Assembly: GCA_023544645.1 (NCBI GenBank)
Contig: JAMJFO010000009.1
Coordinates: 14,882-78,881 of the forward strand
DNA length: 64,000 nt
From: Desulfobulbaceae bacterium
GTDB lineage: Bacteria; Desulfobacterota; Desulfobulbia; Desulfobulbales; Desulfobulbaceae
Direction of reading: 5' to 3'
In this document: in pieces, positions 1 through 64,000 of the stretch
How the letters are laid out: each line of letters begins with the position of its first letter
How positions within the stretch are numbered: position 1 is the stretch's first letter
The notes under the pieces: generated by a model
Databases searched by the model: none
Told to the model about the DNA's origin: nothing
What the model saw: only the letters and a program-made list of their open reading frames with translations
Translations under genes and position numbers: made by a program

Positions 1-233
1 GGTTCCGGGTGAATCTTCTGCCCCTGGAACTGGGTTGTCAGCCAGACTATTTTTTCCCGGCCGCGAAAAGAGTTGATGAGTGGGAAATCCTCACTGGTGT
101 CGGTCTGGACCACTATGGAGTGTATTTGGAGATTCCGGCACATGATGAAGGCCTGCCTGATAAAATCATCAGACCGCTTTTTCTGATTTTTCCGGGACAT
201 CTGGCTGCTGTTCCTTTTTTGTGCCTGTTGCAT
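1..233 (-). CDS. N-terminal part of an unidentified protein, cut by the left window edge
   Basis: The minus strand is open from an ATG at 233 to the window edge, giving 77 residues of an unfinished protein. It starts 20 bases after the sucrose synthase stop, on the same strand, so it is probably in that operon. A second in-frame ATG at 200 sits behind an AAGGA-like ribosome site and may be the real start. The visible part has a very basic first 20 residues, then a hydrophobic strand (HSIVVQTD) and another (KIVWLTTQ). That pattern recalls the short alpha/beta domain found before some diadenylate cyclase (DisA-N) domains in this phylum, but the match is weak and the diagnostic part lies outside the window. 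Function is unassigned. Confidence 0.5.
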   Translation of the reverse strand, partial: MQQAQKRNSSQMSRKNQKKRSDDFIRQAFIMCRNLQIHSIVVQTDTSEDFPLINSFRGREKIVWLTTQFQGQKIHPE

Positions 234-253
234 GGTTGTGCGTAATACGCAGG

Positions 254-2665
254 CTAGCTTTCCAGCTTTTTGGCCAGGGGACGGTATTGCAGGCTGTAGA
301 ACATTTCGAGATACCTTCTCGTTTCCATGCGCTCCAGGTTGGAAACGTAACGCCAGAAACCGTATATACGGGCAAAGGTCATCATCCGTTCGGCATAGAG
401 TTTCCAGGTGTATTTTGCTTCGACCCTGTTCAAGCCTCCCCGGGCTATCTTGTCCCAATACTCAGGCTCCTCGGCGCAGCGGGTGAAAAAATCCACCAGC
501 TGCCGGGCAACGGCGTCTTCATTGTTCGGGTTGATGTGGAAGCCCGAGACACCGTTCTGGATAATTTCCATGGGCCCGCCGAAACAGGTGGCAAAGGTCG
601 GCAGCCCCGATACCATGGCTTCTATCACCGTAAGGCCGAATGCCTCGAACAGGGCCGGCTGCACAAATGCCCCCCGGCTGTCGGCCACATAACGATACAG
701 CTCGCCTGAGACCTTTTTGTCCAGGTGCATGCCTATCCAGCGGGCCTGTCTGTCCAGTCCGTGCTCATTGAACAGGTTGTGCATCATGTGGATCTGCTCT
801 ATTTCTTCGCCATCAGCAGAATGATCCGGATTGATATACCCCCCGATGATTACCAGGTTCGCCAGTTTGCGCAGTTCCGGACACTGGCCGTACAGGCGGG
901 CCAGGCTGGTCAGGTTTTTGATCCGGTCCAGCCGGGCCATGGTCAGGATGAGGGGCCTGGACCGGTCTTCCAGGACGCCGCGGGTCTGCTCCGGTCGCTG
1001 ATCGCCGTAAATAAGGTCTTCGATCTCCGGATGCAGGTCGGTGAACCGGCGCGAAGTTTCTCCGGCCGGGAAGTAGATGTCCGGATCGGCGCCCGGCGAG
1101 ACAATGTTGAATTTCGGGTCGTAGGCGTCAATGCCCTGGATGACCCGGTAGAGTTTCGGCATGGTGAAAGTCATGTAGCTTTCGTACTGGCCGGGGTTCT
1201 CATCAGTGCCGGCAATCTCCTGGTAGGTGCTGGTGATAATGAAATCAGCGGAATTCATGGCAATAAGGTCGGCGGTGAACTGGCAGGAAAAATGATAATG
1301 GGGGTCGTTCTCCTCCCAGTAAAGATCAGAGTAGAGATATTTGGCCTTTTCCAGGGCATGGGCGATGTTGCACTGGGTGACGCCGAGCTTGTGGGACATG
1401 AGGCTGGCAACAATATTGCCGTCCGAGTAGTTGCCGATGATCAGGTCCGGCCGGCCGTCGAGCTCGGTGATGAGCTCTTTGCCGGCCTCAACAGCGTAGC
1501 GTTCGAGGTAGGGCCATATTTCAAAACGGGATATCCAGTGGGGTACAACCTGGCCGTCGGCGGAGCGGAAAGGAACGCGGAGAATGAAGCTGTTCTTCGT
1601 TCCGTGGATTTTTTCGATCCGCTGGTCACAGGTTGTTCCCTGGGCCTCGGGAATGAGCCGGGTCAGAACAACAATCACAGGCTCTATGTCGATTCCCTGC
1701 TCAAACAGACGTTCGTGCATCTCCCGTTCCAGGGCCTTGACCTGGTCAAGGATATAAACAACCTGACCTCCGGTGTCCGGCCTGCCCAGGACGTTTTCCT
1801 GGGCGAAATAGCCGTGCGGCGACAGGACGGCAATGGAAAATATCATTGGTATGCGGCTGAGAAAAATTTCCAGGGTGCCGGGAGAAGGCGCTTCAAGGAT
1901 ATCAAGCAGAAGCCCCATGGTATCGCTGATCCTGCCGGCATACCTTCCCCATCCCTGTTCAAATCCGAGCTCCTGGAGATCGTCGCGCATTGCGGACCAT
2001 TCAACGGTATCATCCTTGTCCCGCAGATAGCGCAGGGCATCCCTGAGACCATTACGGAGTTGTTTTGTGTTTTCGATCTCCTTGGTGAGCATGAGTTGCT
2101 GGTCCCGGTAACTATGGACCTGGAGAAACTTGAGCAGTCGGTTGTCGCCGCGGTTCAGTTCCTGGAAAAGCCCGCTGGACAAACGCCGGTTGAGAAATTC
2201 AAGCCCCCGGCCGATTGAGCGCTCTTCCTGCAGCTTGAAAAACTCACGGGAAAAGGGCTCCAGGTCGATTTCCAGCGGCCACCTGTCGTTTGTCCCGCCG
2301 GTGACCAGCTTCTCTTTAAAGTAAAGGAAACTGTCCGGCGGGATTATTTCCATGGCAAGGGTTTCAAGGTGAATGCGGATATAGACCCAGCGGGCTACTC
2401 TTTTGCGGATGGCAAAATAGGCCCATGGCTGTTGAATGGCGGCTTCCTGGCACCACTGGACTATTGTTTTAAACGGACTTGCGGCAAGCTCCGGGACATC
2501 ATTTTCCTGGATCACTTTGTCGAATTTATCACCTATTTCGGTGCGCAGAAGAAGCGGTTGTTCGCTGCAGCACAACTCATTCAGGAACAACTGGGTATCC
2601 ACGTGATTTTTCTCGATATAGGCGCGGAGTCTTTCTATTGGTCCGTTGGATTTGATAAAGCTCAT
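254..2665 (-). CDS. Sucrose synthase (GT4 family)
   Basis: Catalyses the reversible reaction NDP-glucose + fructose = sucrose + NDP in the cytoplasm. About 803 residues, the usual length for bacterial and plant sucrose synthases. The first ~270 residues form the regulatory N-terminal part. A GT-B glycosyltransferase follows, with the [15 protein letters not shown] segment, the family-typical HALEKAKY segment and the E-x7-E catalytic pair in [10 protein letters not shown] (about residues 674 and 682). The start is chosen at 2665 because that ATG overlaps the stop of the upstream kinase as TAATG, which implies translational coupling; an ATG at 2677 is the alternative. With the fructokinase upstream and the sucrose-phosphate synthase nearby it forms a sucrose module. 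Direction in vivo (synthesis or cleavage) cannot be read from sequence. Confidence 0.95.
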
Positions 2666-3549
2666 TACAGGTTCCATCTGTGGAGAAATTTCTGGTAAAA
2701 TTCCCTGTCCAGCGAGGTGGCTCCCCGCTGCCCGACAACCCCTGAGGCAAACTGCTGGGCCCGGTCAAGGGTCAGCTGGAGGGGCCATTCAAGCATGATT
2801 CCCAGGAGCAGAACCGAAGAAAATGCATCGCCGGCGCCAACCGTATCCACGACCTTGGTCGCGGTATCCGGTGCGACAGAGAGCGGCGGGCTGTCGGGGG
2901 TAAACGCGGCTGCTCCCCTGCTGCCCATGGTGATGAATACTCCCTCCGGACCAAATCGATCCAGGATCATGGCGCCGCAGGAATGGGAATCATCCTGTTC
3001 CGGAAACAGGGCATAACATTCATCTTCATTCATTTTCACCCAAGCCGCATCTTCGATCATGGCAAGGACGTGTTCCCTGTTCCACCATGGCTGCCGGAGA
3101 TTGACATCGAGAAAGATCGGACATGGACAGGTGCGTTTCAGGGTTGCGAGGGCCGCTCGACTGCCGTCATCGCGGAGGGCAAGGGAGCCGTGATAGAGAA
3201 AGACTGGTTTTTCCTTCAGTTGGGGAAAGACCGGGGAGATGTGGTCATATGCCTGGTCGGGCAGGATGGCGAAACGCGGTTCTCCGTTGGTCAGGGTGAT
3301 TTCCACCCGGCCGGTGGGCCGCGACGGATCATATTGCACAAAATCAGTGTTCATGGACCAGGATTTCATGGTTTTCCTGATCTGCAGCCCCTGGGGGTCA
3401 TCTCCCACTCTGCTGATGAACAGGGGGTTCTGGCCGAAAGCCTGGAGGTTCCAGGCGACATTGAATGGCGCGCCGCCAAGCACTTCACGACCATCCGGGA
3501 AACAGTCAAATAAAACTTCGCCGAAGATCAGTGGCCCTCCCTGACTCAA
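2665..3549 (-). CDS. PfkB-family carbohydrate kinase, probable fructokinase
   Basis: Phosphorylates a sugar, most likely fructose to fructose-6-phosphate. The protein is 294 residues, the family's normal size. It has the N-terminal GEVLFD segment, the sugar-binding [16 protein letters not shown] stretch and the C-terminal PfkB signature [11 protein letters not shown] with the catalytic Asp near residue 241. It starts with TTG, not ATG; the choice is supported by a strong GGAGG at 3556-3560, six bases before it. It overlaps sucrose synthase by one base (TAATG). The pairing suggests that it handles the fructose released by sucrose synthase and links it to the fructose-6-phosphate used by the sucrose-phosphate synthase. 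Exact sugar specificity is inferred from context. Confidence 0.92.
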
Positions 3550-3734
3550 AACGATCCTCCATGGGTATAAAATTGCAGCATGATTTTTATCAGGTTACCA
3601 GAAGCAAACTCATGGAACAACATATGAAATACAAATCATGCAAAAGAATCGAAATTAACGGACAGGCAATGCAAACCCGGAAACAGGAATGCAACACACT
3701 GTTTGACATTAACCTGGAGCGCAGATATGATAAG

Positions 3735-3879
3735 TAGTGCCCGTCCAGAAATGGTCTTTTTGCCCGATCTCTGCGTTATGCTCAAAAAATTATCCTCGGA
3801 ATATCACACATATGCCTGCGGCAATTTTTTTCGCATGCCTTGATCTCGAACAAAAATCCTCATTTCTGGACGGACACTA
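3735..3879. mobile_element. MITE-like element, TA-flanked terminal inverted repeats
   Basis: A 141-bp non-coding element (3737-3877) begins GTGCCCGTCCAGAAATG and ends CATTTCTGGACGGACAC. These termini are inverted copies differing at one base, and TA lies on both sides (3735-3736 and 3878-3879). The interior is also partly self-complementary, with an AAAAAATT run facing AATTTTTT. TA target duplication and this size are typical of small non-autonomous elements mobilised by IS630/Tc1-type transposases. No transposase is in the window. It sits between the divergent fructokinase and sucrose-phosphate synthase genes. Confidence 0.75.
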
Positions 3880-3886
3880 AGTAGTT

Positions 3887-3911
3887 GAAAATGTTCATGT
3901 GTAACATTTTC
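3887..3911. promoter_or_regulatory. Perfect 9-bp inverted repeat upstream of sucrose-phosphate synthase
   Basis: GAAAATGTT and AACATTTTC face each other across a 7-base spacer. The site ends 44 bases before the chosen start of the sucrose-phosphate synthase gene. It could be an operator for a dimeric repressor or a weak 5'-leader hairpin. It is AT-rich and lies just outside the MITE-like element. Confidence 0.45.
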
Positions 3912-3955
3912 CGGCAAAAATGACAGACGCGAAAAAGAAAGAAGGAAGGTCGACC

Positions 3956-6145
3956 ATGTATATTCAGCTTTTCAGTATCCATGGGCTCATCCGGGGTGAG
4001 TCGCCGGAACTGGGACGGGACGCCGATACCGGTGGGCAGGTGAAATATGTCCTGGAACTTGCCCGGACCCTTGCCCAGAGGGATGATGTTGACCAGGTTG
4101 ACCTGGTTACCCGCTATATCGAGGATAAAACCGTATCCCCTGATTACAGCCGCGAGATGGAACCGCTGGGCGATAAGTTGCGGATCGTCCGCATGCAGTG
4201 CGGGGGGCGCAAATATATACGCAAGGAACTTCTCTGGCCGGAACTTGAAGAATTCATTGACAAGTCAATAAAGTTTATCAAAAAGCAGCAGCGTATCCCC
4301 GATGTCTTTCACGGCCATTACGCGGATGCCGGGTATGTGGCCATGGAGCTGGCCGGCGCCTTTGACCGGCCTTTTGTCTTTACCGGCCATTCCCTGGGGC
4401 GGAACAAGCTGGAGAAGCTGCTTGTCGAGGGGATGACGCAGGAGAAAATAAACAGGCATTATCATATTGATACCCGCATTCATATCGAAGAGGATATCAT
4501 CGAAAAAGCCGGTCTGATAATAACTTCCACCCAACAGGAAATCGACAGCCAGTACGGCCTGTATGATAATTTCGCCAGAGGCCGTTATGCGGTCATACCT
4601 CCGGGCATAGACCTGGAAACGTTTTATCCCTACTATAATTATCAGCTTGATGCGGAACATATTCACGAAGAAGTCAAGCAGGCCAGGTTTGCCCTGTTAA
4701 AGGAGCTTCATCGTTTCTGGACCCATCCGGAAAAACCCTTTATCCTTGCGCTCTGCCGTCCCGACCAGCGGAAGAACATTACTGGACTTATTGAGGCCTA
4801 TGGAACCAATCCCGAATTGCAGGCCATAGCCAACCTGGCCGTTTTTGCCGGGATCAGGCAGGACATTTCCCGGATGGAGGAGAATGAACGGGATGTGTTG
4901 ACCGACATGCTCCTGCAGATGGACCGGTTTGATCTCTACGGTAAACTGGCCATACCCAAGAAACATGATTTTGCCACCGAGGTGCCTGCTTTGTACCGGC
5001 TCTGTGCCGAGAGCAGGGGGGTTTTCGTTAATCCGGCCCTGCTTGAGCCGTTCGGGCTGACACTGATCGAAGCCTCTGCATGCGGCCTCCCCATCGTTGC
5101 CACCAATGACGGCGGCCCGGTGGATATCGTCAAAAACTGCAGCAACGGCATATTGGTGGATGTCCGAAATCCCGAAGAAATCGGCGAGGCCGTCAAGTCA
5201 ATCCTGGTTGACGGGCTGCAGTGGGACCTTTTCTCCAATAACGGGATCACCGGTGTTCGCAACCATTATTCCTGGCCGTCACACTGCTATAAGCTGATCA
5301 AGGAGCTGCATCAGGTTTTCCCTGAGCTGTGGGGGCCGACCGAGCAGGAAATGATCATGGAGGAAGACAGGAGACCATCCTTTGGCGCACGATTGGCCGG
5401 GCTGAACCAGATACTGATTACCGACATCGACAACACCCTTGTGGGGGACAATATCAGCATGCGCAAGCTCTTGGCATTGCTTGAAAAGTACAGCCATAGC
5501 ATTGCCTGGGGGGTTGCCACCGGCCGCAACCTGGACCTGACCCTGGAAGTGATGACCGAATACGATATCCCCATGCCCGATATACTCATCTGCTCCGTGG
5601 GCACGGAGATATATTACGGACCTGACCTGCGCAAGGACAAGGGGTGGCAGAAGCACATCTCCCACCGCTGGAAGCCCGATGAAATCAAACATGCCCTGGC
5701 TGACCTGGATTTTCTGCCTTTCCAGGAAGCCGAGGCGCAGCGCAGCTTTAAGATCAGTTATTACATGGAGGACAACCCCGATTATCTTGCCGAAGTCCAC
5801 CGGCGCCTGCAGGATCAAAAACTCCTGTGCCAGGTCATCTATTCCCACGGCCAGTTTCTCGACATCCTTCCGCATCGCGCTTCCAAGGGCAAGGCGATCA
5901 ACTATATCAAATACAAGTACGAGTTCCCGTACAGCAAGATCATGGTTGCCGGCGATTCAGGCAATGACGAGGATATGCTCAGGGGTAAGAACAACGGTCT
6001 GGTGGTCGGCAATCACAGTGAAGAGTTGAAAGTCCTGCAGGGCAAGCCGCGAATATTTTTCAGTGAGCACCCGTATGCGGCAGGAATCATTGACGGCCTG
6101 GTTCATTACGGTTTTTTCCCGCCGCATGTCATGGAGGAAAAATAG
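3956..6145 (+). CDS. Bifunctional sucrose-phosphate synthase / sucrose-phosphate phosphatase
   Basis: Makes sucrose-6-phosphate from NDP-glucose and fructose-6-phosphate, then probably removes the phosphate. About 729 residues. The N-terminal GT-B glycosyltransferase (residues ~1-460) opens with MYIQLFSIHGLIRG and RDADTGGQVKYVLELAR and carries the GT4 E-x7-E in EPFGLTLIEA. The C-terminal ~250 residues are a HAD phosphatase of the sucrose-phosphatase type, with the nucleophile motif DIDNT (Asp ~490 and ~492) and the late GDSGNDEDM motif. The ATG at 3956 is preferred over one at 3920 because AAGGAAGG lies just upstream and because family members begin with this MYIQ sequence. Sucrose is likely made as a compatible solute, given the companion sucrose synthase and kinase on the other strand. 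Confidence 0.95.
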   Translation: MYIQLFSIHGLIRGESPELGRDADTGGQVKYVLELARTLAQRDDVDQVDLVTRYIEDKTVSPDYSREMEPLGDKLRIVRMQCGGRKYIRKELLWPELEEFIDKSIKFIKKQQRIPDVFHGHYADAGYVAMELAGAFDRPFVFTGHSLGRNKLEKLLVEGMTQEKINRHYHIDTRIHIEEDIIEKAGLIITSTQQEIDSQYGLYDNFARGRYAVIPPGIDLETFYPYYNYQLDAEHIHEEVKQARFALLKELHRFWTHPEKPFILALCRPDQRKNITGLIEAYGTNPELQAIANLAVFAGIRQDISRMEENERDVLTDMLLQMDRFDLYGKLAIPKKHDFATEVPALYRLCAESRGVFVNPALLEPFGLTLIEASACGLPIVATNDGGPVDIVKNCSNGILVDVRNPEEIGEAVKSILVDGLQWDLFSNNGITGVRNHYSWPSHCYKLIKELHQVFPELWGPTEQEMIMEEDRRPSFGARLAGLNQILITDIDNTLVGDNISMRKLLALLEKYSHSIAWGVATGRNLDLTLEVMTEYDIPMPDILICSVGTEIYYGPDLRKDKGWQKHISHRWKPDEIKHALADLDFLPFQEAEAQRSFKISYYMEDNPDYLAEVHRRLQDQKLLCQVIYSHGQFLDILPHRASKGKAINYIKYKYEFPYSKIMVAGDSGNDEDMLRGKNNGLVVGNHSEELKVLQGKPRIFFSEHPYAAGIIDGLVHYGFFPPHVMEEK

Positions 6146-6295
6146 GGAAAGCAGAAAGGGGTAGAATGCTTCGCGCAAGGCGGGAAATCCCTCTATTGAT
6201 CATGCTTTTGCGCGGGAATCCCCAAAATATTGGTCCCCGGTACAATAATATCCTTGCTGCGTTTCGGTGGTAATCCGAAATCAGAATATTGATAT

Positions 6296-6970
6296 TTACT
6301 TTTTGGGTTTCACTGTTCCCACGTATTCATCATTTTCCCAGTACCCTATTCTAATCTTGCCGTCGGGGGATTCTTCCACGCCATATCCATGGATTGTCCC
6401 TTCCTTGAATTCACCGGTATGTTTTTTGCCGTCAGGAGTGGTCAGGGTACCTTTGCCATCCGGATTTCCGTTTATAAAATCACCAACATATACGCCGTGA
6501 GGGGAAGTGAACGTCCCTTTTCCATTGGGAAAATCGTCTGCCCATTGTCCTTCATATTTCCCGCCATCCGGCCAGGTGCAGACGCCAAGACCATTTTTTG
6601 CACCGTTTTCCCATTGACCCGTATATTGTTTGCCGTCCGGCCAGGTAAAGGTGCCTTTGCCATGCATTTTGTCGTCCTTGAAATTCCCTGAATATTTTGC
6701 GCCGTTGGGCCATATGAAAGTACCTTGGCCCTGCTTTTTCGCCTCTTTGTATGTTCCCGTGAATTGTGCGCCGTCCGGCCATGTGGTGGTTCCCTGGCCT
6801 ATTCTCTCTCCTTCCTTCCACTCTCCTTCATATTTTTTGCCGTCCGGCCAAACAAATGTTCCTGTGCCGTTTTTGCAATCGCCCTCAATGCATTTTCCTG
6901 AATCTCCAATGGATTGTAGAGGCAAGAGGAAAAGAGTACAGAAGCAGATTGCAGCTATATATTTTTTCAT
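6296..6970 (-). CDS. Exported MORN-repeat protein
   Basis: About 224 residues. A signal peptide (MKKYIAAICFCTLFLLPLQS) is followed by about eight MORN repeats of 23 residues, each built around WPDGxxYxGxW(K/E)xGxxxGxG. MORN repeats form an elongated beta meander and in bacteria often occur in envelope proteins; no enzymatic domain is present. The ATG at 6970 is chosen because AAGGAGA lies seven bases upstream; an upstream ATG at 7006 has no such site. The gene is monocistronic and converges with the sucrose-phosphate synthase gene across a 150-bp gap holding a GCGCAA/TTGCGC inverted repeat but no clear U-tract terminator. The biological role is unknown. Confidence 0.85.
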   Translation of the reverse strand: MKKYIAAICFCTLFLLPLQSIGDSGKCIEGDCKNGTGTFVWPDGKKYEGEWKEGERIGQGTTTWPDGAQFTGTYKEAKKQGQGTFIWPNGAKYSGNFKDDKMHGKGTFTWPDGKQYTGQWENGAKNGLGVCTWPDGGKYEGQWADDFPNGKGTFTSPHGVYVGDFINGNPDGKGTLTTPDGKKHTGEFKEGTIHGYGVEESPDGKIRIGYWENDEYVGTVKPKK

Positions 6971-7448
6971 AAAATTTCTCCTTTGATTATTTGAATGCGG
7001 CTTCATTCCGATTGTGCCCGGCTACAGAGAAAGACTGACGGCTTATGAGGTTGTAGCCGGAATGGTCCGCAGTGGGGTATGAGCAGAACCGCATAGTTTT
7101 CAAGGTGGTTTTAGGGGCCGTTATTTTGGTGATGATATAATCGGCTTACCAGAATTTGTTGAAAAATGTCAACAGAGAACGATTTTGAGAAAGGATTTAC
7201 TGTTGTCGCGTTTGCCTGGGTATTTATCCAATCCTCTGTTAAAAGGAGCAGGCCGGTGGAGTGCACAGGAAGTTATTTGCGTTTGAATGCTTCAATTCGT
7301 TGCAGAAGTATGGTAACTGGTCAATGATTCTTGTGGAGATTGTGATCTCGGCAAGGGGCATGGCCAAAAAAACTTTTTTTCCCGCACTCTGTTCTTCAAA
7401 AAATATGTGGAATGTGCTTAGATGCCTCGGCTTTCCGAGGTAATTTAT
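6971..7448. other. Intergenic region before the cobalamin operon
   Basis: 478 bp with no credible gene. It contains an inverted repeat CCGGCTACA (7018-7026) / TGTAGCCGG (7052-7060) with perfect 9-bp arms around a 25-base loop. I looked for a cobalamin riboswitch, expected before B12 genes, and did not recognise the B12-box core. The far end supplies the GAGGT ribosome site of cobC. Confidence 0.5.
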
Positions 7449-8042
7449 ATGATGATACGTTTTCTCCTGATACGCCATGCCGCAACCGATGCATCGACAG
7501 ACAACCTGCTGCTGGGCTCCACCGATGCTGAAGCTCACAGTTCCGGGATGGCGCAGTTGAATCGGCTGCCCGGGATCCTGGAGGAATATTCCCCTTCATT
7601 GTGGTTCTGCAGTCCCATGCTCAGGGCGTTGCAGACCGCGGAGCAACTGCGGACCCTCTGCGGGATTAAACAGGTATTTCAGGTGGACGCGCGGCTCAGG
7701 GAGATAGATTTCGGCCAGTGGGAACAGAAGAGTTTTGCCGAGATTGAAAAAAACGATCCGGATCTGATACCGGCCTGGTCACGATATGATGATTTTGTTT
7801 TTCCCGGCGGCGAGGCCGTGGCCGGCTTTACCGGGCGGGTGGCGGAAGTGCTGGATGAATTGCGGGCCGACGGCAGCAGGGAGATCGGTATTGTTACCCA
7901 TGGCGGTGTGATCCGTACCATGATTTGTCTCGCCCTCGGACTGAGCCCCAGGAATTATCTGCTGTTTTCGGTTCTGCCGTCTTCATTGACGGTTATTGAC
8001 CTGTATCCGGAGGGCGGCGTGCTCTCGGCGCTGAATGTATAA
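7449..8042 (+). CDS. cobC: Histidine phosphatase family protein, probable alpha-ribazole phosphatase
   Basis: Predicted to remove the phosphate from alpha-ribazole 5'-phosphate in the nucleotide-loop assembly of cobalamin. About 197 residues with the phosphoglycerate-mutase fold: the N-terminal RHAAT motif holds the phosphoacceptor His (residue ~10), and VTHGGVIRT supplies the second catalytic His. RHAAT replaces the common RHG(E/Q)T, a tolerated variation. Start at 7449 follows GAGGT seven bases upstream; an upstream in-frame ATG at 7422 lacks a site. Its identity as CobC rather than a generic phosphatase rests on being first in a cobC-cobU-cobT-cobS run. Confidence 0.82.
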   Translation: MMIRFLLIRHAATDASTDNLLLGSTDAEAHSSGMAQLNRLPGILEEYSPSLWFCSPMLRALQTAEQLRTLCGIKQVFQVDARLREIDFGQWEQKSFAEIEKNDPDLIPAWSRYDDFVFPGGEAVAGFTGRVAEVLDELRADGSREIGIVTHGGVIRTMICLALGLSPRNYLLFSVLPSSLTVIDLYPEGGVLSALNV

Positions 8043-8043
8043 A

Positions 8044-8598
8044 ATGGCTTCAATTACCCTCATCACCGGCGGCAGCCGCAGCGGCAAGTCTTTTTTTGCG
8101 CAGCGACTGGCTGAAGAAATCGGTGGTTCGCGTCTGTTCCTGGCAACCTGTCCGGTAACGGACGAAGAAATGGCTGAACGGATCCGGCGGCACATCATTG
8201 ACCGGCAGGCCGGGGGATGGGAAACCGTCGAAGAACAGATCGAGATCGCGGACCGGCTGTCTGCTGCCGGTGGGTACCGGGTGGTTCTGGTGGACTGCCT
8301 GAGCCTGTGGGTCAATAACTGCATGTACGAGGCGCATCTCCGGGCAGAAGCCATGGATGAGGACAGGATTTCTGAAAAAACCGTTGATCTGGTTGCAACG
8401 GCCCGCAACCATCCCGGCGATGTGATTTTTGTCACCAACGAGGTCGGGATGGGCATTGTCCCGGACAACAGCCATGCCCGGCTGTACCGTGACCTGCTCG
8501 GCCGATGTAACCAGCACGTGGCGGCGGCATCTGACAGTGTGTACCTGGTCAGCTGCGGCATTCCCCTGCAGATAAAAGGAAATGATGATGCATTATAA
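8044..8598 (+). CDS. cobU: Adenosylcobinamide kinase / adenosylcobinamide-phosphate guanylyltransferase
   Basis: Phosphorylates adenosylcobinamide and transfers GMP to it, giving adenosylcobinamide-GDP. 184 residues, normal for CobU/CobP. The N-terminal P-loop TGGSRSGKS, the VLVDCLSLWVNN segment and the late VTNEVGMGIVP motif are all diagnostic. An in-frame ATG at 8035 would overlap cobC by eight bases; 8044 is preferred because family proteins start just before the P-loop strand. The 3' end overlaps cobT by about 11 bases. Confidence 0.93.
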   Translation: MASITLITGGSRSGKSFFAQRLAEEIGGSRLFLATCPVTDEEMAERIRRHIIDRQAGGWETVEEQIEIADRLSAAGGYRVVLVDCLSLWVNNCMYEAHLRAEAMDEDRISEKTVDLVATARNHPGDVIFVTNEVGMGIVPDNSHARLYRDLLGRCNQHVAAASDSVYLVSCGIPLQIKGNDDAL

Positions 8599-9670
8599 AG
8601 AACGTAAAGACGCGGTGGGGTATCTTGAGGCGACATTCCGCGAAATTTATCCCCAGGATACTTCCTTTCGGGACCAGGCCACGGCCCGGCTGGAACAGTT
8701 GACCATGCCGCACTGGGCCCTGGGCGACCTGATGGACCTGGCGGTTGATCTGGCGGGTATGACCCGCTCGCTGACCCCGCCGGTCAAGCGCAGGAAAGTG
8801 GTGGTCATGGCCGGCGACCACGGGGTGACGGCAGAAGGTATTTCAAAATATCCGTCCGAGGTCACAGCCCAGATGATCTATAATTTTGTCAACGGCGGGG
8901 CAGGGATCAATGCCCTTGCCCGCCAGGCAGGCGCCGAGGTGGTGGTGGTGGATATGGGCGCTGCCGCCGACCTGGAGGACCTGGTCAAAGACGGCAGGAT
9001 TATTTCCAGGAAGATCGGCAGAGGGACGGATAATATGGCCCGGGGGCCGGCCATGTCCAGAACCAATGCGGTGCTTGCCGTTGAAGCCGGGATCGAGCTG
9101 GCCGGGAAGCTTGCCCCGGATGTCGACGTTTTCGGCACCGGCGACATGGGAATCGGCAACACCACTCCCAGCGCAGCCATTGGTGCGGTGCTGACCGGAA
9201 AAAAGGTGGCGGATGTTACCGGTCGGGGCACCGGGCTGGACGATGCCGGGCTGGAGCATAAGATCAAAATCATTGAACAGGCGATCAAGGTCAACCAGCC
9301 GGATCCAAAGGATGGCCTGGATGTGCTTGCCAAGGTCGGTGGTTTTGAGATTGCCGGCATTGCCGGGTTGATCATCGGGGCGGCGGCCCAGCGTAAGCCG
9401 GTGGTGGTGGACGGTTTTATTTCCACCGCCGGAGCGTTGATTGCCTACAGCCTGGAGCCCTTTGTCCGCGATTATATCATCTGTGCCCACCGCAGCGTTG
9501 AACAGGGGCACCGGTTCATGCACGAGAAACTCCAGCGCCAGCCCATGCTGGACCTGAACATGCGCCTGGGGGAGGGGACCGGTGCGGCCCTAGCCATGAA
9601 TCTCGTGGAGGCTGCGGCGCGCATCCTGACGGAAGTAGCCACCTTTGAGGAAGCAGGGGTTACGGGATAA
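8588..9670 (+). CDS. cobT: Nicotinate-nucleotide--dimethylbenzimidazole phosphoribosyltransferase
   Basis: Transfers phosphoribose from nicotinate mononucleotide to the lower-ligand base (dimethylbenzimidazole or a related base), giving alpha-ribazole phosphate. About 360 residues, the usual length. The VVMAGDHGVTAEG segment, the GTGDMGIGNTTPSAA loop and the C-terminal RLGEGTGAALAM motif containing the catalytic Glu are all present. Three ATG codons lie in a row (8582, 8585, 8588) behind AAAGGA at 8575-8580; spacing favours the last. It overlaps cobU and is followed after nine bases by cobS, so the operon is tightly packed. Confidence 0.95.
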   Translation: MHYKERKDAVGYLEATFREIYPQDTSFRDQATARLEQLTMPHWALGDLMDLAVDLAGMTRSLTPPVKRRKVVVMAGDHGVTAEGISKYPSEVTAQMIYNFVNGGAGINALARQAGAEVVVVDMGAAADLEDLVKDGRIISRKIGRGTDNMARGPAMSRTNAVLAVEAGIELAGKLAPDVDVFGTGDMGIGNTTPSAAIGAVLTGKKVADVTGRGTGLDDAGLEHKIKIIEQAIKVNQPDPKDGLDVLAKVGGFEIAGIAGLIIGAAAQRKPVVVDGFISTAGALIAYSLEPFVRDYIICAHRSVEQGHRFMHEKLQRQPMLDLNMRLGEGTGAALAMNLVEAAARILTEVATFEEAGVTG

Positions 9671-9679
9671 CAGCAGACA

Positions 9680-10432
9680 ATGAACCTGCTCAGACAATGC
9701 TGCGCGGCATTTCGCTTCCTCACCATTATTCCATTGCTCGGAACATTCGGCACCGATGTTGAGGACCTGCAGGGAGCGCTGCCATTTTTCCCGGTGGTCG
9801 GCATTGTTCTCGGCAGTTTGTCCGGAGCGGCCGCCTGGCTGGCCTGGCAGATCTTTCCCCCTCTGGCGGCATCCGTTGTGGTGACATTTGTGCTGCTGTC
9901 CTTTTCCGGAGCTCTGCATCTCGACGGCCTGGCCGATTGTGCCGATGGCTTTTTCAGTTCCCGGGAGCGTGGCAGGATGCTCGAAATAATGCGGGACAGC
10001 AGGATCGGCGTAATGGGGGTCATTGCCGTGGTCATGATCCTCCTGCTCAAGGTTTCGCTCCTTTCGGCGCTGGACAGCGCCGATGCTGTGCGGGCCGCCG
10101 TGCTGATGCCCATCGCCGGCCGCGCGGCCCTGGTGATGATGATCCTGCTGCTGCCCTATGTCCGTAAAGAGGGAGGGCTTGCCACGCCGTTTTATGCCGG
10201 TCGTTCGGGTTGGCCCCTGGTCATCACCATGGTTCTTTTTTTTGGCGCCGCTCTTGTTGTCTCGGGCCTGAAGGGGGTTTATGCCGGCGCGGCAGTCCTG
10301 GTTGCGGTTTTTCTCTTTTCGCGCCTGTGCCACAGGAAAATTGGCGGGGCAACCGGCGATACCCTGGGGGCCTCCTGTGAAGTGGCCGAAACAGTGGCGG
10401 TATTGCTCCTGCTGCCGCATTTTTTTTCTTAA
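9680..10432 (+). CDS. cobS: Adenosylcobinamide-GDP ribazoletransferase (cobalamin synthase)
   Basis: Joins adenosylcobinamide-GDP with alpha-ribazole (phosphate) in the inner membrane, the last step of nucleotide-loop assembly. 250 residues, several hydrophobic segments and the family signature DGLADCADGFFSS (about residues 81-93) that binds the metal and phosphates. It begins nine bases after cobT and ends the operon. The four genes supply loop assembly; genes for corrin-ring synthesis are not in the window. Confidence 0.94.
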   Translation: MNLLRQCCAAFRFLTIIPLLGTFGTDVEDLQGALPFFPVVGIVLGSLSGAAAWLAWQIFPPLAASVVVTFVLLSFSGALHLDGLADCADGFFSSRERGRMLEIMRDSRIGVMGVIAVVMILLLKVSLLSALDSADAVRAAVLMPIAGRAALVMMILLLPYVRKEGGLATPFYAGRSGWPLVITMVLFFGAALVVSGLKGVYAGAAVLVAVFLFSRLCHRKIGGATGDTLGASCEVAETVAVLLLLPHFFS

Positions 10433-10519
10433 ATGCATCTTTCCGGTAATCACCCGTTGTTTCATGGCAATGGACTTTTAACTTTCCCTTTCACTGGATT
10501 CCTGCTATTTAATACCTTC

Positions 10520-10548
10520 TTGACAGTTTGCCGGGTGAGTGATAATTT
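10520..10548 (+). promoter_or_regulatory. Sigma-70-type promoter for the small exported protein gene
   Basis: TTGACA at 10520-10525, a 17-base spacer and TAATTT at 10543-10548. The -35 is perfect and the spacing ideal. Initiation would fall near 10555, between this site and the chosen start codon at 10581, which supports that start over an ATG-like start at 10539. Confidence 0.55.
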
Positions 10549-10580
10549 TACCTAAGAGAACACTAATTCCAGAATCCATC

Positions 10581-11033
10581 ATGACAAAGCCGTCCAATAT
10601 ATTTTTTATTCTGTTTTTGCTGATATTTTTGTCTGTGCCGCAGGTTCATGCGGCAAGCGTGGCCGAGGCATCCACCGGCCATGAACGACTTTCTGTCGGC
10701 AAGTATGATCTTTCAGGCATGACAGCAGACGAGCGGGAATGGTTCCTCACCTTTCTGAACGGCAATTTTTTTGCCGATGGCTGGAAGGATATCTCCGCCG
10801 AAATTCTCATTAACACCCAGGCCCATGAGCGGGATCAGCAGCGGAGCAGACTTGATGAGCTCGGCTACAGGATAGGACGTGAATGGTGCAAGGGAAATGA
10901 CGCCAGGAAGATCCACACCTCCATGCTGCGAAAATGGGGAAGCGAGCTCAGGGAAGCCGCTGATGATGCGCCTCATCGGCTTGATGAAGTCATTTTGCGC
11001 ATAGACCGGGAGGTCCGTGAATTACTCGATTGA
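10581..11033 (+). CDS. Small exported protein of unknown function
   Basis: About 150 residues. A clear signal peptide (MTKPSNIFFILFLLIFLSV, cleavage likely after VHAA) precedes a charged, mostly helical mature part with a GREWCKGNDARKIHT stretch and a C-terminal coiled-coil-like end. One Cys remains in the mature protein. I do not recognise the family. It is preceded by a good promoter and appears monocistronic. Its 3' end overlaps the 3' end of the convergent xseA by 12 bases. Confidence 0.7.
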   Translation: MTKPSNIFFILFLLIFLSVPQVHAASVAEASTGHERLSVGKYDLSGMTADEREWFLTFLNGNFFADGWKDISAEILINTQAHERDQQRSRLDELGYRIGREWCKGNDARKIHTSMLRKWGSELREAADDAPHRLDEVILRIDREVRELLD

Positions 11034-12410
11034 CTTTTTTCCCCCACCCTGCAGCTGAAATTCTTCCCCCAACCGGTTTTCACTGGTTTTTTCTATTCGA
11101 CATCCCAGCGTTCCTCGGTGCAGGATAACTTCGATTCTGTCGCCCACTTCAATCTGAGTCACATCTGTTATGACCTTTTCGTCCGGCTGAGAAGTCCTGG
11201 CTATGGCGTATCCACGGGCCAGCGTGGACAGCGGGCTTACCGCGTCCAGCAGGCCTGCCGCCCGGGCCAGAGAATCCTGCCGGTTTTCTACGGTTGCTCT
11301 GGCGGAACGAAGCAGGCGGCGGCGCAGATCGACCAGTTTCTGGTGTTGGAGCTGCAGGCGGGATGCCGGGTCAAACCGGCGGATGCGTTGGGCTGCCTGA
11401 TCAAGCTCATGCTGTTTACCCTGCAGCAGGGTTCCCAGTGACCGGTGGAAGCGGGCCGCCGCGTGGTCAAGCCGCAAAGACAGGTGATCAAGGGGGTAGC
11501 GCAGAGTGGTCAGCCGCTGTTTGTGCATGGCCACCCTGTCGTGGAACCACCCGAGCAGGGAGGTTACTGATTTGGCCTGGCGGGCCTGCAGCTGCAGGAT
11601 TCGCGCCCGCAACGCCGCGGTTTCGGGAAGGATCATCTCCGCGGCAGCGCTTGGCGTAGGCGCCCGCAGATCAGCGGCAAAGTCTGCAATGGTGAAATCA
11701 ATTTCGTGGCCCACGGCGCTGACCACCGGAACCGCGGATCCGGCAATGGCCCGGACAACTTTCTCCTCGTTAAAGGCCCAGAGGTCTTCAAGAGAACCTC
11801 CGCCGCGGCAGAGGACGATGATGTCTGTATCCAGGAGACTGTTGATGGTTGCCAGCGCCTCAACCAGTTCGCCCCCGGCTGCTTTCCCCTGCACGGAAAC
11901 GGGGTAGACGGCGATTTTTGTTTGCGGGCACCGTGCGCGGGCCACCTTGATAAAATCATGCACTGCCGCACCCTTGGGCGAGGTGACCACCGTGATGTGG
12001 CCGGGAAAAAAGGGGAGAGGTTTTTTCCTTTCCTTGTCAAACAATCCCTGGGCCGCCAGTTGGCGCTTGAGTTTTTCAAATTCCAGCTGCATGATCCCGG
12101 TCCCATGAAAATCAACTGTATCGACAATCAGCTGGTATTCGCCGCGCGGTTCGTAGACGGAGATCCGCCCCCGGCAGATCACCATCTGTCCGTCAGCCGG
12201 ATCGGTGACCAGGTAACGCTGCTGCATTTTGAAAAGCACTGCCCGGATCTGTGAATGCTCATCCTTCAGGGTAAAATAACAGTGTCCGGAAAGCGGCTGG
12301 CGGAGGTTTGATATTTCACCGGCAATGCTGACAAAAGGGAATTGCACTTCGATCAGCCCCCGGATGGAGGCATTGATTTCGGAAACAGTGAATATCCTGG
12401 AGTTGCTCAT
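11022..12410 (-). CDS. xseA: Exodeoxyribonuclease VII large subunit
   Basis: Catalytic subunit of the single-strand-specific exonuclease VII. 462 residues, family length. Residues ~1-100 form the OB-fold that begins with TVSEINASIRGLIE. The catalytic domain contains VVTSPKGAAVHDFIKVARAR and the RGGGSLEDLWAFNEE signature, followed by a long helical region. xseB, the small subunit, often lies next to xseA but is not seen here. The gene is divergent from the TPR protein gene. Confidence 0.96.
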   Translation of the reverse strand: MSNSRIFTVSEINASIRGLIEVQFPFVSIAGEISNLRQPLSGHCYFTLKDEHSQIRAVLFKMQQRYLVTDPADGQMVICRGRISVYEPRGEYQLIVDTVDFHGTGIMQLEFEKLKRQLAAQGLFDKERKKPLPFFPGHITVVTSPKGAAVHDFIKVARARCPQTKIAVYPVSVQGKAAGGELVEALATINSLLDTDIIVLCRGGGSLEDLWAFNEEKVVRAIAGSAVPVVSAVGHEIDFTIADFAADLRAPTPSAAAEMILPETAALRARILQLQARQAKSVTSLLGWFHDRVAMHKQRLTTLRYPLDHLSLRLDHAAARFHRSLGTLLQGKQHELDQAAQRIRRFDPASRLQLQHQKLVDLRRRLLRSARATVENRQDSLARAAGLLDAVSPLSTLARGYAIARTSQPDEKVITDVTQIEVGDRIEVILHRGTLGCRIEKTSENRLGEEFQLQGGGKKSIE

Positions 12411-12531
12411 GGATGACGGCTGGTCCTTTCGGTGGCGGTGAAATCATTAATGCTTTTTTCGCCCAAAGATGTATAATAAACGGTTCTTTACTGGTAACGC
12501 AATATGATTGTTCGTCAACAAAGAGAGTCCT

Positions 12532-13230
12532 ATGAGCCAACAGAGTGCATTTGATCGCCGGAATATAGAAGAATCCGCAGTTGTTCCACCTCCCGGTCTG
12601 CTGGAACAGTTGAATCTGCCGCCGGCCCTCATTACCTTCCTGCGAAAAAACCAGCGGACGATTTGGATCGTTACCGGTTGTATCGCCTTTGCCGTGATCA
12701 GCGGGGCGCTCTATGGGCAGTACAGGAGTCACCTGGAAGAAAAAGCAGCCAATGCCCTTGTCGTGGCAATGCAGGCAGAGGGCGCGGCAAAAAAGGAACA
12801 GCTTGTCCGGGTGGTTGATGAGTTCGGTTCAACGTCCTCCGGTGTATGGGCCAGGATTGAGCTTGCCCATCTTGCTGTTGCCGATGGTGACCTGGCCCAG
12901 GCGATCCGGGAGTTCAATGATATAAAAAACGAGGTGTCGGCCAAAAATCCCGTTACACCGTTGTTGCTCAACGCTCTTGGCGCTCTGTACGAAAAAAATA
13001 ATGAGCTGGACAAGGCTGTTGCCGCGTTCAGTGAATTAAGCGCCTATCCGGGCTTTGAGGCAGGTTCATACGAGGCCATGGGCCGGCTGTATGAACAGCA
13101 GGGCCGGAAAGCAGAGGCGGTGGAGATGTACCGGAAATCACTGGCCGCCGGACCAGGAGATGATCCTCTGCAGTCCGCCAACCCCAACCGGGAAACGATC
13201 CAGGCCAGGATTAACAGCCTGCAGGATTGA
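12532..13230 (+). CDS. Membrane-anchored TPR protein
   Basis: About 232 residues. A single transmembrane segment (residues ~43-62, TIWIVTGCIAFAVISGALYG) separates a short cytoplasmic N-terminus from a larger domain with tetratricopeptide-like helical pairs (residues ~75-225). Layout and length recall the YfgM/tetratricopeptide-like family that works in envelope protein biogenesis, but specific identity is uncertain. The ATG at 12532 is used because the preceding AAAGAGAG provides a ribosome site. A TATAAT at 12472-12477 may be its -10 box. Its TGA overlaps the panC ATG by one base, so the two are co-translated. Confidence 0.8.
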   Translation: MSQQSAFDRRNIEESAVVPPPGLLEQLNLPPALITFLRKNQRTIWIVTGCIAFAVISGALYGQYRSHLEEKAANALVVAMQAEGAAKKEQLVRVVDEFGSTSSGVWARIELAHLAVADGDLAQAIREFNDIKNEVSAKNPVTPLLLNALGALYEKNNELDKAVAAFSELSAYPGFEAGSYEAMGRLYEQQGRKAEAVEMYRKSLAAGPGDDPLQSANPNRETIQARINSLQD

Positions 13231-14093
13231 TGAGAGTTATCCATTCGCCGGCTGAGATGACCGCCTGGTCGAGGGAGCAGCAGGCATCCGGTCTGAAAGT
13301 CGCGCTGGTGCCCACCATGGGGTATTTTCACGATGGCCATTTGAGCCTGATGCGGGCAGCGGCGGGGATGGCCGACAAGGTTGTGGTCAGCCTGTTTGTC
13401 AACCCTATCCAGTTCGGGCCGGGGGAGGATCTTGAATCCTATCCGCGCTATATGGATCGTGATTGCCGGCTGGCCGAGCAGGAAGGCGTGAATGTGGTTT
13501 TCGCCCCCCACTCATCCGAAATGTATCCGGATGGTTTTCAGACCACGGTTTCGGTGGGCCGCATAACCAGACATCTTTGCGGCAGGAGCAGGCCGGGGCA
13601 TTTTGACGGGGTGGCGACAGTAGTGACCAAGCTCTTTCATATCACCAGGGCCAATGCGGCTGTTTTCGGCGAAAAAGACTACCAGCAGCTTGCGGTTATC
13701 CGCCGCCTGGTCGTTGATCTGGATATGGATGTTGCTGTACACGGTCATCCCATTGTCCGGGAAGCGGACGGGCTGGCCATGAGTTCCCGCAACAGTTATC
13801 TGGACAGAGATGAACGGCAGACGGCATTGTGCCTGTATGAATCACTGGCGCTGGCTCGTCGCGCCGCCGCCTCCGGGGTGCTGGAAGCGGGCGAACTGGC
13901 CTCCCGGGTCCGGGAACATATTCTCTCCCGTTCAGGCACCGAGATCGATTATGTCAGTTTTGTCGATTACCGGACGCTTGAGCCGGTGGACAGGATAGAT
14001 GCGAATACGCTGCTCGCCCTGGCGGTAAAGATCAATAGCAAGGTGCGCCTCATTGACAACAGCCTGCTGCTGACGGAAGAGGGGGCTGCATGA
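13230..14093 (+). CDS. panC: Pantothenate synthetase (pantoate--beta-alanine ligase)
   Basis: Condenses pantoate and beta-alanine with ATP to make pantothenate, the CoA precursor. 287 residues. The nucleotidyltransferase HIGH-type motif lies in PTMGYFHDGHLSL, the phosphate-binding region in FVNPIQFGPGEDLESYPR, and the KMSKS-like MSSRNSYL further on. The start ATG shares one base with the upstream stop (TGATG). panD follows after about 48 bases, so the last pantothenate steps are together; panB is not in the window. Confidence 0.96.
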   Translation: MRVIHSPAEMTAWSREQQASGLKVALVPTMGYFHDGHLSLMRAAAGMADKVVVSLFVNPIQFGPGEDLESYPRYMDRDCRLAEQEGVNVVFAPHSSEMYPDGFQTTVSVGRITRHLCGRSRPGHFDGVATVVTKLFHITRANAAVFGEKDYQQLAVIRRLVVDLDMDVAVHGHPIVREADGLAMSSRNSYLDRDERQTALCLYESLALARRAAASGVLEAGELASRVREHILSRSGTEIDYVSFVDYRTLEPVDRIDANTLLALAVKINSKVRLIDNSLLLTEEGAA

Positions 14094-14141
14094 CCAGGGG
14101 TTGTTTACAACATTATTCATTCAATCAACAGTAGATACGCT

Positions 14142-14504
14142 ATGTTACGTTTTATGCTCAAGGCTAAGATTCACAGGGCCACCGTCACCGAGTCGGATAT
14201 CCACTATGAGGGCAGCCTGACCATTGACCGCGACCTGATGGACGCGGCAGGCATCGTGCCGTTTGAAAAGGTGGGTGTATACAATATCAACAACGGCGCG
14301 CGGTTTGAAACCTATGTGATAGAGGGGGCGCGCGGAACCGGAGTGATCGGTCTCAACGGCGCGGCCGCCCGCAAGGGGATGGTCGGCGACCTTATTATTA
14401 TCGCCACTTATACCGGTGTTGCCGAAGACGAGCTGGACGGCTACGTGCCGACCATTCTGCTTCTGGACGCACAGAACAACGTAAAACAACAACTGGATAA
14501 ATGA
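14142..14504 (+). CDS. panD: Aspartate 1-decarboxylase proenzyme
   Basis: Produces beta-alanine from aspartate for pantothenate synthesis. 120 residues with the self-processing site between Gly24 and Ser25 (YEGSLTID), which yields the pyruvoyl cofactor. NINNGARFETYVI and GLNGAAARKGMVGD are conserved family segments. It follows panC and is followed after nine bases by the KdnA-like aminotransferase gene. Confidence 0.96.
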   Translation: MLRFMLKAKIHRATVTESDIHYEGSLTIDRDLMDAAGIVPFEKVGVYNINNGARFETYVIEGARGTGVIGLNGAAARKGMVGDLIIIATYTGVAEDELDGYVPTILLLDAQNNVKQQLDK

Positions 14505-14513
14505 GGTTCTGTT

Positions 14514-15713
14514 ATGCCTGGTTTTGAAGTTTTCGGTGAAGAGGAAAAGCGCGAGGTTCTCGAGGTCTTTGATACCGGCGTCCTGTTCCGGTACGAGTTC
14601 GGTCCCCAGCGCGGAGATGTTTATAAGGTAAGGCAGTTCGAAGAGGCCTTTGCCCGTTATACCGGCGCCGGTCATGGCCAGGCCGTCACTTCCGGAACGG
14701 CGGCGTTGAAGGTGGCCCTGACCGCCCTGGGCGTGGGGGCCGGCGATGAAGTCATCACCCAGGGCTTTACTTTCGTTGCCACCTGGGAGGCGATTTTTGA
14801 TGTCGGCGCCATCCCGGTCTTTGCCGAGGTGGATGAGACCCTGAACATGGATCCAGCCGATCTGGAGAAAAAGATCACCGACCGGACCGCGGCTGTTATT
14901 CCCGTGCACATGCTCGGCGCCCCGGCAAGGATCGAGGAGATCAAGGCCATTGCCGACCGCCATAATCTCCCGGTCATTGAAGATACAGCGCAGGCTGCGG
15001 GCGCTCGTCTGCATGGCCGGCACCTCGGGACCTTCGGCGCCTGCGGGACGTTTTCCTTTGACTCGGTCAAGACCATGACCACCGGCGAGGGCGGCATGGT
15101 CATAACCGATGATGAGCAGCTCTGGCGCGCCATGTCCGAGTATCACGACCACGGGCATGATCATGCTGTGAATCCCGGGGGACGGGGCGGTGAAGGAAGA
15201 CGGTTCATCGGCTTCAACTACCGGATGATGGAGATCCAGGGGGCCATCGGCCTTGCCCAGCTGGCCAAGCTTGACTCCATGATCGCGGCGCAGAAAAAAA
15301 ACAAGGCCCTGCTCAAAGAAGCTGCCGGCAAGATCCCGGGCGTGACCTTCCGCACCATACTGGATGAAGAAGGCGATTCCGCAACATTTCTTGCCTTCAT
15401 GCTGCCGGACCGTGAGCGTGCCGCGCAGGTGAATCAGGTTCTGCGCGACAATGGCGCTGGAGCCATCAATTTCGGTGAGAACACCTGGCATTTTTATCCC
15501 CGGTGGGAGCACCTGTTACAGGCAAAAACCCCGGCTGAAAACGGCTGGCCCTTTACGGCCCACGGCAAGCGGCGGGTGGTGTATGACCCGGAAGCATTGC
15601 CGCAGTCGGCAGGGATCATGACCAGAACCCTGGTGTACCAGGTGCCCATCAAGCTGGCTGAGGAACAGAAGGATAAAATGCTTGCCGCCCTGCGCCAGGC
15701 GGCTGCCTTGTAA
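14514..15713 (+). CDS. DegT/DnrJ/EryC1/StrS aminotransferase, KdnA-like
   Basis: A PLP-dependent sugar aminotransferase of 399 residues. It contains the cofactor Lys at residue ~186 in SFDSVKTMTTGEGG, SGTAALKVAL near the N-terminus and PVIEDTAQAAGA. The N-terminal MPGFEVFGEEEKREV and the later HDHGHDH and EGDSATFLAFMLP segments agree with what I recall of KdnA, the Shewanella enzyme that makes 8-amino-3,8-dideoxy-octulosonate for LPS core. The KdnA assignment is from memory of the family; the superfamily call is secure. The partner oxidoreductase KdnB is not adjacent. The gene appears to share the panC-panD transcript, an unusual neighbourhood. Confidence 0.8.
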   Translation: MPGFEVFGEEEKREVLEVFDTGVLFRYEFGPQRGDVYKVRQFEEAFARYTGAGHGQAVTSGTAALKVALTALGVGAGDEVITQGFTFVATWEAIFDVGAIPVFAEVDETLNMDPADLEKKITDRTAAVIPVHMLGAPARIEEIKAIADRHNLPVIEDTAQAAGARLHGRHLGTFGACGTFSFDSVKTMTTGEGGMVITDDEQLWRAMSEYHDHGHDHAVNPGGRGGEGRRFIGFNYRMMEIQGAIGLAQLAKLDSMIAAQKKNKALLKEAAGKIPGVTFRTILDEEGDSATFLAFMLPDRERAAQVNQVLRDNGAGAINFGENTWHFYPRWEHLLQAKTPAENGWPFTAHGKRRVVYDPEALPQSAGIMTRTLVYQVPIKLAEEQKDKMLAALRQAAAL

Positions 15714-15896
15714 GTTTACCCCCTCTGACGTGGGGACGGATATTTCAAACCGGAAGGATGGTTTTGCCGCTGGGGCTGGGCGAAGAGGCGACGGCAGTCG
15801 GGCCGGGTACAATGAGGGGTAAACGAGGTGTCGCGATGGTCTGTTGGCTTGGCGACGTTTTGTCAAACCGGCAATTGTGCTTTCAGGAAACAATGG

Positions 15897-15971
15897 TGGT
15901 GGGCGATACTGGGATTGAACCAGTGACCCCTGCCGTGTGAAGGCAGTGCTCTCCCGCTGAGCTAATCGCCC
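15897..15971 (-). tRNA. tRNA-Val (anticodon CAC)
   Basis: Read on the minus strand, a complete cloverleaf is present. The acceptor stem is GGGCGAT/ATCGCCC, the D stem GCTC/GAGC, the anticodon stem CTGCC/GGCAG with loop TTCACAC, and the T stem ACTGG/CCAGT with loop TTCAATC. The encoded 3' end is ACCA. Loop positions 34-36 read CAC, which decodes GUG valine. Confidence 0.95.
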
Positions 15972-16092
15972 TGCTCCCGGAAACAGATAATAGTGCATAC
16001 GCCGAATTCCGTCAACGTCTCTATCGTTCCTGCTTCTCACCCGTTTCTTAGCCGGCGGGGCGGAAATCCGATTATTACATATTATATCTGTC

Positions 16093-18306
16093 ATGTTTTC
16101 TTTGCCTAAGCAGTGGAAAAAGGTTGTGGACGCAACCACCGAGGTTGACCTTACCTTTCTGCTGTTACGGGTTTTCAGCCTTGCCGGCGGCATTGCCTGG
16201 TTTCTGGTTGTCCCCCTGTCCCCGAAAGAAGAGGCCATCCTGGTCCAGGCCCTCGTTTATTTTTCCATTTACAGCACTCTCTGCTACCTCTTTATTTTTT
16301 ACCGGCCGGACCTGTTGAAAAAAGTCTACCTGGCCTCTCTTTTTCTCGACATGATGTTTTTGTCAATCCTGGTTTATGCGGAAACAAGCTTTGCAAGCAG
16401 CTTTTTCCTCGGCTATTACGTTCTCGTCTGCCTGCACACCATTTATTTCGGTCTTGGTTTCGGCCTGTTGGTCGCGGTTTTTTCTGCGGTTTGCTACGTC
16501 ATCAGTATTCTGCCCATGCAGGCAGCCATTCATTGGACAGATCTGGCAATGAGGATCGGTTTCCTTTTTTTCATAAGTGTTCCGGTGGGGTTGCTGACAG
16601 AGAAGGTCAAGCGTGAAAAGGAAAAAGTGGAGCATTTCAATCGAACCCTTGAGCTCCGGGTGGCAAAACGCACGGCAAAGGTTGAATCCCTCCTGGACCA
16701 GGAGCGGTATCTCAGGGAAATTCTGGGCACGGTCGCCCATATCAACAAGCTGCTGATCACTGCTCCTGATATTGCCAGTCTGCTTGAGAACTGCTGCTCC
16801 CGATTTGTTCTGCATGGCTATTACGGATTCTGCTGGATTGGCCTGGTGGAAAATGAAGAGATTGTGACAGTGCGCACCTCACACCCGTCCGGCAACCCTC
16901 TTGTTGAACCACCCTATGCCGTTTATGATGCCGACGGTTTATTTTACCGGACTTCCGCGGCCCAATGCATCAGGAACAATCAAACAGTGATTCGCGCCGG
17001 CGGTCGGGAAGAAACGGATGCGGCCCTGTGGCGTAACCCGGAGGCGGTGGAGGGGTTTCATTCGGTTGTCAGTCTTCCCCTGCGCTCCCGGCAGGCTGCT
17101 GGGGCACTGGGGGTCCTGTCCATCTATACCTGGCGCCCGGAAGGCTTTGAGCCTGAAGAAAAAGAGATGTTGGATGAACTGGCGGGCGATATTGGTTTTG
17201 CCATTGATTCGTTGCGGCAGCGGGAGGTGGTGACAAAGCTTACCGCGGAACGTACGGCCAATTACGAAGAGACGATTTTCTCTTTTGTCAGCATGATCGA
17301 GCTGAGGGATACCTACACGGCCGGCCATACCCAGCGCGTTGCGCATTATTGTGAGCTGATTGCCAGGGAAATGGGCATTGAGCTTGAACAAAGAAAGAAA
17401 GTCTATAAAGCCGCCATCCTTCACGACATCGGCAAGATTGCAACGCCGGATTCCGTCCTGCTTAAACCCGGCAGACTCACCAGCCTTGATTATGACCTGA
17501 TAAAGCTCCATCCGGTTGCAGGGTATGAGATGCTGTCGAATATCGATATGTACAAGGACCTGGCCGTGATCATCCTGCATCATCACGAACGTCACGACGG
17601 CAACGGCTATCCCGATGGACTGCAGGGAGATGAAATACCGTTTCTTTCCAGAATCATGGCAGTTGGCGATGCCTTTGATGCCATGACCACCAATCGTATC
17701 TATAAGGCGAGAAAAAAGATGTCTGAAAGTCTGGCCGAGCTTCAGATCATGAGCGGTAAACAGTTCCACCCCGAGATTGTCCAGGCAGCGGTCAAGGCGT
17801 TCGCCGACGTTAAAGTCCCCGCTGCCATCAACCAGCTTCCGGCAACCAATCTTGAGAAGAAGAGGTTTTCCTACTTTTTTAACGACAAACTGACCGGCCT
17901 GCACAACGAGGATTACCTGAAGATCATCCTGAACAACCTTGATCTGAATCGCTATACATGCATGTATCTGCTGCATCTGCAGAATGTGCCGGAGTATAAT
18001 AAACGCCATGGCTGGGCCGGAGGGAATCAGCTGATCAAGGAATTTGCCGCCGAACTGCAGTCCTCATTTGCCGATTCTCTTGTTTTCAGGGCATACGGAA
18101 ACGATTTTGCCATAGTTTCCCAGGGGCATCGAACCATTGACAACAGGGAGATAAACTCTCTCGCAGGCATCCGGGACACGATAATCAGGGTTGAAATTCA
18201 CCATGTTGATCTGTCAACAACAAGGGAATACACTCTTGATAAAATGGAAAAGATGGAAATCCTGCCCGCTGATGCCGATGAATCAATGATCGATGACGCG
18301 CAGTGA
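16093..18306 (+). CDS. Membrane GAF / HD-GYP / degenerate GGDEF signalling protein
   Basis: Predicted cyclic-di-GMP phosphodiesterase of 737 residues. Six or so hydrophobic segments fill residues ~17-175, then a coiled coil, a GAF domain (~200-375) and an HD-GYP domain (~390-570). The HD-GYP domain has HDIGK, HHHERHDGNGYP and the GDAFDAMT motif, so the phosphodiesterase site looks intact. The final ~150 residues resemble a GGDEF domain (LTGLHNEDYL), but the active-site loop reads AYGNDF, so cyclase activity is unlikely. The order HD-GYP then GGDEF is less common than the reverse. No ribosome site is obvious before the ATG. The gene is monocistronic. Confidence 0.88.
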   Translation: MFSLPKQWKKVVDATTEVDLTFLLLRVFSLAGGIAWFLVVPLSPKEEAILVQALVYFSIYSTLCYLFIFYRPDLLKKVYLASLFLDMMFLSILVYAETSFASSFFLGYYVLVCLHTIYFGLGFGLLVAVFSAVCYVISILPMQAAIHWTDLAMRIGFLFFISVPVGLLTEKVKREKEKVEHFNRTLELRVAKRTAKVESLLDQERYLREILGTVAHINKLLITAPDIASLLENCCSRFVLHGYYGFCWIGLVENEEIVTVRTSHPSGNPLVEPPYAVYDADGLFYRTSAAQCIRNNQTVIRAGGREETDAALWRNPEAVEGFHSVVSLPLRSRQAAGALGVLSIYTWRPEGFEPEEKEMLDELAGDIGFAIDSLRQREVVTKLTAERTANYEETIFSFVSMIELRDTYTAGHTQRVAHYCELIAREMGIELEQRKKVYKAAILHDIGKIATPDSVLLKPGRLTSLDYDLIKLHPVAGYEMLSNIDMYKDLAVIILHHHERHDGNGYPDGLQGDEIPFLSRIMAVGDAFDAMTTNRIYKARKKMSESLAELQIMSGKQFHPEIVQAAVKAFADVKVPAAINQLPATNLEKKRFSYFFNDKLTGLHNEDYLKIILNNLDLNRYTCMYLLHLQNVPEYNKRHGWAGGNQLIKEFAAELQSSFADSLVFRAYGNDFAIVSQGHRTIDNREINSLAGIRDTIIRVEIHHVDLSTTREYTLDKMEKMEILPADADESMIDDAQ

Positions 18307-18347
18307 AAAAAGTAGAGTCTGTCCATGGTGTTGCCCCACGGTGCGGA

Positions 18348-19130
18348 TTAAATCATATAGACATCAAACCGGGTGGTTTTGCCCTTAATGCTGTGCGAGG
18401 GGGCAATGTCTCCCAGGGAGGGAGCTGTTCGCGGCCGTTTGACAACCACCCGTTTGCCGGCTGCCGCCAGAGCGGTGTTCAGCAGCTGTTCGGTATCGGG
18501 TTCATGGCCTATGAGTTCCTGCAGCATCTGCATCTCTTTTTTGACCAGCCTGCTTTTGTTTCGTGCCGGGTACATTGGATCAAGATAGACAACGTCAAAC
18601 CTGTTTTCCGTGCCGGCAATCCCACGCAGGTATTGGATGGCGTCCATGGCGGAAAATGTAATTCTGGCGGCAATTTCCCGGGTGTCTGTATGTTCGGAAG
18701 CCCTGCGGAGTCCGTCCTGCAGCAGCGCCGCCACCACCGGATTGCGTTCCAGCACATGCATTGTGCACCCGGAGCCGGCCATCAGGAAACTGTCTTTGCC
18801 CAATCCCCCGGTCGCGTCGAGAACACTCAGCTGCTGGTCCCTGCGCAGGCCTATGGCCCTGAGGAGCATTTCCCTGCTGCTGCGCTTTCTTCTGTACCCG
18901 GCCGGGCCCTTGACAAATTCCGCGTATACCAGGGCGTGCGGTGCAGAACTGCCGGGAATGGAAAGGCTCAGTCTGTCGCGGGTAATAGTGAGAACAATGT
19001 CCAGGCCGGCGCTGTCGGTGATGATCGGTACTTCAAGTGTCCGGGCCAGCAGTTCCGCTCTTTTTTTTTGCCCGGGTTCCGTATAGAATATCCCCATGCG
19101 GGGAGATGAGCTTTGTTGGGCCTGTTTCAT
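18348..19130 (-). CDS. rsmJ: 16S rRNA (guanine1516-N2)-methyltransferase
   Basis: Methylates N2 of G1516 in 16S rRNA. 260 residues. It shows the RsmJ-specific run of motifs: LDATGGLGKDSFLMA (SAM site), VLERNPVVAALLQDGL, VYLDPMYPARNKS with the DPMY catalytic motif, LVKKEMQMLQELIG and VVVKRPRTAP. It converges with the HD-GYP gene across about 40 bp. Confidence 0.93.
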   Translation of the reverse strand: MKQAQQSSSPRMGIFYTEPGQKKRAELLARTLEVPIITDSAGLDIVLTITRDRLSLSIPGSSAPHALVYAEFVKGPAGYRRKRSSREMLLRAIGLRRDQQLSVLDATGGLGKDSFLMAGSGCTMHVLERNPVVAALLQDGLRRASEHTDTREIAARITFSAMDAIQYLRGIAGTENRFDVVYLDPMYPARNKSRLVKKEMQMLQELIGHEPDTEQLLNTALAAAGKRVVVKRPRTAPSLGDIAPSHSIKGKTTRFDVYMI

Positions 19131-19221
19131 TGCCTGAAGGGGTTAGGCTTCCTTGGTATATTGCTGCATAAGGTTCCCGGTTTATCCAGGAATGATTGCT
19201 CAAACATAGTTGATCGGATTG

Positions 19222-19773
19222 ATGCAAATGACAAGATTTTTTTATACACTTTTCTGCGTGGCGCTGTCGTTTTGTATCGCTTCAGGCGCTGGTCACGCTG
19301 CCGCCTGGGAGGGAAAAGTCGTCAAAGTGATCGATGGGGACAGCCTCAAGGTTCAGCGCCGGGGCAAGCTGTACGAGATCCGCCTGTATGGCATTGACAC
19401 GCCGGAATACCGGCAGCCGTACAGCAACAAGGCCAAGCAGTTCACCAGAAGACTTGCCTTGGGCGAGATGGCCCGGGTGGAAGAAAAAGACATCGACCAC
19501 TATGGACGCATTGTTGCCCTGGTGACGATCCGGGGAAAAATGGTCAACCGGGAACTGGTCCGGGAAGGGTTGGCCTGGTACTATCCGAAATACTGCCGCG
19601 CGCAGCCTTTATGCGGAGAACTGCGGCAACAGGAAGAAAAGGCGAAAAAACAACGTCGCGGATTCTGGCGGGACAGCAATCCAATTCCTCCCTGGCAATG
19701 GAAACGGCAACAGAAGAGCAGCGGCTCAAAAGGAAAAACCGGGTGGTATTACCGACTCCTTGACCGGCTGTAA
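19222..19773 (+). CDS. Exported thermonuclease (SNase-like) family protein
   Basis: Calcium-dependent nuclease fold of about 183 residues. A signal peptide (MTRFFYTLFCVALSFCIASG region) precedes the SNase OB-fold with VVKVIDGDSLKVQR, IRLYGIDTPEYRQPY and VNRELVREGLAWYY, matching the catalytic Arg/Glu/Arg arrangement of staphylococcal nuclease. Two Cys (KYCRAQPLCGE) may form a disulfide. The start is 19222 or 19228; a TTG at 19210 is less likely. Its last ~48 bases overlap the 3' end of the convergent cytochrome gene. Confidence 0.88.
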   Translation: MQMTRFFYTLFCVALSFCIASGAGHAAAWEGKVVKVIDGDSLKVQRRGKLYEIRLYGIDTPEYRQPYSNKAKQFTRRLALGEMARVEEKDIDHYGRIVALVTIRGKMVNRELVREGLAWYYPKYCRAQPLCGELRQQEEKAKKQRRGFWRDSNPIPPWQWKRQQKSSGSKGKTGWYYRLLDRL

Positions 19774-21204
19774 GGGTGTTGCCGGAACCTGATCACTGTC
19801 TGGTTCCAGACCCTCATTTTCCTTGTTGACCGGCGCAATGCCCGACCATGGGTCCTGGTCGTAGCCCAGTTCTTTCCAGTCCATCCGGCTTGTCGAGCCG
19901 TGGCAGTCAAGGCAGCCCAGGGCTTTGTCGCCGGCAACGACCCCGTGATTTATGCGCCGCAAAGCAGCGGTCGTGGCAAAAGCATATTGACCGCTGTACG
20001 GCAGCACCAGGGCCTGCATTCCCTGACGGGCAACAGTGTCCCAGTTCGATCCAGGAAACAGGGAGGAGCCGGTGGGCTGCAGCAGGGGGGAGATAAGGTA
20101 GCGGTATTTGGTGTCGTACAGCTGGGTGCCGTAAATAACCCGGAACGGCGCTATCTTTGATGCAGGGCTTCTTTCCGAGGGCCTCAGCAGGTAGGTGAGT
20201 TCCTGGGGCCTGATTCTCTGGCCGCGGGTATAGGCCATGTCTCCTCCGTCATCCCACAGGTACACGGGCTCAAGTCGGGCTGCCGAAGTAAAACCGTTTT
20301 CATCGCGGACAAGGTTCCGACCGTGTGGACGGTTCTGGTAGAGCCTGTTGGTTCTGCCGGTCATCAGCCAGTTCCAGCTGAGCACCCTCGGACTTTTTTG
20401 CGCGTATTGAGGGATATGGCAGGTCCGGCAGGATATCGTCGCCACGTGTTGATTGAGTTGATCAATGGCGTGCGGGGCATCGCCATGACAGGCGGCACAG
20501 CCCTGTTCTGCTGAGGAATGGTTGTCCCTAAGCTGGATTTTTCCGGGTAAACCATGACCGCTGCGCTGCGGATGGCAGTCCTGACAGCTGAATGGTGCTG
20601 CAGTCCTGTCCATGTGAATATCAGGCATTTCAGTGACATTGCCCGGCCGCGCTGCCCCGGATTGAGGATCGACAGCCGGGAGGCCGCAGTCGGCAAAGTG
20701 GCATTTTTTGCAGTTGGCAGGAGATGGCGAGCCGACATTACGGGCCATTTGCTCAAGTTCGCCCCGGGTATGGTCGCCGGGCACACCCTGGCCGGTTTGA
20801 CGGTAGACCCCGGTTGTATCGTGGCAGACAAGGCAGTCGACCATCTCCGGGGCCGGTGCGTCAATATCCACCGCAGGTCTGGCGCTGCCGACATGGCATC
20901 CCATGCACCGGGAGGGGTTTGATGCGACGTCAATGGCAAAACCGGTCAGGGAATCCTTTTTGCCGGACAGAGTGTTTCCGCCATTGACATTGTGTTGCCG
21001 GACCCAGGTCCAGTGGGTGGACTGCAGAACCGCGACAGCCTCCGGCAGGTGACATTGGAGACAGGATTTTGTTACATCGCTGATGGCCGTAAAGGGTCCC
21101 GTGATCTGCCGGTGGACCTCCAGGGCCGCCGCCTGGCTGCTTAAGGCGCCGGATCCCAGGAGAAGGGCGAGAGCAATGCAGGATGTCCGGGTTCCTTTGT
21201 TCAT
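19726..21204 (-). CDS. Octaheme c-type cytochrome, tetrathionate-reductase (OTR) family
   Basis: 492 residues with a signal peptide and eight CxxCH motifs: CLQCH, CMGCH, CLVCH, CKKCH, CQDCH, CAACH, CRTCH and CLDCH. The spacing and the segments STHWTWV, CMGCHVG and VDCLVCHDTTGVYRQ match the OTR family, and the C-terminal RMDWKELGYDQDPW segment is typical of it. OTR enzymes reduce tetrathionate, nitrite or hydroxylamine in vitro; the physiological substrate here is unknown. It lies in the periplasm. The ATG overlaps the ftsH stop by one base (TAATG), so the cytochrome is translationally coupled to ftsH, an unexpected partnership. Confidence 0.88.
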   Translation of the reverse strand: MNKGTRTSCIALALLLGSGALSSQAAALEVHRQITGPFTAISDVTKSCLQCHLPEAVAVLQSTHWTWVRQHNVNGGNTLSGKKDSLTGFAIDVASNPSRCMGCHVGSARPAVDIDAPAPEMVDCLVCHDTTGVYRQTGQGVPGDHTRGELEQMARNVGSPSPANCKKCHFADCGLPAVDPQSGAARPGNVTEMPDIHMDRTAAPFSCQDCHPQRSGHGLPGKIQLRDNHSSAEQGCAACHGDAPHAIDQLNQHVATISCRTCHIPQYAQKSPRVLSWNWLMTGRTNRLYQNRPHGRNLVRDENGFTSAARLEPVYLWDDGGDMAYTRGQRIRPQELTYLLRPSERSPASKIAPFRVIYGTQLYDTKYRYLISPLLQPTGSSLFPGSNWDTVARQGMQALVLPYSGQYAFATTAALRRINHGVVAGDKALGCLDCHGSTSRMDWKELGYDQDPWSGIAPVNKENEGLEPDSDQVPATPLQPVKESVIPPGFSF

Positions 21205-22991
21205 TATTTTTTTCCGTCCTGTTGCAGAAGGAGGGCGATGTCCTCCCTGGAAATGGTTTCTTTCTCCAGGAGGGCATTGGCCATGGCATCCAGTATCGGC
21301 CGGTGATCAACAAGGATGCCTTTGGCTTTGTCATAGGCTGAGCGCACCAGTTTTTTCACCTCGTGATCGATGGCGATGGCGGTTTCTTCGCTCATGATCT
21401 GTCCGGGCTGCCCGTTGAGCGGATCGGCCGGAGTGAAAGTCATGGGGCCGATCTCTTCGCTCATGCCCCATTCACAGACCATTTTACGGGCGATGTTGGA
21501 AACCCTCTCAATATCATTGCCGGCTCCGGTGGTAATTTCGTTGAAGACAATTTCCTCGGCCAGCCTGCCGCCGAGCAGTGTGCAGAGATTGTTGAACAGG
21601 TAGGTCCTGTCCTGGGAATATTTTTCCTCCAGGGGCAGCTGCATGGTCAGGCCGAGAGCTCTTCCCCGGGGAATAATGGTGACCTTGTGAACCGGATCTG
21701 CTCCCGGCAGCATGCAGGCGACCAGGGCATGCCCGGCCTCGTGAAAAGCGGTAATTTTCTTTTCCTTTTCGGTGATGATCATGGAACGGCGCTCGGCCCC
21801 CATCATGACCTTGTCCTTGGCTGCCTCCAGGATTTGCATGCTGACGGTGGGGTTGCCGGAACGGGTGGCAAGCAGCGCTGCCTCGTTGACCATGTTGGCC
21901 AGCTGCGCACCGGAAAAGCCGGGAGTGCCCTTGGCAATGGTGGTCCAGTCAACCTCGGCACCAGCTTTGATTTTTCGGGCATGGACCTTGAGGATTTTCT
22001 CCCTGCCGCCGACATCGGGCAGGGGAACAAGAACTTGCCGGTCAAAACGGCCGGGCCGCAACAGGGCCGGGTCGAGAATATCCTGTCGGTTGGTTGCGGC
22101 AATGACAATCACATGGTCGTTGGGTTCAAATCCATCCATTTCGACCAGCAGCTGGTTCAAGGTCTGCTCTCGTTCATCATTGCCGCCGCCGCCACTGGCG
22201 CTGCGGTGTCTACCCACGGCATCGATTTCGTCGATGAAGATGATGCACGGGGCTTTTTTCTTTCCTTCACGGAAAAGATCACGCACCCGTGAAGCCCCTA
22301 TACCGACATACATCTCAACAAAGTTGGAGCCGCTGATGGAATAAAACGGAACTCCGGCTTCCCCGGCAATGGCCTTGGCAAGGAGGGTTTTACCGGTTCC
22401 CGGTTCGCCGTACAGCAGGACGCCGCTGGGAATTCTCGCTCCGGCATCGGTGAACTTGTCAGGGTTTTTCAGAAAATCGACTATTTCGGCAACCTCATCC
22501 TTTGCCTCTTCAACTCCGGCAACGTCATCAAAGGTGACCTGGGGGTGTTCCGTGTCGATCAACTGGGCGCTGCTTTTGCCAAAGGCCATGGCCCGGCCTC
22601 CTCCGCCCTGGTCGCTTTTCCGGTGCATGAAAAAGAACCAGACAATGATCAGCAGGATAAACGGTATCCATGAAAGGAATGTCTGCAGGAACCAGTGGGG
22701 CTTCTTTTCTTCCTGGACCTCAAGGTTGACTCCCTGGGTAAGCAGATGGGGCAGCGCTTCATTGTTCGGCGGCACAATGGTCTGGTATTTGTGGTTGTCC
22801 GCCGTGGTCCAGGTAATGGTGTTGTTTTTGATCGTTACCGTTGAGAGCTGTCCTTTGTCCACACGCTCCAGGAAGTCATTGAACCGGACCATGGTTATTT
22901 CTTCCGGGGGCTGTTTAAGCATGTTGAACAGGAAAAGCCCTACAAGGCAGATGACCAGCCAAATGGAAAGATTCTTGTAAAAGTGGTTCAC
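21204..22991 (-). CDS. ftsH: ATP-dependent zinc metalloprotease FtsH
   Basis: Membrane-bound AAA+ protease that degrades misfolded membrane proteins and regulatory proteins. 595 residues. Two transmembrane segments (~8-24 and ~105-122) enclose a periplasmic domain. The AAA+ module has Walker A GEPGTGKT (195-202), Walker B IIFIDEID, the SRH segment and pore motif FVEMYVG. The M41 protease motif HEAGH is at 417-421. It is slightly short because the C-terminal tail is reduced. It is the first gene of a two-gene operon with the octaheme cytochrome. Confidence 0.97.
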
Positions 22992-23176
22992 TGTCGGTCC
23001 TCGGTTATGTAATCAGCAAAGATTATGCAGTAATTTCAACTCGGTGCCGTTTGCCGGTTGTTGGCGGAATATTCCCTTGTCGGGATTGCGTTGAGGTACC
23101 ATATATTTAGGGAAAGGTAAAGGGTTCTGTGCCTGGTGGGGAGGGGGATTGTTGCGGGAGCTGTTGAAAGGAAATA

Positions 23177-23198
23177 CCCCGGAGCCGCCACTCCGGGG
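23177..23198. other. GC-rich hairpin, CCCCGGAG stem
   Basis: CCCCGGAG and CTCCGGGG form a perfect 8-bp stem around a six-base loop. No U tract follows on either strand, so it is not a standard terminator. It lies about 190 bp upstream of ftsH and could be in that gene's 5' leader. Confidence 0.45.
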
Positions 23199-23447
23199 TT
23201 TAGGCAAGCTATCTCGTTTTTTGGCATTTGTGTTGAGCAGCTGATCTATCTGAAGCATCTATCATGCCAGAAATATCCTGCTTCAAGCGAAACAGGTGGT
23301 TGATGATTGTAACTCTTTGGTTTTGTTTAGTTTAATTTTACCTCCAGATGGAGGGCGGCATTTGCGCCCGCCTGTTGCGCAACATGATCTGTAGGCGCAT
23401 AATTTGCCCATAATCTTTTCTCTTGGCTTTTTTTGCTCCATATGGAA

Positions 23448-23467
23448 AAATGAATCGCAATTCATTT
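23448..23467. promoter_or_regulatory. Palindromic operator candidate, TGAAT-N4-ATTCA
   Basis: AAATGAAT and ATTCATTT form perfect 8-bp arms around CGCA. The core TGAAT-N4-ATTCA recurs upstream of the ferredoxin gene at 27811-27824. The site lies about 390 bp before the first small membrane protein gene. A shared regulator, possibly one of the MerR proteins, is an inference. Confidence 0.45.
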
Positions 23468-23763
23468 ATTTCGCATTTAAGGTGACTGAAATAACAGAGG
23501 CGCTCGGTCCGCATAATTATAACCTGTTAAAATTAAAAAGCATTTTTTGGGATATTGTAATTTCCGTTTTTTGATCACCGGCAATTTTTCAAAAAAGCGA
23601 CAGTGGTATTTAAATTTTTTCTGAAAAAAAGGTATCAGTTTTTCTTGACAGGAAAAATATTTTTTCATTAAAGGGAAGTAAGTTTGAATTAATAAAGGTA
23701 AACGACACTTTATAAGTAGGAACAGACAACCACATGGAACATAGGAGGTAAAACAGGAAAAAC

Positions 23764-23796
23764 GGACCGGAGTGCATCCGCCAATGAACCCGGTCC
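23764..23796 (+). other. 5'-leader hairpin before the first NrfD module
   Basis: GGACCGG and CCGGTCC form a 7-bp stem with a 19-base loop, about 40 bases before the small membrane protein start. It could affect mRNA stability or translation. Confidence 0.35.
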
Positions 23797-23835
23797 AGGG
23801 ATTGGAAACACATCCAACACACTGGAGGACAAGTA

Positions 23836-23952
23836 ATGGAAGGTATTTTGTTTATCGTTTTTTGGCTAGGTGGTGCTACGCTCCATACCCTGTTTGATAT
23901 CAAGGTCAAACCGGTCGTTCAGGCCCTGAAGGAAGAAAGCGATTTTTCCTAG
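23836..23952 (+). CDS. 38-residue single-span membrane protein
   Basis: A small open frame with ATG behind a strong GGAGG (23825-23829). The product is about half hydrophobic: MEGILFIVFWLGGATLHTLF forms a probable transmembrane helix, followed by a charged cytoplasmic tail (KVKPVVQALKEE). It lies 75 bp before the NrfD gene and in the same orientation. The second NrfD gene is also preceded by a small membrane protein, which supports this being a real accessory subunit. No family is recognised. Confidence 0.65.
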   Translation: MEGILFIVFWLGGATLHTLFDIKVKPVVQALKEESDFS

Positions 23953-24027
23953 CCCTTAGATCAAAAGTAATTACGGATGAAAATCCAGATATTTTACTCA
24001 TTAAAGAGGTAATGGAGGTACGTGCAC

Positions 24028-25221
24028 ATGAATAATGTATTAGCAAAAGTCCTGCCCCAGGAAGGGGGGCTGCAAGGTACAACTGCCGGCGCATATAATG
24101 CAACAATTGCTTTGCTCGGTTTGGTAACAGTGGTAGGTGTGGCATTTGGTGTCCATGCCATGTTCGTTGGGCATGAACATGCCTACGGAGTCACTCGTGA
24201 AGTTCCGTGGGGGCTTATGCTCGCCGCCTATGTCTTTTTTGTCGTAACGTCAACAGGCCTGTGTCTGGTCTCTTCCATCGGCCATGTTTTTGGCGTCAAA
24301 GCATTTCAGCCCATTGCCAAGCGGTCGGTTTTTCTGGCGATCGCCACAATTATTGCCGGTTTTCTCGTTATCGCCTTTGAGATTGAGAATCCCTGGAGAA
24401 TGGCAATTTATAATGTGATATCGCCCAATCCCACCTCCAACATCTGGTGGATGGGAACCCTCTACGGCGCTTATCTCTTCTTTATGCTTATCGAGTTTGC
24501 CCTGCTGCAGATGGGTGAGCATAAGAAGGCTGGATTACTGGGCCTGGCCGGCGTCATTGCCGGTGTCGCCGCTCATTCGAATCTCGGCGCTGTTTTCGGA
24601 CTGCTCAATGGCCGTGAATTCTGGCATGGACCGTACATGCCGATTTACTTTATTACTTCAGCCATGATGTCCGGTTGTGCCGCGGTCATTTTCTTTCACT
24701 GGACTGCCTACAAAATCAACGGCTGGAAAATGAGTGATGAACTGCGAGATTCCCTCACCTCGGTTGCCAAGCTCGGCGCTCTGCTGTATGTGGTTATCAT
24801 GTTCTTCACCACCTGGAAGATCATCTCAGGTGTTTCCGGTCAGCCTGCCGGCAAGTATGAGGCCATCATGTCTTTTCTGACGGGTCCTTATGCGGTTAAT
24901 TTCTGGGTGGCCGAGATTGCCATGGGGCTTGTTATTCCTTTTATCATCATCCTGGCAGTTAAGGCGAAGAATATTCCGGCCATGGCTTTGGGATCAGCTT
25001 CCAGCATCATCGGAATTTTCTTCATGCGCTATGATCTGATCGTCATCGGTCAGGTTGTTCCCGGATTCCATGAGTACAATATTGTGGATATGCCGCATCT
25101 GCTGCCATATTCTCCGACACTGCACGAATATATGGTAACCATTGCCGGATTTACCTTCTGTGCGGCACTCTTCATGGTTGGTGAGCGCATGTTCCGCGGT
25201 CATCTGTCCGAGGATCACTAA
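24028..25221 (+). CDS. NrfD/PsrC-family membrane subunit (module 1)
   Basis: Quinone-interacting integral membrane protein of about 397 residues with roughly ten transmembrane helices. Members of this family exchange electrons between menaquinone and a partner ferredoxin subunit, as in DsrP, QrcD, ActC or PsrC. The conserved segment NPTSNIWWMGTLYG is shared with the second copy at 30546. The GTG at 24022 is two codons upstream, but the ATG at 24028 has GGAGG nine bases before it. It is followed by a hairpin and a MerR gene. The ferredoxin and cytochrome partners are encoded about 2.7 kb downstream. Confidence 0.9.
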   Translation: MNNVLAKVLPQEGGLQGTTAGAYNATIALLGLVTVVGVAFGVHAMFVGHEHAYGVTREVPWGLMLAAYVFFVVTSTGLCLVSSIGHVFGVKAFQPIAKRSVFLAIATIIAGFLVIAFEIENPWRMAIYNVISPNPTSNIWWMGTLYGAYLFFMLIEFALLQMGEHKKAGLLGLAGVIAGVAAHSNLGAVFGLLNGREFWHGPYMPIYFITSAMMSGCAAVIFFHWTAYKINGWKMSDELRDSLTSVAKLGALLYVVIMFFTTWKIISGVSGQPAGKYEAIMSFLTGPYAVNFWVAEIAMGLVIPFIIILAVKAKNIPAMALGSASSIIGIFFMRYDLIVIGQVVPGFHEYNIVDMPHLLPYSPTLHEYMVTIAGFTFCAALFMVGERMFRGHLSEDH

Positions 25222-25231
25222 GAACCGACAG

Positions 25232-25264
25232 TTCCGGGAAAACGGATTGTCCGTTTTCCTGGAA
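25232..25264 (+). other. Intercistronic hairpin between nrfD-1 and merR-1
   Basis: TTCC-g-GGAAAACGGA pairs with TCCGTTTTCC-t-GGAA around the loop TTG. It begins 10 bases after the NrfD stop and has no U tract. A hairpin sits at the same place in the second module (31755-31781). It may protect the upstream message or lower MerR expression. Confidence 0.6.
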
Positions 25265-25288
25265 CAATAGATTGCACAGGAGAACAGT

Positions 25289-25732
25289 ATGGCCAGAAGA
25301 AAACCTGAAGTCAGACCGATGAAGCCGGATATGCCGGTATATCCTATCGGTGTTGCCGCCAGACTGCTGGGTATTCATCCCCGTACCTTGAGGATTTACG
25401 AGGCGGAAGGGTTGATCCATCCGGCGCATGTCGGCTCCAGAAGATTGTTTTCCGATAATGATGTCCAGTGGATAAAATGTCTGCGTTCCTTCATTCACGA
25501 TGAAGGTATCAGCATCCCCGGGCTGAAGAAGTTGTTGAATCTCGTCCCCTGCTGGGAAGTTGCAGGCTGTCCGTCGGATGTGCATGAATGCTGCGAGGCA
25601 AGGGTTGACCGGGCAGCGCCCAAAACGTTGCACAGGGTAGGAGATGCCGCTGCCGCACGGGAAGCAAAAGAAGCTGACGAGCAAAAAAGAAAAACAGCAG
25701 TTCAAAAAAAAAAGCAACAATCATCTTCATAG
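25289..25732 (+). CDS. MerR-family regulator with Cys motif (module 1)
   Basis: 147 residues. A MerR-type winged helix (PIGVAARLLGIHPRTLRIYE; residues ~15-80) is followed by PCWEVAGCPSDVHECC, a C-x6-C-x6-CC pattern that could bind a metal or iron-sulfur cluster or act as a thiol switch. The C-terminus is Lys/Gln-rich (KKKQQ). It resembles HspR in its helix-turn-helix but lacks HspR's tail. It is a paralogue of the regulator at 31807. Location after nrfD suggests local control of this electron-transfer cluster. Confidence 0.85.
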   Translation: MARRKPEVRPMKPDMPVYPIGVAARLLGIHPRTLRIYEAEGLIHPAHVGSRRLFSDNDVQWIKCLRSFIHDEGISIPGLKKLLNLVPCWEVAGCPSDVHECCEARVDRAAPKTLHRVGDAAAAREAKEADEQKRKTAVQKKKQQSSS

Positions 25733-25860
25733 ATGCGCAAAGGAGGCAAAAGGCCGTCAATGCGGCGCTGCTTCTGGAGCAGCAGTCATTTGGATAAGTG
25801 ATTGGAAAAAAACCGGGACCGGAGCGATGTGACTGTTTGCCTCGGCCCTCTGTTCAGAAC

Positions 25861-25903
25861 AAAAAAAACGGGACCATATCACGTATATGGATCCCGTTTT
25901 TTT
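25861..25903. terminator. Bidirectional rho-independent terminator
   Basis: AACGGGA-CCATAT and ATATGG-a-TCCCGTT form a strong stem flanked by A8 on one side and T7 on the other. It can end both the plus-strand NrfD-MerR transcript and the minus-strand sigma-54 regulator transcript. Confidence 0.85.
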
Positions 25904-25932
25904 GGTAAAAAAGAAATGTTAAGCGGTCCCGG

Positions 25933-27632
25933 TCAGGCTTTACCCGGCTGTTCAAGGTTGTATCTGATCATCTTGCGCCTGAGGGTATTCTTGGAGATTC
26001 CAAGCTCCTCGCAGGCGGTCCCCTTGTTCCATTTATTGTTTTCCAGGGCAAAAAAGATCGCCTGTCTTTCAATTTCCTCAAGGGTCTGAGGTCTGTTGAA
26101 CCCATGGTCAGGGGATGTCAGCTTCTCTGCCCCGGCGTCCCGGTCAAACGGTTCCGGCAGGTGTTCCGGCAGGATGTACCCACCGTCACAGAGAATGAAA
26201 GCGTATTCGATGATATTTTTCAGCTCTCTGATATTGCCGGGGAAATCATGGCGCATGAGGATGCTGGCAGCGGTGTTTGCAATGCCCACTATGTCTTTCC
26301 CGGTCTGCGCGCTGAAATCCTTGATAAACTGGTCGATAAGCAGGGGGATATCTTCTTTTCGTTCACGAAGAGGCGGCAGGTGAAATCTGACCACGTTCAA
26401 CCGGTAATAAAGATCCTCACGGAAGGTGCCGTCAACGACCATGGCCGTAAGATCTTTGTTGGTTGCGGTAATGATCCGCACATCTGTATCTATGGAAGTA
26501 TTCGATCCCAGGGGTTCGTAGGTCTTTTCCTGGAGAACCCGCAGGAGTTTTACCTGGATGCTCAGGGGATGTCGCCGATCTCGTCGAGGAACAGGGTTCC
26601 GCCTTCGGCCGCGGCGAATCGGCCTTGCTTATCCTTGCGGGCATCGGTGAAAGCTCCGGCCTTGTAGCCGAACAGCTCCGATTCGAGCAGGGATTCGGGC
26701 AGGGCCCCGCAGTTAAGGGCGACAAAGGGTTTGTCACTGCGGTCGCTGTTATGGTATATAGCCCGGGCTATTAATTCCTTGCCGGTACCGCTTTCGCCGT
26801 AAATCATCACCGTGCTTGTGCTGTTGGCAACCTCGGGCATAATGGCAAAAAGGCGCTGCATGGCCATGCTTTTGGACACCATCTCGTCAAAATGGTATTT
26901 GCGGGTCAGCTGTTTCCGCAGTGAGGTCAGGGCGCTGAGATCACGGAATGTCTCGACTCCGCCGATGATCCTGCCTTCATGGTCGGTAAGCGGGGAGGCG
27001 CTGATGCTGATGGGGATTTTTTTACCTTCACGGTTCCGGAAGGTTATCGATTTGTTGGAGACAGGTTTGCCGCTGTACAGGCTTTCCGCAATGGCGCAGT
27101 TTTTGCCGCAGATGCTGGAGTGAAAGACCTCACTGCACGACCTGCCGATGGCTTCGTCAGCGCTCCAGCCGGTGATGGTTTCGGCGGCCCTGTTGAAAAA
27201 GGTGATTTTCCACTGCTGGTCTACGGTGAAAACACCGTCGGCAACAGAGTTCATGACGACCTGTTCAATGTACGCCGGTTCGGAAGAATCTTTCAGGCAG
27301 ATGATGACGCCGTCGGTCTTGTTCCGTCCCGCGGGGACGGGAAGAATCGTAGCCAGGACGGATCGCGTGCCGCCGTCTTGCTGGTGGCGCAGTCGGATCG
27401 GAAGATTGCTGATCACCTTCCCTTGGTGGACCGGTTCGCACAGGGAGAGGAGGTCGGAAAAATCTTTACCAACGCGGAATACCTCCCTGGCCGGCTTGCC
27501 GATCAGGTTCCGTCCGGGTGTGCCGATTATTTCCTCGGCCTGTCGGTTAACCGCGTCGATCAGTCCGTCATTGTTGATCCTGATGACAGCGGCGGCGACA
27601 TAAGTATGTTCAAATTTGTCAGCATGATTCAT
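25933..27632 (-). pseudogene. Frameshifted sigma-54-dependent PAS/AAA+/Fis regulator
   Basis: Two adjacent reading frames together make one full regulator of about 565 residues. The first part (27632-26562) has two PAS-type domains, the second with a CGKNCAI Cys pair, then Walker A GESGTGKE and the sigma-54 contact loop GAFTDA. Translation stops just after FLDEIGDIP. The second frame resumes at once with LSIQVKLLRVLQE and continues through the arginine finger region to a Fis-type helix-turn-helix ending near 25933. Restoring one C in the C4 run (26565-26568 on the plus strand shows GGGG) would join them without a stop. Either a real inactivating deletion or a homopolymer sequencing error. It is divergent from the ferredoxin gene, its likely target. 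Confidence 0.88.
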
Positions 27633-27764
27633 GGGATGCTCGTCTTTTTAGTGTTACGGTAATGTATTCACTTGGGATGATCCGGTCAAGACGGTTTATT
27701 AAACTGGCTGAATCTTCGAAAAAACGTGGAGGTTGTAACTCTCCTGAATGTTTGTCGGCAAAAC

Positions 27765-27793
27765 TTGCATTTCATGGTAAGATACTGTATATT
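27765..27793 (+). promoter_or_regulatory. Candidate sigma-70 promoter for the ferredoxin gene
   Basis: TTGCAT (27765-27770), a 17-base spacer and TATATT (27788-27793). I also looked for a sigma-54 -24/-12 site, expected because of the neighbouring activator; the nearest GG/GC pair has wrong spacing. Confidence 0.4.
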
Positions 27794-27810
27794 GTCAGCG
27801 CCTTTTTTAA

Positions 27811-27824
27811 TGAATGGCCATTCA
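27811..27824. promoter_or_regulatory. Palindromic operator candidate downstream of the -10 box
   Basis: TGAATGGCCATTCA is a perfect 14-base palindrome located about 17 bases after the proposed -10 box and 73 bases before the ferredoxin start. It shares TGAAT-N4-ATTCA with the site at 23451-23464. Its position fits a repressor site. Confidence 0.45.
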
Positions 27825-27896
27825 GTCGTGTTCGCGTACGGCTGATGCGATATGATTACAGGAGAACACCTTACTACTTACATCAAGGAGAGTGTA

Positions 27897-28676
27897 ATGA
27901 ATATTAAGGATTTGGAAAAGCTGCCCAACGAGGGGGCGGAGAATATCCCCTCCATTGAGCGGCGGGCCTTTCTCAAGGCCGGGTTGGCAATAACCGGGGT
28001 TTTTTTTGGCGGTTCGGTGCTGTCACTTACTTCAACACGGAATGCCCATGGCGCCCTGGGCGGAATGCCGCAGGCCAACAAGTTTCCCTACAGCCCTCAC
28101 TATTCGATGGTGATGAGGCAGAACCGCTGTATCGACTGCGAGCGTTGCAAGGAAGCCTGTGTCAAAACCAACAGTGTTCCCTCGTACGGATTCCGGACAA
28201 CAATTCTGGAGATCAACCGTCCGGCCGGGCCCGGCGAAATAGACCGGGATTTTATGCCGGTGCTCTGCAATCATTGCAACCGGCCTCCCTGTGTCCGGGT
28301 CTGTCCGACCAAGGCGACCTATAAGGACAAGAAGACCGGGATCGTTATGATGGACTATCCAAAATGTATCGGCTGCAAGACCTGCATGGCCGCCTGTCCG
28401 TATAATGCCAGGTATTTTAAAGAGGAAAACCGTGCTGTTGACAAGTGCAATTTCTGTTGGGATACCCGTATAAATCCCGAACTGGCCGCTAAAGGGAAAA
28501 AAGTGTACCAGGATACGGCCTGTGTCGAAGCCTGTCCTGCTGACGTGAGGGTTTTCGGCGATCTGGCTGATCCGAAAAGCAGGGTTTACAGGCTGGTCCA
28601 TAAGCAGGACACGGTTGTCTGGGTGCTTCGTCCCGAAACAGGCGCCCTCCCTAATGTATTTTACATGAATGACTAA
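27897..28676 (+). CDS. TAT-exported four-cluster ferredoxin subunit (DsrO/NrfC/ActB-like)
   Basis: About 259 residues. The N-terminus has a twin-arginine signal (ERRAFLKAGLAITG), so the folded protein is exported. Four [4Fe-4S] binding blocks follow: CIDCERCKEAC, CNHCNRPPCVRVCP, CIGCKTCMAACPY and CNFCW with CVEACP. Such subunits carry electrons between an NrfD membrane protein and a cytochrome or catalytic subunit. The ATG at 27897 has AAGGAGA seven bases upstream. The hexaheme cytochrome gene follows after 22 bases. No molybdopterin enzyme is nearby. Confidence 0.92.
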   Translation: MNIKDLEKLPNEGAENIPSIERRAFLKAGLAITGVFFGGSVLSLTSTRNAHGALGGMPQANKFPYSPHYSMVMRQNRCIDCERCKEACVKTNSVPSYGFRTTILEINRPAGPGEIDRDFMPVLCNHCNRPPCVRVCPTKATYKDKKTGIVMMDYPKCIGCKTCMAACPYNARYFKEENRAVDKCNFCWDTRINPELAAKGKKVYQDTACVEACPADVRVFGDLADPKSRVYRLVHKQDTVVWVLRPETGALPNVFYMND

Positions 28677-28698
28677 TCCCTGCGAGAGGTATGGAACA

Positions 28699-29382
28699 AT
28701 GAATTTGAGCAAGAAGGTATTATATACAATCGGGTTCCTTGTCAGTGTGGGACTTTTATTCTCGGTTGCCGGGGTGTCCGGTTCTACTCCGGCCGAGGAA
28801 GAGTACGATGAGGACACCTACGGCCCGAGTGAGTTGATGGTATGGAATACCCCGGTTCCCCGGGTTACGTTCAGCCACAAGGTGCATACCATGGATGCCG
28901 GGCTGGACTGTGATTCGTGTCATGACGATCTCTTTGAAATGGAGTCCGGCGCCGTAGTGGACAAGGGTGATTTTACCATGCAGTCATTCACTGACGGCAA
29001 TTACTGCGGCGCCTGTCATGACGGTGATATGGCTTTCAGTACCGACAGTCCGGATATGTGTTCCGCATGCCATTCCGCGCCTAATACCATCGTCTTTACC
29101 AAGCCGGTCAAGGCGGTTATCTTTGATCACAAGATGCATGTTGAAGATATGGGATTCAACTGCGGCGACTGCCATAGCGATTTGTTTAAGATGCATATTG
29201 GCTCGGCAGAGGAGAATCCCGATGCATTTATCATGGAAGCGCTGTACAATGGAGAATATTGCGGGGCCTGCCATGATGGTGACTCGGCATTTGCTTCGGA
29301 TACCCGCTGCACAACCTGCCATATCGGTGTCATGGGTTTTGACCGTCTTTTCGGGCATGGTGAAAAAAAGGGCGGACATTGA
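28699..29382 (+). CDS. Hexaheme cytochrome c with two tandem triheme c7-type domains
   Basis: About 227 residues with an N-terminal signal/anchor segment (VLYTIGFLVSVGLLFSVAG). Six CxxCH motifs occur in two repeats: CDSCH-CGACH-CSACH and CGDCH-CGACH-CTTCH. Each repeat shows FxHKxH, then (D/S)LFxM, then G-x-YCGACHDGDxAF, the pattern of the triheme c7-type domain (TIGR04257-like). It likely accepts or donates electrons to the ferredoxin subunit encoded just upstream and sits in the periplasm. It is the last gene before an 887-bp gap. Confidence 0.9.
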   Translation: MNLSKKVLYTIGFLVSVGLLFSVAGVSGSTPAEEEYDEDTYGPSELMVWNTPVPRVTFSHKVHTMDAGLDCDSCHDDLFEMESGAVVDKGDFTMQSFTDGNYCGACHDGDMAFSTDSPDMCSACHSAPNTIVFTKPVKAVIFDHKMHVEDMGFNCGDCHSDLFKMHIGSAEENPDAFIMEALYNGEYCGACHDGDSAFASDTRCTTCHIGVMGFDRLFGHGEKKGGH

Positions 29383-29465
29383 TGATGGACCCTGGCAGGA
29401 TAGCCGGCAGGACACCATTTCTCGTCGGTTTATTCTTGTAGCTTGATGTTATCCCATTGATATAT

Positions 29466-29499
29466 CCCATCCGGCCGGGTATTGTTTCGGCCGGATGGG
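29466..29499 (+). terminator. Strong hairpin after the hexaheme cytochrome gene
   Basis: CCCATCCGGCCG pairs perfectly with CGGCCGGATGGG around a 10-base loop, 83 bases after the cytochrome stop. There is no U tract, so it may act as a 3' stabiliser or a non-canonical terminator. Confidence 0.5.
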
Positions 29500-29871
29500 A
29501 GCCATACGCGTGGTATCTGTGTGATGGTCCCATTGGAGTTTTCGACTCTTACTTTCCCTCTGTTGTTTCCTTATTTAATTACAATTCTCATTGTCAGGTT
29601 TTACCTGCCATGTTGCAGGTATGTCTGGTCAAGTAATCTTCCACCTCTTGTTTTCATGATTTTCCGCCACCACTGATATCCACGTCTCCATTTGTCCTTG
29701 AACATTACCGGATGAAAGGCAGGCAACAGGCCACGATGCCTGCGCCCTGATCTCCATATTCCATGGGTAGGGGCAAAGATTTTTCCTCAGACCTGCCTGT
29801 CAGGGGAAGAATTTTGCGTCCGATGCTACCTATCTTTTCGTTTTTGTTTCCTTTTTTTGACGTTGTTAACT

Positions 29872-29887
29872 CGTGCAGATCTGCACG
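29872..29887. promoter_or_regulatory. 16-bp perfect palindrome
   Basis: CGTGCAGATCTGCACG is self-complementary. It lies in the gap upstream of the second module and could be an operator for a dimeric regulator. Confidence 0.35.
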
Positions 29888-30269
29888 GTGATGCTGGGAA
29901 GTTCGCATGCCTGCCTTTCCATTTCATTTATTCATCTTCTTCCGTGAGCAGTAACCACGCTGTTTCACGTTGTTTTTTCCTTGAAGTCACTGGTAGTGTC
30001 GGGATAACAGGGGGTGGGCTCAAAATGTGCCATTCGCCGGTGGCTGAAAAAGCATATTTTGCGCCCAGTTTGCAATTAACTTGACAATGGCTATTGCCTG
30101 TAAGACTTGGATATGAATTATTGTACATAATATTTATAACGTTTTGTTGAGGGTTTAGCTGCTGAGGTTGTTTTTTATGCGTTTAATGCGCCAGATTGGC
30201 ATGCGCCTTGCGATAGAAAGGGCGAATGAGATAAAAGCTGTCGAGACAAGGACGCAAAAGGAGACCCAG

Positions 30270-30503
30270 ATGAGAGCTTTAGACCATACACATGCAGGAC
30301 ATCACGGAAGCGAAGCGCAGGTTTCATTATGCAAAAGTATCAGTAGCAGAATTGCACAGTTCAGCGAAACAATCTGGCTCTGCATAACCTTTCTGCTGTT
30401 CATCGTTATGGGGCCGTTCTCAGTAATAGCTGTAGTGTACGGACTCTGGGCATTGGCCACCGGTGAACATAAGGAAAGAATGGTTGAGCCTTCAAGCTGT
30501 TAG
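30270..30503 (+). CDS. Small single-span membrane protein (module 2)
   Basis: 77 residues. His-rich start (DHTHAGHHGS), then an amphipathic stretch and one transmembrane helix (IWLCITFLLFIVMGPFSVIA) and a short charged tail ending in Cys. The ATG at 30270 has AAAGGAG six bases upstream; the frame extends further upstream without a good site. It lies 42 bp before the second NrfD gene, as the 38-residue membrane protein precedes the first, although the two small proteins are not obviously similar in sequence. Confidence 0.65.
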   Translation: MRALDHTHAGHHGSEAQVSLCKSISSRIAQFSETIWLCITFLLFIVMGPFSVIAVVYGLWALATGEHKERMVEPSSC

Positions 30504-30545
30504 GTTTCAGTATCAGGGATAACAAGACAAACAATGGAGGAAAAA

Positions 30546-31727
30546 ATGACAAACGGATTTTCAATTACTGCCACGGCTGAACCCGAAGTATCGACATCGG
30601 GAACCAAAACACTGACCCTGCTTTTTGTACTGATGGCATTGGCAGGCATCAGTGCCGGCCTGTACGGGTTTTACGCGGGTCACCATAACGTATATAACAA
30701 CACACGGGAAATGCCCTGGGGGATCCTGATCTCCAGTTACGCTTTTTTTGCGATCACCTCTACCGGGCTCTGTGTACTGGCAGCGATCAGTCACATTTTC
30801 GGCGGCAATAAAATGGCGCCCCTGGCAAACAGGATGGTCTGGCTTTCCCTGATCACGATCATCGGCGGTTTTACCCTGATCGGCCTGGAACTGGAAAGCC
30901 CCTGGAGAATGGCCATTTACAATATCACCTCTCCCAATCCCACGTCAAATATCTGGTGGATGGGCACTCTGTACGGAATGGCCGTTGCCATGATGATCGT
31001 TGAGTTTTTCCTTATCCTGACCAGGCAATATAAACTGGCAATTGCCCTTGGTGTCATCGGCGCCCTTGCAGAGATAGCGGCAAACACCAATCTTGGCGCG
31101 GTTTTTTCAACCCTGTCCGGCCGCCCCTTCTGGTACGGTTCGCAGCTCCCGATCTTTTTCCTGGGAAATGCCTTCATGGCCGGCGCCGCAGCAGCGATTA
31201 TGTTCACCCACTACGCCTATGTCATCCGCGGTAGAAAAATGGATTCAAACACCTTTGAAGGTGTCCAGTGCGCAGGCAAGGTGCTGGCCCTGATGCTGGT
31301 CCTGATTACGGTTGCCAGCTCCTGGCGGATCATCTCCTACTTTGTCGGTGGAGCCGAAGGCGGACGGATGGCTGCTGAAGCGCTTCTGCGTGGCCCGCTG
31401 GCGACAAATTTCTGGATCTTTGAAATCACCGTAGGCCTGGCGCTGCCCCTCCTGCTGCTGGTAGTCACGCGCATGCAAAGTGCTGCCGCGATGTCTGCCG
31501 CCTCGCTGATGACCCTGGTTGGACTGTTTGCCAGAACCTATAATACGGTTGTTGCCGGACAGATTGTACCCACCGTTACAGGAACCACCAACTACCCCGC
31601 AGCGCTCAGCTACTCACCTTCCATTGCTGAGATCATGCTGGTAATGGCCGGGGTTGGTGTAGTCGGCGCAGCATTTCTCCTGGGGGAAAGATTCTTCGGT
31701 CGGGCTTACGCGCTTGGCGATCATTGA
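30546..31727 (+). CDS. NrfD/PsrC-family membrane subunit (module 2)
   Basis: About 393 residues, roughly ten transmembrane helices, and clear paralogy with the product of 24028-25221: both contain ESPWRMAIYN/ENPWRMAIYN, NPTSNIWWMGTLYG and NLGAVF segments. Start at 30546 follows GGAGG five bases upstream. It could be an alternative quinone-reactive subunit for the same ferredoxin and cytochrome, or part of a second complex whose other subunits lie elsewhere. Confidence 0.9.
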   Translation: MTNGFSITATAEPEVSTSGTKTLTLLFVLMALAGISAGLYGFYAGHHNVYNNTREMPWGILISSYAFFAITSTGLCVLAAISHIFGGNKMAPLANRMVWLSLITIIGGFTLIGLELESPWRMAIYNITSPNPTSNIWWMGTLYGMAVAMMIVEFFLILTRQYKLAIALGVIGALAEIAANTNLGAVFSTLSGRPFWYGSQLPIFFLGNAFMAGAAAAIMFTHYAYVIRGRKMDSNTFEGVQCAGKVLALMLVLITVASSWRIISYFVGGAEGGRMAAEALLRGPLATNFWIFEITVGLALPLLLLVVTRMQSAAAMSAASLMTLVGLFARTYNTVVAGQIVPTVTGTTNYPAALSYSPSIAEIMLVMAGVGVVGAAFLLGERFFGRAYALGDH

Positions 31728-31754
31728 TCAGACGTTGAATTCCAGGTAATTGAC

Positions 31755-31781
31755 GCGGGAGGGCTGCATAAGCCCTCTCGC
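31755..31781 (+). other. Intercistronic hairpin between nrfD-2 and merR-2
   Basis: GCGGGAGGGCT pairs with AGCCCTCTCGC (one G-U pair) around a five-base loop. It matches in position the hairpin at 25232-25264 but not in sequence. Confidence 0.6.
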
Positions 31782-31806
31782 AAACACAGGATAAAAGAGG
31801 TTCAAG

Positions 31807-32175
31807 ATGGTAAACGAAAAAAAAGCAATCTTCACCATAGGCGTGGCTGCGCAGATGCTTGAAGTACATCCGAGAACCCTCCGAATTTACGAGCAGGAAC
31901 AGTTGATCAAGCCGATGCGTAAGGGGAAATGGCGCTACTACACGATGAATGATGTGAAGTGGATCGAATGCTTAAGGGAAATGATCCATGAACACGGGAT
32001 TTCCATCGCCGCCATTAAAAAACTTCTCCAGTATACGCCCTGTTGGAATATCTCTGACTGCCCCTTTGAGAAGCGCAAGGAATGTACGGCGTTCATGTCG
32101 AATGGTCTTGTGCCGAGAAGGATGGAGGACGTCAAGCCGCAACGTGTGGCGCGGGTGGATTGGAAAGTCGCTTAG
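31807..32175 (+). CDS. MerR-family regulator with Cys motif (module 2)
   Basis: 122 residues, a paralogue of the regulator at 25289. The winged helix reads TIGVAAQMLEVHPRTLRIYE. It is followed by PCWNISDCPFEKRKEC, conserving the PCW-x4-CP-x5-C arrangement. That conservation in two diverged copies suggests the cysteines are functional, perhaps for redox or metal sensing. Ribosome site GAGG lies upstream. The gene ends its transcript at a strong terminator 42 bp later. Confidence 0.86.
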   Translation: MVNEKKAIFTIGVAAQMLEVHPRTLRIYEQEQLIKPMRKGKWRYYTMNDVKWIECLREMIHEHGISIAAIKKLLQYTPCWNISDCPFEKRKECTAFMSNGLVPRRMEDVKPQRVARVDWKVA

Positions 32176-32216
32176 GACAAAACAGCTCCGGCAGCGTATC
32201 GAAGCGGTAACAATAA

Positions 32217-32258
32217 AGCGGGCAGCAGTCGGGATTTCCCTACTGCTGCCCGCTTTTT
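32217..32258 (+). terminator. Rho-independent terminator after merR-2
   Basis: AGCGGGCAGCAGT pairs perfectly with ACTGCTGCCCGCT (13 bp) and is followed by TTTT. A near-perfect canonical terminator. Confidence 0.92.
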
Positions 32259-32559
32259 GCTGTAATGACCCCCAAGGTTTGTGTATCCTTATAACCGGGA
32301 CAAGCGTTCAGCCGCGCTTGGAGCCTGCGCTTTCCCTCTGCACATCTGCGGGGCTGCTGTGACCACCATTGGACAAGTGTTTGCCTGCTTCAATGTGGAT
32401 ACTCGCGGGGCAGGCAGCCACGGATGGCCCTTTTGCAAACTTATATAGCTGTTACAGGGCGGCGCTGGTCAGCGAAAGATGCCTGCCCGCTATACATCAG
32501 GTAAGCGGGCAGGTCGGTGGATGACAGAAAAAATGGGGCGGCCGGTGACCGCGTATTAC
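32259..32559. other. Structured 300-bp gap, possible non-coding RNA
   Basis: No open frame here is convincing. A second hairpin (CCTGCCCGCT 32482-32491 / AGCGGGCAGG 32504-32513) lies near the AMIN gene's stop codon. The segment between the two hairpins is GC-rich and has several short complementary stretches. I could not match it to 6S, SRP, RNase P or tmRNA from memory. Confidence 0.35.
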
Positions 32560-33732
32560 TCAATTGCTCTGGGTTGAGATTTTGTTGCCCGCTTTGTTGA
32601 TGATCATCATGAATATCTTGTCATCCTTGAAGAAGATCTGCTGCAGGTCGTAATTGTTTCCCGGAACCAGTTCCAGAACCACCCGGATGTTATTGGGGTT
32701 CTCATACCTGCCGATCTTGATATTCTTGACATATCGGCCGTCTACATCAACCATGTCCTGCACTTCGCTGTCGGCGCTGGCGTTTTTGAAAAAACAGACA
32801 ATGCGGGGGATGTCCTCTTCAATACCGAAAACCACCGGCGGATGAAAACCGTTGAGTTTGAAGCTGATCATTTCTCCGCGATTGGATTTGGGGTCGAATT
32901 CAATGGAGTGGAGTACAGGCGCCTCGGTATCAGCCTCTTCTGGTTCGCGCACCCCGACTTCCGACATGGGCTGGATAACAGTGGCCTCGTCTACGGGAGT
33001 TGCAAGGCTTTCCGATGGGCTGGTTGATGGAGGAATGGTGGAAACCCGGGGAGATTCCTCCTGCGGGGCCGGTGTTTCAGTGATCTCCGGTACTGTCGCC
33101 TGCACCGGCTCCGGCTCCGGCCCGGCAGCTTCAGCCGGTTGTTCGGTAATTATCGTTTCAGGTTGCGCGGGAATTTCTTCCTTTTCCCGGGGCTCCATAG
33201 TTGGTTTCGGTTTTGCAGGCTGGGCGGGCTTCTCCGCCACAACAGGATCCGGGGGCTGCACAGGAGGGGATTTCGGCTCCGGCGCCGACTTGGCGGCAAC
33301 GAAATCCGGTTCGGCTCCGGCAGGATACAGGGTGATGACAAGCGTATTGGTATCTTGATCAAAATCCTGCCTGAAGTCCATTTTCCGGTTGGCAATCAGG
33401 TCAAAAACAACCCGGGTTTTGGATTCCGGCCCTTTATGATATGCATATCTGATCTGTTTGATAAAATTTCCATTGGCAGGAATGCGATTTTTTACTCTAT
33501 TGGCCGGGGCTGTATCGGCAAAGTCAAAATAAACCCTGGGGTTGTCTCCCGGCAGGGCCTTGCCGGTCGGCAGGTACGGGCCATTCAGTTGAAAAATAAC
33601 CTGATCAGCGGTGGGAGAGGGTGATTCGAACCGGATATCGTTGATCATCGGGGCTGCTGATGCTTCTGTGAGGCTTGTACAGAAAAACAGTACGGCCACG
33701 GTAAGGATGGCTGCCAAACTTTCTTTTTTCAT
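32560..33732 (-). CDS. Exported AMIN-domain protein
   Basis: About 390 residues. A signal peptide (MKKESLAAILTVAVLFFCTS) is followed by an AMIN-type beta domain (~25-140), a long Pro/Glu/Ala-rich linker (~145-275) and a second AMIN-like domain (~280-385). AMIN domains target periplasmic proteins to cell-wall or secretin assemblies, as in AmiC or PilQ. No catalytic amidase or secretin domain is attached. An ATG four codons upstream (33744) is possible. Divergent from the radical SAM gene. Confidence 0.82.
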   Translation of the reverse strand: MKKESLAAILTVAVLFFCTSLTEASAAPMINDIRFESPSPTADQVIFQLNGPYLPTGKALPGDNPRVYFDFADTAPANRVKNRIPANGNFIKQIRYAYHKGPESKTRVVFDLIANRKMDFRQDFDQDTNTLVITLYPAGAEPDFVAAKSAPEPKSPPVQPPDPVVAEKPAQPAKPKPTMEPREKEEIPAQPETIITEQPAEAAGPEPEPVQATVPEITETPAPQEESPRVSTIPPSTSPSESLATPVDEATVIQPMSEVGVREPEEADTEAPVLHSIEFDPKSNRGEMISFKLNGFHPPVVFGIEEDIPRIVCFFKNASADSEVQDMVDVDGRYVKNIKIGRYENPNNIRVVLELVPGNNYDLQQIFFKDDKIFMMIINKAGNKISTQSN

Positions 33733-33888
33733 CTGGTGTCTCATAAGCTTGCTGACGTAATTCGTTATATTGACTAAGGTCCTTGTTGATTACAAAACTG
33801 TCTTCTCTTATTTTGCATACATTGCTTGACCTTGAAATGTCAAGATATTTCAATAGAATGCCTGACTTTGAACCCTGGTGGTTATCTT

Positions 33889-36429
33889 ATGTATTTATCT
33901 GAAACCCTTGAGCAAATCCTGCCGCTGGTCAGGAAACCGGGAAGATATACCGGTGGGGAGCTGCACGCGTCAGCAAAGGACTGGCAGGAGACGGATGTCC
34001 GTTTTGCCCTTGTTTTTCCCGATCTGTACGAGATCGGGATGTCCCATTACGGCCTGCAGATTCTTTACCATATTCTCAATGCCGATGATCAAACCCTGGC
34101 TGAACGGTGCTACTGTCCTGATATCGATATGGAGCGGGAGCTGCGGCGCCACGCCATGCAGCTCTTCTCTCTTGAATCGCGCAGGCCGCTGGGTGATTTT
34201 GACGTCATCGGCATAACTCTTCCCTATGAACTCTGCTACACGAACATCCTGACCATTCTCGATCTTGCGGGTCTGCCGTTCCGTTCACAGGAGCGTGGGC
34301 AGGAATCTCCGCTGATCATCGGCGGCGGTTCCTGCGGCATGAATCCCGAGCCTGTGGCCGATTTTTTTGATGCCATTGTCCTGGGCGACGGCGAAGAGGT
34401 TATTGTGGACATTGCCCACACAATTCGGCGGGCCAAAAAAACAGGTCTGGAAAGAAAGGAACTCCTCGGCGAACTGGCCGAAATCGAGGGGGTTTATGTG
34501 CCTTCCTTTTTCGCGCCTCACTACGCGGGGGCGGAACTGGTGGCCATGGAGCCGCTCCGGCCCGGCGGCAAACCGGTCCGCCGCCGGATCCTGCCAGGGC
34601 TTCCAGGTCCGGAGGAAAGGGGGAAGCCGCTGGTTCCCATTGTCAGGCCGATCCATGATCGGCTGGGCATCGAGATCGCCCGCGGCTGCACCAGGGGATG
34701 CCGTTTCTGCCAGGCCGGGATCATTTACCGCCCGGTTCGCGAACGGTCCATTGATGACATCATGACCATTGCCGAACAGGATATCGGCAGCAGCGGTTTT
34801 GAGGAGCTGGCCCTGTTGTCGCTCTCATCGGGAGATTACTCCTGCCTGCCGGAACTGATGGTCAGGCTGATGAACCGCTTCGCCGATCAGTATGTCTCGG
34901 TATCCATGCCCTCGATGCGGGTGGGCACCCTGACCCCGGAGATCATGGACCAGATCAAGAGGGTACGCAAGACCGGCTTCACTGTAGCGCCGGAAGCGGG
35001 AACCGACCGGCTCCGGGAGGTGATCAACAAGGGCATCAGCGAGGCCGATCTGTTGGACACCTGCCGCAACGCTTTTGCCATGGGCTGGAAGCTGATCAAA
35101 CTTTATTTTATGATCGGTCTGCCCACGGAAACAGGGGAGGATGTCGAGGCCATTGTCGATCTTGCCAGCAAAGCCAGGAATGAAGCAGGCTCTCTGGCCG
35201 GGCGGGTGCAGATCAACGTCAGCGTCGGCACTTTTGTTCCCAAGCCGCACACGCCTTTTCAGTGGGAGCGTCAACTCACCCTGGCCGAGTCCCGGGAAAG
35301 GATCCATCGTCTTAAAAGCATACTGCCCCGCAAAGGATTCAAGCTCAAATGGCATGATCCGGACCAGAGTTTCATGGAGGGAGTTTTTTCCCGCGGCGAC
35401 CGGCGGTTGTCAACCCTCATTGAACAGGCCTGGAAGTCAGGCGTCCGTCTGGACGGCTGGTCCGAGCATTATCGACTGGAAAACTGGCAGCGGGCCGCCG
35501 AGACATGCGGCATGGACCTTGATATGTACCTGCAGGCAAGAAACCCGGAAAAACCGCTGCCCTGGGACCACCTGGACTGCGGGGTGGACAGGGATTTCCT
35601 GGTGCGGGAATATCATAATGGGCTGAACAGGGTCTATACACCTGACTGCCGCACCCGGGGCTGCCAGAAATGCGGCCTGTGTGATTTCAAAACCATTTAT
35701 CCCGTGGTGCACAGCGCGGACAGGCCCCCGGCTGTAAAAGATGGGTATCCGTCCATTGAAAAAACCAGAGCAGGGAATCAGGACAGGGTTTTTTCCTGCC
35801 GGGTTCATTATACCAGGTTGGGAGACAGCCGCTTCTTCGGTCATCTCGAAATTCTCCAGCTTGTTTTCCGGGCCCTGACCCGGGCCGGAGTCCACGTTCT
35901 CTACTCCCAGGGCTTTAATCCTTCGCCCCGGGTGTCCTTCAGCCCTGCCCTGTCGGTGGGAGTGGAGAGTGAATGCGAATATTTTGACCTGGATCTGCCA
36001 CGGCCCATGACCAACCAGGCAGAGGTTGCCGCCCGCCTGAACATGGAGCTGCCGCCAGGAATGCGGGTGACCGGAATAGGCATAAAGCCGGAAAGGGAGC
36101 CGGAGGCGCTGCTCGTTGACTATAGCGTCACCCCGGTCAACGCGCTTTCAAGCAAACAGCGGGAAAGCATTGCCCGGTTCCTGGCGGGTGAACATCATCT
36201 TGTGGAGCGGGTGCGCAAGAACAGGAAAAAACAACTTGATATACGGCCGCTGGTCCATTCGCTCGAAACAGAAGACCGCGCCCTGACCATGACCCTTATC
36301 AGCGTGCAGGGGAAAGCAGGGATAAATCCCAAGGATATTCTCAGAGAGGTTGTCGGCCTGTCCGAGGAGGAGGTGCTGCTGGCCCGCATTAAAAAAAACA
36401 GGGTCGCTATTTTTCCTGCTAATGCTTGA
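33889..36429 (+). CDS. B12-binding-type radical SAM protein fused to a DUF2344 domain
   Basis: About 846 residues, corresponding to the TIGR03960 radical SAM protein fused to a C-terminal TIGR03936/DUF2344 domain. The N-terminal ~230 residues form a cobalamin-binding-like region. The radical SAM cluster is RGCTRGCRFCQAG (Cys ~267, 271, 274). The last ~220 residues, from HYTRLGDSRFFGHLE onward, are the DUF2344 part. Substrate is not established for the family; it often neighbours ribonuclease G and ribosomal protein genes, which suggested an RNA or translation role. Those neighbours are absent here. The MYLSETLEQIL start at 33889 is preferred over 33826 by homology to the family start. Confidence 0.88.
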   Translation: MYLSETLEQILPLVRKPGRYTGGELHASAKDWQETDVRFALVFPDLYEIGMSHYGLQILYHILNADDQTLAERCYCPDIDMERELRRHAMQLFSLESRRPLGDFDVIGITLPYELCYTNILTILDLAGLPFRSQERGQESPLIIGGGSCGMNPEPVADFFDAIVLGDGEEVIVDIAHTIRRAKKTGLERKELLGELAEIEGVYVPSFFAPHYAGAELVAMEPLRPGGKPVRRRILPGLPGPEERGKPLVPIVRPIHDRLGIEIARGCTRGCRFCQAGIIYRPVRERSIDDIMTIAEQDIGSSGFEELALLSLSSGDYSCLPELMVRLMNRFADQYVSVSMPSMRVGTLTPEIMDQIKRVRKTGFTVAPEAGTDRLREVINKGISEADLLDTCRNAFAMGWKLIKLYFMIGLPTETGEDVEAIVDLASKARNEAGSLAGRVQINVSVGTFVPKPHTPFQWERQLTLAESRERIHRLKSILPRKGFKLKWHDPDQSFMEGVFSRGDRRLSTLIEQAWKSGVRLDGWSEHYRLENWQRAAETCGMDLDMYLQARNPEKPLPWDHLDCGVDRDFLVREYHNGLNRVYTPDCRTRGCQKCGLCDFKTIYPVVHSADRPPAVKDGYPSIEKTRAGNQDRVFSCRVHYTRLGDSRFFGHLEILQLVFRALTRAGVHVLYSQGFNPSPRVSFSPALSVGVESECEYFDLDLPRPMTNQAEVAARLNMELPPGMRVTGIGIKPEREPEALLVDYSVTPVNALSSKQRESIARFLAGEHHLVERVRKNRKKQLDIRPLVHSLETEDRALTMTLISVQGKAGINPKDILREVVGLSEEEVLLARIKKNRVAIFPANA

Positions 36430-36572
36430 GTTGTCTGCGGAAATTATGGTATGAGTTTCTGGGATGTTTGTGCGTAAGTCCGGATGGCCGATGATTTTTT
36501 CAGGACCGGCTGTCCTTTAATTGTATGTAACTATTCAGCTTAATGCCGGAAATGACACAAACCACCAAGCCG

Positions 36573-36678
36573 TAACTGTTCAACAGTGCACCAGGTTGCG
36601 GTAAGCGGGACGGCGAAGCGTACATCGGGTACGTGAGCCGGCCCGATCGCCGCAAGATGGGGTGCTGCTGGATAGTTA
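36573..36678. repeat. Long imperfect hairpin repeat (REP/MITE-like)
   Basis: A 106-bp sequence folds on itself. Its outer ends TAACTGTTCAACAG and CTGCTGGATAGTTA are imperfect inverted copies. Inside, TTGCGG (36596-36601) pairs with CCGCAA (36650-36655), GCGGGaCGGC faces GCCGgCCCG, and GTAC faces GTAC at the tip. Nothing in it codes. The structure is that of an interspersed palindromic element. It sits just upstream of the trpB2 ribosome site, so it lies in or next to that gene's leader. Confidence 0.65.
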
Positions 36679-36704
36679 AATTGTATTTCCATGAAGGAGT
36701 GAAC

Positions 36705-38051
36705 ATGAGCAAGAAAATTCTGTTGCGTGACGATGAAATGCCCACCAGCTGGTATAATGTGTGTCCGGATATTCCCAACGGCCTGCAGCCGCCCCTTGAT
36801 CCTGAAACCATGCAGCCCATGGGGCCGGAGAAACTGTCGGCGATCTTTCCCATGGGACTTCTGGAGCAGGAAATGAGCGGGGAGCGCCATATTCCGATCC
36901 CCGATGAGGTTATGGAGATCTACCGCATCTGGCGGCCTGCTCCCCTGGTGCGGGCCAGGAACCTGGAAAAGGCTCTCGGCACCAAGGCCAAGATATTTTT
37001 CAAGAACGAAGGGGTTTCCCCGGTGGGCAGCCATAAGCCCAACAGCGCCGTGCCCCAGGCCTATTATAATATGAAGGAAGGGGTGAAGCGCCTGGCCACC
37101 GAGACCGGGGCAGGACAATGGGGAAGCGCCCTGTCCATGGCCACCAGCATGTTCGGTTTGAAATGCAAAGTCTATATGGTGCGCGTCTCGTATAATCAGA
37201 AGCCGTACCGTAAATCGATCATGCAGACGTTCGGGGCGGAGATTGTTCCCAGCCCAAGCAATTTTACCAATTACGGCCGGTCAGTCCTGGAAAAGGATCC
37301 GGACAGCAACGGCTCCCTGGGCATTGCCATCAGTGAAGCCCTTGAGGACGCGGTGACCACCGAAGATACCAATTACGCCCTGGGTTCGGTGCTCAACCAT
37401 GTTGTCCTCCATCAGTCGATCATCGGCCTGGAGGCCAGGAAGCAGATGGAGATTGCCGGCGAATACCCGGATGTGGTCGTTGGCTGCTGTGGCGGCGGTT
37501 CAAATTTTGCCGGTCTGGCGGTTCCTTTTGTTCCGGATTTTCTGGAAGGCCGGAAAATCAAATTTGTCGGCGTTGAACCGGCATCATGTCCGACCATGAC
37601 CGCGGGCAGGCTTGCGTATGACTCCGGTGATACCGCGGGGATGACGCCGCTGCTGCATATGCATACCCTGGGGCATGATTTCATGCCTCCCGGCATTCAT
37701 GCCGGCGGACTCCGCTATCACGGCATGGCGCCCATTGTCTCAGCCCTTATCCGGGAAAACATCGTCACCCCGATGAATGTGCACCAGATGGAATGTTTCG
37801 AGGCCGGTATCCTGTTCGCCAAGACCGAAGGCATCATCCCGGCGCCTGAAACCTGTCACGCCGTACGCGGCGCCATCATCGAGGCAACCCGGGATCTGAA
37901 CGAACCCAAGACCATCCTGTTCAACTTCTCCGGGCACGGCCTTATCGATATGGCGGCCTATGACAGTTATTTTGCCGGCGAGCTGCACAACTATTCTCTG
38001 CCCAGGGAGGAGATCGCGGCATCACTGGCCAACCTGCCCAAGGTTGGATAA
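36705..38051 (+). CDS. trpB2: TrpB2-type tryptophan synthase beta chain
   Basis: PLP enzyme converting indole and serine to tryptophan. 448 residues, longer than classical TrpB and typical of the TrpB2 (TIGR01415) group. The cofactor Lys is ~111 in GSHKPNSA, and the phosphate-binding loop is CCGGGSN. Start at 36705 follows GAAGGAGTG. No trpA is adjacent, as usual for TrpB2, which can act alone or salvage indole. Confidence 0.93.
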
Positions 38052-38071
38052 TTGTCGGAACGGGCGAAGAC

Positions 38072-39283
38072 GTGGGAAAACCCTTTTTTCCGGTTGCCTT
38101 ATCTCTTCTGTTCGTTGTTGCTTTGTTAGACCGGCAGCCTGCTTTGGCGGACTGCCGGTCTTTTGCAGATCTTATCGTCAACGGCGGCTACGCTGTCGGC
38201 GACCCCCAGGGGCGGATTGTAACCTCCTGCAACGAAAACAAACCTTTTATTCCAGCCAGTATTATCAAGATTCCCCTGGCCCTGGCGGCATTTGACATCC
38301 TGGGTCCGGATTTTCGTTTTTCCACCGAGTTGTATGTTGACCGGCAGAATAACCTGTATATTAAAGGGGATGGCGATCCCTTTCTGGTCTCCGAGGAGGT
38401 TGAGCTGATCCTGGATCGGCTGGTGGAGAAGGGGATACAGGTCATCAACTCCATATTCATCGATAACAGCGCGGTCAATCTTGACCGGCAGGCGCCCGGA
38501 GCGGGGACCAGCAATAATCCCTACGACGTGCCCGTCACCGCTGTTGCCGTCAATTTCAATACCGTCAATTTCCGGGTGCATGACAGTGGCAGGATTGAAT
38601 CAGCGGAATCGCAGACTCCGACCCTGCCGATAATGCATGAACTCGGCAAAGGTCTTCCCCCCGGGGAGTACCGGATAAATATCTGTGGGGGCAAGTGTTC
38701 AGCGGAGCAGCAGAGCGCCAGGTATACGGCGGAGCTTTTCCGTGCCCTGCAGCGCAGGAAGAAGATCAGCGGCGACGGCTCGTGGGAAATCGGGAAAGTA
38801 CCTGCCCGGGCAAACCTGGTGCATACGCACCGGAATTCCAGGACCCTGGCCCAGGTTGTGCAAGCTTTTCTCAAGTATTCGAACAATTTCATCGCCAACC
38901 AGGTTTATCTGCGCTGCGGCGCGGAGGTCCATGGAGTTCCGGCGACCTGGGAAAAGGCCGGCAGGGCGGTGAACACTTCACTGGGACGCCTGCTGGGACC
39001 GCAAACGGCTGCCCGGATCCATATGGAGGAAGGGGCAGGGCTGTCCCGTGAAAACAGGATTACCGCCAGCGCCGTGCTGGAAACCCTGGTAAAATTCAAA
39101 CCCCATGCCGGTTTGCTGCCGCGGAAAAAAAATGACGGACTAAAATCAGGCACCCTGGAAGGAGTGTATAACTATGCCGGATACCTCAATGACGACAGCC
39201 CATTTGTTATCCTTTTGAATCAGAAGGAAAACACCAGGGACAGAGCGCTTGAGCGACTGAGCAAGCAAAGCGGAATAGATTAA
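38072..39283 (+). CDS. D-alanyl-D-alanine carboxypeptidase, PBP4/S13 family
   Basis: Cell-wall carboxypeptidase/endopeptidase of about 403 residues with a signal peptide ending near ALAD. The active-site motifs are SIIK (Ser63, Lys66), YSNNF for SxN and KSG near residue 358 for KTG. The large insertion between the first two motifs is characteristic of DacB. The protein is somewhat short compared with E. coli DacB. It probably trims or cleaves peptidoglycan peptides in the periplasm. Confidence 0.88.
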   Translation: MGKPFFPVALSLLFVVALLDRQPALADCRSFADLIVNGGYAVGDPQGRIVTSCNENKPFIPASIIKIPLALAAFDILGPDFRFSTELYVDRQNNLYIKGDGDPFLVSEEVELILDRLVEKGIQVINSIFIDNSAVNLDRQAPGAGTSNNPYDVPVTAVAVNFNTVNFRVHDSGRIESAESQTPTLPIMHELGKGLPPGEYRINICGGKCSAEQQSARYTAELFRALQRRKKISGDGSWEIGKVPARANLVHTHRNSRTLAQVVQAFLKYSNNFIANQVYLRCGAEVHGVPATWEKAGRAVNTSLGRLLGPQTAARIHMEEGAGLSRENRITASAVLETLVKFKPHAGLLPRKKNDGLKSGTLEGVYNYAGYLNDDSPFVILLNQKENTRDRALERLSKQSGID

Positions 39284-39311
39284 CAGACATGCCTGGAAAA
39301 GAGCGGAAAAT

Positions 39312-39785
39312 ATGAAAACCATCAGATGCTGCCATGCGGCCGCCATGTTACTGCTGGTCCTGATCCTTGCCGCCTGCGGCGGCGGGGACACCCCGGAGGA
39401 GCAGGTGAGAAAGTTCGTCGCCGCAGGAGAGGAAGCTGTCGAGGCCCGCGATATCGGCGATGTCAAGGAACTGATATCGGAAAAATACAGTGATGATTAT
39501 GGCCGCACCAGGCGCGATCTTGTTGCTCTGTCGGCGCGATATATATTGTCCAACAAGAACATCCATCTTCTCACCCGAACCGGCGAACTCTCTTTTCCCG
39601 CCGAAGACAGGGCTTTGCTGCAGCTCTACGTGGCCATGACCGGGCAGAACGTCTCAGATCTGGACTCACTGCTTAACATACAGGCCGATTTATACCGTTT
39701 TGACCTGGAACTGGTACGGGAGGACAAGGAATGGAAACTGGTGAAAGGTGATTGGCGACCTGCCCGGGGCGAGGATTTTTTTTAA
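39312..39785 (+). CDS. Predicted lipoprotein of unknown function
   Basis: 157 residues. The lipobox LILAAC (Cys ~22) after a hydrophobic segment predicts lipid attachment. The mature domain, beginning GGGDTPEEQVRKFVAAGEEA, looks like an NTF2/SnoaL-type alpha+beta fold (helix then repeated strands ending in WKLVKGDWRPA). It begins 28 bp after the carboxypeptidase gene and is likely co-transcribed. Confidence 0.75.
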   Translation: MKTIRCCHAAAMLLLVLILAACGGGDTPEEQVRKFVAAGEEAVEARDIGDVKELISEKYSDDYGRTRRDLVALSARYILSNKNIHLLTRTGELSFPAEDRALLQLYVAMTGQNVSDLDSLLNIQADLYRFDLELVREDKEWKLVKGDWRPARGEDFF

Positions 39786-39939
39786 GGAAAAATGGCGGGC
39801 AGGGGTGGATGCAGCTGTAAAAATTGAGTAATTTCCAATGGCTGTTTGAATCAAATATGATTTTAGCATATAATGGCAAAAGAAACGATTGTTCCGGCCC
39901 GTCATGGCGGATAACCAGGTAACCTGCAGGGAGGGATGT

Positions 39940-40107
39940 ATGGCCAAGAAAGACGATAAGAAAAAAGACAAGAAAAAAGCAGCCAAAAAAAAGAAAGAGA
40001 AAAAAGGGTGTCAGAAGAAAGAATGCAAGAAAAACGCTGACAAAAAAGCAAAAAAAGAAAAGAAAGAAAAGAAGGCAAAAAAAGAGAAAAAAGCCAAAAA
40101 AAAATAA
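39940..40107 (+). CDS. 55-residue lysine-rich protein
   Basis: After ATG at 39940, well placed behind GGGAGGG, the product is almost entirely Lys, Ala, Glu and Asp, with two Cys (GCQKKEC). It resembles the Lys/Ala-rich tails of histone H1-like nucleoid proteins, though without a recognised domain. The A-rich sequence could be a low-complexity artefact, but a strong ribosome site, a defined stop and a terminator right after support a real gene. Confidence 0.6.
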   Translation: MAKKDDKKKDKKKAAKKKKEKKGCQKKECKKNADKKAKKEKKEKKAKKEKKAKKK

Positions 40108-40130
40108 TCCTCCCTTCGCATGAGTGATAA

Positions 40131-40176
40131 ACCGGCCGGGCCGGTCCATTTTTATTGAATGGCCGGCCCGGTTTTT
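40131..40176. terminator. Bidirectional terminator
   Basis: ACCGG-cc-GGGCCGG-t-CCATT pairs with AATGG-c-CGGCCC-GGT and ends in a T run; A-rich on the other side. It separates the Lys-rich gene from the convergent thioredoxin-like gene. Confidence 0.8.
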
Positions 40177-40181
40177 CATAT

Positions 40182-40454
40182 CTATTTCGGAGGATGCATT
40201 GTTTCGCCAACAAACCGGCGAACCTCCTCTCCGCTCAGAAATATCCCTGAAATAGTCCTGCTGCCGGCCTTCAGTGCCGGTATAATCCGGATGTTGTTTC
40301 GCCATGCGGTCAATGGGTGGGTGACCACGTCGATCTTAATCAGTTCCAGATCGGGAAATTCCTCCTCCAGCCTGGCCAATACCCGGTCAACCACCATGCA
40401 CCGGGGACAGAACGCCGATTTATAAAATTCTATTTTTGTCGGTTGCTGCAACAT
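40182..40454 (-). CDS. Thioredoxin/glutaredoxin-like protein
   Basis: 90 residues with the redox motif FCPRC near residue 15-19 and the cis-Pro region RIIPAL. Smaller than thioredoxin and close to glutaredoxin in size. It likely performs thiol-disulfide exchange in the cytoplasm; no signal peptide. Divergent from the deacetylase gene. Confidence 0.8.
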   Translation of the reverse strand: MLQQPTKIEFYKSAFCPRCMVVDRVLARLEEEFPDLELIKIDVVTHPLTAWRNNIRIIPALKAGSRTISGIFLSGEEVRRFVGETMHPPK

Positions 40455-40608
40455 ATCTTTATCTGATCAGTAACTTGAAGTATAATTATTGTATACTCTT
40501 TTTCATGTCCCTCTGGGGAAGTAATTTCCGGTTCTCATGTTTAGCCATTGACTTGACAGGTGAAAGTATATACACCAAAAATAAAGGGGTTGTCATTGCC
40601 GGAAGACC

Positions 40609-41583
40609 ATGAATACAGACACTATAACCATTATCACCGACCCGCAGCTTTTGGACCATGATACCGGCGGCGGCAATCATCCGGAAGTCGCGGACCGCAT
40701 CCGGGTTGTCACTGAAACGCTGAATGGGGGGCGGCTGGCGGATATCCTGGACCATGTCCCGCCGACACCGGCGGCAAGGGAGTGGCTCCTGACGTTTCAT
40801 ACCGAAGCGTGGCTTTTCCGGTTTGAAGAGGAGGTCCTGTCTGGACGCTCCTACATCGGCCATCCGGACAACCAGGTATGTTATGATACCTATCGAGCGG
40901 CCTTGCTTTCAGCCGGGTCAGGCATCACCGGCGTTGACCTTGTCGAGGGTGAAAACCGCGGTATGGTTTTCTGCCTCACCAGACCGCCGGGACATCACGC
41001 GGAGGCGGGAATGCCGTACGGCTTCTGCTTTCTCAATAATTGCGTGATCGCCGCCCGTTACTGGCAGAAGAAATATTGCCGCCCCCGAATATGCGTCCTG
41101 GATTTTGATGCCCATCACGGCAATGGCATCCAAGCTGCCTTTGAAAGCGAACCCGATACCCTGTATATATCCATCCATGAACATCCGAGTTTCAGCTATC
41201 CGGGTACAGGTTTTGCTGAGGATGACGGTATAGGGCCGGGCGCAGGAACCATACTGAATATTCCCCTGCAGCCCGGGGCAGGGGATAAAGAGGCGCTGAA
41301 TCAGCTGGACCGGCGGGCAGCCGCAAAAATTGCAGAGTTCAGGCCGGAAGCATTGATTGTGGCGGCGGGTTTTGACGGGCACCGGGAGGATGACATGTCC
41401 GATCTTCACTATTCCACCGAATTTTTTCGACATCTCGGTGAACGGGTTGGCGCCTGGACCCATGAATATTGCCAGGGACGTCTTCTTTCCATCCTTGAGG
41501 GCGGTTATCATCTTCCTGTACTGGGAGCGAGCGTCGAAGCCTACCTTGAAGGTCTCCGGTCAGGGATGCGGCATGAACAATGA
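40609..41583 (+). CDS. Histone deacetylase/AcuC-family deacetylase
   Basis: Zinc-dependent deacetylase of about 324 residues. It has the catalytic PGHHAEAGMPYGFCFLNN block (His pair) and the metal site DFDAHHGNG, plus the C-terminal LEGGYHLPVLG. In Bacillus AcuC removes acetyl groups from acetyl-CoA synthetase. Here it is followed by a CBS protein and acyl-CoA enzymes, which supports a similar regulatory role. It could instead act on polyamines or other substrates. Confidence 0.88.
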   Translation: MNTDTITIITDPQLLDHDTGGGNHPEVADRIRVVTETLNGGRLADILDHVPPTPAAREWLLTFHTEAWLFRFEEEVLSGRSYIGHPDNQVCYDTYRAALLSAGSGITGVDLVEGENRGMVFCLTRPPGHHAEAGMPYGFCFLNNCVIAARYWQKKYCRPRICVLDFDAHHGNGIQAAFESEPDTLYISIHEHPSFSYPGTGFAEDDGIGPGAGTILNIPLQPGAGDKEALNQLDRRAAAKIAEFRPEALIVAAGFDGHREDDMSDLHYSTEFFRHLGERVGAWTHEYCQGRLLSILEGGYHLPVLGASVEAYLEGLRSGMRHEQ

Positions 41584-41605
41584 ACGAAATAGGAGGAGGT
41601 GAGGT

Positions 41606-42268
41606 ATGTATGTTCATTATTATATGACAGCGTCTCCGGTGACCGTGACCCCGGATTCAACCGTCGGGGATGCCAGTCGCCTGCTCAAAGAGTATGATAT
41701 CCGGCATCTCCCGGTTGTCGACCATAAGGGCGTCCTGGTCGGCATGGTCACTGACCGGGATATTCGCACCGCCTTTCCCTCGGCCATCGTTGATGGCGAT
41801 GACCTGCAACTGAAACAGGACCGGGTGGAAAAGATCCCGGTTGCCGATATCATGTCAACCAGAACCATGGTCCTGCGGACAGTCTCCACCCTGGATGACG
41901 CCATGCTTTTTTTTGACAAGCGCGCCATTGGCGCCCTGCCGGTCCTTGATGAAGAGGAAAAGGTGGTGGGTATTTTATCCTTCAAGGACCTGATGAAGGC
42001 CTGGAAGAATCTTTTCGGGCTCGGCGAAAAAGGATCCTTTCTCATCGCCCTGGAGGTTGATCAGCCGGATCAATCCTTGACTCCGCTGGTAGAGACGCTG
42101 GAAAATTTTAAAATCCCCTTTAACAGAATCATCAGGACCGATGGTTCGGGCAAGGAGCCGCCCATGATCTATCTCCAGGTCAGGACCTATAATATCATTT
42201 CGGTTCATAAAGCCGTGGAGCAGGCAGGGTTCAGGATGCATGTGCCTGAAGACCGGTTGGGCGAGTAG
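41606..42268 (+). CDS. AcuB-like CBS-domain protein
   Basis: 220 residues. Two CBS domains (~1-60 and ~75-130), with HLPVVDHKGVLVGMVTDRDI and GALPVLDEEEKVVGILSF, form an adenine-nucleotide-sensing Bateman module. The C-terminal ~80 residues form an ACT-like alpha/beta domain. That domain order is the one of AcuB. A strong GGAGGAG precedes the ATG. It lies between the deacetylase and the acyl-CoA synthetase genes. Confidence 0.85.
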   Translation: MYVHYYMTASPVTVTPDSTVGDASRLLKEYDIRHLPVVDHKGVLVGMVTDRDIRTAFPSAIVDGDDLQLKQDRVEKIPVADIMSTRTMVLRTVSTLDDAMLFFDKRAIGALPVLDEEEKVVGILSFKDLMKAWKNLFGLGEKGSFLIALEVDQPDQSLTPLVETLENFKIPFNRIIRTDGSGKEPPMIYLQVRTYNIISVHKAVEQAGFRMHVPEDRLGE

Positions 42269-42283
42269 TTGGCGGAAGGAGAT

Positions 42284-44404
42284 ATGATAATGCTGGAAAA
42301 ACTTTTTACGCCCGGATCAGTTGCGGTGGTCGGCGCATCAAGGACACCGGGAAAAGTCGGCCATGATATCCTGGCCAACCTCATCAACGGGGGATACCAG
42401 GGTACGATCATCCCGGTCAATCCGGCCGGCGGCACCATGTTTGACCTCAAGGTCTATCCGAGCCTGGCGGAATACCGGGGCACGGTGGACCAGGTGGTTA
42501 TCGCCGTTCCCGGCCAGGGTGTCCTGGAGGTCGCCCGTCAGGCAGTGGCCAAAAAGGCCGGGGCCGTGGTGGTCATCTCTGCGGGATTCCGGGAGACCGG
42601 AGAAGAAGGGAGCAGGATGCAGGAGGAGCTGGCCGGTATCTGCCGGAGCGGTGGCGCCAGGCTGCTGGGGCCCAATTGCCTGGGTCTGATCAATACTTCG
42701 GCACACCTGAACAGTTCTTTTGCCGGACACATGCCCCATGCAGGATCCATCGCGGTTTTTTCCCAGTCAGGAGCACTCTGCACGGCCATGCTTGATCTGG
42801 CCGGGAACCGGCATATAGGCTTGTCCAAGCTCATCTCCATCGGCAACAAGGCCGACATTTCCGAGATAGACATGCTCAACGCGCTGGGGCGTGACAGCGA
42901 GACAAAGGTGATCGTGGGCTACCTGGAGGATATAACATCCGGCGACGAATTCATTAAAGCTGCCGAAGATGCCTCGAATACCAAACCGGTCATTATTCTC
43001 AAATCCGGGACAACCGCGGCCGGGCAAAAAGCCGCGGCCAGCCACACCGGTGTCCTGTCCGGGGTGGATACCGCCTATGGCGCCGCGTTCAAGCGTTCCG
43101 GAGTCTGCCGGGCCGATACCTTTGAATCCATGTTTGATTACGCCACCGCCTTTAATCTGCAGCCGCTGCCCAGAGGCAATCGTATCCTGATCATTACCAA
43201 TGCCGGAGGTCCCGGGACCATGGCTGCCGATGCCGTGGAAAAAGCCGGCATGGAAGTGGCAGTGCTTGAGCGGAACGTGTCCACCGCCCTCCGGGCCAAC
43301 CTGCCGGTCGCGGCCAGTATCGCCAACCCCATCGATGTCCTCGGCGATGCCGGGCCCGATCGCTATGTTTCCGCGCTGATGGCGGCACAGCAGGACGATT
43401 CCGTTGACGCTGTCATTGTCCTGCTGACCCCCCAGGCCATGACCCGGCCCCGGGAAACCGCCCAGGCGATTATCGAGAATCTGGACGGCTCCAAACCGGT
43501 GCTTGCCTCCTTCATGGGCGGCAGGGATGTGATGCCCGGCCGTCGGGAACTTGCCGCCGGCGGCCTTCCCGATTATGAATCACCGGAACGGGCTGTCGCG
43601 GTTTTAAAGGCCATGCACCAGTATGCGGTCTGGCGGCAGCGGCCGCCAAGGATTGTCACCCGTTTTCCGGTGAACCGGCGAAGGGTGGAACGCATTATAT
43701 CCCGCCGGCAGCGGACCGGCAGGCTGCAATTGGGAGAGGTCAGGGCCAAGAACATCCTCCGGGCCTACGGGTTTAATATCCTGGAAGGGCAGCTGGCAAC
43801 CTCGGCGGTTGAGGCCGTGGAAATTGCCCGGTTCATCGGTTTTCCGGTGGCCATGAAGGTTGTGTCCCCCAATATTATCCACAAGACCGATCTTGGCGGG
43901 GTGCGCCTGGAAATCGCCACCGGCCAGGAGGTCGAGGATGCCTACGACCTAATGATGCTCCGTATCGGCAAGCTGGCGCCGGATGCGATCATCGAGGGGG
44001 TGTATGTGGAAAAAATGGCTGATCCCGGCATGGAGGTTATTGTCGGCATGTCCCGCGATCCCCAGTTCGGGCCTATGCTGATGTTCGGCCTCGGCGGTAT
44101 TTTTGTCGAAGTGCTGAAGGACGTTACCTTTCATCTGGCGCCCATCACCGAGAGCGAAGCGGTGCAGATGCTCAAGTCAACCAGGTCCTATGCCATGCTT
44201 GAGGGCAAGCGCGGACGGAAGGAGGTCGATATTACGGCCATAGCAGCAGCCCTGCAGCGTATCAGCCAGCTGACCACGGATTTCCCGCAGATAACCGAAC
44301 TGGACATCAATCCGATGATCGTTGGTGAAGCCGGAACCGAACCGGTGGTGGCTGATGCCCGAATGACCCTGTCAACCCTGCAGAAACGACCGGAAAAACA
44401 CTGA
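42284..44404 (+). CDS. Acetate--CoA ligase (ADP-forming), fused alpha-beta type
   Basis: Converts acyl-CoA, ADP and phosphate to the acid, CoA and ATP, or the reverse. About 706 residues. The N-terminal part has the CoA-binding SVAVVGASRTPGKVG and two succinyl-CoA-ligase-like domains with the phospho-His in AASHTG (residue ~254). The C-terminal ~220 residues are an ATP-grasp domain (GFPVAMKVVSPNIIHKTD). Starts at ATG 42284 or 42290 behind AAGGAG; a TTG at 42269 is rejected. Provides substrate-level ATP, with the CoA-transferase encoded next. Confidence 0.93.
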   Translation: MIMLEKLFTPGSVAVVGASRTPGKVGHDILANLINGGYQGTIIPVNPAGGTMFDLKVYPSLAEYRGTVDQVVIAVPGQGVLEVARQAVAKKAGAVVVISAGFRETGEEGSRMQEELAGICRSGGARLLGPNCLGLINTSAHLNSSFAGHMPHAGSIAVFSQSGALCTAMLDLAGNRHIGLSKLISIGNKADISEIDMLNALGRDSETKVIVGYLEDITSGDEFIKAAEDASNTKPVIILKSGTTAAGQKAAASHTGVLSGVDTAYGAAFKRSGVCRADTFESMFDYATAFNLQPLPRGNRILIITNAGGPGTMAADAVEKAGMEVAVLERNVSTALRANLPVAASIANPIDVLGDAGPDRYVSALMAAQQDDSVDAVIVLLTPQAMTRPRETAQAIIENLDGSKPVLASFMGGRDVMPGRRELAAGGLPDYESPERAVAVLKAMHQYAVWRQRPPRIVTRFPVNRRRVERIISRRQRTGRLQLGEVRAKNILRAYGFNILEGQLATSAVEAVEIARFIGFPVAMKVVSPNIIHKTDLGGVRLEIATGQEVEDAYDLMMLRIGKLAPDAIIEGVYVEKMADPGMEVIVGMSRDPQFGPMLMFGLGGIFVEVLKDVTFHLAPITESEAVQMLKSTRSYAMLEGKRGRKEVDITAIAAALQRISQLTTDFPQITELDINPMIVGEAGTEPVVADARMTLSTLQKRPEKH

Positions 44405-44418
44405 AAGGATCAGAAGCC

Positions 44419-46302
44419 ATGGTGGAATACGATACAGACTGGCAGAGCCGTTACAGCGATATGATAGCCACCCCGAAAAAAGCGGTGGCCAGTGTCCGCC
44501 CCGGCCAGCGGGTTTTCGTCGGCACCGGCTGCGGCGAGCCGGAAGAGCTGGTCGCCGCGCTTACCGCCCGGGCCGGAGAACTGGCCGATGTGGAGATTGT
44601 TCAGCTTTTTACCAAGGGGGCGGCGCCCTATGCGGAAGTGAATCTGGCCGACTGTTTTACGGTCAACAGTTTTTTCATCGGCAGCAATGTGCGGAAAATG
44701 ATCCAAGAGGGGCTGGGAGACTACACCCCCATCCTGATGTCGGATATTCCCCGCCAGTTTCACAGCGGCAGGCTGCCCATTGATGTGGCCCTTATTCATG
44801 TAACGCCGCCGGACACCAGGGGCAAGGTCAGCCTCGGCATATCCGTTGACATTGTCAAGAGCGCGGCAGAGAATGCTTCCCTGGTCATTGCCCAGGTCAA
44901 TCCGAATATGCCTTGGGTGCATGGAGATTCCCTGCTGGACGTGTATGATCTGGACATCCTGGTCCCGGTTGAATCAAAACTGGTTGAACGTCATTCCGGC
45001 CCTGCGCATGAGATCAGCGAAAAGATAGGCAGAAACGTGGCCTCCCTGGTTCCCAATGGGGCAACCGTTGAATTCGGACTGGGCCGTATCCGCGGGGTCG
45101 GCCGTCTGCCCCAGACCATCCAGGATTTTCTCCACGAGAAAACCGACCTGGGCATCCACACCGAGATGCTCACCGACGGCATTTTGGATCTCATTGCATC
45201 AGGGGCTGTGACCGGAGCGAAAAAGACCATGGATAACCGGCGGATAACCGCCAGCTTCTGTATGGGTTCGCGCAAGCTCTACGATTATATCGACGACAAC
45301 CCTTTGTTCAGCTTCCGGCCCACCGAATACGTGAATGATTCCAATATAATCGGCAAGCAGTCGCGGATGGTGTCCATCAATCTCGCCCTGGAGGTAGACC
45401 TCACCGGCCAGGTCTGCTCAGACTCGGTGGGCGGCAAGTTTTTTTCCGGGATCGGCGGCCAGGTCGATTTCAATCGCGGCGCGGCCCGGTCCGACGGCGG
45501 GCGGGCCATTATCGTCATGCCGGCAACCAGCGAAAGCGGCGCAAAGTCACGGATCGTCAATACCCTGGAGCCGGGTTCCGGGGTGGTCATTTCCCGGGGA
45601 ACGGTTCACTATATTGTCACCGAATACGGCGTGGCCTACCTGCATGGCAAGTCCGTGCAGGAAAGGGTCATGGCCCTCATCTCCATCGCCCATCCCAATT
45701 TCAGGGAACAGCTGTTCCGGGAGGCGGTGGAATCGCGTTACATCCGTTCGGAAATGGCAGGGCTGGGCGACAGGTTTCTTGTGCCGGGCGAAGAAAACAT
45801 GCGCACCACCTATCTGCTGGACAACGGCATCCAGGTGAGCTTTCGATCCATCCAGCCCACTGATGAGCCGAATATGCGTGATCTGCTCTACGACCTGTCC
45901 CAGGAAACGGTCTACTACCGGTTCATGAGCCGGCAGAAACGGTTCACCCACCGCCAGATCCATGATTTCGTCTATATCGATCATCGCAAGGACGTGGCCA
46001 TTGTGGGGACCGTTCCCGAGGCCAGTGGGGATGAGATCGTCGCCGTGGGCAGATATTTTCTCAACGAAAATAATAACAAGGCCGAGGTCGCCTTTGTCAT
46101 CCGCGACGACTGGCAGAACATGGGGCTCGGCAAGTTTTTGTTCAGCCATCTCATTGCCATTGCCCGGCGCAACGGCATAGCCGGCTTCACTGCCGAGGTG
46201 CTCCGTGACAACCGGCGGATGCAGAATATCTTCAACCATTCCGGCTACAAGGTAAAAAGCTCCATAGAGGAAGGGGTTTACAGTTTTGTCATTGATTTTT
46301 AA
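44419..46302 (+). CDS. Acetyl-CoA hydrolase/transferase fused to a GNAT acetyltransferase
   Basis: 627 residues. Residues ~1-475 form a class I CoA-transferase of the acetyl-CoA hydrolase type, with the conserved late block VTEYGVAYLHGKSVQERV and IAHPNFREQL. Residues ~485-627 are a GNAT domain with the acetyl-CoA loop QNMGLGKFL and a C-terminal NRRMQNIFNHSGY. The fusion places an acyltransferase on an enzyme that handles acyl-CoA. With the AcuC- and AcuB-like genes upstream, the GNAT part may play the AcuA role of lysine acetylation. The gene starts 14 bp after the ligase. Confidence 0.92.
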   Translation: MVEYDTDWQSRYSDMIATPKKAVASVRPGQRVFVGTGCGEPEELVAALTARAGELADVEIVQLFTKGAAPYAEVNLADCFTVNSFFIGSNVRKMIQEGLGDYTPILMSDIPRQFHSGRLPIDVALIHVTPPDTRGKVSLGISVDIVKSAAENASLVIAQVNPNMPWVHGDSLLDVYDLDILVPVESKLVERHSGPAHEISEKIGRNVASLVPNGATVEFGLGRIRGVGRLPQTIQDFLHEKTDLGIHTEMLTDGILDLIASGAVTGAKKTMDNRRITASFCMGSRKLYDYIDDNPLFSFRPTEYVNDSNIIGKQSRMVSINLALEVDLTGQVCSDSVGGKFFSGIGGQVDFNRGAARSDGGRAIIVMPATSESGAKSRIVNTLEPGSGVVISRGTVHYIVTEYGVAYLHGKSVQERVMALISIAHPNFREQLFREAVESRYIRSEMAGLGDRFLVPGEENMRTTYLLDNGIQVSFRSIQPTDEPNMRDLLYDLSQETVYYRFMSRQKRFTHRQIHDFVYIDHRKDVAIVGTVPEASGDEIVAVGRYFLNENNNKAEVAFVIRDDWQNMGLGKFLFSHLIAIARRNGIAGFTAEVLRDNRRMQNIFNHSGYKVKSSIEEGVYSFVIDF

Positions 46303-46397
46303 GTTGTGCCGGAAAAATTTGGTCATGCTGGAAACCGCAATTATCGACCATCAGGTTTCTATCCTGTTTTCAGGGTCTTGGCAATTGTAACCACTAC

Positions 46398-47366
46398 ATG
46401 CCCTTGGATCCTCTGAAAATGCGTTTCCTTAAAACCGGTCTGGAGCTCTTCACTTCAACGCGTGTTGTGCTGTTTTTGTTCGCACTGCTGCTCTGTTTTC
46501 TCATCCCCTTGACCATATTCAAAGAAGTCAAGCCCCTTCTCATGAAGCCGGTCACGATCATTCTGGCTGTTATCGGTTTCAACCTGCTGATATGCACCCT
46601 GCGCAGGCTGAAAAGCCTGCGGTATTCAACCCTGGTCATCCATCTTGGATTTATTATTATTCTTGCCGGAGGCCTGGTCAGCATGTCCGGTTTTGTCGCC
46701 ACCGTCAATGTCTATGAAGGAGATACCATAGATACGGTCTTTAACTGGGAAGTGGGACAGGACGTTCCCCTTGGTTATGACCTGCGGATAGCCGCGATTA
46801 ACCTGGATTTCTATCCTGTTCCGGTCAGAATCGGTGTTCTCAGAAATGGTCGGAAAGCGGCTCTTATTGAGACCCGCACCGATGATTTTTTTCTATTTGC
46901 AGAATACCGTGTCCAGGTCCTGCGACTGGACCCGCTGGCAAAGGTGGTATATCTTGCTGTTGCCTCCCCCGGCGGTGAGTCGGTAATCACCATGTCCACA
47001 GGCGGCCCCAATGAACTGCCGCCGGATTTTCCGTTGGATTTCAAGCTGGTGGCTTTTCAGGACCCCAAAGTCAGACGAATGTGGGTGGACCTGGAACTGT
47101 GGAAAGACAATGAACTGATGGTGGCCGGCACTTCAGAGGTGAACCATTCCCTCCGGTGGCAGGGAATGAAGTTTTTTCTCACCCAGGTCGCTACTGACAG
47201 TATGGGCAGGCCCTATGCCGGAATGCAGATCAGCAGAGATCCCGGGGTTCCTTATGTCTACGTCGGCTTTGCCGTTCTCTGCCTCGGGCTTTTCCTTGCC
47301 CTGGGAAGATGGATGTCGCTGACCGGCGGTGGGAAATCAGCGGTTAAGAAAAAGCCACCATTTTAG
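46398..47366 (+). CDS. ResB-like cytochrome c biogenesis protein
   Basis: About 322 residues. Three hydrophobic segments near the N-terminus (~20-40, ~50-65, ~75-97), a large periplasmic domain and one C-terminal helix (YVYVGFAVLCLGLFLALG) give the ResB (Ccs1) layout. ResB works with ResC to deliver heme for c-type cytochromes, needed for the multiheme proteins in this window. ResC is not adjacent. No clear ribosome site before 46398; an ATG at 46419 is an alternative. Confidence 0.82.
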   Translation: MPLDPLKMRFLKTGLELFTSTRVVLFLFALLLCFLIPLTIFKEVKPLLMKPVTIILAVIGFNLLICTLRRLKSLRYSTLVIHLGFIIILAGGLVSMSGFVATVNVYEGDTIDTVFNWEVGQDVPLGYDLRIAAINLDFYPVPVRIGVLRNGRKAALIETRTDDFFLFAEYRVQVLRLDPLAKVVYLAVASPGGESVITMSTGGPNELPPDFPLDFKLVAFQDPKVRRMWVDLELWKDNELMVAGTSEVNHSLRWQGMKFFLTQVATDSMGRPYAGMQISRDPGVPYVYVGFAVLCLGLFLALGRWMSLTGGGKSAVKKKPPF

Positions 47367-47402
47367 ACCGGTGAATATCTGCAGTTGCAACCAGGTTCCG
47401 GT

Positions 47403-48356
47403 TTATTTGCTTTCATCGGGAGAGGGCGGAGGATCCCCGGATGGCAGCCCGGCCGGTTTTTTTGATCCTATATTGCTGAAATCTACTTCCTTGTCCTCGC
47501 CCGGTTTGATATCGGGACCGCGGTGTCCCATTCTGGATACCTTGATATCGATTCCTGCCGCTTTTTCACCGGTTTTGATGTTGACACCAATTGGTTCGGG
47601 AGCTCCATAACGTCCTATAAGTCCCCCTTCCTGCAGTTGCCCTCCGCCCATAACGTCTCTGGCCATCAGGAAATATGTGTTATCACCGGCGACCTTCAGG
47701 AAATAACTCCCGTCCTTCCCTGTCGCTGTTGAAACAAAGAGTGGTATCTGGCCCAGCATCCGGGGAGTCGGAAATGCAAAAACGAAACAGTTCTCCACAG
47801 GGTTTCCATCCATGTCGCTTACGGTGCCCTTGATGAAAGTACTGCCGGATAATGCTTTTACTTTGCCCCGCCAAGGGCGGGCTTCCAGCGTGCCAAAATC
47901 AATATATCCTCCCTTGGTTATGGAAAACTCCTTCATTTCACGAGTGTTCGGCTTGTAATAGCGATAATATAAATCTCCTTTTCGGGGTTGACCAATCTGT
48001 TCCCCGGAGTTTCTCTTGATGGCCGAAAAGTAGTATTTCCCTGCAGGAAGCACTGCCAGAAATCTGCCGTCCGGAAGGATGTCCGTGCTCAGATTTATTG
48101 CAGGTACACGCATATATTGAGTCATTTTCGGAGGAGGCGCATCTCCGGCAATGTAAAATAGAACCTGTCCTCCTCCCATGGACTCGCCGTCTTTTACAAT
48201 AAACCGCCCGGTAACGGTGCCGGTTTGCTCCTGTACATCAACGGGGGCGCCGGGAGTTGTCGTTGCAGCAGAAACAATGGTGGCGATCATGCCGGAGAAA
48301 AAAAAGACAAGGAGAAAAAAGAAAAAGGATCCCTTTTGTGGATTGCTCATCTCCAT
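47403..48356 (-). CDS. Exported carboxypeptidase-regulatory-like (transthyretin-fold) protein A
   Basis: 317 residues with a signal peptide (SFFFFLLVFFFSGMIATIVS). Three or so beta-sandwich segments of the CarboxypepD_reg type follow: GTVTGRFIVKDGES, FIKGTVSDMDGNPVENC and KDGSYFLKVAGDNTYFLMA. A Pro-rich C-terminus ends PPPSPDESK. These domains are non-enzymatic and act as stalks or binding modules. It is a paralogue of the next gene and shares its strand. Confidence 0.75.
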   Translation of the reverse strand: MEMSNPQKGSFFFFLLVFFFSGMIATIVSAATTTPGAPVDVQEQTGTVTGRFIVKDGESMGGGQVLFYIAGDAPPPKMTQYMRVPAINLSTDILPDGRFLAVLPAGKYYFSAIKRNSGEQIGQPRKGDLYYRYYKPNTREMKEFSITKGGYIDFGTLEARPWRGKVKALSGSTFIKGTVSDMDGNPVENCFVFAFPTPRMLGQIPLFVSTATGKDGSYFLKVAGDNTYFLMARDVMGGGQLQEGGLIGRYGAPEPIGVNIKTGEKAAGIDIKVSRMGHRGPDIKPGEDKEVDFSNIGSKKPAGLPSGDPPPSPDESK

Positions 48357-48441
48357 GATTTTCGCCTCTCTTGCTAAAGGTAAGTCATGTATTTGTTTAC
48401 AGTTGTTGCCGGTGTGATCCCCTGGGAGGGAGACTTGTCAA

Positions 48442-49572
48442 TTACTCGAACAGTTTGCGGTCAGCATCAGGGATGGAAATATTTATGTTGTCAATCATTT
48501 GGCCGGCTTTGAAAGAAATTCCCTGCCACGGGTCTTCACCATAGAGACCTGCCATATCGTTTGATCTCGGAGCAGCGCCCAGTGTATCGCGAACAACCAG
48601 ACCGTAACTGCCGTCAACATCCAGCGGGATGAAATAATTGCCATCCGCATCCGTCCGGGTAATATTTTCAGCCTCCCGGGTAGGCGTGGCAGCATCTCCG
48701 GTTCGATAGGCGATCACGTATGCTTCTGCGACAGGCAGTCCCCTGCTGTCTGTTACTTTTCCTTTTATCCCATAGGCGCCGCTATTTGCCGAATCTTCAA
48801 GGGTCACATAATTGTTGTTTTTGATTTCCGGTGATTCGACAAATGCTAAACGGTCGGCCTTTGGATAGCATGGGATTTCTATCCGTACTTTTTTGCCGGG
48901 CTTCACCTCGATGGGATTGGACGGGATGTAGCAGAAGAGATCGCCTTTCCGCAATGGTCGGATTTCGTTTCCTCCAGCGATGCTCCGGGCAATTACCACA
49001 TATTTGTCCGGCACCAGACGTACGTTGAAAGTCCCGTCCTCATCCACAGCCTGCATGAAGCCGAGTCCTTTGTCAGCCAGGAAGCCAAGTCCTTTGAATT
49101 TTCTGGCATCCATGGTGTAAAAAGCGACATGTGCGCCTTGAACCGGTTTGCCTTTGTAAAGCACCACTCCTTGCGCAGAGGTTTCTCCATCGGTATACAC
49201 AGGTTGTTTTACCTGGTGGGCCATTAAGGAAATCCATAAATTTCTGGAACCCACCCGAAGTGGATTCGCTCCGTGGTAGGCGGAAAAGTTTTTTTCACCA
49301 TCTTTTCCAGTGGCAATAAAATAATACGTCCCCGGTTCCAGCTGCAGAGAATATGATCCCTTTTCATTTGCGGGGCTGGAAGTCAGATAGGGACTATTGG
49401 CGCGTAATTGTTCATACGTTTTGAATACCTGCACCTCGGCCCCTGCCAATGGCCCGAACTCGGCAAACACACGACCTTCAATCTTTATGTCCCCGGCAGG
49501 AGAATAGGCGGGGATCATCAATATCACCAACGCAAGGAAGACCGGCGCTGATCTGCAAAGCTTCAACAACAT
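48442..49572 (-). CDS. Exported carboxypeptidase-regulatory-like (transthyretin-fold) protein B
   Basis: 376 residues, signal peptide (FLALVILMIPAYSPAG). Repeated modules include EGRVFAEFGPLAGAEVQVF, AQGVVLYKGKPVQGAHVAF and IKGKVTDSRGLPVAEAYVI, each with the 'gxVxdxxGxPvxxaxV' signature and a following 'DGxYxxxL' strand. Both copies also share the RKGDLFCYIP/RKGDLYYRYY stretch. It is upstream of the first copy on the same strand, 85 bp apart. Confidence 0.75.
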   Translation of the reverse strand: MLLKLCRSAPVFLALVILMIPAYSPAGDIKIEGRVFAEFGPLAGAEVQVFKTYEQLRANSPYLTSSPANEKGSYSLQLEPGTYYFIATGKDGEKNFSAYHGANPLRVGSRNLWISLMAHQVKQPVYTDGETSAQGVVLYKGKPVQGAHVAFYTMDARKFKGLGFLADKGLGFMQAVDEDGTFNVRLVPDKYVVIARSIAGGNEIRPLRKGDLFCYIPSNPIEVKPGKKVRIEIPCYPKADRLAFVESPEIKNNNYVTLEDSANSGAYGIKGKVTDSRGLPVAEAYVIAYRTGDAATPTREAENITRTDADGNYFIPLDVDGSYGLVVRDTLGAAPRSNDMAGLYGEDPWQGISFKAGQMIDNINISIPDADRKLFE

Positions 49573-49588
49573 GATTTTTTGTTTTGAT

Positions 49589-49616
49589 TTGACAACTGAT
49601 GGACCCGGAATAGAAT
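49589..49616 (+). promoter_or_regulatory. Sigma-70 promoter before the exported methyltransferase gene
   Basis: TTGACA (49589-49594), a 16-base spacer and TAGAAT (49611-49616). The -35 is perfect and the -10 has one mismatch. It lies in an 80-bp divergent gap. Confidence 0.6.
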
Positions 49617-49664
49617 GTATATTACCATTAAGTATATATTAAATTCAATGCGATGGAACTTTTA

Positions 49665-50735
49665 ATGTCAAGCCGGACATGTTTTCTCTTCGTGGTTGTT
49701 GTTTTTTCTGTGTTTATCAGCGGGACGCTCTCACCCGTCCAGGCAAAGCCGCGCCTGGAAATTGCTGTCAAACGCCAGCAGATCCGCAACGACTATGTGC
49801 GATTCGAGACCATTATTGATGAGTTGGATATAACCAGAGGTATGACCATTGTGGATATCGGTTCGGGACCGGGCTATGCTTCCTTTTTATTTGCCGAGAA
49901 ACTGGAGGGAACCGGGGCGGTATATCCAACAGATATTCGCGAGGACTTTGTCGGGTATATAGATGAAGAGGCAGAAAGGAGAGGCCTGACCAACCTTTTT
50001 CCCGTTGTCGTGAACGATACGGAGCTGGATGATTTTTACGGCAGACATCATTTTGATATCGTTTTTGTTTCAAACGTCTATCACGCAATTGATAATCGAG
50101 TGGAATATTTCAGAGAATTACGTAAATCCCTGAACCCCGGCGCGCAGGTGGTTTTCATTCTTTACAACCAGGTCCCCCTGTTTACTGTGGATGACTTTTA
50201 TGAAACAGAGGGCATTATAGGTTTTCTTTCTCAGGCCGGAGACGATGATCCCTTTGTCCGGTATTTATCCGATGAAACCAAACTGCTTGTCGCAGAAAAG
50301 ACCGCAACCCGGAAGCTTGAAAAAAGGCTTGTTGAAGATTTTAATCAAATGCTCCTGAACCCGCATTTTTTCAGAGACTTTTATGACGGTTCATATTTTA
50401 GAAAAGATATGTTTGATGCTGCTGAACGGGAACTGGCAAATTGGTTGTTGATGGTACTCAAGGAGGATGGAGCGCTGGAAGCGCCTGTTGACCAGCTTGA
50501 TGCAAAGACGATGCGCAGGGTCATCAAGTTCAATCGGCTGTTTTTTCAAAGCCGTTTCGGCGATTATCTCGCAAATAATGCGATGGGGGCCTATGTCCCA
50601 GCCGGTGACGCCAACCGCCATACAAGCAAATATGAGATGTTGCGTGAACTCAATGCAGCTGGGTATAAATTTGTCAAAGAGGTGCGGCTGTCAGCCTATT
50701 TTGACGGAATTATCATGGTGCCGGTCACTCCCTGA
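49665..50735 (+). CDS. SAM-dependent methyltransferase with signal peptide (copy 1)
   Basis: About 356 residues. A hydrophobic signal (CFLFVVVVFSVFISGTLS, cleavage near VQA) precedes a class I methyltransferase fold with SAM motif I VDIGSGPGYASF. Motif II is YPTDI and the later VSNVYHAI is motif IV-like. The C-terminal ~150 residues are an extra helical region with no recognised domain. Export of a SAM enzyme is odd, because SAM is cytoplasmic. The hydrophobic N-terminus may instead be a membrane anchor with the enzyme facing inward. The start ATG at 49665 follows TTTTA; one at 49653 is also possible. Its last 11 bases overlap the convergent DUF1566 gene. Confidence 0.78.
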   Translation: MSSRTCFLFVVVVFSVFISGTLSPVQAKPRLEIAVKRQQIRNDYVRFETIIDELDITRGMTIVDIGSGPGYASFLFAEKLEGTGAVYPTDIREDFVGYIDEEAERRGLTNLFPVVVNDTELDDFYGRHHFDIVFVSNVYHAIDNRVEYFRELRKSLNPGAQVVFILYNQVPLFTVDDFYETEGIIGFLSQAGDDDPFVRYLSDETKLLVAEKTATRKLEKRLVEDFNQMLLNPHFFRDFYDGSYFRKDMFDAAERELANWLLMVLKEDGALEAPVDQLDAKTMRRVIKFNRLFFQSRFGDYLANNAMGAYVPAGDANRHTSKYEMLRELNAAGYKFVKEVRLSAYFDGIIMVPVTP

Positions 50736-51423
50736 ACCCGTCCGGAGACGGAGCAGCGTCTATCTCCAAAACATTGCGCACCGGCCAGACACCCAAGGCA
50801 TCTGTCACTTTATTGCCCATGCGGCTGGAGCCTGATGCCCCGTACAGCTTCTTGCTGACATGGATGCTGCCCCTGCTGAGACCGACGTTAAACGCGCCAA
50901 AGGTATATACGGGATTGGTTGTGGAGGACCAATACCAGGTGGACTGGACATTGGAAAAAGGGTGGCCCCAGGCCAGGCCGGGGTCGTGGCGTGAATAATC
51001 GATCAGGCTCCGCAGTTCATTGATATTGGGCAGGCGCCAGTCACCGGCAGTGGATTTATCGGTAAGGCCGCATCTGCCGTTGGCAAGATTGTTGCTCCAG
51101 GTCAGGGCTGATTGCCAGTCCAGCGTTCCGTTTTTTCTTGGGATTCCCCCCGCAGTATCAGTGCAGTTTGCATCTCTGAGCCAAATCAATCCGGTCAGGT
51201 TGTCGGTTATAGTCCCATTTTTATTGTCGGTAAAGCGGGGGGAAGGTAACGCTGCGCCTGCCTGTATCTCCCCGTCCTGCCCGGTATTGGCACAGTCGAT
51301 AATAATTCCGTTGGCACTGTAGCAGGTATTCTGTCCGGTCTGCGGAATTTGAATGGGTGCTGCAATGGCGCTGACAGCCAGAAACAGCACAGGGAAGGTG
51401 GTGGTCCCAAGACCTTTAAACAT
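50725..51423 (-). CDS. Exported DUF1566 (Lcl C-terminal-like) protein, single domain
   Basis: 232 residues with a signal peptide (TTTFPVLFLAVSAIAA). It contains a Cys-bracketed segment (TGQNTCYSANGIIIDC), then TGLIWLRDAN and the DUF1566 core with GDWRLPNINELRSLIDY and YWSSTTNP ... VWPVRN. DUF1566 has a C-type-lectin-like fold and is found in bacterial adhesins. Third gene of the minus-strand trio. Confidence 0.82.
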   Translation of the reverse strand: MFKGLGTTTFPVLFLAVSAIAAPIQIPQTGQNTCYSANGIIIDCANTGQDGEIQAGAALPSPRFTDNKNGTITDNLTGLIWLRDANCTDTAGGIPRKNGTLDWQSALTWSNNLANGRCGLTDKSTAGDWRLPNINELRSLIDYSRHDPGLAWGHPFSNVQSTWYWSSTTNPVYTFGAFNVGLSRGSIHVSKKLYGASGSSRMGNKVTDALGVWPVRNVLEIDAAPSPDGFRE

Positions 51424-51467
51424 GTTTTACTCCTCTTTTGGCAACAGGATTTATGGCAGCGGTACGG

Positions 51468-52661
51468 TTATTGAGAATTATCGCATACCGGCCAGACGCT
51501 TGACTTTATTTTTTTGGCAACAGGGGCCACGGCGCCATCCTGCATGCTTATGTTCCAGGCGTTCCAGGTTGCGTATGCATATGAGGTGGATGTCCAGTAC
51601 CTGTATGCATCAATATTACGGAATCCCGAACTTTCCAGCCAGGCGGCGCTGTTCTCCTGTCCACGGTGTATCAGGCTTGTGAGTTCGTTACGGTTTGGCA
51701 GCCGCCAGGCGTTTCTTCCCAGAAATTGATTGGTATTCAGGCATTGGATATAGTCCAGGGCTTCCTGCTGTGTTTTGTGCGTCCCAGGGGCGCATGCCGA
51801 TGGGCCGGGAGTCCGGCTGTTTTTACTCCATATCAGGCCGGTCAGGTTGTCGGTGATTGTCTGGTCGGTGTCGGTGAACCTGGGCCGGGGCCAGGCCGCA
51901 CCAGACTGAATTTCTCCGTCCTGGCCGGTGCCGGCACAGGAAATGGCCGCGCCCGCACTGTTGTAACAATGGGTTTGACCGGTTTTTGCCACAGGCAAAG
52001 TCCCCGGTTCGCCGGTTCGTACGGGCCAGAGATAACCGACATTCGGTTTGCCGCGGCCGGCCACGATGCCTCCGTACATGGAGACACTCCATGCATAGGG
52101 AGGGTATGGAGCGTAGGTGGTTGAAGTCCAGTAGTAGTCCGGCCGGGTATTGAAAAAACCATGCGACTGCAGCCAGTCCACCTGGTTGCCTTGCTTGGTG
52201 GTCAGGCTTTCCAGTTCATTGATATTGGGCAGGCGCCAGTCGTCATGGCCCAGGTGTTTTTTTTGGTTGAGATTGTTGATGAAATCCAATGCCTGCGGCC
52301 AGGTTGTAAGGCCATCGACAGGATCAGCGTTGGCTGTCCATATCAGTCCGGTCAGTCTATCGGTGATGGTCTGGTCGTTGTTGGTTGTAAAACGCGGGCT
52401 GGGCCAGGCGAGGCCGACGCGCAGCTCACCATCCTGGCCGGTTCCTTCGCAGTTGATGACAGCGGAGGGACCGGTTGCTTTGTAGCAGAAAGCCTGTCCG
52501 GTTTGAGCAATTTGCACGGGTATCGGGGCAGCGTGGGTGGGAACTGCGGTAATGTGGCCAATTGCCGGGAGGGGGAATATGCTCATGATGGGTGACAACG
52601 TCGTGCACAACCCGAGCAAAGATAGATTTGCCCACCATTTCATTTTCATATTATCTGCCAT
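51468..52661 (-). CDS. Exported DUF1566 protein, tandem domains
   Basis: 397 residues with an N-terminal signal. It contains two complete copies of the unit seen in the neighbour: TGQAFCYKATG...NC then LTGLIWTAN then DDWRLPNINELESL, and TGQTHCYNSAGAAISC then LTGLIWSKN then NAWRLPNRNELTSLI. Both end in LWPVR/VWPVC. The ATG lies directly after the stop of the upstream gene (TGA ATG), so translation is coupled. Likely an envelope or surface binding protein. Confidence 0.82.
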   Translation of the reverse strand: MADNMKMKWWANLSLLGLCTTLSPIMSIFPLPAIGHITAVPTHAAPIPVQIAQTGQAFCYKATGPSAVINCEGTGQDGELRVGLAWPSPRFTTNNDQTITDRLTGLIWTANADPVDGLTTWPQALDFINNLNQKKHLGHDDWRLPNINELESLTTKQGNQVDWLQSHGFFNTRPDYYWTSTTYAPYPPYAWSVSMYGGIVAGRGKPNVGYLWPVRTGEPGTLPVAKTGQTHCYNSAGAAISCAGTGQDGEIQSGAAWPRPRFTDTDQTITDNLTGLIWSKNSRTPGPSACAPGTHKTQQEALDYIQCLNTNQFLGRNAWRLPNRNELTSLIHRGQENSAAWLESSGFRNIDAYRYWTSTSYAYATWNAWNISMQDGAVAPVAKKIKSSVWPVCDNSQ

Positions 52662-53612
52662 TCATGGAACAGGAGAAACGACGCGGAACCCGACGCCGGC
52701 GGTCTGGCTTGCCGGGGGGTGTACGCGCATGGATGCCCGGACATAATCGGGCTTGGAGCGCCAACTTCCCCCGCGAGGGACATGTCGCCGGCCCGCTTCC
52801 GGGCCACGGGGATTATTCTTGGGACTGTTGGCATAGTAATTTTTGCCGTACCAGTCACCGGTCCATTGCCAGACATTTCCCATCATGTCGTACAGGCCGA
52901 AGTCATTTGGTTCGAAGCTTCCCACCGGCGCAGTGTAGAGGTGCCCGTCGTTACAGTTATGAACCGTTTTTTTCGCAAAAGCCTGTCTGGCTGTCAGATC
53001 ACTTACATTGGCGTATCGGCAGGCAGCATCCACCTCGTTGCCCCAATAATTTCTATGAATAGTGCCGGCGCGGGCGGCATACTCCCATTCAGCTTCGGTG
53101 GGGAGCCGGTAAGTCCTGCCGCTCTGCTCTGTCAGCCACTTGGTGAATGCAACAACATCGTTCCATGATACGCATACGACCGGGTGGTCGTCTGATTGGG
53201 TGAAACCAGGGTTTCGCCAATTGTTCCGGAAAAGCCAGGACCACTGTCCATCAGCACCCGTGGCAAAACAGCCGCCGCCATCTTCCGCGGTTGTTCGGTA
53301 ACCGGTGGCAATAACAAATTTTCGGAATTGACCTGTTGTAACGCTGAATTTCCCCATTTTGAAGGAATCCACGCAGACTTCATGGACTGGGTTTTCATTT
53401 TTTTCGCCATCGCCAAATGAGTCACCCATCATGAAACAACCGCCGGCCACGTGGACAAACTCCATATCCGCCAGCGGTTCAAACAGGGGGGGTGCAGATG
53501 AGGTTTCCATGGTTGCCTCCGACGCGTAAGAGACATGTCCGCGGTCAATAACTGCTGTCCAGGTAAGGAAAAACAGAATAAGGAGTATCGCAGCAACCTT
53601 CGGTCTTCGCAT
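52662..53612 (-). CDS. Exported FGE-sulfatase-fold (SUMF1) protein
   Basis: 316 residues with a signal/anchor (KVAAILLILFFLTW). The FGE-sulfatase domain runs from EFVHVAGGCFMMGDSFGDG through RLPTEAEWEYAAR, DMMGNVWQWTGDW and PRGGSWRSKP to VGFRVV. True formylglycine-generating enzymes need a Cys pair in the active site and a sulfatase partner; no sulfatase gene is nearby. It is more likely a binding or structural member of the fold. First gene of the trio. The ATG at 53612 follows AGGGAAG. Confidence 0.82.
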   Translation of the reverse strand: MRRPKVAAILLILFFLTWTAVIDRGHVSYASEATMETSSAPPLFEPLADMEFVHVAGGCFMMGDSFGDGEKNENPVHEVCVDSFKMGKFSVTTGQFRKFVIATGYRTTAEDGGGCFATGADGQWSWLFRNNWRNPGFTQSDDHPVVCVSWNDVVAFTKWLTEQSGRTYRLPTEAEWEYAARAGTIHRNYWGNEVDAACRYANVSDLTARQAFAKKTVHNCNDGHLYTAPVGSFEPNDFGLYDMMGNVWQWTGDWYGKNYYANSPKNNPRGPEAGRRHVPRGGSWRSKPDYVRASMRVHPPASQTAGVGFRVVSPVP

Positions 53613-53949
53613 AACTATCTTCCCTTGCCGTCTTGTATCCGGCAAAATCGCTGCCACGGAGCGGGCCCGGTGGAAATACAACTAAACATGGTGAAAATGA
53701 AAAACATCCTGTGGCCGTGGTTATTGCCGGCAGTCAGGCAATAATTGCGTCTCCTGAAAAGATTGATGCAGGAGATGATTTCTCCCGTGGGGAGAGTTGT
53801 ACATTTTACCCATGGGTAATTATATGATAGTATTTATTTACATCAATATAAGTTTAGAGCAAATCGGCGCTGTACCGGGTGGAATAAGGTTTGTTGGTTA
53901 GGTTTTCATGTCTTGTTTCAGCATGTTAAGTAGTGCTAAGAGGTGGGTG
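53613..53949. other. Divergent regulatory region
   Basis: 337 bp between the FGE-fold gene and the SH3-like protein gene. It holds the perfect 14-bp palindrome TTACCCATGGGTAA at 53806-53819 followed by an AT-rich run with TATGATAG. No gene is evident. Confidence 0.5.
53806..53819. promoter_or_regulatory. 14-bp perfect palindrome
   Basis: TTACCCATGGGTAA lies in the divergent gap and could be an operator serving one or both flanking transcripts. Confidence 0.4.
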
Positions 53950-54618
53950 ATGATCAAGCTTTTCATCGTGTTTTTTTCTCTTTTTTTCCCTTTTACTGCC
54001 TATGGGGATCTACCGGCGGGATATTTCTCCAACCTGGAAAGTGTGAGAATCAAGAATGCTCAGTCATATCTTGCATATTTTCATTATAATCCCGGATCAA
54101 CGGTTATATTGAATGAGCTTAACCGGGATCTTTCGGGAGAATATGGATTTGCCGTAACTGATGTAGCCAGGATAACCGTAAAAGTTGACGCAGAGGAAAC
54201 CTATCTCATAACATATGATGAAGGACTTCCGGCAGGCCCGAATTTTACCTTCTACAAGTTGGATGGGCCGGATATGCAATCTGTTGGAAGCATTAATGGG
54301 ATTAATTTATATTGGCCGAGGGCAAGGAATTTTTATACATCGGGCGTCCTCCATTCCATGTATGATCAAAGAAGAAAATATGTATTGCTCAACGGGAAGA
54401 TCCGGGAAGTTCAGCAGCCATTCATGTATGTCGGCAAAGAAAGTGAATTAAGCGAGAATATAATTATTTATTCCTCACAGGCATTACAGGATGAAGTGGG
54501 ATACCTGCCGGCCGGCGCAAAGGTTTCCGTATTGCTGGCGGATAATGATTTTTATCTGATCAAAACATCTTTTGGTCTTGTTGGCTGGATGAAGATAGAA
54601 AAAGAGAGCAAAAAATAA
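53950..54618 (+). CDS. Exported protein with C-terminal SH3-like domain
   Basis: About 222 residues. A signal peptide (IKLFIVFFSLFFPFTAYG) is followed by a beta-rich domain without clear homology (~20-165). The last ~50 residues (YLPAGAKVSVLLADNDFYLI, GLVGWMKIEKE) form a bacterial SH3-like domain as found in cell-wall-associated proteins. The ATG at 53950 follows GGTGG. The next gene starts 36 bp later. Confidence 0.72.
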   Translation: MIKLFIVFFSLFFPFTAYGDLPAGYFSNLESVRIKNAQSYLAYFHYNPGSTVILNELNRDLSGEYGFAVTDVARITVKVDAEETYLITYDEGLPAGPNFTFYKLDGPDMQSVGSINGINLYWPRARNFYTSGVLHSMYDQRRKYVLLNGKIREVQQPFMYVGKESELSENIIIYSSQALQDEVGYLPAGAKVSVLLADNDFYLIKTSFGLVGWMKIEKESKK

Positions 54619-54654
54619 AAAAGTATTTCAACTTCACGAAATTAGATAAAATAA

Positions 54655-55356
54655 TTGAAAAGATATTTACATCCGCAATCACTGGTTGCCGGCCTCATTT
54701 TTCTGCTGTTGCTGCTCCAATGCGGCCCTGTTCCGGCCCAAGAACAACTTTCCATCCGGGAAAAGCGCCGGCAGCTTATTCCCCTTGATAAACTGAAGGT
54801 TTTTCTCGAAGCTCCGAAAAGGGTGCAGACCATGCAGCCGGAGAGGGTTCTGGATGCGCTTGGTGTGCGGCAAGGCGAAATAGCGGCCGACATAGGCGCC
54901 GGCACCGGTTTTTTTTCATTTTATCTGGCCCAACGAGTCGGGGATGAGGGCAGGGTGTATGCCGTGGAGATCGAGGACGAACTGGTTGACTTTATCCGCG
55001 AGAAAATGGAAGCCCGCGGTGTAACGAATATTGTGCCGGTAAAATCTTCTGAAGGCTCCCCGCGCCTGCCGCAATCCTGCTGTGATAAAATACTTATAGC
55101 AAATACCTACATATATTTTGAAAATCCCGTCGCTTTTATGGAAAATGTGCGGACAGCGCTCCGCCCCGGGGGACTGGTGGGCATCATTGAACTTGATGCA
55201 CAAAAGACGCAGTCAAAACGAAAATTGTTATTGGGGACCCGGGGAAGAGTGGTGCGCGAGGTTGTTGATGAAATGCAGAGAGCGGGTTTTATCCTCAGCA
55301 ATTCCTACGGCTTTCTCGAATCACGATTTTACCTGGTGTTTCGTTTGCAGGAGTAG
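54655..55356 (+). CDS. SAM-dependent methyltransferase with signal peptide (copy 2)
   Basis: 233 residues, starting with TTG immediately after a stop codon, so no upstream start is possible in that frame. A signal-like segment (LVAGLIFLLLLLQCGPVPAQ) precedes a class I methyltransferase with motif I ADIGAGTGFFSFYLAQ and motif II VYAVEIEDELV. It is shorter than the copy at 49665 and lacks its C-terminal extension. The pair flank the CLec-fold genes. Confidence 0.76.
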   Translation: MKRYLHPQSLVAGLIFLLLLLQCGPVPAQEQLSIREKRRQLIPLDKLKVFLEAPKRVQTMQPERVLDALGVRQGEIAADIGAGTGFFSFYLAQRVGDEGRVYAVEIEDELVDFIREKMEARGVTNIVPVKSSEGSPRLPQSCCDKILIANTYIYFENPVAFMENVRTALRPGGLVGIIELDAQKTQSKRKLLLGTRGRVVREVVDEMQRAGFILSNSYGFLESRFYLVFRLQE

Positions 55357-55525
55357 CTGTCTGATCCTGCTCATCCAGCGGTTGCAAATGTAAAATGGAG
55401 GTAAATGCGCAATGCGTGTTGCCTTGCCCCGCGAGTATTTACTCCACCGGATATGTCTGCACAAGCTTACCGATGCATATTTGTTATAGCCGGAAGATAC
55501 AAAGCCCAGGGAAAAGCAGGTTTGG

Positions 55526-56464
55526 TTATTTGTTGTCCATGCTCCTGGTGGCCCTGATCAGGGCCGGATCAAACGGCTCAAAGAGCTCCGGTGTCTGCAG
55601 GTGACTCGGTGATTTGTGCTGAAAGACAAAGTCGCCGACCACGGGAGCCAGTTTTGAAACGGGAACCAGGGTCATGGCCGCCACCATTTGGCTGAGATCG
55701 CGAAGCAGATCAAGACGGATGCCGTGGTTGTAGCCCAGCCTGTACAATACCACTGCGACCTGTTCCAGGCTGGCGTTGCCGGCCCTGTCTCCCAGGCCGT
55801 TCACCGTTACATCAAGACAATGGGCCCCTGCCCGTATGGAAGACACCGCATTGGCGGTTGCCATCCCAAGATCGTTGTGGGCATGAAAGCATATCTCGAT
55901 TTCTGTTTCTTGACGCACCTGTCGGATCAGATCCGACACATCCCAGGGAAGGGCGCTGCCGTTGGTGTCGTAGATTGTGATCCTTTTGGCGCCCCTGTTT
56001 GCGGATTCCCTGCACATGGCCAGGACAAACTCCGGATCTGCCTGGGTGGCATGGGGAAAGCCGATGCCCACATTGTCGAAGCTCTTCAACGCAAAGTCCA
56101 GGACTTCCCCGGTCAGTACTTTTTTTTCACTTCTGTCCGCAGGGGGACGCAGTTCAGAGAGGGGAATCAGGATGTCAACCCTGTCCAGAAATTCTTCAGC
56201 CATGGTGAGCTGTTCTTTCCAGGCAGGTCCGTTTCCGTAAATAAGCCCTGCATATTGCAGCGGCAATTTCGGCGCGACAATGTTTTTTATTGCCTCATGG
56301 TCCCGTGCAAAATGTCCGGGCGCTATAATTTCCACTTCCTGAATCCCTGTTTGAGCAAGCATTTCCAGTAATGATCGTTTCTGGCGCAAATCAAGCGACA
56401 CGCCCGGCACATCAAGGCCTTCACGCATTGTGCTGTCTTTGAGGATAATTCGAGGGTGGTTCAT
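55526..56464 (-). CDS. DRE-TIM metallolyase family protein (LeuA/homocitrate synthase/HMG-CoA lyase-like)
   Basis: 312 residues. The N-terminal KDSTMREGLDVPG and the conserved FHAHNDLGMATAN and VNGLGDRAGNASLEQ motifs define the DRE-TIM family. These enzymes add acetyl-CoA to a 2-oxo acid or cleave such products. It is shorter than 2-isopropylmalate synthase and lacks the regulatory LeuA domain, so it resembles the NifV/homocitrate synthase size class. The ATG at 56464 lies one base after the stop of the upstream PLP gene. Last gene of the five-gene minus-strand run; substrate unknown. Confidence 0.82.
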   Translation of the reverse strand: MNHPRIILKDSTMREGLDVPGVSLDLRQKRSLLEMLAQTGIQEVEIIAPGHFARDHEAIKNIVAPKLPLQYAGLIYGNGPAWKEQLTMAEEFLDRVDILIPLSELRPPADRSEKKVLTGEVLDFALKSFDNVGIGFPHATQADPEFVLAMCRESANRGAKRITIYDTNGSALPWDVSDLIRQVRQETEIEICFHAHNDLGMATANAVSSIRAGAHCLDVTVNGLGDRAGNASLEQVAVVLYRLGYNHGIRLDLLRDLSQMVAAMTLVPVSKLAPVVGDFVFQHKSPSHLQTPELFEPFDPALIRATRSMDNK

Positions 56465-56465
56465 G

Positions 56466-57695
56466 TTACTTTTCTCCGGTGATCCTGCCGATATACTGCA
56501 GGACATCCTGCCGGTTGCGGACGGTTATTTCCGGCCGGGCAGAACCGTCTGCGTTGCTGACACCGCTGGTCAGGCAGCACAGGACTCTACTGCCCGCCTT
56601 GATTGTCCCTGTCGCAATTGCCTTGAGTGTTCCGGCCAGGGCTATCATTCCTGTTTTTTCCACAATATCTTCCGCCCTCAGCGTGACAGGTATGCCCAGC
56701 GTGTCAAGCTGGTCCAGGATCCGGCCGTATTCATCCGATGGTCGAAGAAAGGCATCGAATTCCTCTGCATTGAGAGTCAGCAGGTCTCCTCTGGTTATCA
56801 GCAGGAGCTGCCGTAGATCTTCATAGGTTCTGTAGGTTTGAGGGGTTTCGTCGTACATGACCCTGGTCAGAAGTTTGTCCGCCGTTGCTTGGGCTGCTGT
56901 AAACCGCGGCGCTGCCTGGGGTTTCCACATGGAAAAGACGGGACAGTTCGTTTCCTGCTGTATTCCCAGAAATCTCGGCACACTGCCCAGTTCCGGGAGG
57001 TATTGCTGCAGGACGGAATAAATGCCGATGGGGCCGAAACCGGCACTGACACTCTGGGACAGCCAGTCGTACGTTCCGGTGGAGAGCAACTGCTCCAGGA
57101 TAAACAGGCCCCGGAACATGGCGGCGCAGTTCCGCCATGGTTTTTCGGGAACATGACGTATTCCGGTCTTGGCGGCAAAGAGTTCGGCCAGCTCCTTTAC
57201 CCTCCCGCGATCTTCAACCCCCACCAGGTGTGCTTGGCCCGATGAGAAAATTCTGCTGTCCAGCAGATCAATATTCGCCTGCGGACAGAAAAAAAAAGTT
57301 TCCAGGCCTGCCTGCCTCCCATACCTGGTCAGGGCGCTTCCCGTATTGCCGCCTGATTCGAAAACACTTTTTTTAATGCCCTCATCAAGACAGAATGCCG
57401 CTGTCAGGCAGCCGTCAATTGACTTCAGGGTTCCGGTTGCCATCCTGGAGGTTTCGTCCAGAAGATGAATTTCCACCCCCCTGTATTGCAGGAACGGCAC
57501 AATACGTGCTCCCTCCCTGATACTGGTTTTCCGGAGATATTTTTTCAGGGCGTGGTCACGCTCGGAGAAATTGTCGAATCTGACAGCATTGCGATACCGG
57601 CAGACAATGCTTGTTTCCGCAGTTATGTCCTTATCTATGCACCCCTCAAGGGATGAGCTATCTGTGGCCAAAAGTTTCATGGAAAATGACTTCAT
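56466..57695 (-). CDS. Fold-type-II PLP-dependent enzyme, threonine-synthase-like
   Basis: About 409 residues. The PLP Lys lies in MATGTLKSIDG and the phosphate-binding loop in ESGGNTGSALTRYG, with a late CLTSGVSNADGS segment. This is the threonine-synthase/cysteate-synthase branch. Threonine synthase itself is an unlikely call because the usual metabolic neighbours are missing and the Lys motif differs from PTGSFKDR. Cysteate synthase (O-phosphoserine plus sulfite) is one possibility in a sulfur-metabolising organism. The gene begins inside the 3' end of the nitroreductase gene, with ATG at 57695 or 57680 and no strong ribosome site. Confidence 0.75.
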   Translation of the reverse strand: MKSFSMKLLATDSSSLEGCIDKDITAETSIVCRYRNAVRFDNFSERDHALKKYLRKTSIREGARIVPFLQYRGVEIHLLDETSRMATGTLKSIDGCLTAAFCLDEGIKKSVFESGGNTGSALTRYGRQAGLETFFFCPQANIDLLDSRIFSSGQAHLVGVEDRGRVKELAELFAAKTGIRHVPEKPWRNCAAMFRGLFILEQLLSTGTYDWLSQSVSAGFGPIGIYSVLQQYLPELGSVPRFLGIQQETNCPVFSMWKPQAAPRFTAAQATADKLLTRVMYDETPQTYRTYEDLRQLLLITRGDLLTLNAEEFDAFLRPSDEYGRILDQLDTLGIPVTLRAEDIVEKTGMIALAGTLKAIATGTIKAGSRVLCCLTSGVSNADGSARPEITVRNRQDVLQYIGRITGEK

Positions 57696-58209
57696 CCGGA
57701 GTCTTGATGTTTTTCGGACCGGGTTCTGCGCCGGGGAAGCCGATGGGCACAAGCGTTATCGGTTCAAAATCGGCGGGTATGTTGAGAATAGCGCGAATCT
57801 CGTCTGCTACCTCCGGTGTGCCTGTTTTGTAAGCGGACATGTAAACGGAGGTCAGTCCGTAATTTGCGGCAGCCAGAAGCAGGTGTGCCGTGGCAAGAAC
57901 GCCGTTTTCGATGCCTCGGTCGTAGGATCCGGCCCGTTCGACACAGGTGAGAACAACAACGGGTGCGTTGCAAAGAAAACCGGCAGGAAATTCACGTTTT
58001 TCAGGAGGACAGTATTTGTCCTTTATCTCTGCCAATGATTTTTTGGTCTCGCTGCTCCTTATTATGATAAACCGCCAGGGCTGGCCATCCATGGATGATG
58101 GAGCTCTGACGGCGCAATCTATCAACGCGCGAACCAGTTCATCAGGGACTTCTCTGGTTGAAAAGGTGCGAATCGTTCGTCGTGCTTTTACTGCCTGTTC
58201 AAAATCCAT
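57658..58209 (-). CDS. Nitroreductase-family FMN protein
   Basis: 183 residues. The family N-terminus FEQAVKARRTIRTF and PSSMDGQPWRFIII (FMN and NAD(P)H contacts), plus a mid-domain hydrophobic helix (ATAHLLLAAANYGLTSVYM), place it in the nitroreductase family. Such proteins reduce quinones, nitro groups or act as flavin dehydrogenases in biosynthesis. It overlaps the PLP-enzyme gene and lies 34 bp after the EamA gene. Confidence 0.88.
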   Translation of the reverse strand: MDFEQAVKARRTIRTFSTREVPDELVRALIDCAVRAPSSMDGQPWRFIIIRSSETKKSLAEIKDKYCPPEKREFPAGFLCNAPVVVLTCVERAGSYDRGIENGVLATAHLLLAAANYGLTSVYMSAYKTGTPEVADEIRAILNIPADFEPITLVPIGFPGAEPGPKNIKTPDEVIFHETFGHR

Positions 58210-58243
58210 GTTTTGCTCATCTGCATATAATCGTATAATCCTG

Positions 58244-59128
58244 CTAACCGGTCAGGATCAAGGCAACGCCTGCTACTGCAACAATAGCACCTGCTATGGC
58301 GCGAAGCGATAGTTTTTCGTTCAACAACAGTACTGCCATGGGTAATATAAAGATAGGGCCCGTCGAGTTCAGCGGACCGACAATGGAGGCGTCGACATGC
58401 TTGAGCGCTACCAGCGAAAGCCAGAAACCACCGACAACAACAACAAGGACCACGGCAACAACCTTGATCAGGAGGCCGCCCCTCCGAAATGGCGCCATCC
58501 CGGCACCAAGCTCGGAATGCAATATTCCCCATACTACCAGGCCGACAGCTCCGGCCAGCAGACGTATCCACGTGGCCTGGACAGTGGGCACCGAACTGAC
58601 CCCCACTTTTGCCAGCAGCACTGCGCCGGCTGTACAGAGAACGGACAGGATGCCGTAAATGACTCCCAGGGGGTATCGGGCTTCCTCGCCGTTGGTGCCG
58701 GAGGTGCGTTCCCGCAGGACCCAGCCGACTCCCACTGTCGTGGCGATAATACCGATCCATACGGTTATTGAAGGTTTTTCTCCCAGCAATATAGCTGCTG
58801 CCAGGGCAATGGCCACCGGGTTGAGGGATCCCATCAGGGAGGCCCGTCTCGGACCGAGATGGAGCAAAGAAAGGAAAAAGAATGTATCCCCGACAGCTAT
58901 GCCGATAATTCCGCTTAACATGAGAAAGACAAGGGAGGAATTGTCCATGGAAGCCCACCCGGTAAACATCAGGGACATGGCCAGAAAAAAGCTTCCGAGA
59001 ACGGTTTTGGCGAGATTCATGCTGTAGGCGGAAAGGTGTTCACCGAGTTTTTTCCAGAGAATGGCGCCGAGCGCCCACGAGCACGCCGAGAGCAGGGCTA
59101 TGGCGCTGTAAAAGAGTCTATCTTCCAT
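58244..59128 (-). CDS. EamA/DMT-family transporter
   Basis: 294 residues with ten predicted transmembrane helices in two EamA repeats (about 1-140 and 150-294). DMT transporters often export amino acids or metabolites. In this context it may export the product of the neighbouring enzymes. Confidence 0.88.
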   Translation of the reverse strand: MEDRLFYSAIALLSACSWALGAILWKKLGEHLSAYSMNLAKTVLGSFFLAMSLMFTGWASMDNSSLVFLMLSGIIGIAVGDTFFFLSLLHLGPRRASLMGSLNPVAIALAAAILLGEKPSITVWIGIIATTVGVGWVLRERTSGTNGEEARYPLGVIYGILSVLCTAGAVLLAKVGVSSVPTVQATWIRLLAGAVGLVVWGILHSELGAGMAPFRRGGLLIKVVAVVLVVVVGGFWLSLVALKHVDASIVGPLNSTGPIFILPMAVLLLNEKLSLRAIAGAIVAVAGVALILTG

Positions 59129-59177
59129 GGTAGGCGGCCCGGTTTTTCATTACGATCATGAATGAATGGTCTGTGCT

Positions 59178-60614
59178 TTACTTGGAATGATATGAGAAAG
59201 GATTCAGTTCTCCTTCAGTATAGCATGATCGTGGGAATGGGAGATAGTCGTGATGGTAAAACTGGGTGATGACCTCGTCGGCGAAAAAAATTCCCCTGTC
59301 CGTCAATTTGAGGAATGATTCGTCCTCGACAACAAGGCCATATTTGCTCAGGTTTGCAATCTGGCGGGGAAAGGTCTCGTTTACGGTTTTCCTGGTGGTC
59401 TCTCTGAACTGTTTTTTCGATACGCCGTTGTGTTTCAGCGGAAGCGTCAACGCCCATCTCTGTTGATCATCCTCGGTCTTGACCTTGCCCCTGTTGATGG
59501 GCAGGATTCCCTGATGGATAAGCGCGGCGTAGGCCTGTAGACTTTCCCCGGTATTAAGATAGAACCGTCCCTGGACATTGGACCAGGAAGAGGCGCCAAA
59601 GCCGATGACATCCGCCAGTCGGTCAGTGTGGTCCTGGAGATACTGGGAGTCATGGACCGGGCCTTTGGAAAAGAATCTTCTGGAGGTTTCCCTGAGCCCG
59701 CCCTGTTCCGCAACCTGGAAGCCCAGTTGTTTCATGATGTATATTTCATCAACAGTGGGAAAGGCCCCTGGTTCTTTTTCGAAACGATCCTTTACCTTTC
59801 CTGCCTTATCGCCGTGGGGAACAATGCGCAGTCTGTAGAGCTGGAATGCATCAACATCCAATGCCACCACGGCGGTTTCCAGGGTTGTCTGCCATTTCTC
59901 CGGGGTACAGCCCGGATAACCATAGATCAGGTCAATGGAGACGCTTTTGAAATCAACCTTTCGTGCCTGGCCCATGGCCTGCATTACGTCGCGGGCGGAA
60001 TGTCTCCGGCCCATGTCCTTGAGGGACTGGTCGTCCAGCGCCTGTACGCCGAGGCTGACCCGGTCCACCCCGTTATCTTTCAGGATACGCAATTTTTCCA
60101 GCCCCTGGTCCCCCAGGATAGTGCCCGGCTCTGTTTCGCAGATTATCTGGGCGCATTGGCTGAAGTCAAAACCACCATGCAGGATCCGGCACAGTTTCGC
60201 AGTCTGTTTCGGCGTCAGTGCGGTTGGAGTGCCGCCGCCGATGAGCATGGAGCTGGGCTGGATCTTTTCAACGCCGAATTTTTTCTTCCAGAGGGTTATT
60301 TCCTTTTCCAGGCAGTCCAGATAGTCGTTGATCACCTCTTCAGAGCAGTCGACATTGACCATCCAGTGGCAGTAGAGGCATTTGGACCTGCAGAATGGGA
60401 TATGAATGTAGACGGAGGTGCGCCTTGCACTGTCAAAATCCAGTCCATCAAGTATAAGAGCTTCATCACCGGGGCCGTACATCGGGATGGGCGGATAAAA
60501 GATGGTGGGGTAATAAAGGCTGCCTCCGGGGATGAGACCCGCTTTTTCGAGTTCCGCCGCGTTATGGAGCTGCACTTGCATTGCTGCATGATCTGTTAGA
60601 GAGGGATGTTTCAT
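59178..60614 (-). CDS. HemN/HemW-like radical SAM protein
   Basis: 478 residues. The radical SAM cluster reads CRSKCLYC (Cys 75, 79, 82) in the family's YIHIPFC context, with IGGGTPTAL and SLGVQALDDQSLKDMGRRH after it. The C-terminal HemN domain is present (FGASSWSNVQGRFYLN and a winged-helix-like end). Family members include coproporphyrinogen dehydrogenase, heme chaperone HemW, and methyltransferases or cyclopropanases in secondary metabolism. The histidine after the third Cys (CLYCHW) differs from the CxFC of true HemN. First gene of the minus-strand run. Confidence 0.86.
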   Translation of the reverse strand: MKHPSLTDHAAMQVQLHNAAELEKAGLIPGGSLYYPTIFYPPIPMYGPGDEALILDGLDFDSARRTSVYIHIPFCRSKCLYCHWMVNVDCSEEVINDYLDCLEKEITLWKKKFGVEKIQPSSMLIGGGTPTALTPKQTAKLCRILHGGFDFSQCAQIICETEPGTILGDQGLEKLRILKDNGVDRVSLGVQALDDQSLKDMGRRHSARDVMQAMGQARKVDFKSVSIDLIYGYPGCTPEKWQTTLETAVVALDVDAFQLYRLRIVPHGDKAGKVKDRFEKEPGAFPTVDEIYIMKQLGFQVAEQGGLRETSRRFFSKGPVHDSQYLQDHTDRLADVIGFGASSWSNVQGRFYLNTGESLQAYAALIHQGILPINRGKVKTEDDQQRWALTLPLKHNGVSKKQFRETTRKTVNETFPRQIANLSKYGLVVEDESFLKLTDRGIFFADEVITQFYHHDYLPFPRSCYTEGELNPFSYHSK

Positions 60615-60815
60615 TGAATGCTATCTTGGTTTATCCGTGAGAGTTAGCTGTAAAGGGGATGCGTGGGGCATGTTTTTTTATCACTCTGGAGAAGCTGCAG
60701 TCAACAGGGCATACTGCAACGGTATTATGTCGAGAAAGATGAATTATCACTACGGCATAGCCTGCCTGTCTGTCACCTCTTTGATCACAAACATCCGGAA
60801 TCTGATAACCTCGGG

Positions 60816-60861
60816 AAAAGGTAACCGGAATGCCGAATTGTCGGCATTCCGGTTACCTTTT
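60816..60861. terminator. Perfect 21-bp bidirectional terminator
   Basis: AAAAGGTAACCGGAATGCCGA pairs fully with its reverse copy around the loop ATTG and continues into a T run on the plus strand. It lies between the end of the giant cytochrome gene and the radical SAM gene and likely ends the cytochrome transcript. The rest of the 305-bp gap (60615-60919) shows no gene. Confidence 0.9.
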
Positions 60862-60919
60862 TCGGTCACCCGGGCGCGGCCAGCCAAACTGGCGGAGCGC
60901 CGGTTCTTTATTCAACATC

Positions 60920-63900
60920 TTATGGGCATACAGTGCATTCGTAAATGATTTTTATCTGCCCATTGCCTCCATTCTGGGGAAAAGTGCCTCGCAGGCCACC
61001 CACGCCGCCGCCGGTGGGATTGTACGTGGCCCCGGCATCGGTCGAGTAATCAGCGCATCCACTGCAGCCGATGCCACCGCCGCCGCCATAGAGATCGCCG
61101 TCACCATATGTGTCCCAGCAATAGTCGGACCACAAACCCGCACTGTCTCCGCCGTCACCGCCCGCAGCCTCTGCCGCAAGCATTGCTGCTGTATTGTCAT
61201 AGATAGCGCTGGAACCGCCTCCCCCGGCTCCTCCCCATGAAAAATCAATATCACAGGCGTCACCATTTTCGCCGAATATACCTGGGTTATAGCCCCATCC
61301 TCCTGCGCCGCCAATTTCACTCGTTGCGGAACTTATCTGGCCGGCGCCGCCCACGTTGATTGATAACGATATGTCGGCTGTCGCATCGCCATAGTGCATG
61401 ATGATCTCATGTCCATATTCACCGCTGGTACCGCTGCCATATTCATCGGGTCTTCCGCCAGCACCGCCGGCACCCTTGACAATGAACATGATATTCGTCG
61501 CCCCGGACGAAATAGTGTGTGTTTGCTCCGAACCTGTGTAAATAAATGTTTGCGAGTATCCTGACGCGGTTGTCAGCTCATTGGCTGTCGCGGCTGATGT
61601 GTAGTTGGTTCCCGAGTCGGGAGCAACGGTGTTCAGCTTACCCTTGTACGCATAGACAGCCACGTAATATCTTGTGCTGGGAGAGAGCCCGGTCACCACC
61701 ACGCTGTCCGTGGTGCTGCTTCCCTTGTGCACGACATAATTGCCGGCGCCGATCTGGGATCCGTAACCGAATAACGAGTTTGCCGTATATCCGCTTGTAT
61801 TCGTGCCGTCAGGTGGGCTCAAGGTCACTGCTGATCCCTGCCGCATGAGGACGATAACTCCATCGCCGTCGGTTGTGCCGGGCGACCAGCTCACGGTCAT
61901 GGTCGTTGCGGTGAAATCAGTTATATTCACCACCGGCACCGACGGTTCGGTATAGAAGCTGCCCTGTGGAGAATAACCGGTGCCGGCGCTGTGGGAGGCG
62001 TAACCGCGATAATATATTTTTGTCCCTTCCGGCAGCGCGGATCTCACCGAGCTGAAAGCGCCCCGGGGGGCGGCGCCTTCCGCCGAGGGATTTTCAGTGG
62101 GGATTGAGGACTCGCTCCACACCGTGCCATGATCGGTGATGGCCTTGCCTCCTTCATAGGTTATGGTGGCGCCAAGGGTGGCCGAGGTGGCGCCAATGGT
62201 TGGAGCTGTCGGAGAGGAGAGGGTCGGTGGAGTGGGCGGGGTGTCCGTCCATGGCGTAACCTCGTTCCAAAGCTGATTATAGGGCCATGCCACCGCGCCG
62301 TTGACGCTGTCGTGACATGAAACGCCGCCGAAATTGTAGGAGTAGCTGAAGGGGCCGTCAAGATACCCGTCTCCGCTTCCTGAGCCGCCGCCCGGAAATT
62401 GCCCGCTGCCGGAGCCGCTGCCGCTGCTGCCGCTGCGACTGTGAAAGGGGATGGAAGTCGGATAGCCCGATGATCCTACCCGGCCACGGTGGTCGAAATC
62501 CAGGCAGTTGGTGACCATCAGTCTGGGTAATGCTGATCCGTTGTGCGGAGAGTGGCATTTGGAGCAGGAGAATTTATGTTTGGCGCCGGATCCCCAGCCC
62601 TTGACCGTCTCGTGCACCCGATCCATGGTGCCCCATTGGTTATTCTGTACTCCACCGTCAGGATCGATATCAGCATTGGAGCCGTCGTTGGTATGGCACT
62701 TCAGGCAAAGACCGGCAAAAACGTTGACATTTTCAGTAATTCCTGCGTTGTAGGCAAAATTCCAGTTGGCAAAGGTGTTCTGGTCGATATGATAGCCCGG
62801 ATCGCTTCTCTGGCTGCTGGGCCCATATCCGGGACGTCCAATGGCTAAATTTGTTTGCAGGGGCGCGGCATCTTCCTTGTAAGGAGAAGTGAGCCAGGTG
62901 CCTTTCAGTAAGGGCACCCCGTATTGTTGAGTTGATGACCATGTTCCTGCATTGTCTTCGCAGGTTGATTTTCTATTATACGTTGCATTGGAACAGGTTC
63001 CAACGGCTTCAGGGCTGACTCCATGCGGGTCATGGCACGGAGTGCAGAGGCCGTTGATATTGTGCATGGGTGTTGAATAGAGAGAACTTGAAGCGCCAAA
63101 ATGCCCGCCGGCATTCTGGGAAAAATCCTTGTATGGGTAGCGTTTCTGGGTGCCGGCGCCGCCGGGTAACAGAAATTCGGAATCATAATAGCCGATAATC
63201 GCCTGGCTTGCCTCGTAAGTGGCCTGGTAGCCCCATGGTTTGCCTGCAGCGCTTCCATCCGGTGTCAAATGGCAATCAAAACAAAGGGCTGCTCCGGTGT
63301 TGTGTTTATTTTTGAATGCATCCGAGCCTCCGGATTGGGGCTGGTAGTCCACTGAATACCCCCCGATATCTGCATTGGTATCTTTCAGGATCCCCCCATT
63401 GTCGTCAAGGCCGGCAAAAAGATTGTCGTAGGATGTAGTGATTCCAGAAGCACTCGAACCATGGGCATTATGGCAGTCAAAGCAGGCTACGGATACAGAG
63501 CCGCTCGTATCGGGTATTATACCGTCTACTCCGGTGCCTCCCGCCGTTTCAGCTTCAGCATCCCAGCCCCTGCCGTTGCCCGCGGCATTGCCGTGTGCCG
63601 AGTATGCTTTATTTATGTTCTTTTGGGCAGCGTTGGCGGTGGTGGTATATTTTCCCCATGTTGTTGCATTGGGCTGAGAGTATCTGGCATCAACACTGGT
63701 GCCGTCCCAGGCATACTGATTGGGAGCCTTCCCATCGCCGAAGATGCCGCCGCCTGTTGTATAATTGTTGTAGTCATCATTATGACACCCAAGGCAATGG
63801 GGATTCAACTCCAGCGCCGTTGATGCGCCAGCCGTATACTGTATTGCGGTGGTGCCGGGGGTGTATATGCCCGGACGTGGATCGGCAATGCCGTCGTTAT

Positions 63901-64000
63901 TATTGTCCCTGATGACCAGGTCCACGGCTGAACCGGAAATTTCCGGTGTGTGATATGGGGTAGGTTCGCCATTTATGTCGGCTTCCCAGTGGCATTGATA
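60920..64000 (-). CDS. C-terminal 1026 residues of a giant multiheme cytochrome with Fn3-like and Gly-rich domains (5' end beyond window)
   Basis: The frame is open across the right edge; the first visible residues, YQCHWEAD, are probably the end of a heme motif. Six complete CxxCH motifs follow (CLGCH, CFDCH twice, CTPCH, CLKCH, CSKCH) in the first ~490 residues, several with the doubled-CxxCH context CHxxHG. A Ser/Gly linker (GSSGSGSGSG) leads to two fibronectin-III-like domains (~560-790). The last ~230 residues are Gly-rich (GGAGGWGYNPG, GGGGGIGCSGC). The layout is that of a secreted, cell-surface cytochrome for extracellular electron transfer or attachment. A GTG at 63925 is not its real start. 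Confidence 0.85.
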   Translation of the reverse strand, partial: YQCHWEADINGEPTPYHTPEISGSAVDLVIRDNNNDGIADPRPGIYTPGTTAIQYTAGASTALELNPHCLGCHNDDYNNYTTGGGIFGDGKAPNQYAWDGTSVDARYSQPNATTWGKYTTTANAAQKNINKAYSAHGNAAGNGRGWDAEAETAGGTGVDGIIPDTSGSVSVACFDCHNAHGSSASGITTSYDNLFAGLDDNGGILKDTNADIGGYSVDYQPQSGGSDAFKNKHNTGAALCFDCHLTPDGSAAGKPWGYQATYEASQAIIGYYDSEFLLPGGAGTQKRYPYKDFSQNAGGHFGASSSLYSTPMHNINGLCTPCHDPHGVSPEAVGTCSNATYNRKSTCEDNAGTWSSTQQYGVPLLKGTWLTSPYKEDAAPLQTNLAIGRPGYGPSSQRSDPGYHIDQNTFANWNFAYNAGITENVNVFAGLCLKCHTNDGSNADIDPDGGVQNNQWGTMDRVHETVKGWGSGAKHKFSCSKCHSPHNGSALPRLMVTNCLDFDHRGRVGSSGYPTSIPFHSRSGSSGSGSGSGQFPGGGSGSGDGYLDGPFSYSYNFGGVSCHDSVNGAVAWPYNQLWNEVTPWTDTPPTPPTLSSPTAPTIGATSATLGATITYEGGKAITDHGTVWSESSIPTENPSAEGAAPRGAFSSVRSALPEGTKIYYRGYASHSAGTGYSPQGSFYTEPSVPVVNITDFTATTMTVSWSPGTTDGDGVIVLMRQGSAVTLSPPDGTNTSGYTANSLFGYGSQIGAGNYVVHKGSSTTDSVVVTGLSPSTRYYVAVYAYKGKLNTVAPDSGTNYTSAATANELTTASGYSQTFIYTGSEQTHTISSGATNIMFIVKGAGGAGGRPDEYGSGTSGEYGHEIIMHYGDATADISLSINVGGAGQISSATSEIGGAGGWGYNPGIFGENGDACDIDFSWGGAGGGGSSAIYDNTAAMLAAEAAGGDGGDSAGLWSDYCWDTYGDGDLYGGGGGIGCSGCADYSTDAGATYNPTGGGVGGLRGTFPQNGGNGQIKIIYECTVCP

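Follow-up and report, generated by a model that had tools for sequence, protein, structure and literature searches.

The window analysed here, a stretch of 64,000 nucleotides from a Desulfobulbaceae bacterium, carries three genes from new subfamilies that form a conserved unit: an FMN nitroreductase-fold enzyme, a PLP fold-type II enzyme and a DRE-TIM enzyme (hereafter the triad), which in this genome lie behind a module composed of a HemN-like radical SAM enzyme and an EamA exporter (Table 1). In our preferred reading, to which we give an even chance, the whole is a biosynthetic operon that is rare and was probably acquired by horizontal transfer: the triad would provide a small amino-acid-like molecule, or a building block of that kind, which here would be tailored by the HemN-like enzyme and exported by EamA. 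The folds are all known ones. Beyond the superfamily level, Pfam, NCBIfam and PDB sequences gave no match for the subfamilies, for the way in which they are coupled or for their partners, and a literature search of incomplete coverage found no published description of such a gene cluster.

Table 1. Genes of the operon and its convergent neighbour, with positions in the window
Feature	Position	Strand	Properties
HemN-like radical SAM enzyme	59178..60614	-	478 aa; motif CRSKCLYC (CxxxCxxC); HemN_C domain
EamA/DMT-family exporter	58244..59128	-	294 aa; Pfam EamA 2.3e-36
FMN nitroreductase-fold enzyme, triad gene 1	57658..58209	-	183 aa; Pfam Nitroreductase 3.1e-21
PLP fold-type II enzyme, remote threonine/cysteate synthase relative	56466..57680	-	404 aa; PALP 6.5e-10
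DRE-TIM (HMGL-like) enzyme without LeuA regulatory domain	55526..56464	-	312 aa; PF00682 1.5e-47
Methyltransferase, N-terminal signal-like segment	54655..55356	+	Methyltransferase domain; convergent with the operon; possible accessory part

The five-gene run proposed in the original prediction is real, since the ORF list and a Pfam search place all five ORFs on one strand, roughly at the positions first described and with the expected domains. For the PLP gene the start at ATG 57680 (404 aa) is preferred over TTG 57752, and for the DRE-TIM gene ATG 56464 (312 aa) over 56506, homologues agreeing on both choices. With these corrections the last three genes do overlap or lie one base apart, as had been described: the end of the nitroreductase gene and the beginning of the PLP gene share 23 bases and the DRE-TIM start is found one base past the PLP stop. 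Further upstream, 49 bases lie between HemN and EamA and 34 between EamA and the nitroreductase. This spacing (49, 34, -23, +1) fits a single operon, and one transcript is plausible. A consensus scan yielded 14 terminator-like sites within genes on both strands, against 6.5 expected by chance; those on the operon strand have no convincing T-run as judged by eye, which we read as no internal terminator. A search of Rfam for riboswitches and other RNA elements between 53 and 64 kb gave no match.

The order nitroreductase, PLP enzyme, DRE-TIM enzyme is identical in all nine triad loci that were found, and thus the triad genes are not freely separated among these loci. The nitroreductase and PLP genes overlap every time, by 23 bases at six loci, by 14 at two and by 41 at one, and in all nine the DRE-TIM gene could start only a few bases from where the PLP gene stops. 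Triad proteins are 39-53% identical among the loci (39-51% for the nitroreductase, across seven aligned triads), and the recurrence of the overlapping gene order at such levels of identity is more than chance. Moreover, the three proteins diverge in step, their pairwise distances being correlated from locus to locus (r 0.75-0.90, Mantel p 0.0004-0.02). Taken together, the constant order, the overlaps and the correlated identities are strong evidence that the triad is one functional unit.

The distribution of this unit is narrow. Among relatives at the level of genus, family and order, 56 genomes contained nothing above background that resembled the PLP enzyme; the gene occurs in seven of 395 genomes of the phylum, the source genome included, and in 3 of 17 genomes of one order. 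A scan of about 85,000 species (one genome per species, two conserved peptide motifs being required, so that distant members would be missed) gave seven loci, in Syntrophaceae, other 'Deltaproteobacteria', a Candidatus Binatia genome and bacterium HR37. Viral contigs contained no relative of the PLP enzyme, and the sole match in plasmids, at 28%, is a threonine synthase. The hosts are a few uncultured anaerobic bacteria, and the absence from close relatives along with the scattered occurrence points to horizontal transfer; the triad is rare and patchy, and probably mobile.

The PLP enzyme falls within the PLP fold-type II superfamily (PF00291, PALP, 39.3 bits for a cut-off of 35). Against the threonine synthase model NF006050 it scores 35.1 bits (cut-off 303) and against cysteate synthase TIGR03844 31.6 bits (cut-off 324.9), TIGR00260 (threonine synthase) does not match it at all, and genuine threonine synthases reach 599-658 bits in the same profile test. 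In a phylogeny of the kind proposed as a check in the original prediction, the nine triad PLP proteins group together in a clade of their own, separate from threonine synthases (support 100/99). The Lys motif, which had been singled out as unusual, is so: TLKSIDGC stands where threonine synthase has GSFKDRG and is invariant in nine homologues. With respect to threonine and cysteate synthases (PDB 6cgq, 2zsj, 9k3c), the enzyme has in common the fold type, the catalytic Lys, SGNTG-like and Gly-rich loops, the C-terminal LT[SG] and the Arg of the YR-x-E-G motif; however, it is only about 20% identical, lacks the NSxNP stretch and has an extra insertion of ~17-20 residues near residue 320, in addition to its distinct Lys motif and separate clade. 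In the alignment K86 (the catalytic Lys), N112 and T371 are invariant with threonine synthases and the Gly loop is kept. An AlphaFold model built from eight sequences is of low confidence (pLDDT 61), and a Foldseek search with this low-confidence model matches threonine synthases best. Arg183 aligns with the Arg of the YR-x-E-G motif, which in threonine synthase helps to bind the substrate phosphate, and from this role a phospho-amino acid is a reasonable guess for the substrate. As for the first triad gene, the protein is a member of the nitroreductase family (PF00881, 76.7 bits for a cut-off of 23.5) and stays far under the NCBIfam cut-offs for BluB (48.8/150) and for the FbiB C-terminal domain (69/250).

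A comparable scenario resulted from the analysis of the DRE-TIM enzyme, which remains well below the cut-offs of the NifV model TIGR02660 (204 bits, cut-off 462.9) and of the IPMS/LeuA models (189.8/517 and 127/599 bits). As anticipated in the original prediction, the LeuA regulatory (dimer) domain is absent, PF00682 being the sole match. The triad proteins again form one clade apart from the named DRE-TIM enzymes (100/98), in a tree from which a homologue in a phosphonate locus of a crop-associated bacterium (L073) was left out; their placement near NifV-type proteins is unsupported. The structural model is good (pLDDT 83) and its matches are isopropylmalate and homocitrate synthases. In common with the Claisen-type DRE-TIM metallolyases NifV/homocitrate synthase and IPMS/MAMS (PDB 6ktq, 3rmj, 6e1j), the enzyme has a TIM barrel, the REG and HxHND metal site, the NGLGDRAGN loop and the general-base His, whereas the xDA[TS]R stretch of the synthases is replaced by FP[HN][SA]TQ and SDxH by SxxR, differences that go along with its separate clade and the lack of a regulatory domain.

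The active site suggests what may have changed. In methylthioalkylmalate synthase (MAMS) His388 acts as general base, with Tyr399 stacked on it and Glu227 holding Tyr399 in place, and the E227A and E227D mutants are inactive (PMC11532901). Alignments via homologous structures equate these positions with His288 (His388), Phe295 (Tyr399) and Pro137 (Glu227) of the triad enzyme, as well as Asp18 with Gln93 of MAMS, and both the metal ligands H194/H196 and the base H288 are kept. Reading the loss of Glu as proof that the enzyme is not a synthase is weakened by two annotated synthases in the alignment, a NifV and a LeuA, which likewise lack the Glu of the Glu/Tyr support pair. With metal site and base retained and support residues altered, the enzyme likely runs an enolate reaction, but with another substrate or in another direction. 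The carbon-chain extension previously put forward is possible: the general-base His is conserved, but other residues of the known synthases are lost.

The two upstream genes stand apart from the triad. Five genes as one conserved set, as originally supposed, do not stand, since HemN-like and EamA genes are missing from seven of the nine triad loci; they constitute a second module, separate from the triad, which in two other genomes (G292 and G352) occurs with a secreted methyltransferase. The HemN-like enzyme (Pfam Radical_SAM, 1.1e-19, and HemN_C) is under every NCBIfam cut-off, namely STM4012 (191/380), HutW (179/400), HemW (164/205) and HemN (159/325). It shares CxxxCxxC, GGGTPT and HemN_C with the HemN/HemW/HutW/STM4012 family, but has an N-terminal extension and constitutes its own rare branch, present in 3 of 395 genomes; outside the source genome, orthologues among these 395 are restricted to G292 (52-54%) and G352 (38-39%). 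The transporter is an evident EamA protein (125.5 bits, Pfam cut-off 28.2), the orthologue of which directly follows HemN in G292 (51%) and belongs to HemN's operon in G352 (46%). In both genomes the module is adjoined by a methyltransferase related (36-37% identity) to that at 54655-55356 of the window, for which 36 relatives contained no close counterpart. G292 carries both module and triad, on different contigs (the triad contig being short), and no triad was detected in G352; the latter has a second HemN-like gene inside a B12-radical-SAM/methyltransferase/flippase locus of the kind that also occurs with triads, and its HemN/EamA operon holds NMT1/ABC genes of a kind also found beside three triads. 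These gene contexts tie the HemN/EamA module to the same network of loci, although the five genes are no fixed unit. Outside the window, the co-occurrence of HemN-like gene and triad is only weakly significant (p 0.03).

The surroundings of the other triads provide further indications. An ELFV-type dehydrogenase is adjacent or nearby in five of the nine loci, and its close orthologues (>500 bits) are found in four of 395 genomes, all four of them triad-bearing and G292 among them (hypergeometric 3.5e-8). Genes for B12-radical-SAM, methyltransferase, SPASM radical SAM, PaaK-like, NMT1/ABC and flippase proteins recur around triads, and in G292 a third contig has flippase, methyltransferase, dehydrogenase and B12-radical-SAM genes together. 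Sequence searches for partner genes in the source genome found neither the ELFV-type dehydrogenase nor the methyltransferase of the other triads.

In the pathway that we propose, the PLP enzyme would activate an O-phospho-amino acid (of the O-phosphoserine or O-phosphohomoserine type) by elimination or replacement, the flavin enzyme would reduce or oxidise a C=C or C=N bond of an intermediate, and the DRE-TIM enzyme would join (or split) a C-C bond beside a 2-oxo acid via a metal-held enolate, with His288 as the base. At most other triad loci the dedicated ELFV-type dehydrogenase may interconvert 2-oxo and amino acid, and B12-radical-SAM and methyltransferase enzymes may tailor the product; at the source locus the HemN-like enzyme would take the tailoring role and EamA would export the product. 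None of the three triad enzymes has a close relative that has been characterised. Export by EamA has precedent in amino-acid-derived zincophores, which such exporters serve (PMC7438024). A more far-reaching version, which we consider rather unlikely, is a new class of natural-product or cofactor pathway where a PLP enzyme derived from threonine synthase and a metal-enolate DRE-TIM enzyme with a rebuilt active site would act in direct succession. A PLP-bound vinyl or aminoacrylate species would be joined to an enolate, and the resulting amino acid, of an unprecedented kind, would be tailored by different radical enzymes in different lineages and then exported or surface-attached.

In the main rival to this operon for an exported amino-acid-like product, what the triad makes would end up in a cell-surface glycan or lipid as one of its building blocks, such as an amino-acid-like substituent that is ligated to a sugar; the acceptor genes would then be elsewhere in the source genome. 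It is favoured by the other triad loci, several of which combine the triad with Polysacc_synt flippase, glycosyltransferase-like, type I phosphodiesterase, PaaK-like ligase, B12-radical-SAM and methyltransferase genes; many other triads lie in such polysaccharide-type loci, as would be expected if the product were bound to the surface and not free. The secretion proposed in the original prediction depends on EamA, a gene missing from most triad loci, where a surface-polysaccharide-type flippase is commoner. However, the source triad has no adjoining glycan genes and has the EamA exporter, and at two other loci (L039, L040) glycan genes are few or absent in the vicinity. We regard this reading as possible, but less likely than our preferred one. 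A secreted chelator, such as an opine- or aminopolycarboxylate-type metallophore exported by EamA, is unlikely: one class of zincophore clusters usually exports through EamA (PMC7438024) and the operon has amino-acid/2-oxo-acid chemistry, but among the locus ORFs and Pfam matches there is no nicotianamine-synthase-like or opine-dehydrogenase gene, and no uptake receptor or metal regulator was seen beside the locus. The likeness to the opine-like zincophore clusters (PMC7438024) would be limited to the proposed EamA export of an amino-acid-derived product, their defining biosynthetic enzymes being absent from the locus.

A catabolic or detoxifying operon, with the DRE-TIM protein as lyase or aldolase, the PLP enzyme as eliminase and the nitroreductase as reductase, would agree with the missing Glu/Tyr pair of the synthases, with the aldolases and lyases among the wider DRE-TIM relatives and with the NMT1/ABC importers that adjoin three other triads; it is nevertheless quite improbable, considering that elsewhere triads accompany B12-radical-SAM, methyltransferase and flippase genes and that the source locus has an exporter, not an importer. 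Divergent but ordinary threonine, leucine, citramalate or homocitrate enzymes would belong to the same superfamilies, but we see almost no chance of this, as the scores are far under the curated cut-offs, PLP and DRE-TIM proteins each form separate clades, the PLP gene is absent from close relatives and the genome has its own, separate LeuA-, CimA- and NifV-like proteins. Clearly, cut-offs, trees and these paralogues rule out a housekeeping identity of the two enzymes, and the notion of an uncharacterised biosynthetic unit has held up. A RiPP pathway was also considered, as radical SAM enzymes and nitroreductases often tailor peptides, and was rejected because the tightly packed triad loci have no consistent small precursor ORF and the short ORFs that precede HemN seem to be there by chance.

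These results describe a compact, rare and, by its distribution, probably horizontally spread biosynthetic cassette, made of new subfamilies of well-studied folds, for which uncultured anaerobes are the only known hosts. Its three coupled genes suffice for a direct test by expression and metabolomics, and the distinct active sites of the DRE-TIM and PLP enzymes would make them a useful test of how substrate choice evolves in both superfamilies.

One genome of the phylum, G352, carries HemN-like radical SAM genes at two loci (L061, 6398-12702, and L062, 2831-17733); the triad of nitroreductase, PLP and DRE-TIM genes was not detected in this genome. At one of these loci the HemN-like gene lies in an operon with a methyltransferase, an EamA gene and an NMT1-type ABC transporter; at the other it is accompanied by two B12-radical-SAM genes, a PaaK-like gene, a flippase and glycan genes. 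An NMT1/SsuA-like protein is also encoded near the triad at locus L038, where it has neither an obvious signal peptide nor adjoining ABC genes; this protein may have a catalytic role and not serve in substrate binding for a transporter. In the window's own genome, the NifV-like protein reached 254 bits over the stretch tested (238 of 386 aa), where the cut-off is 463, and so it is a candidate homocitrate synthase that may or may not be a genuine one.

Features within and outside the window
Feature	Location	Remarks
NifV-like protein of the window's own genome	L002 (G000:C76:34504-35217)	
Methyltransferase 1	window 49653-50735	signal-peptide-like N-terminus
Two Lcl_C-domain proteins beside an FGE-sulfatase (formylglycine-generating-enzyme-like) protein	window 50725-53681	
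Methyltransferase 2	window 54655-55356	signal-peptide-like N-terminus; convergent with the operon
Inverted repeat, long, near-perfect	window 60815-60870	ggtaaccggaatgccga...tcggcattccggttacc, then T's
Large protein	window 60920-63925	CxxCH heme motifs (several); fn3 domain
NMT1/SsuA-like protein	L038 7008-7874	two genes upstream of the triad

The two methyltransferases of the window are related (30% identity), and their N-termini would imply an odd location for SAM-dependent enzymes. On the other side of the operon, the gene for the large heme-motif protein extends nearly to the window edge and its true start may lie outside; between this gene and the HemN-like gene sits the inverted repeat, which lies upstream of the operon and probably acts as its insulator or as a terminator.
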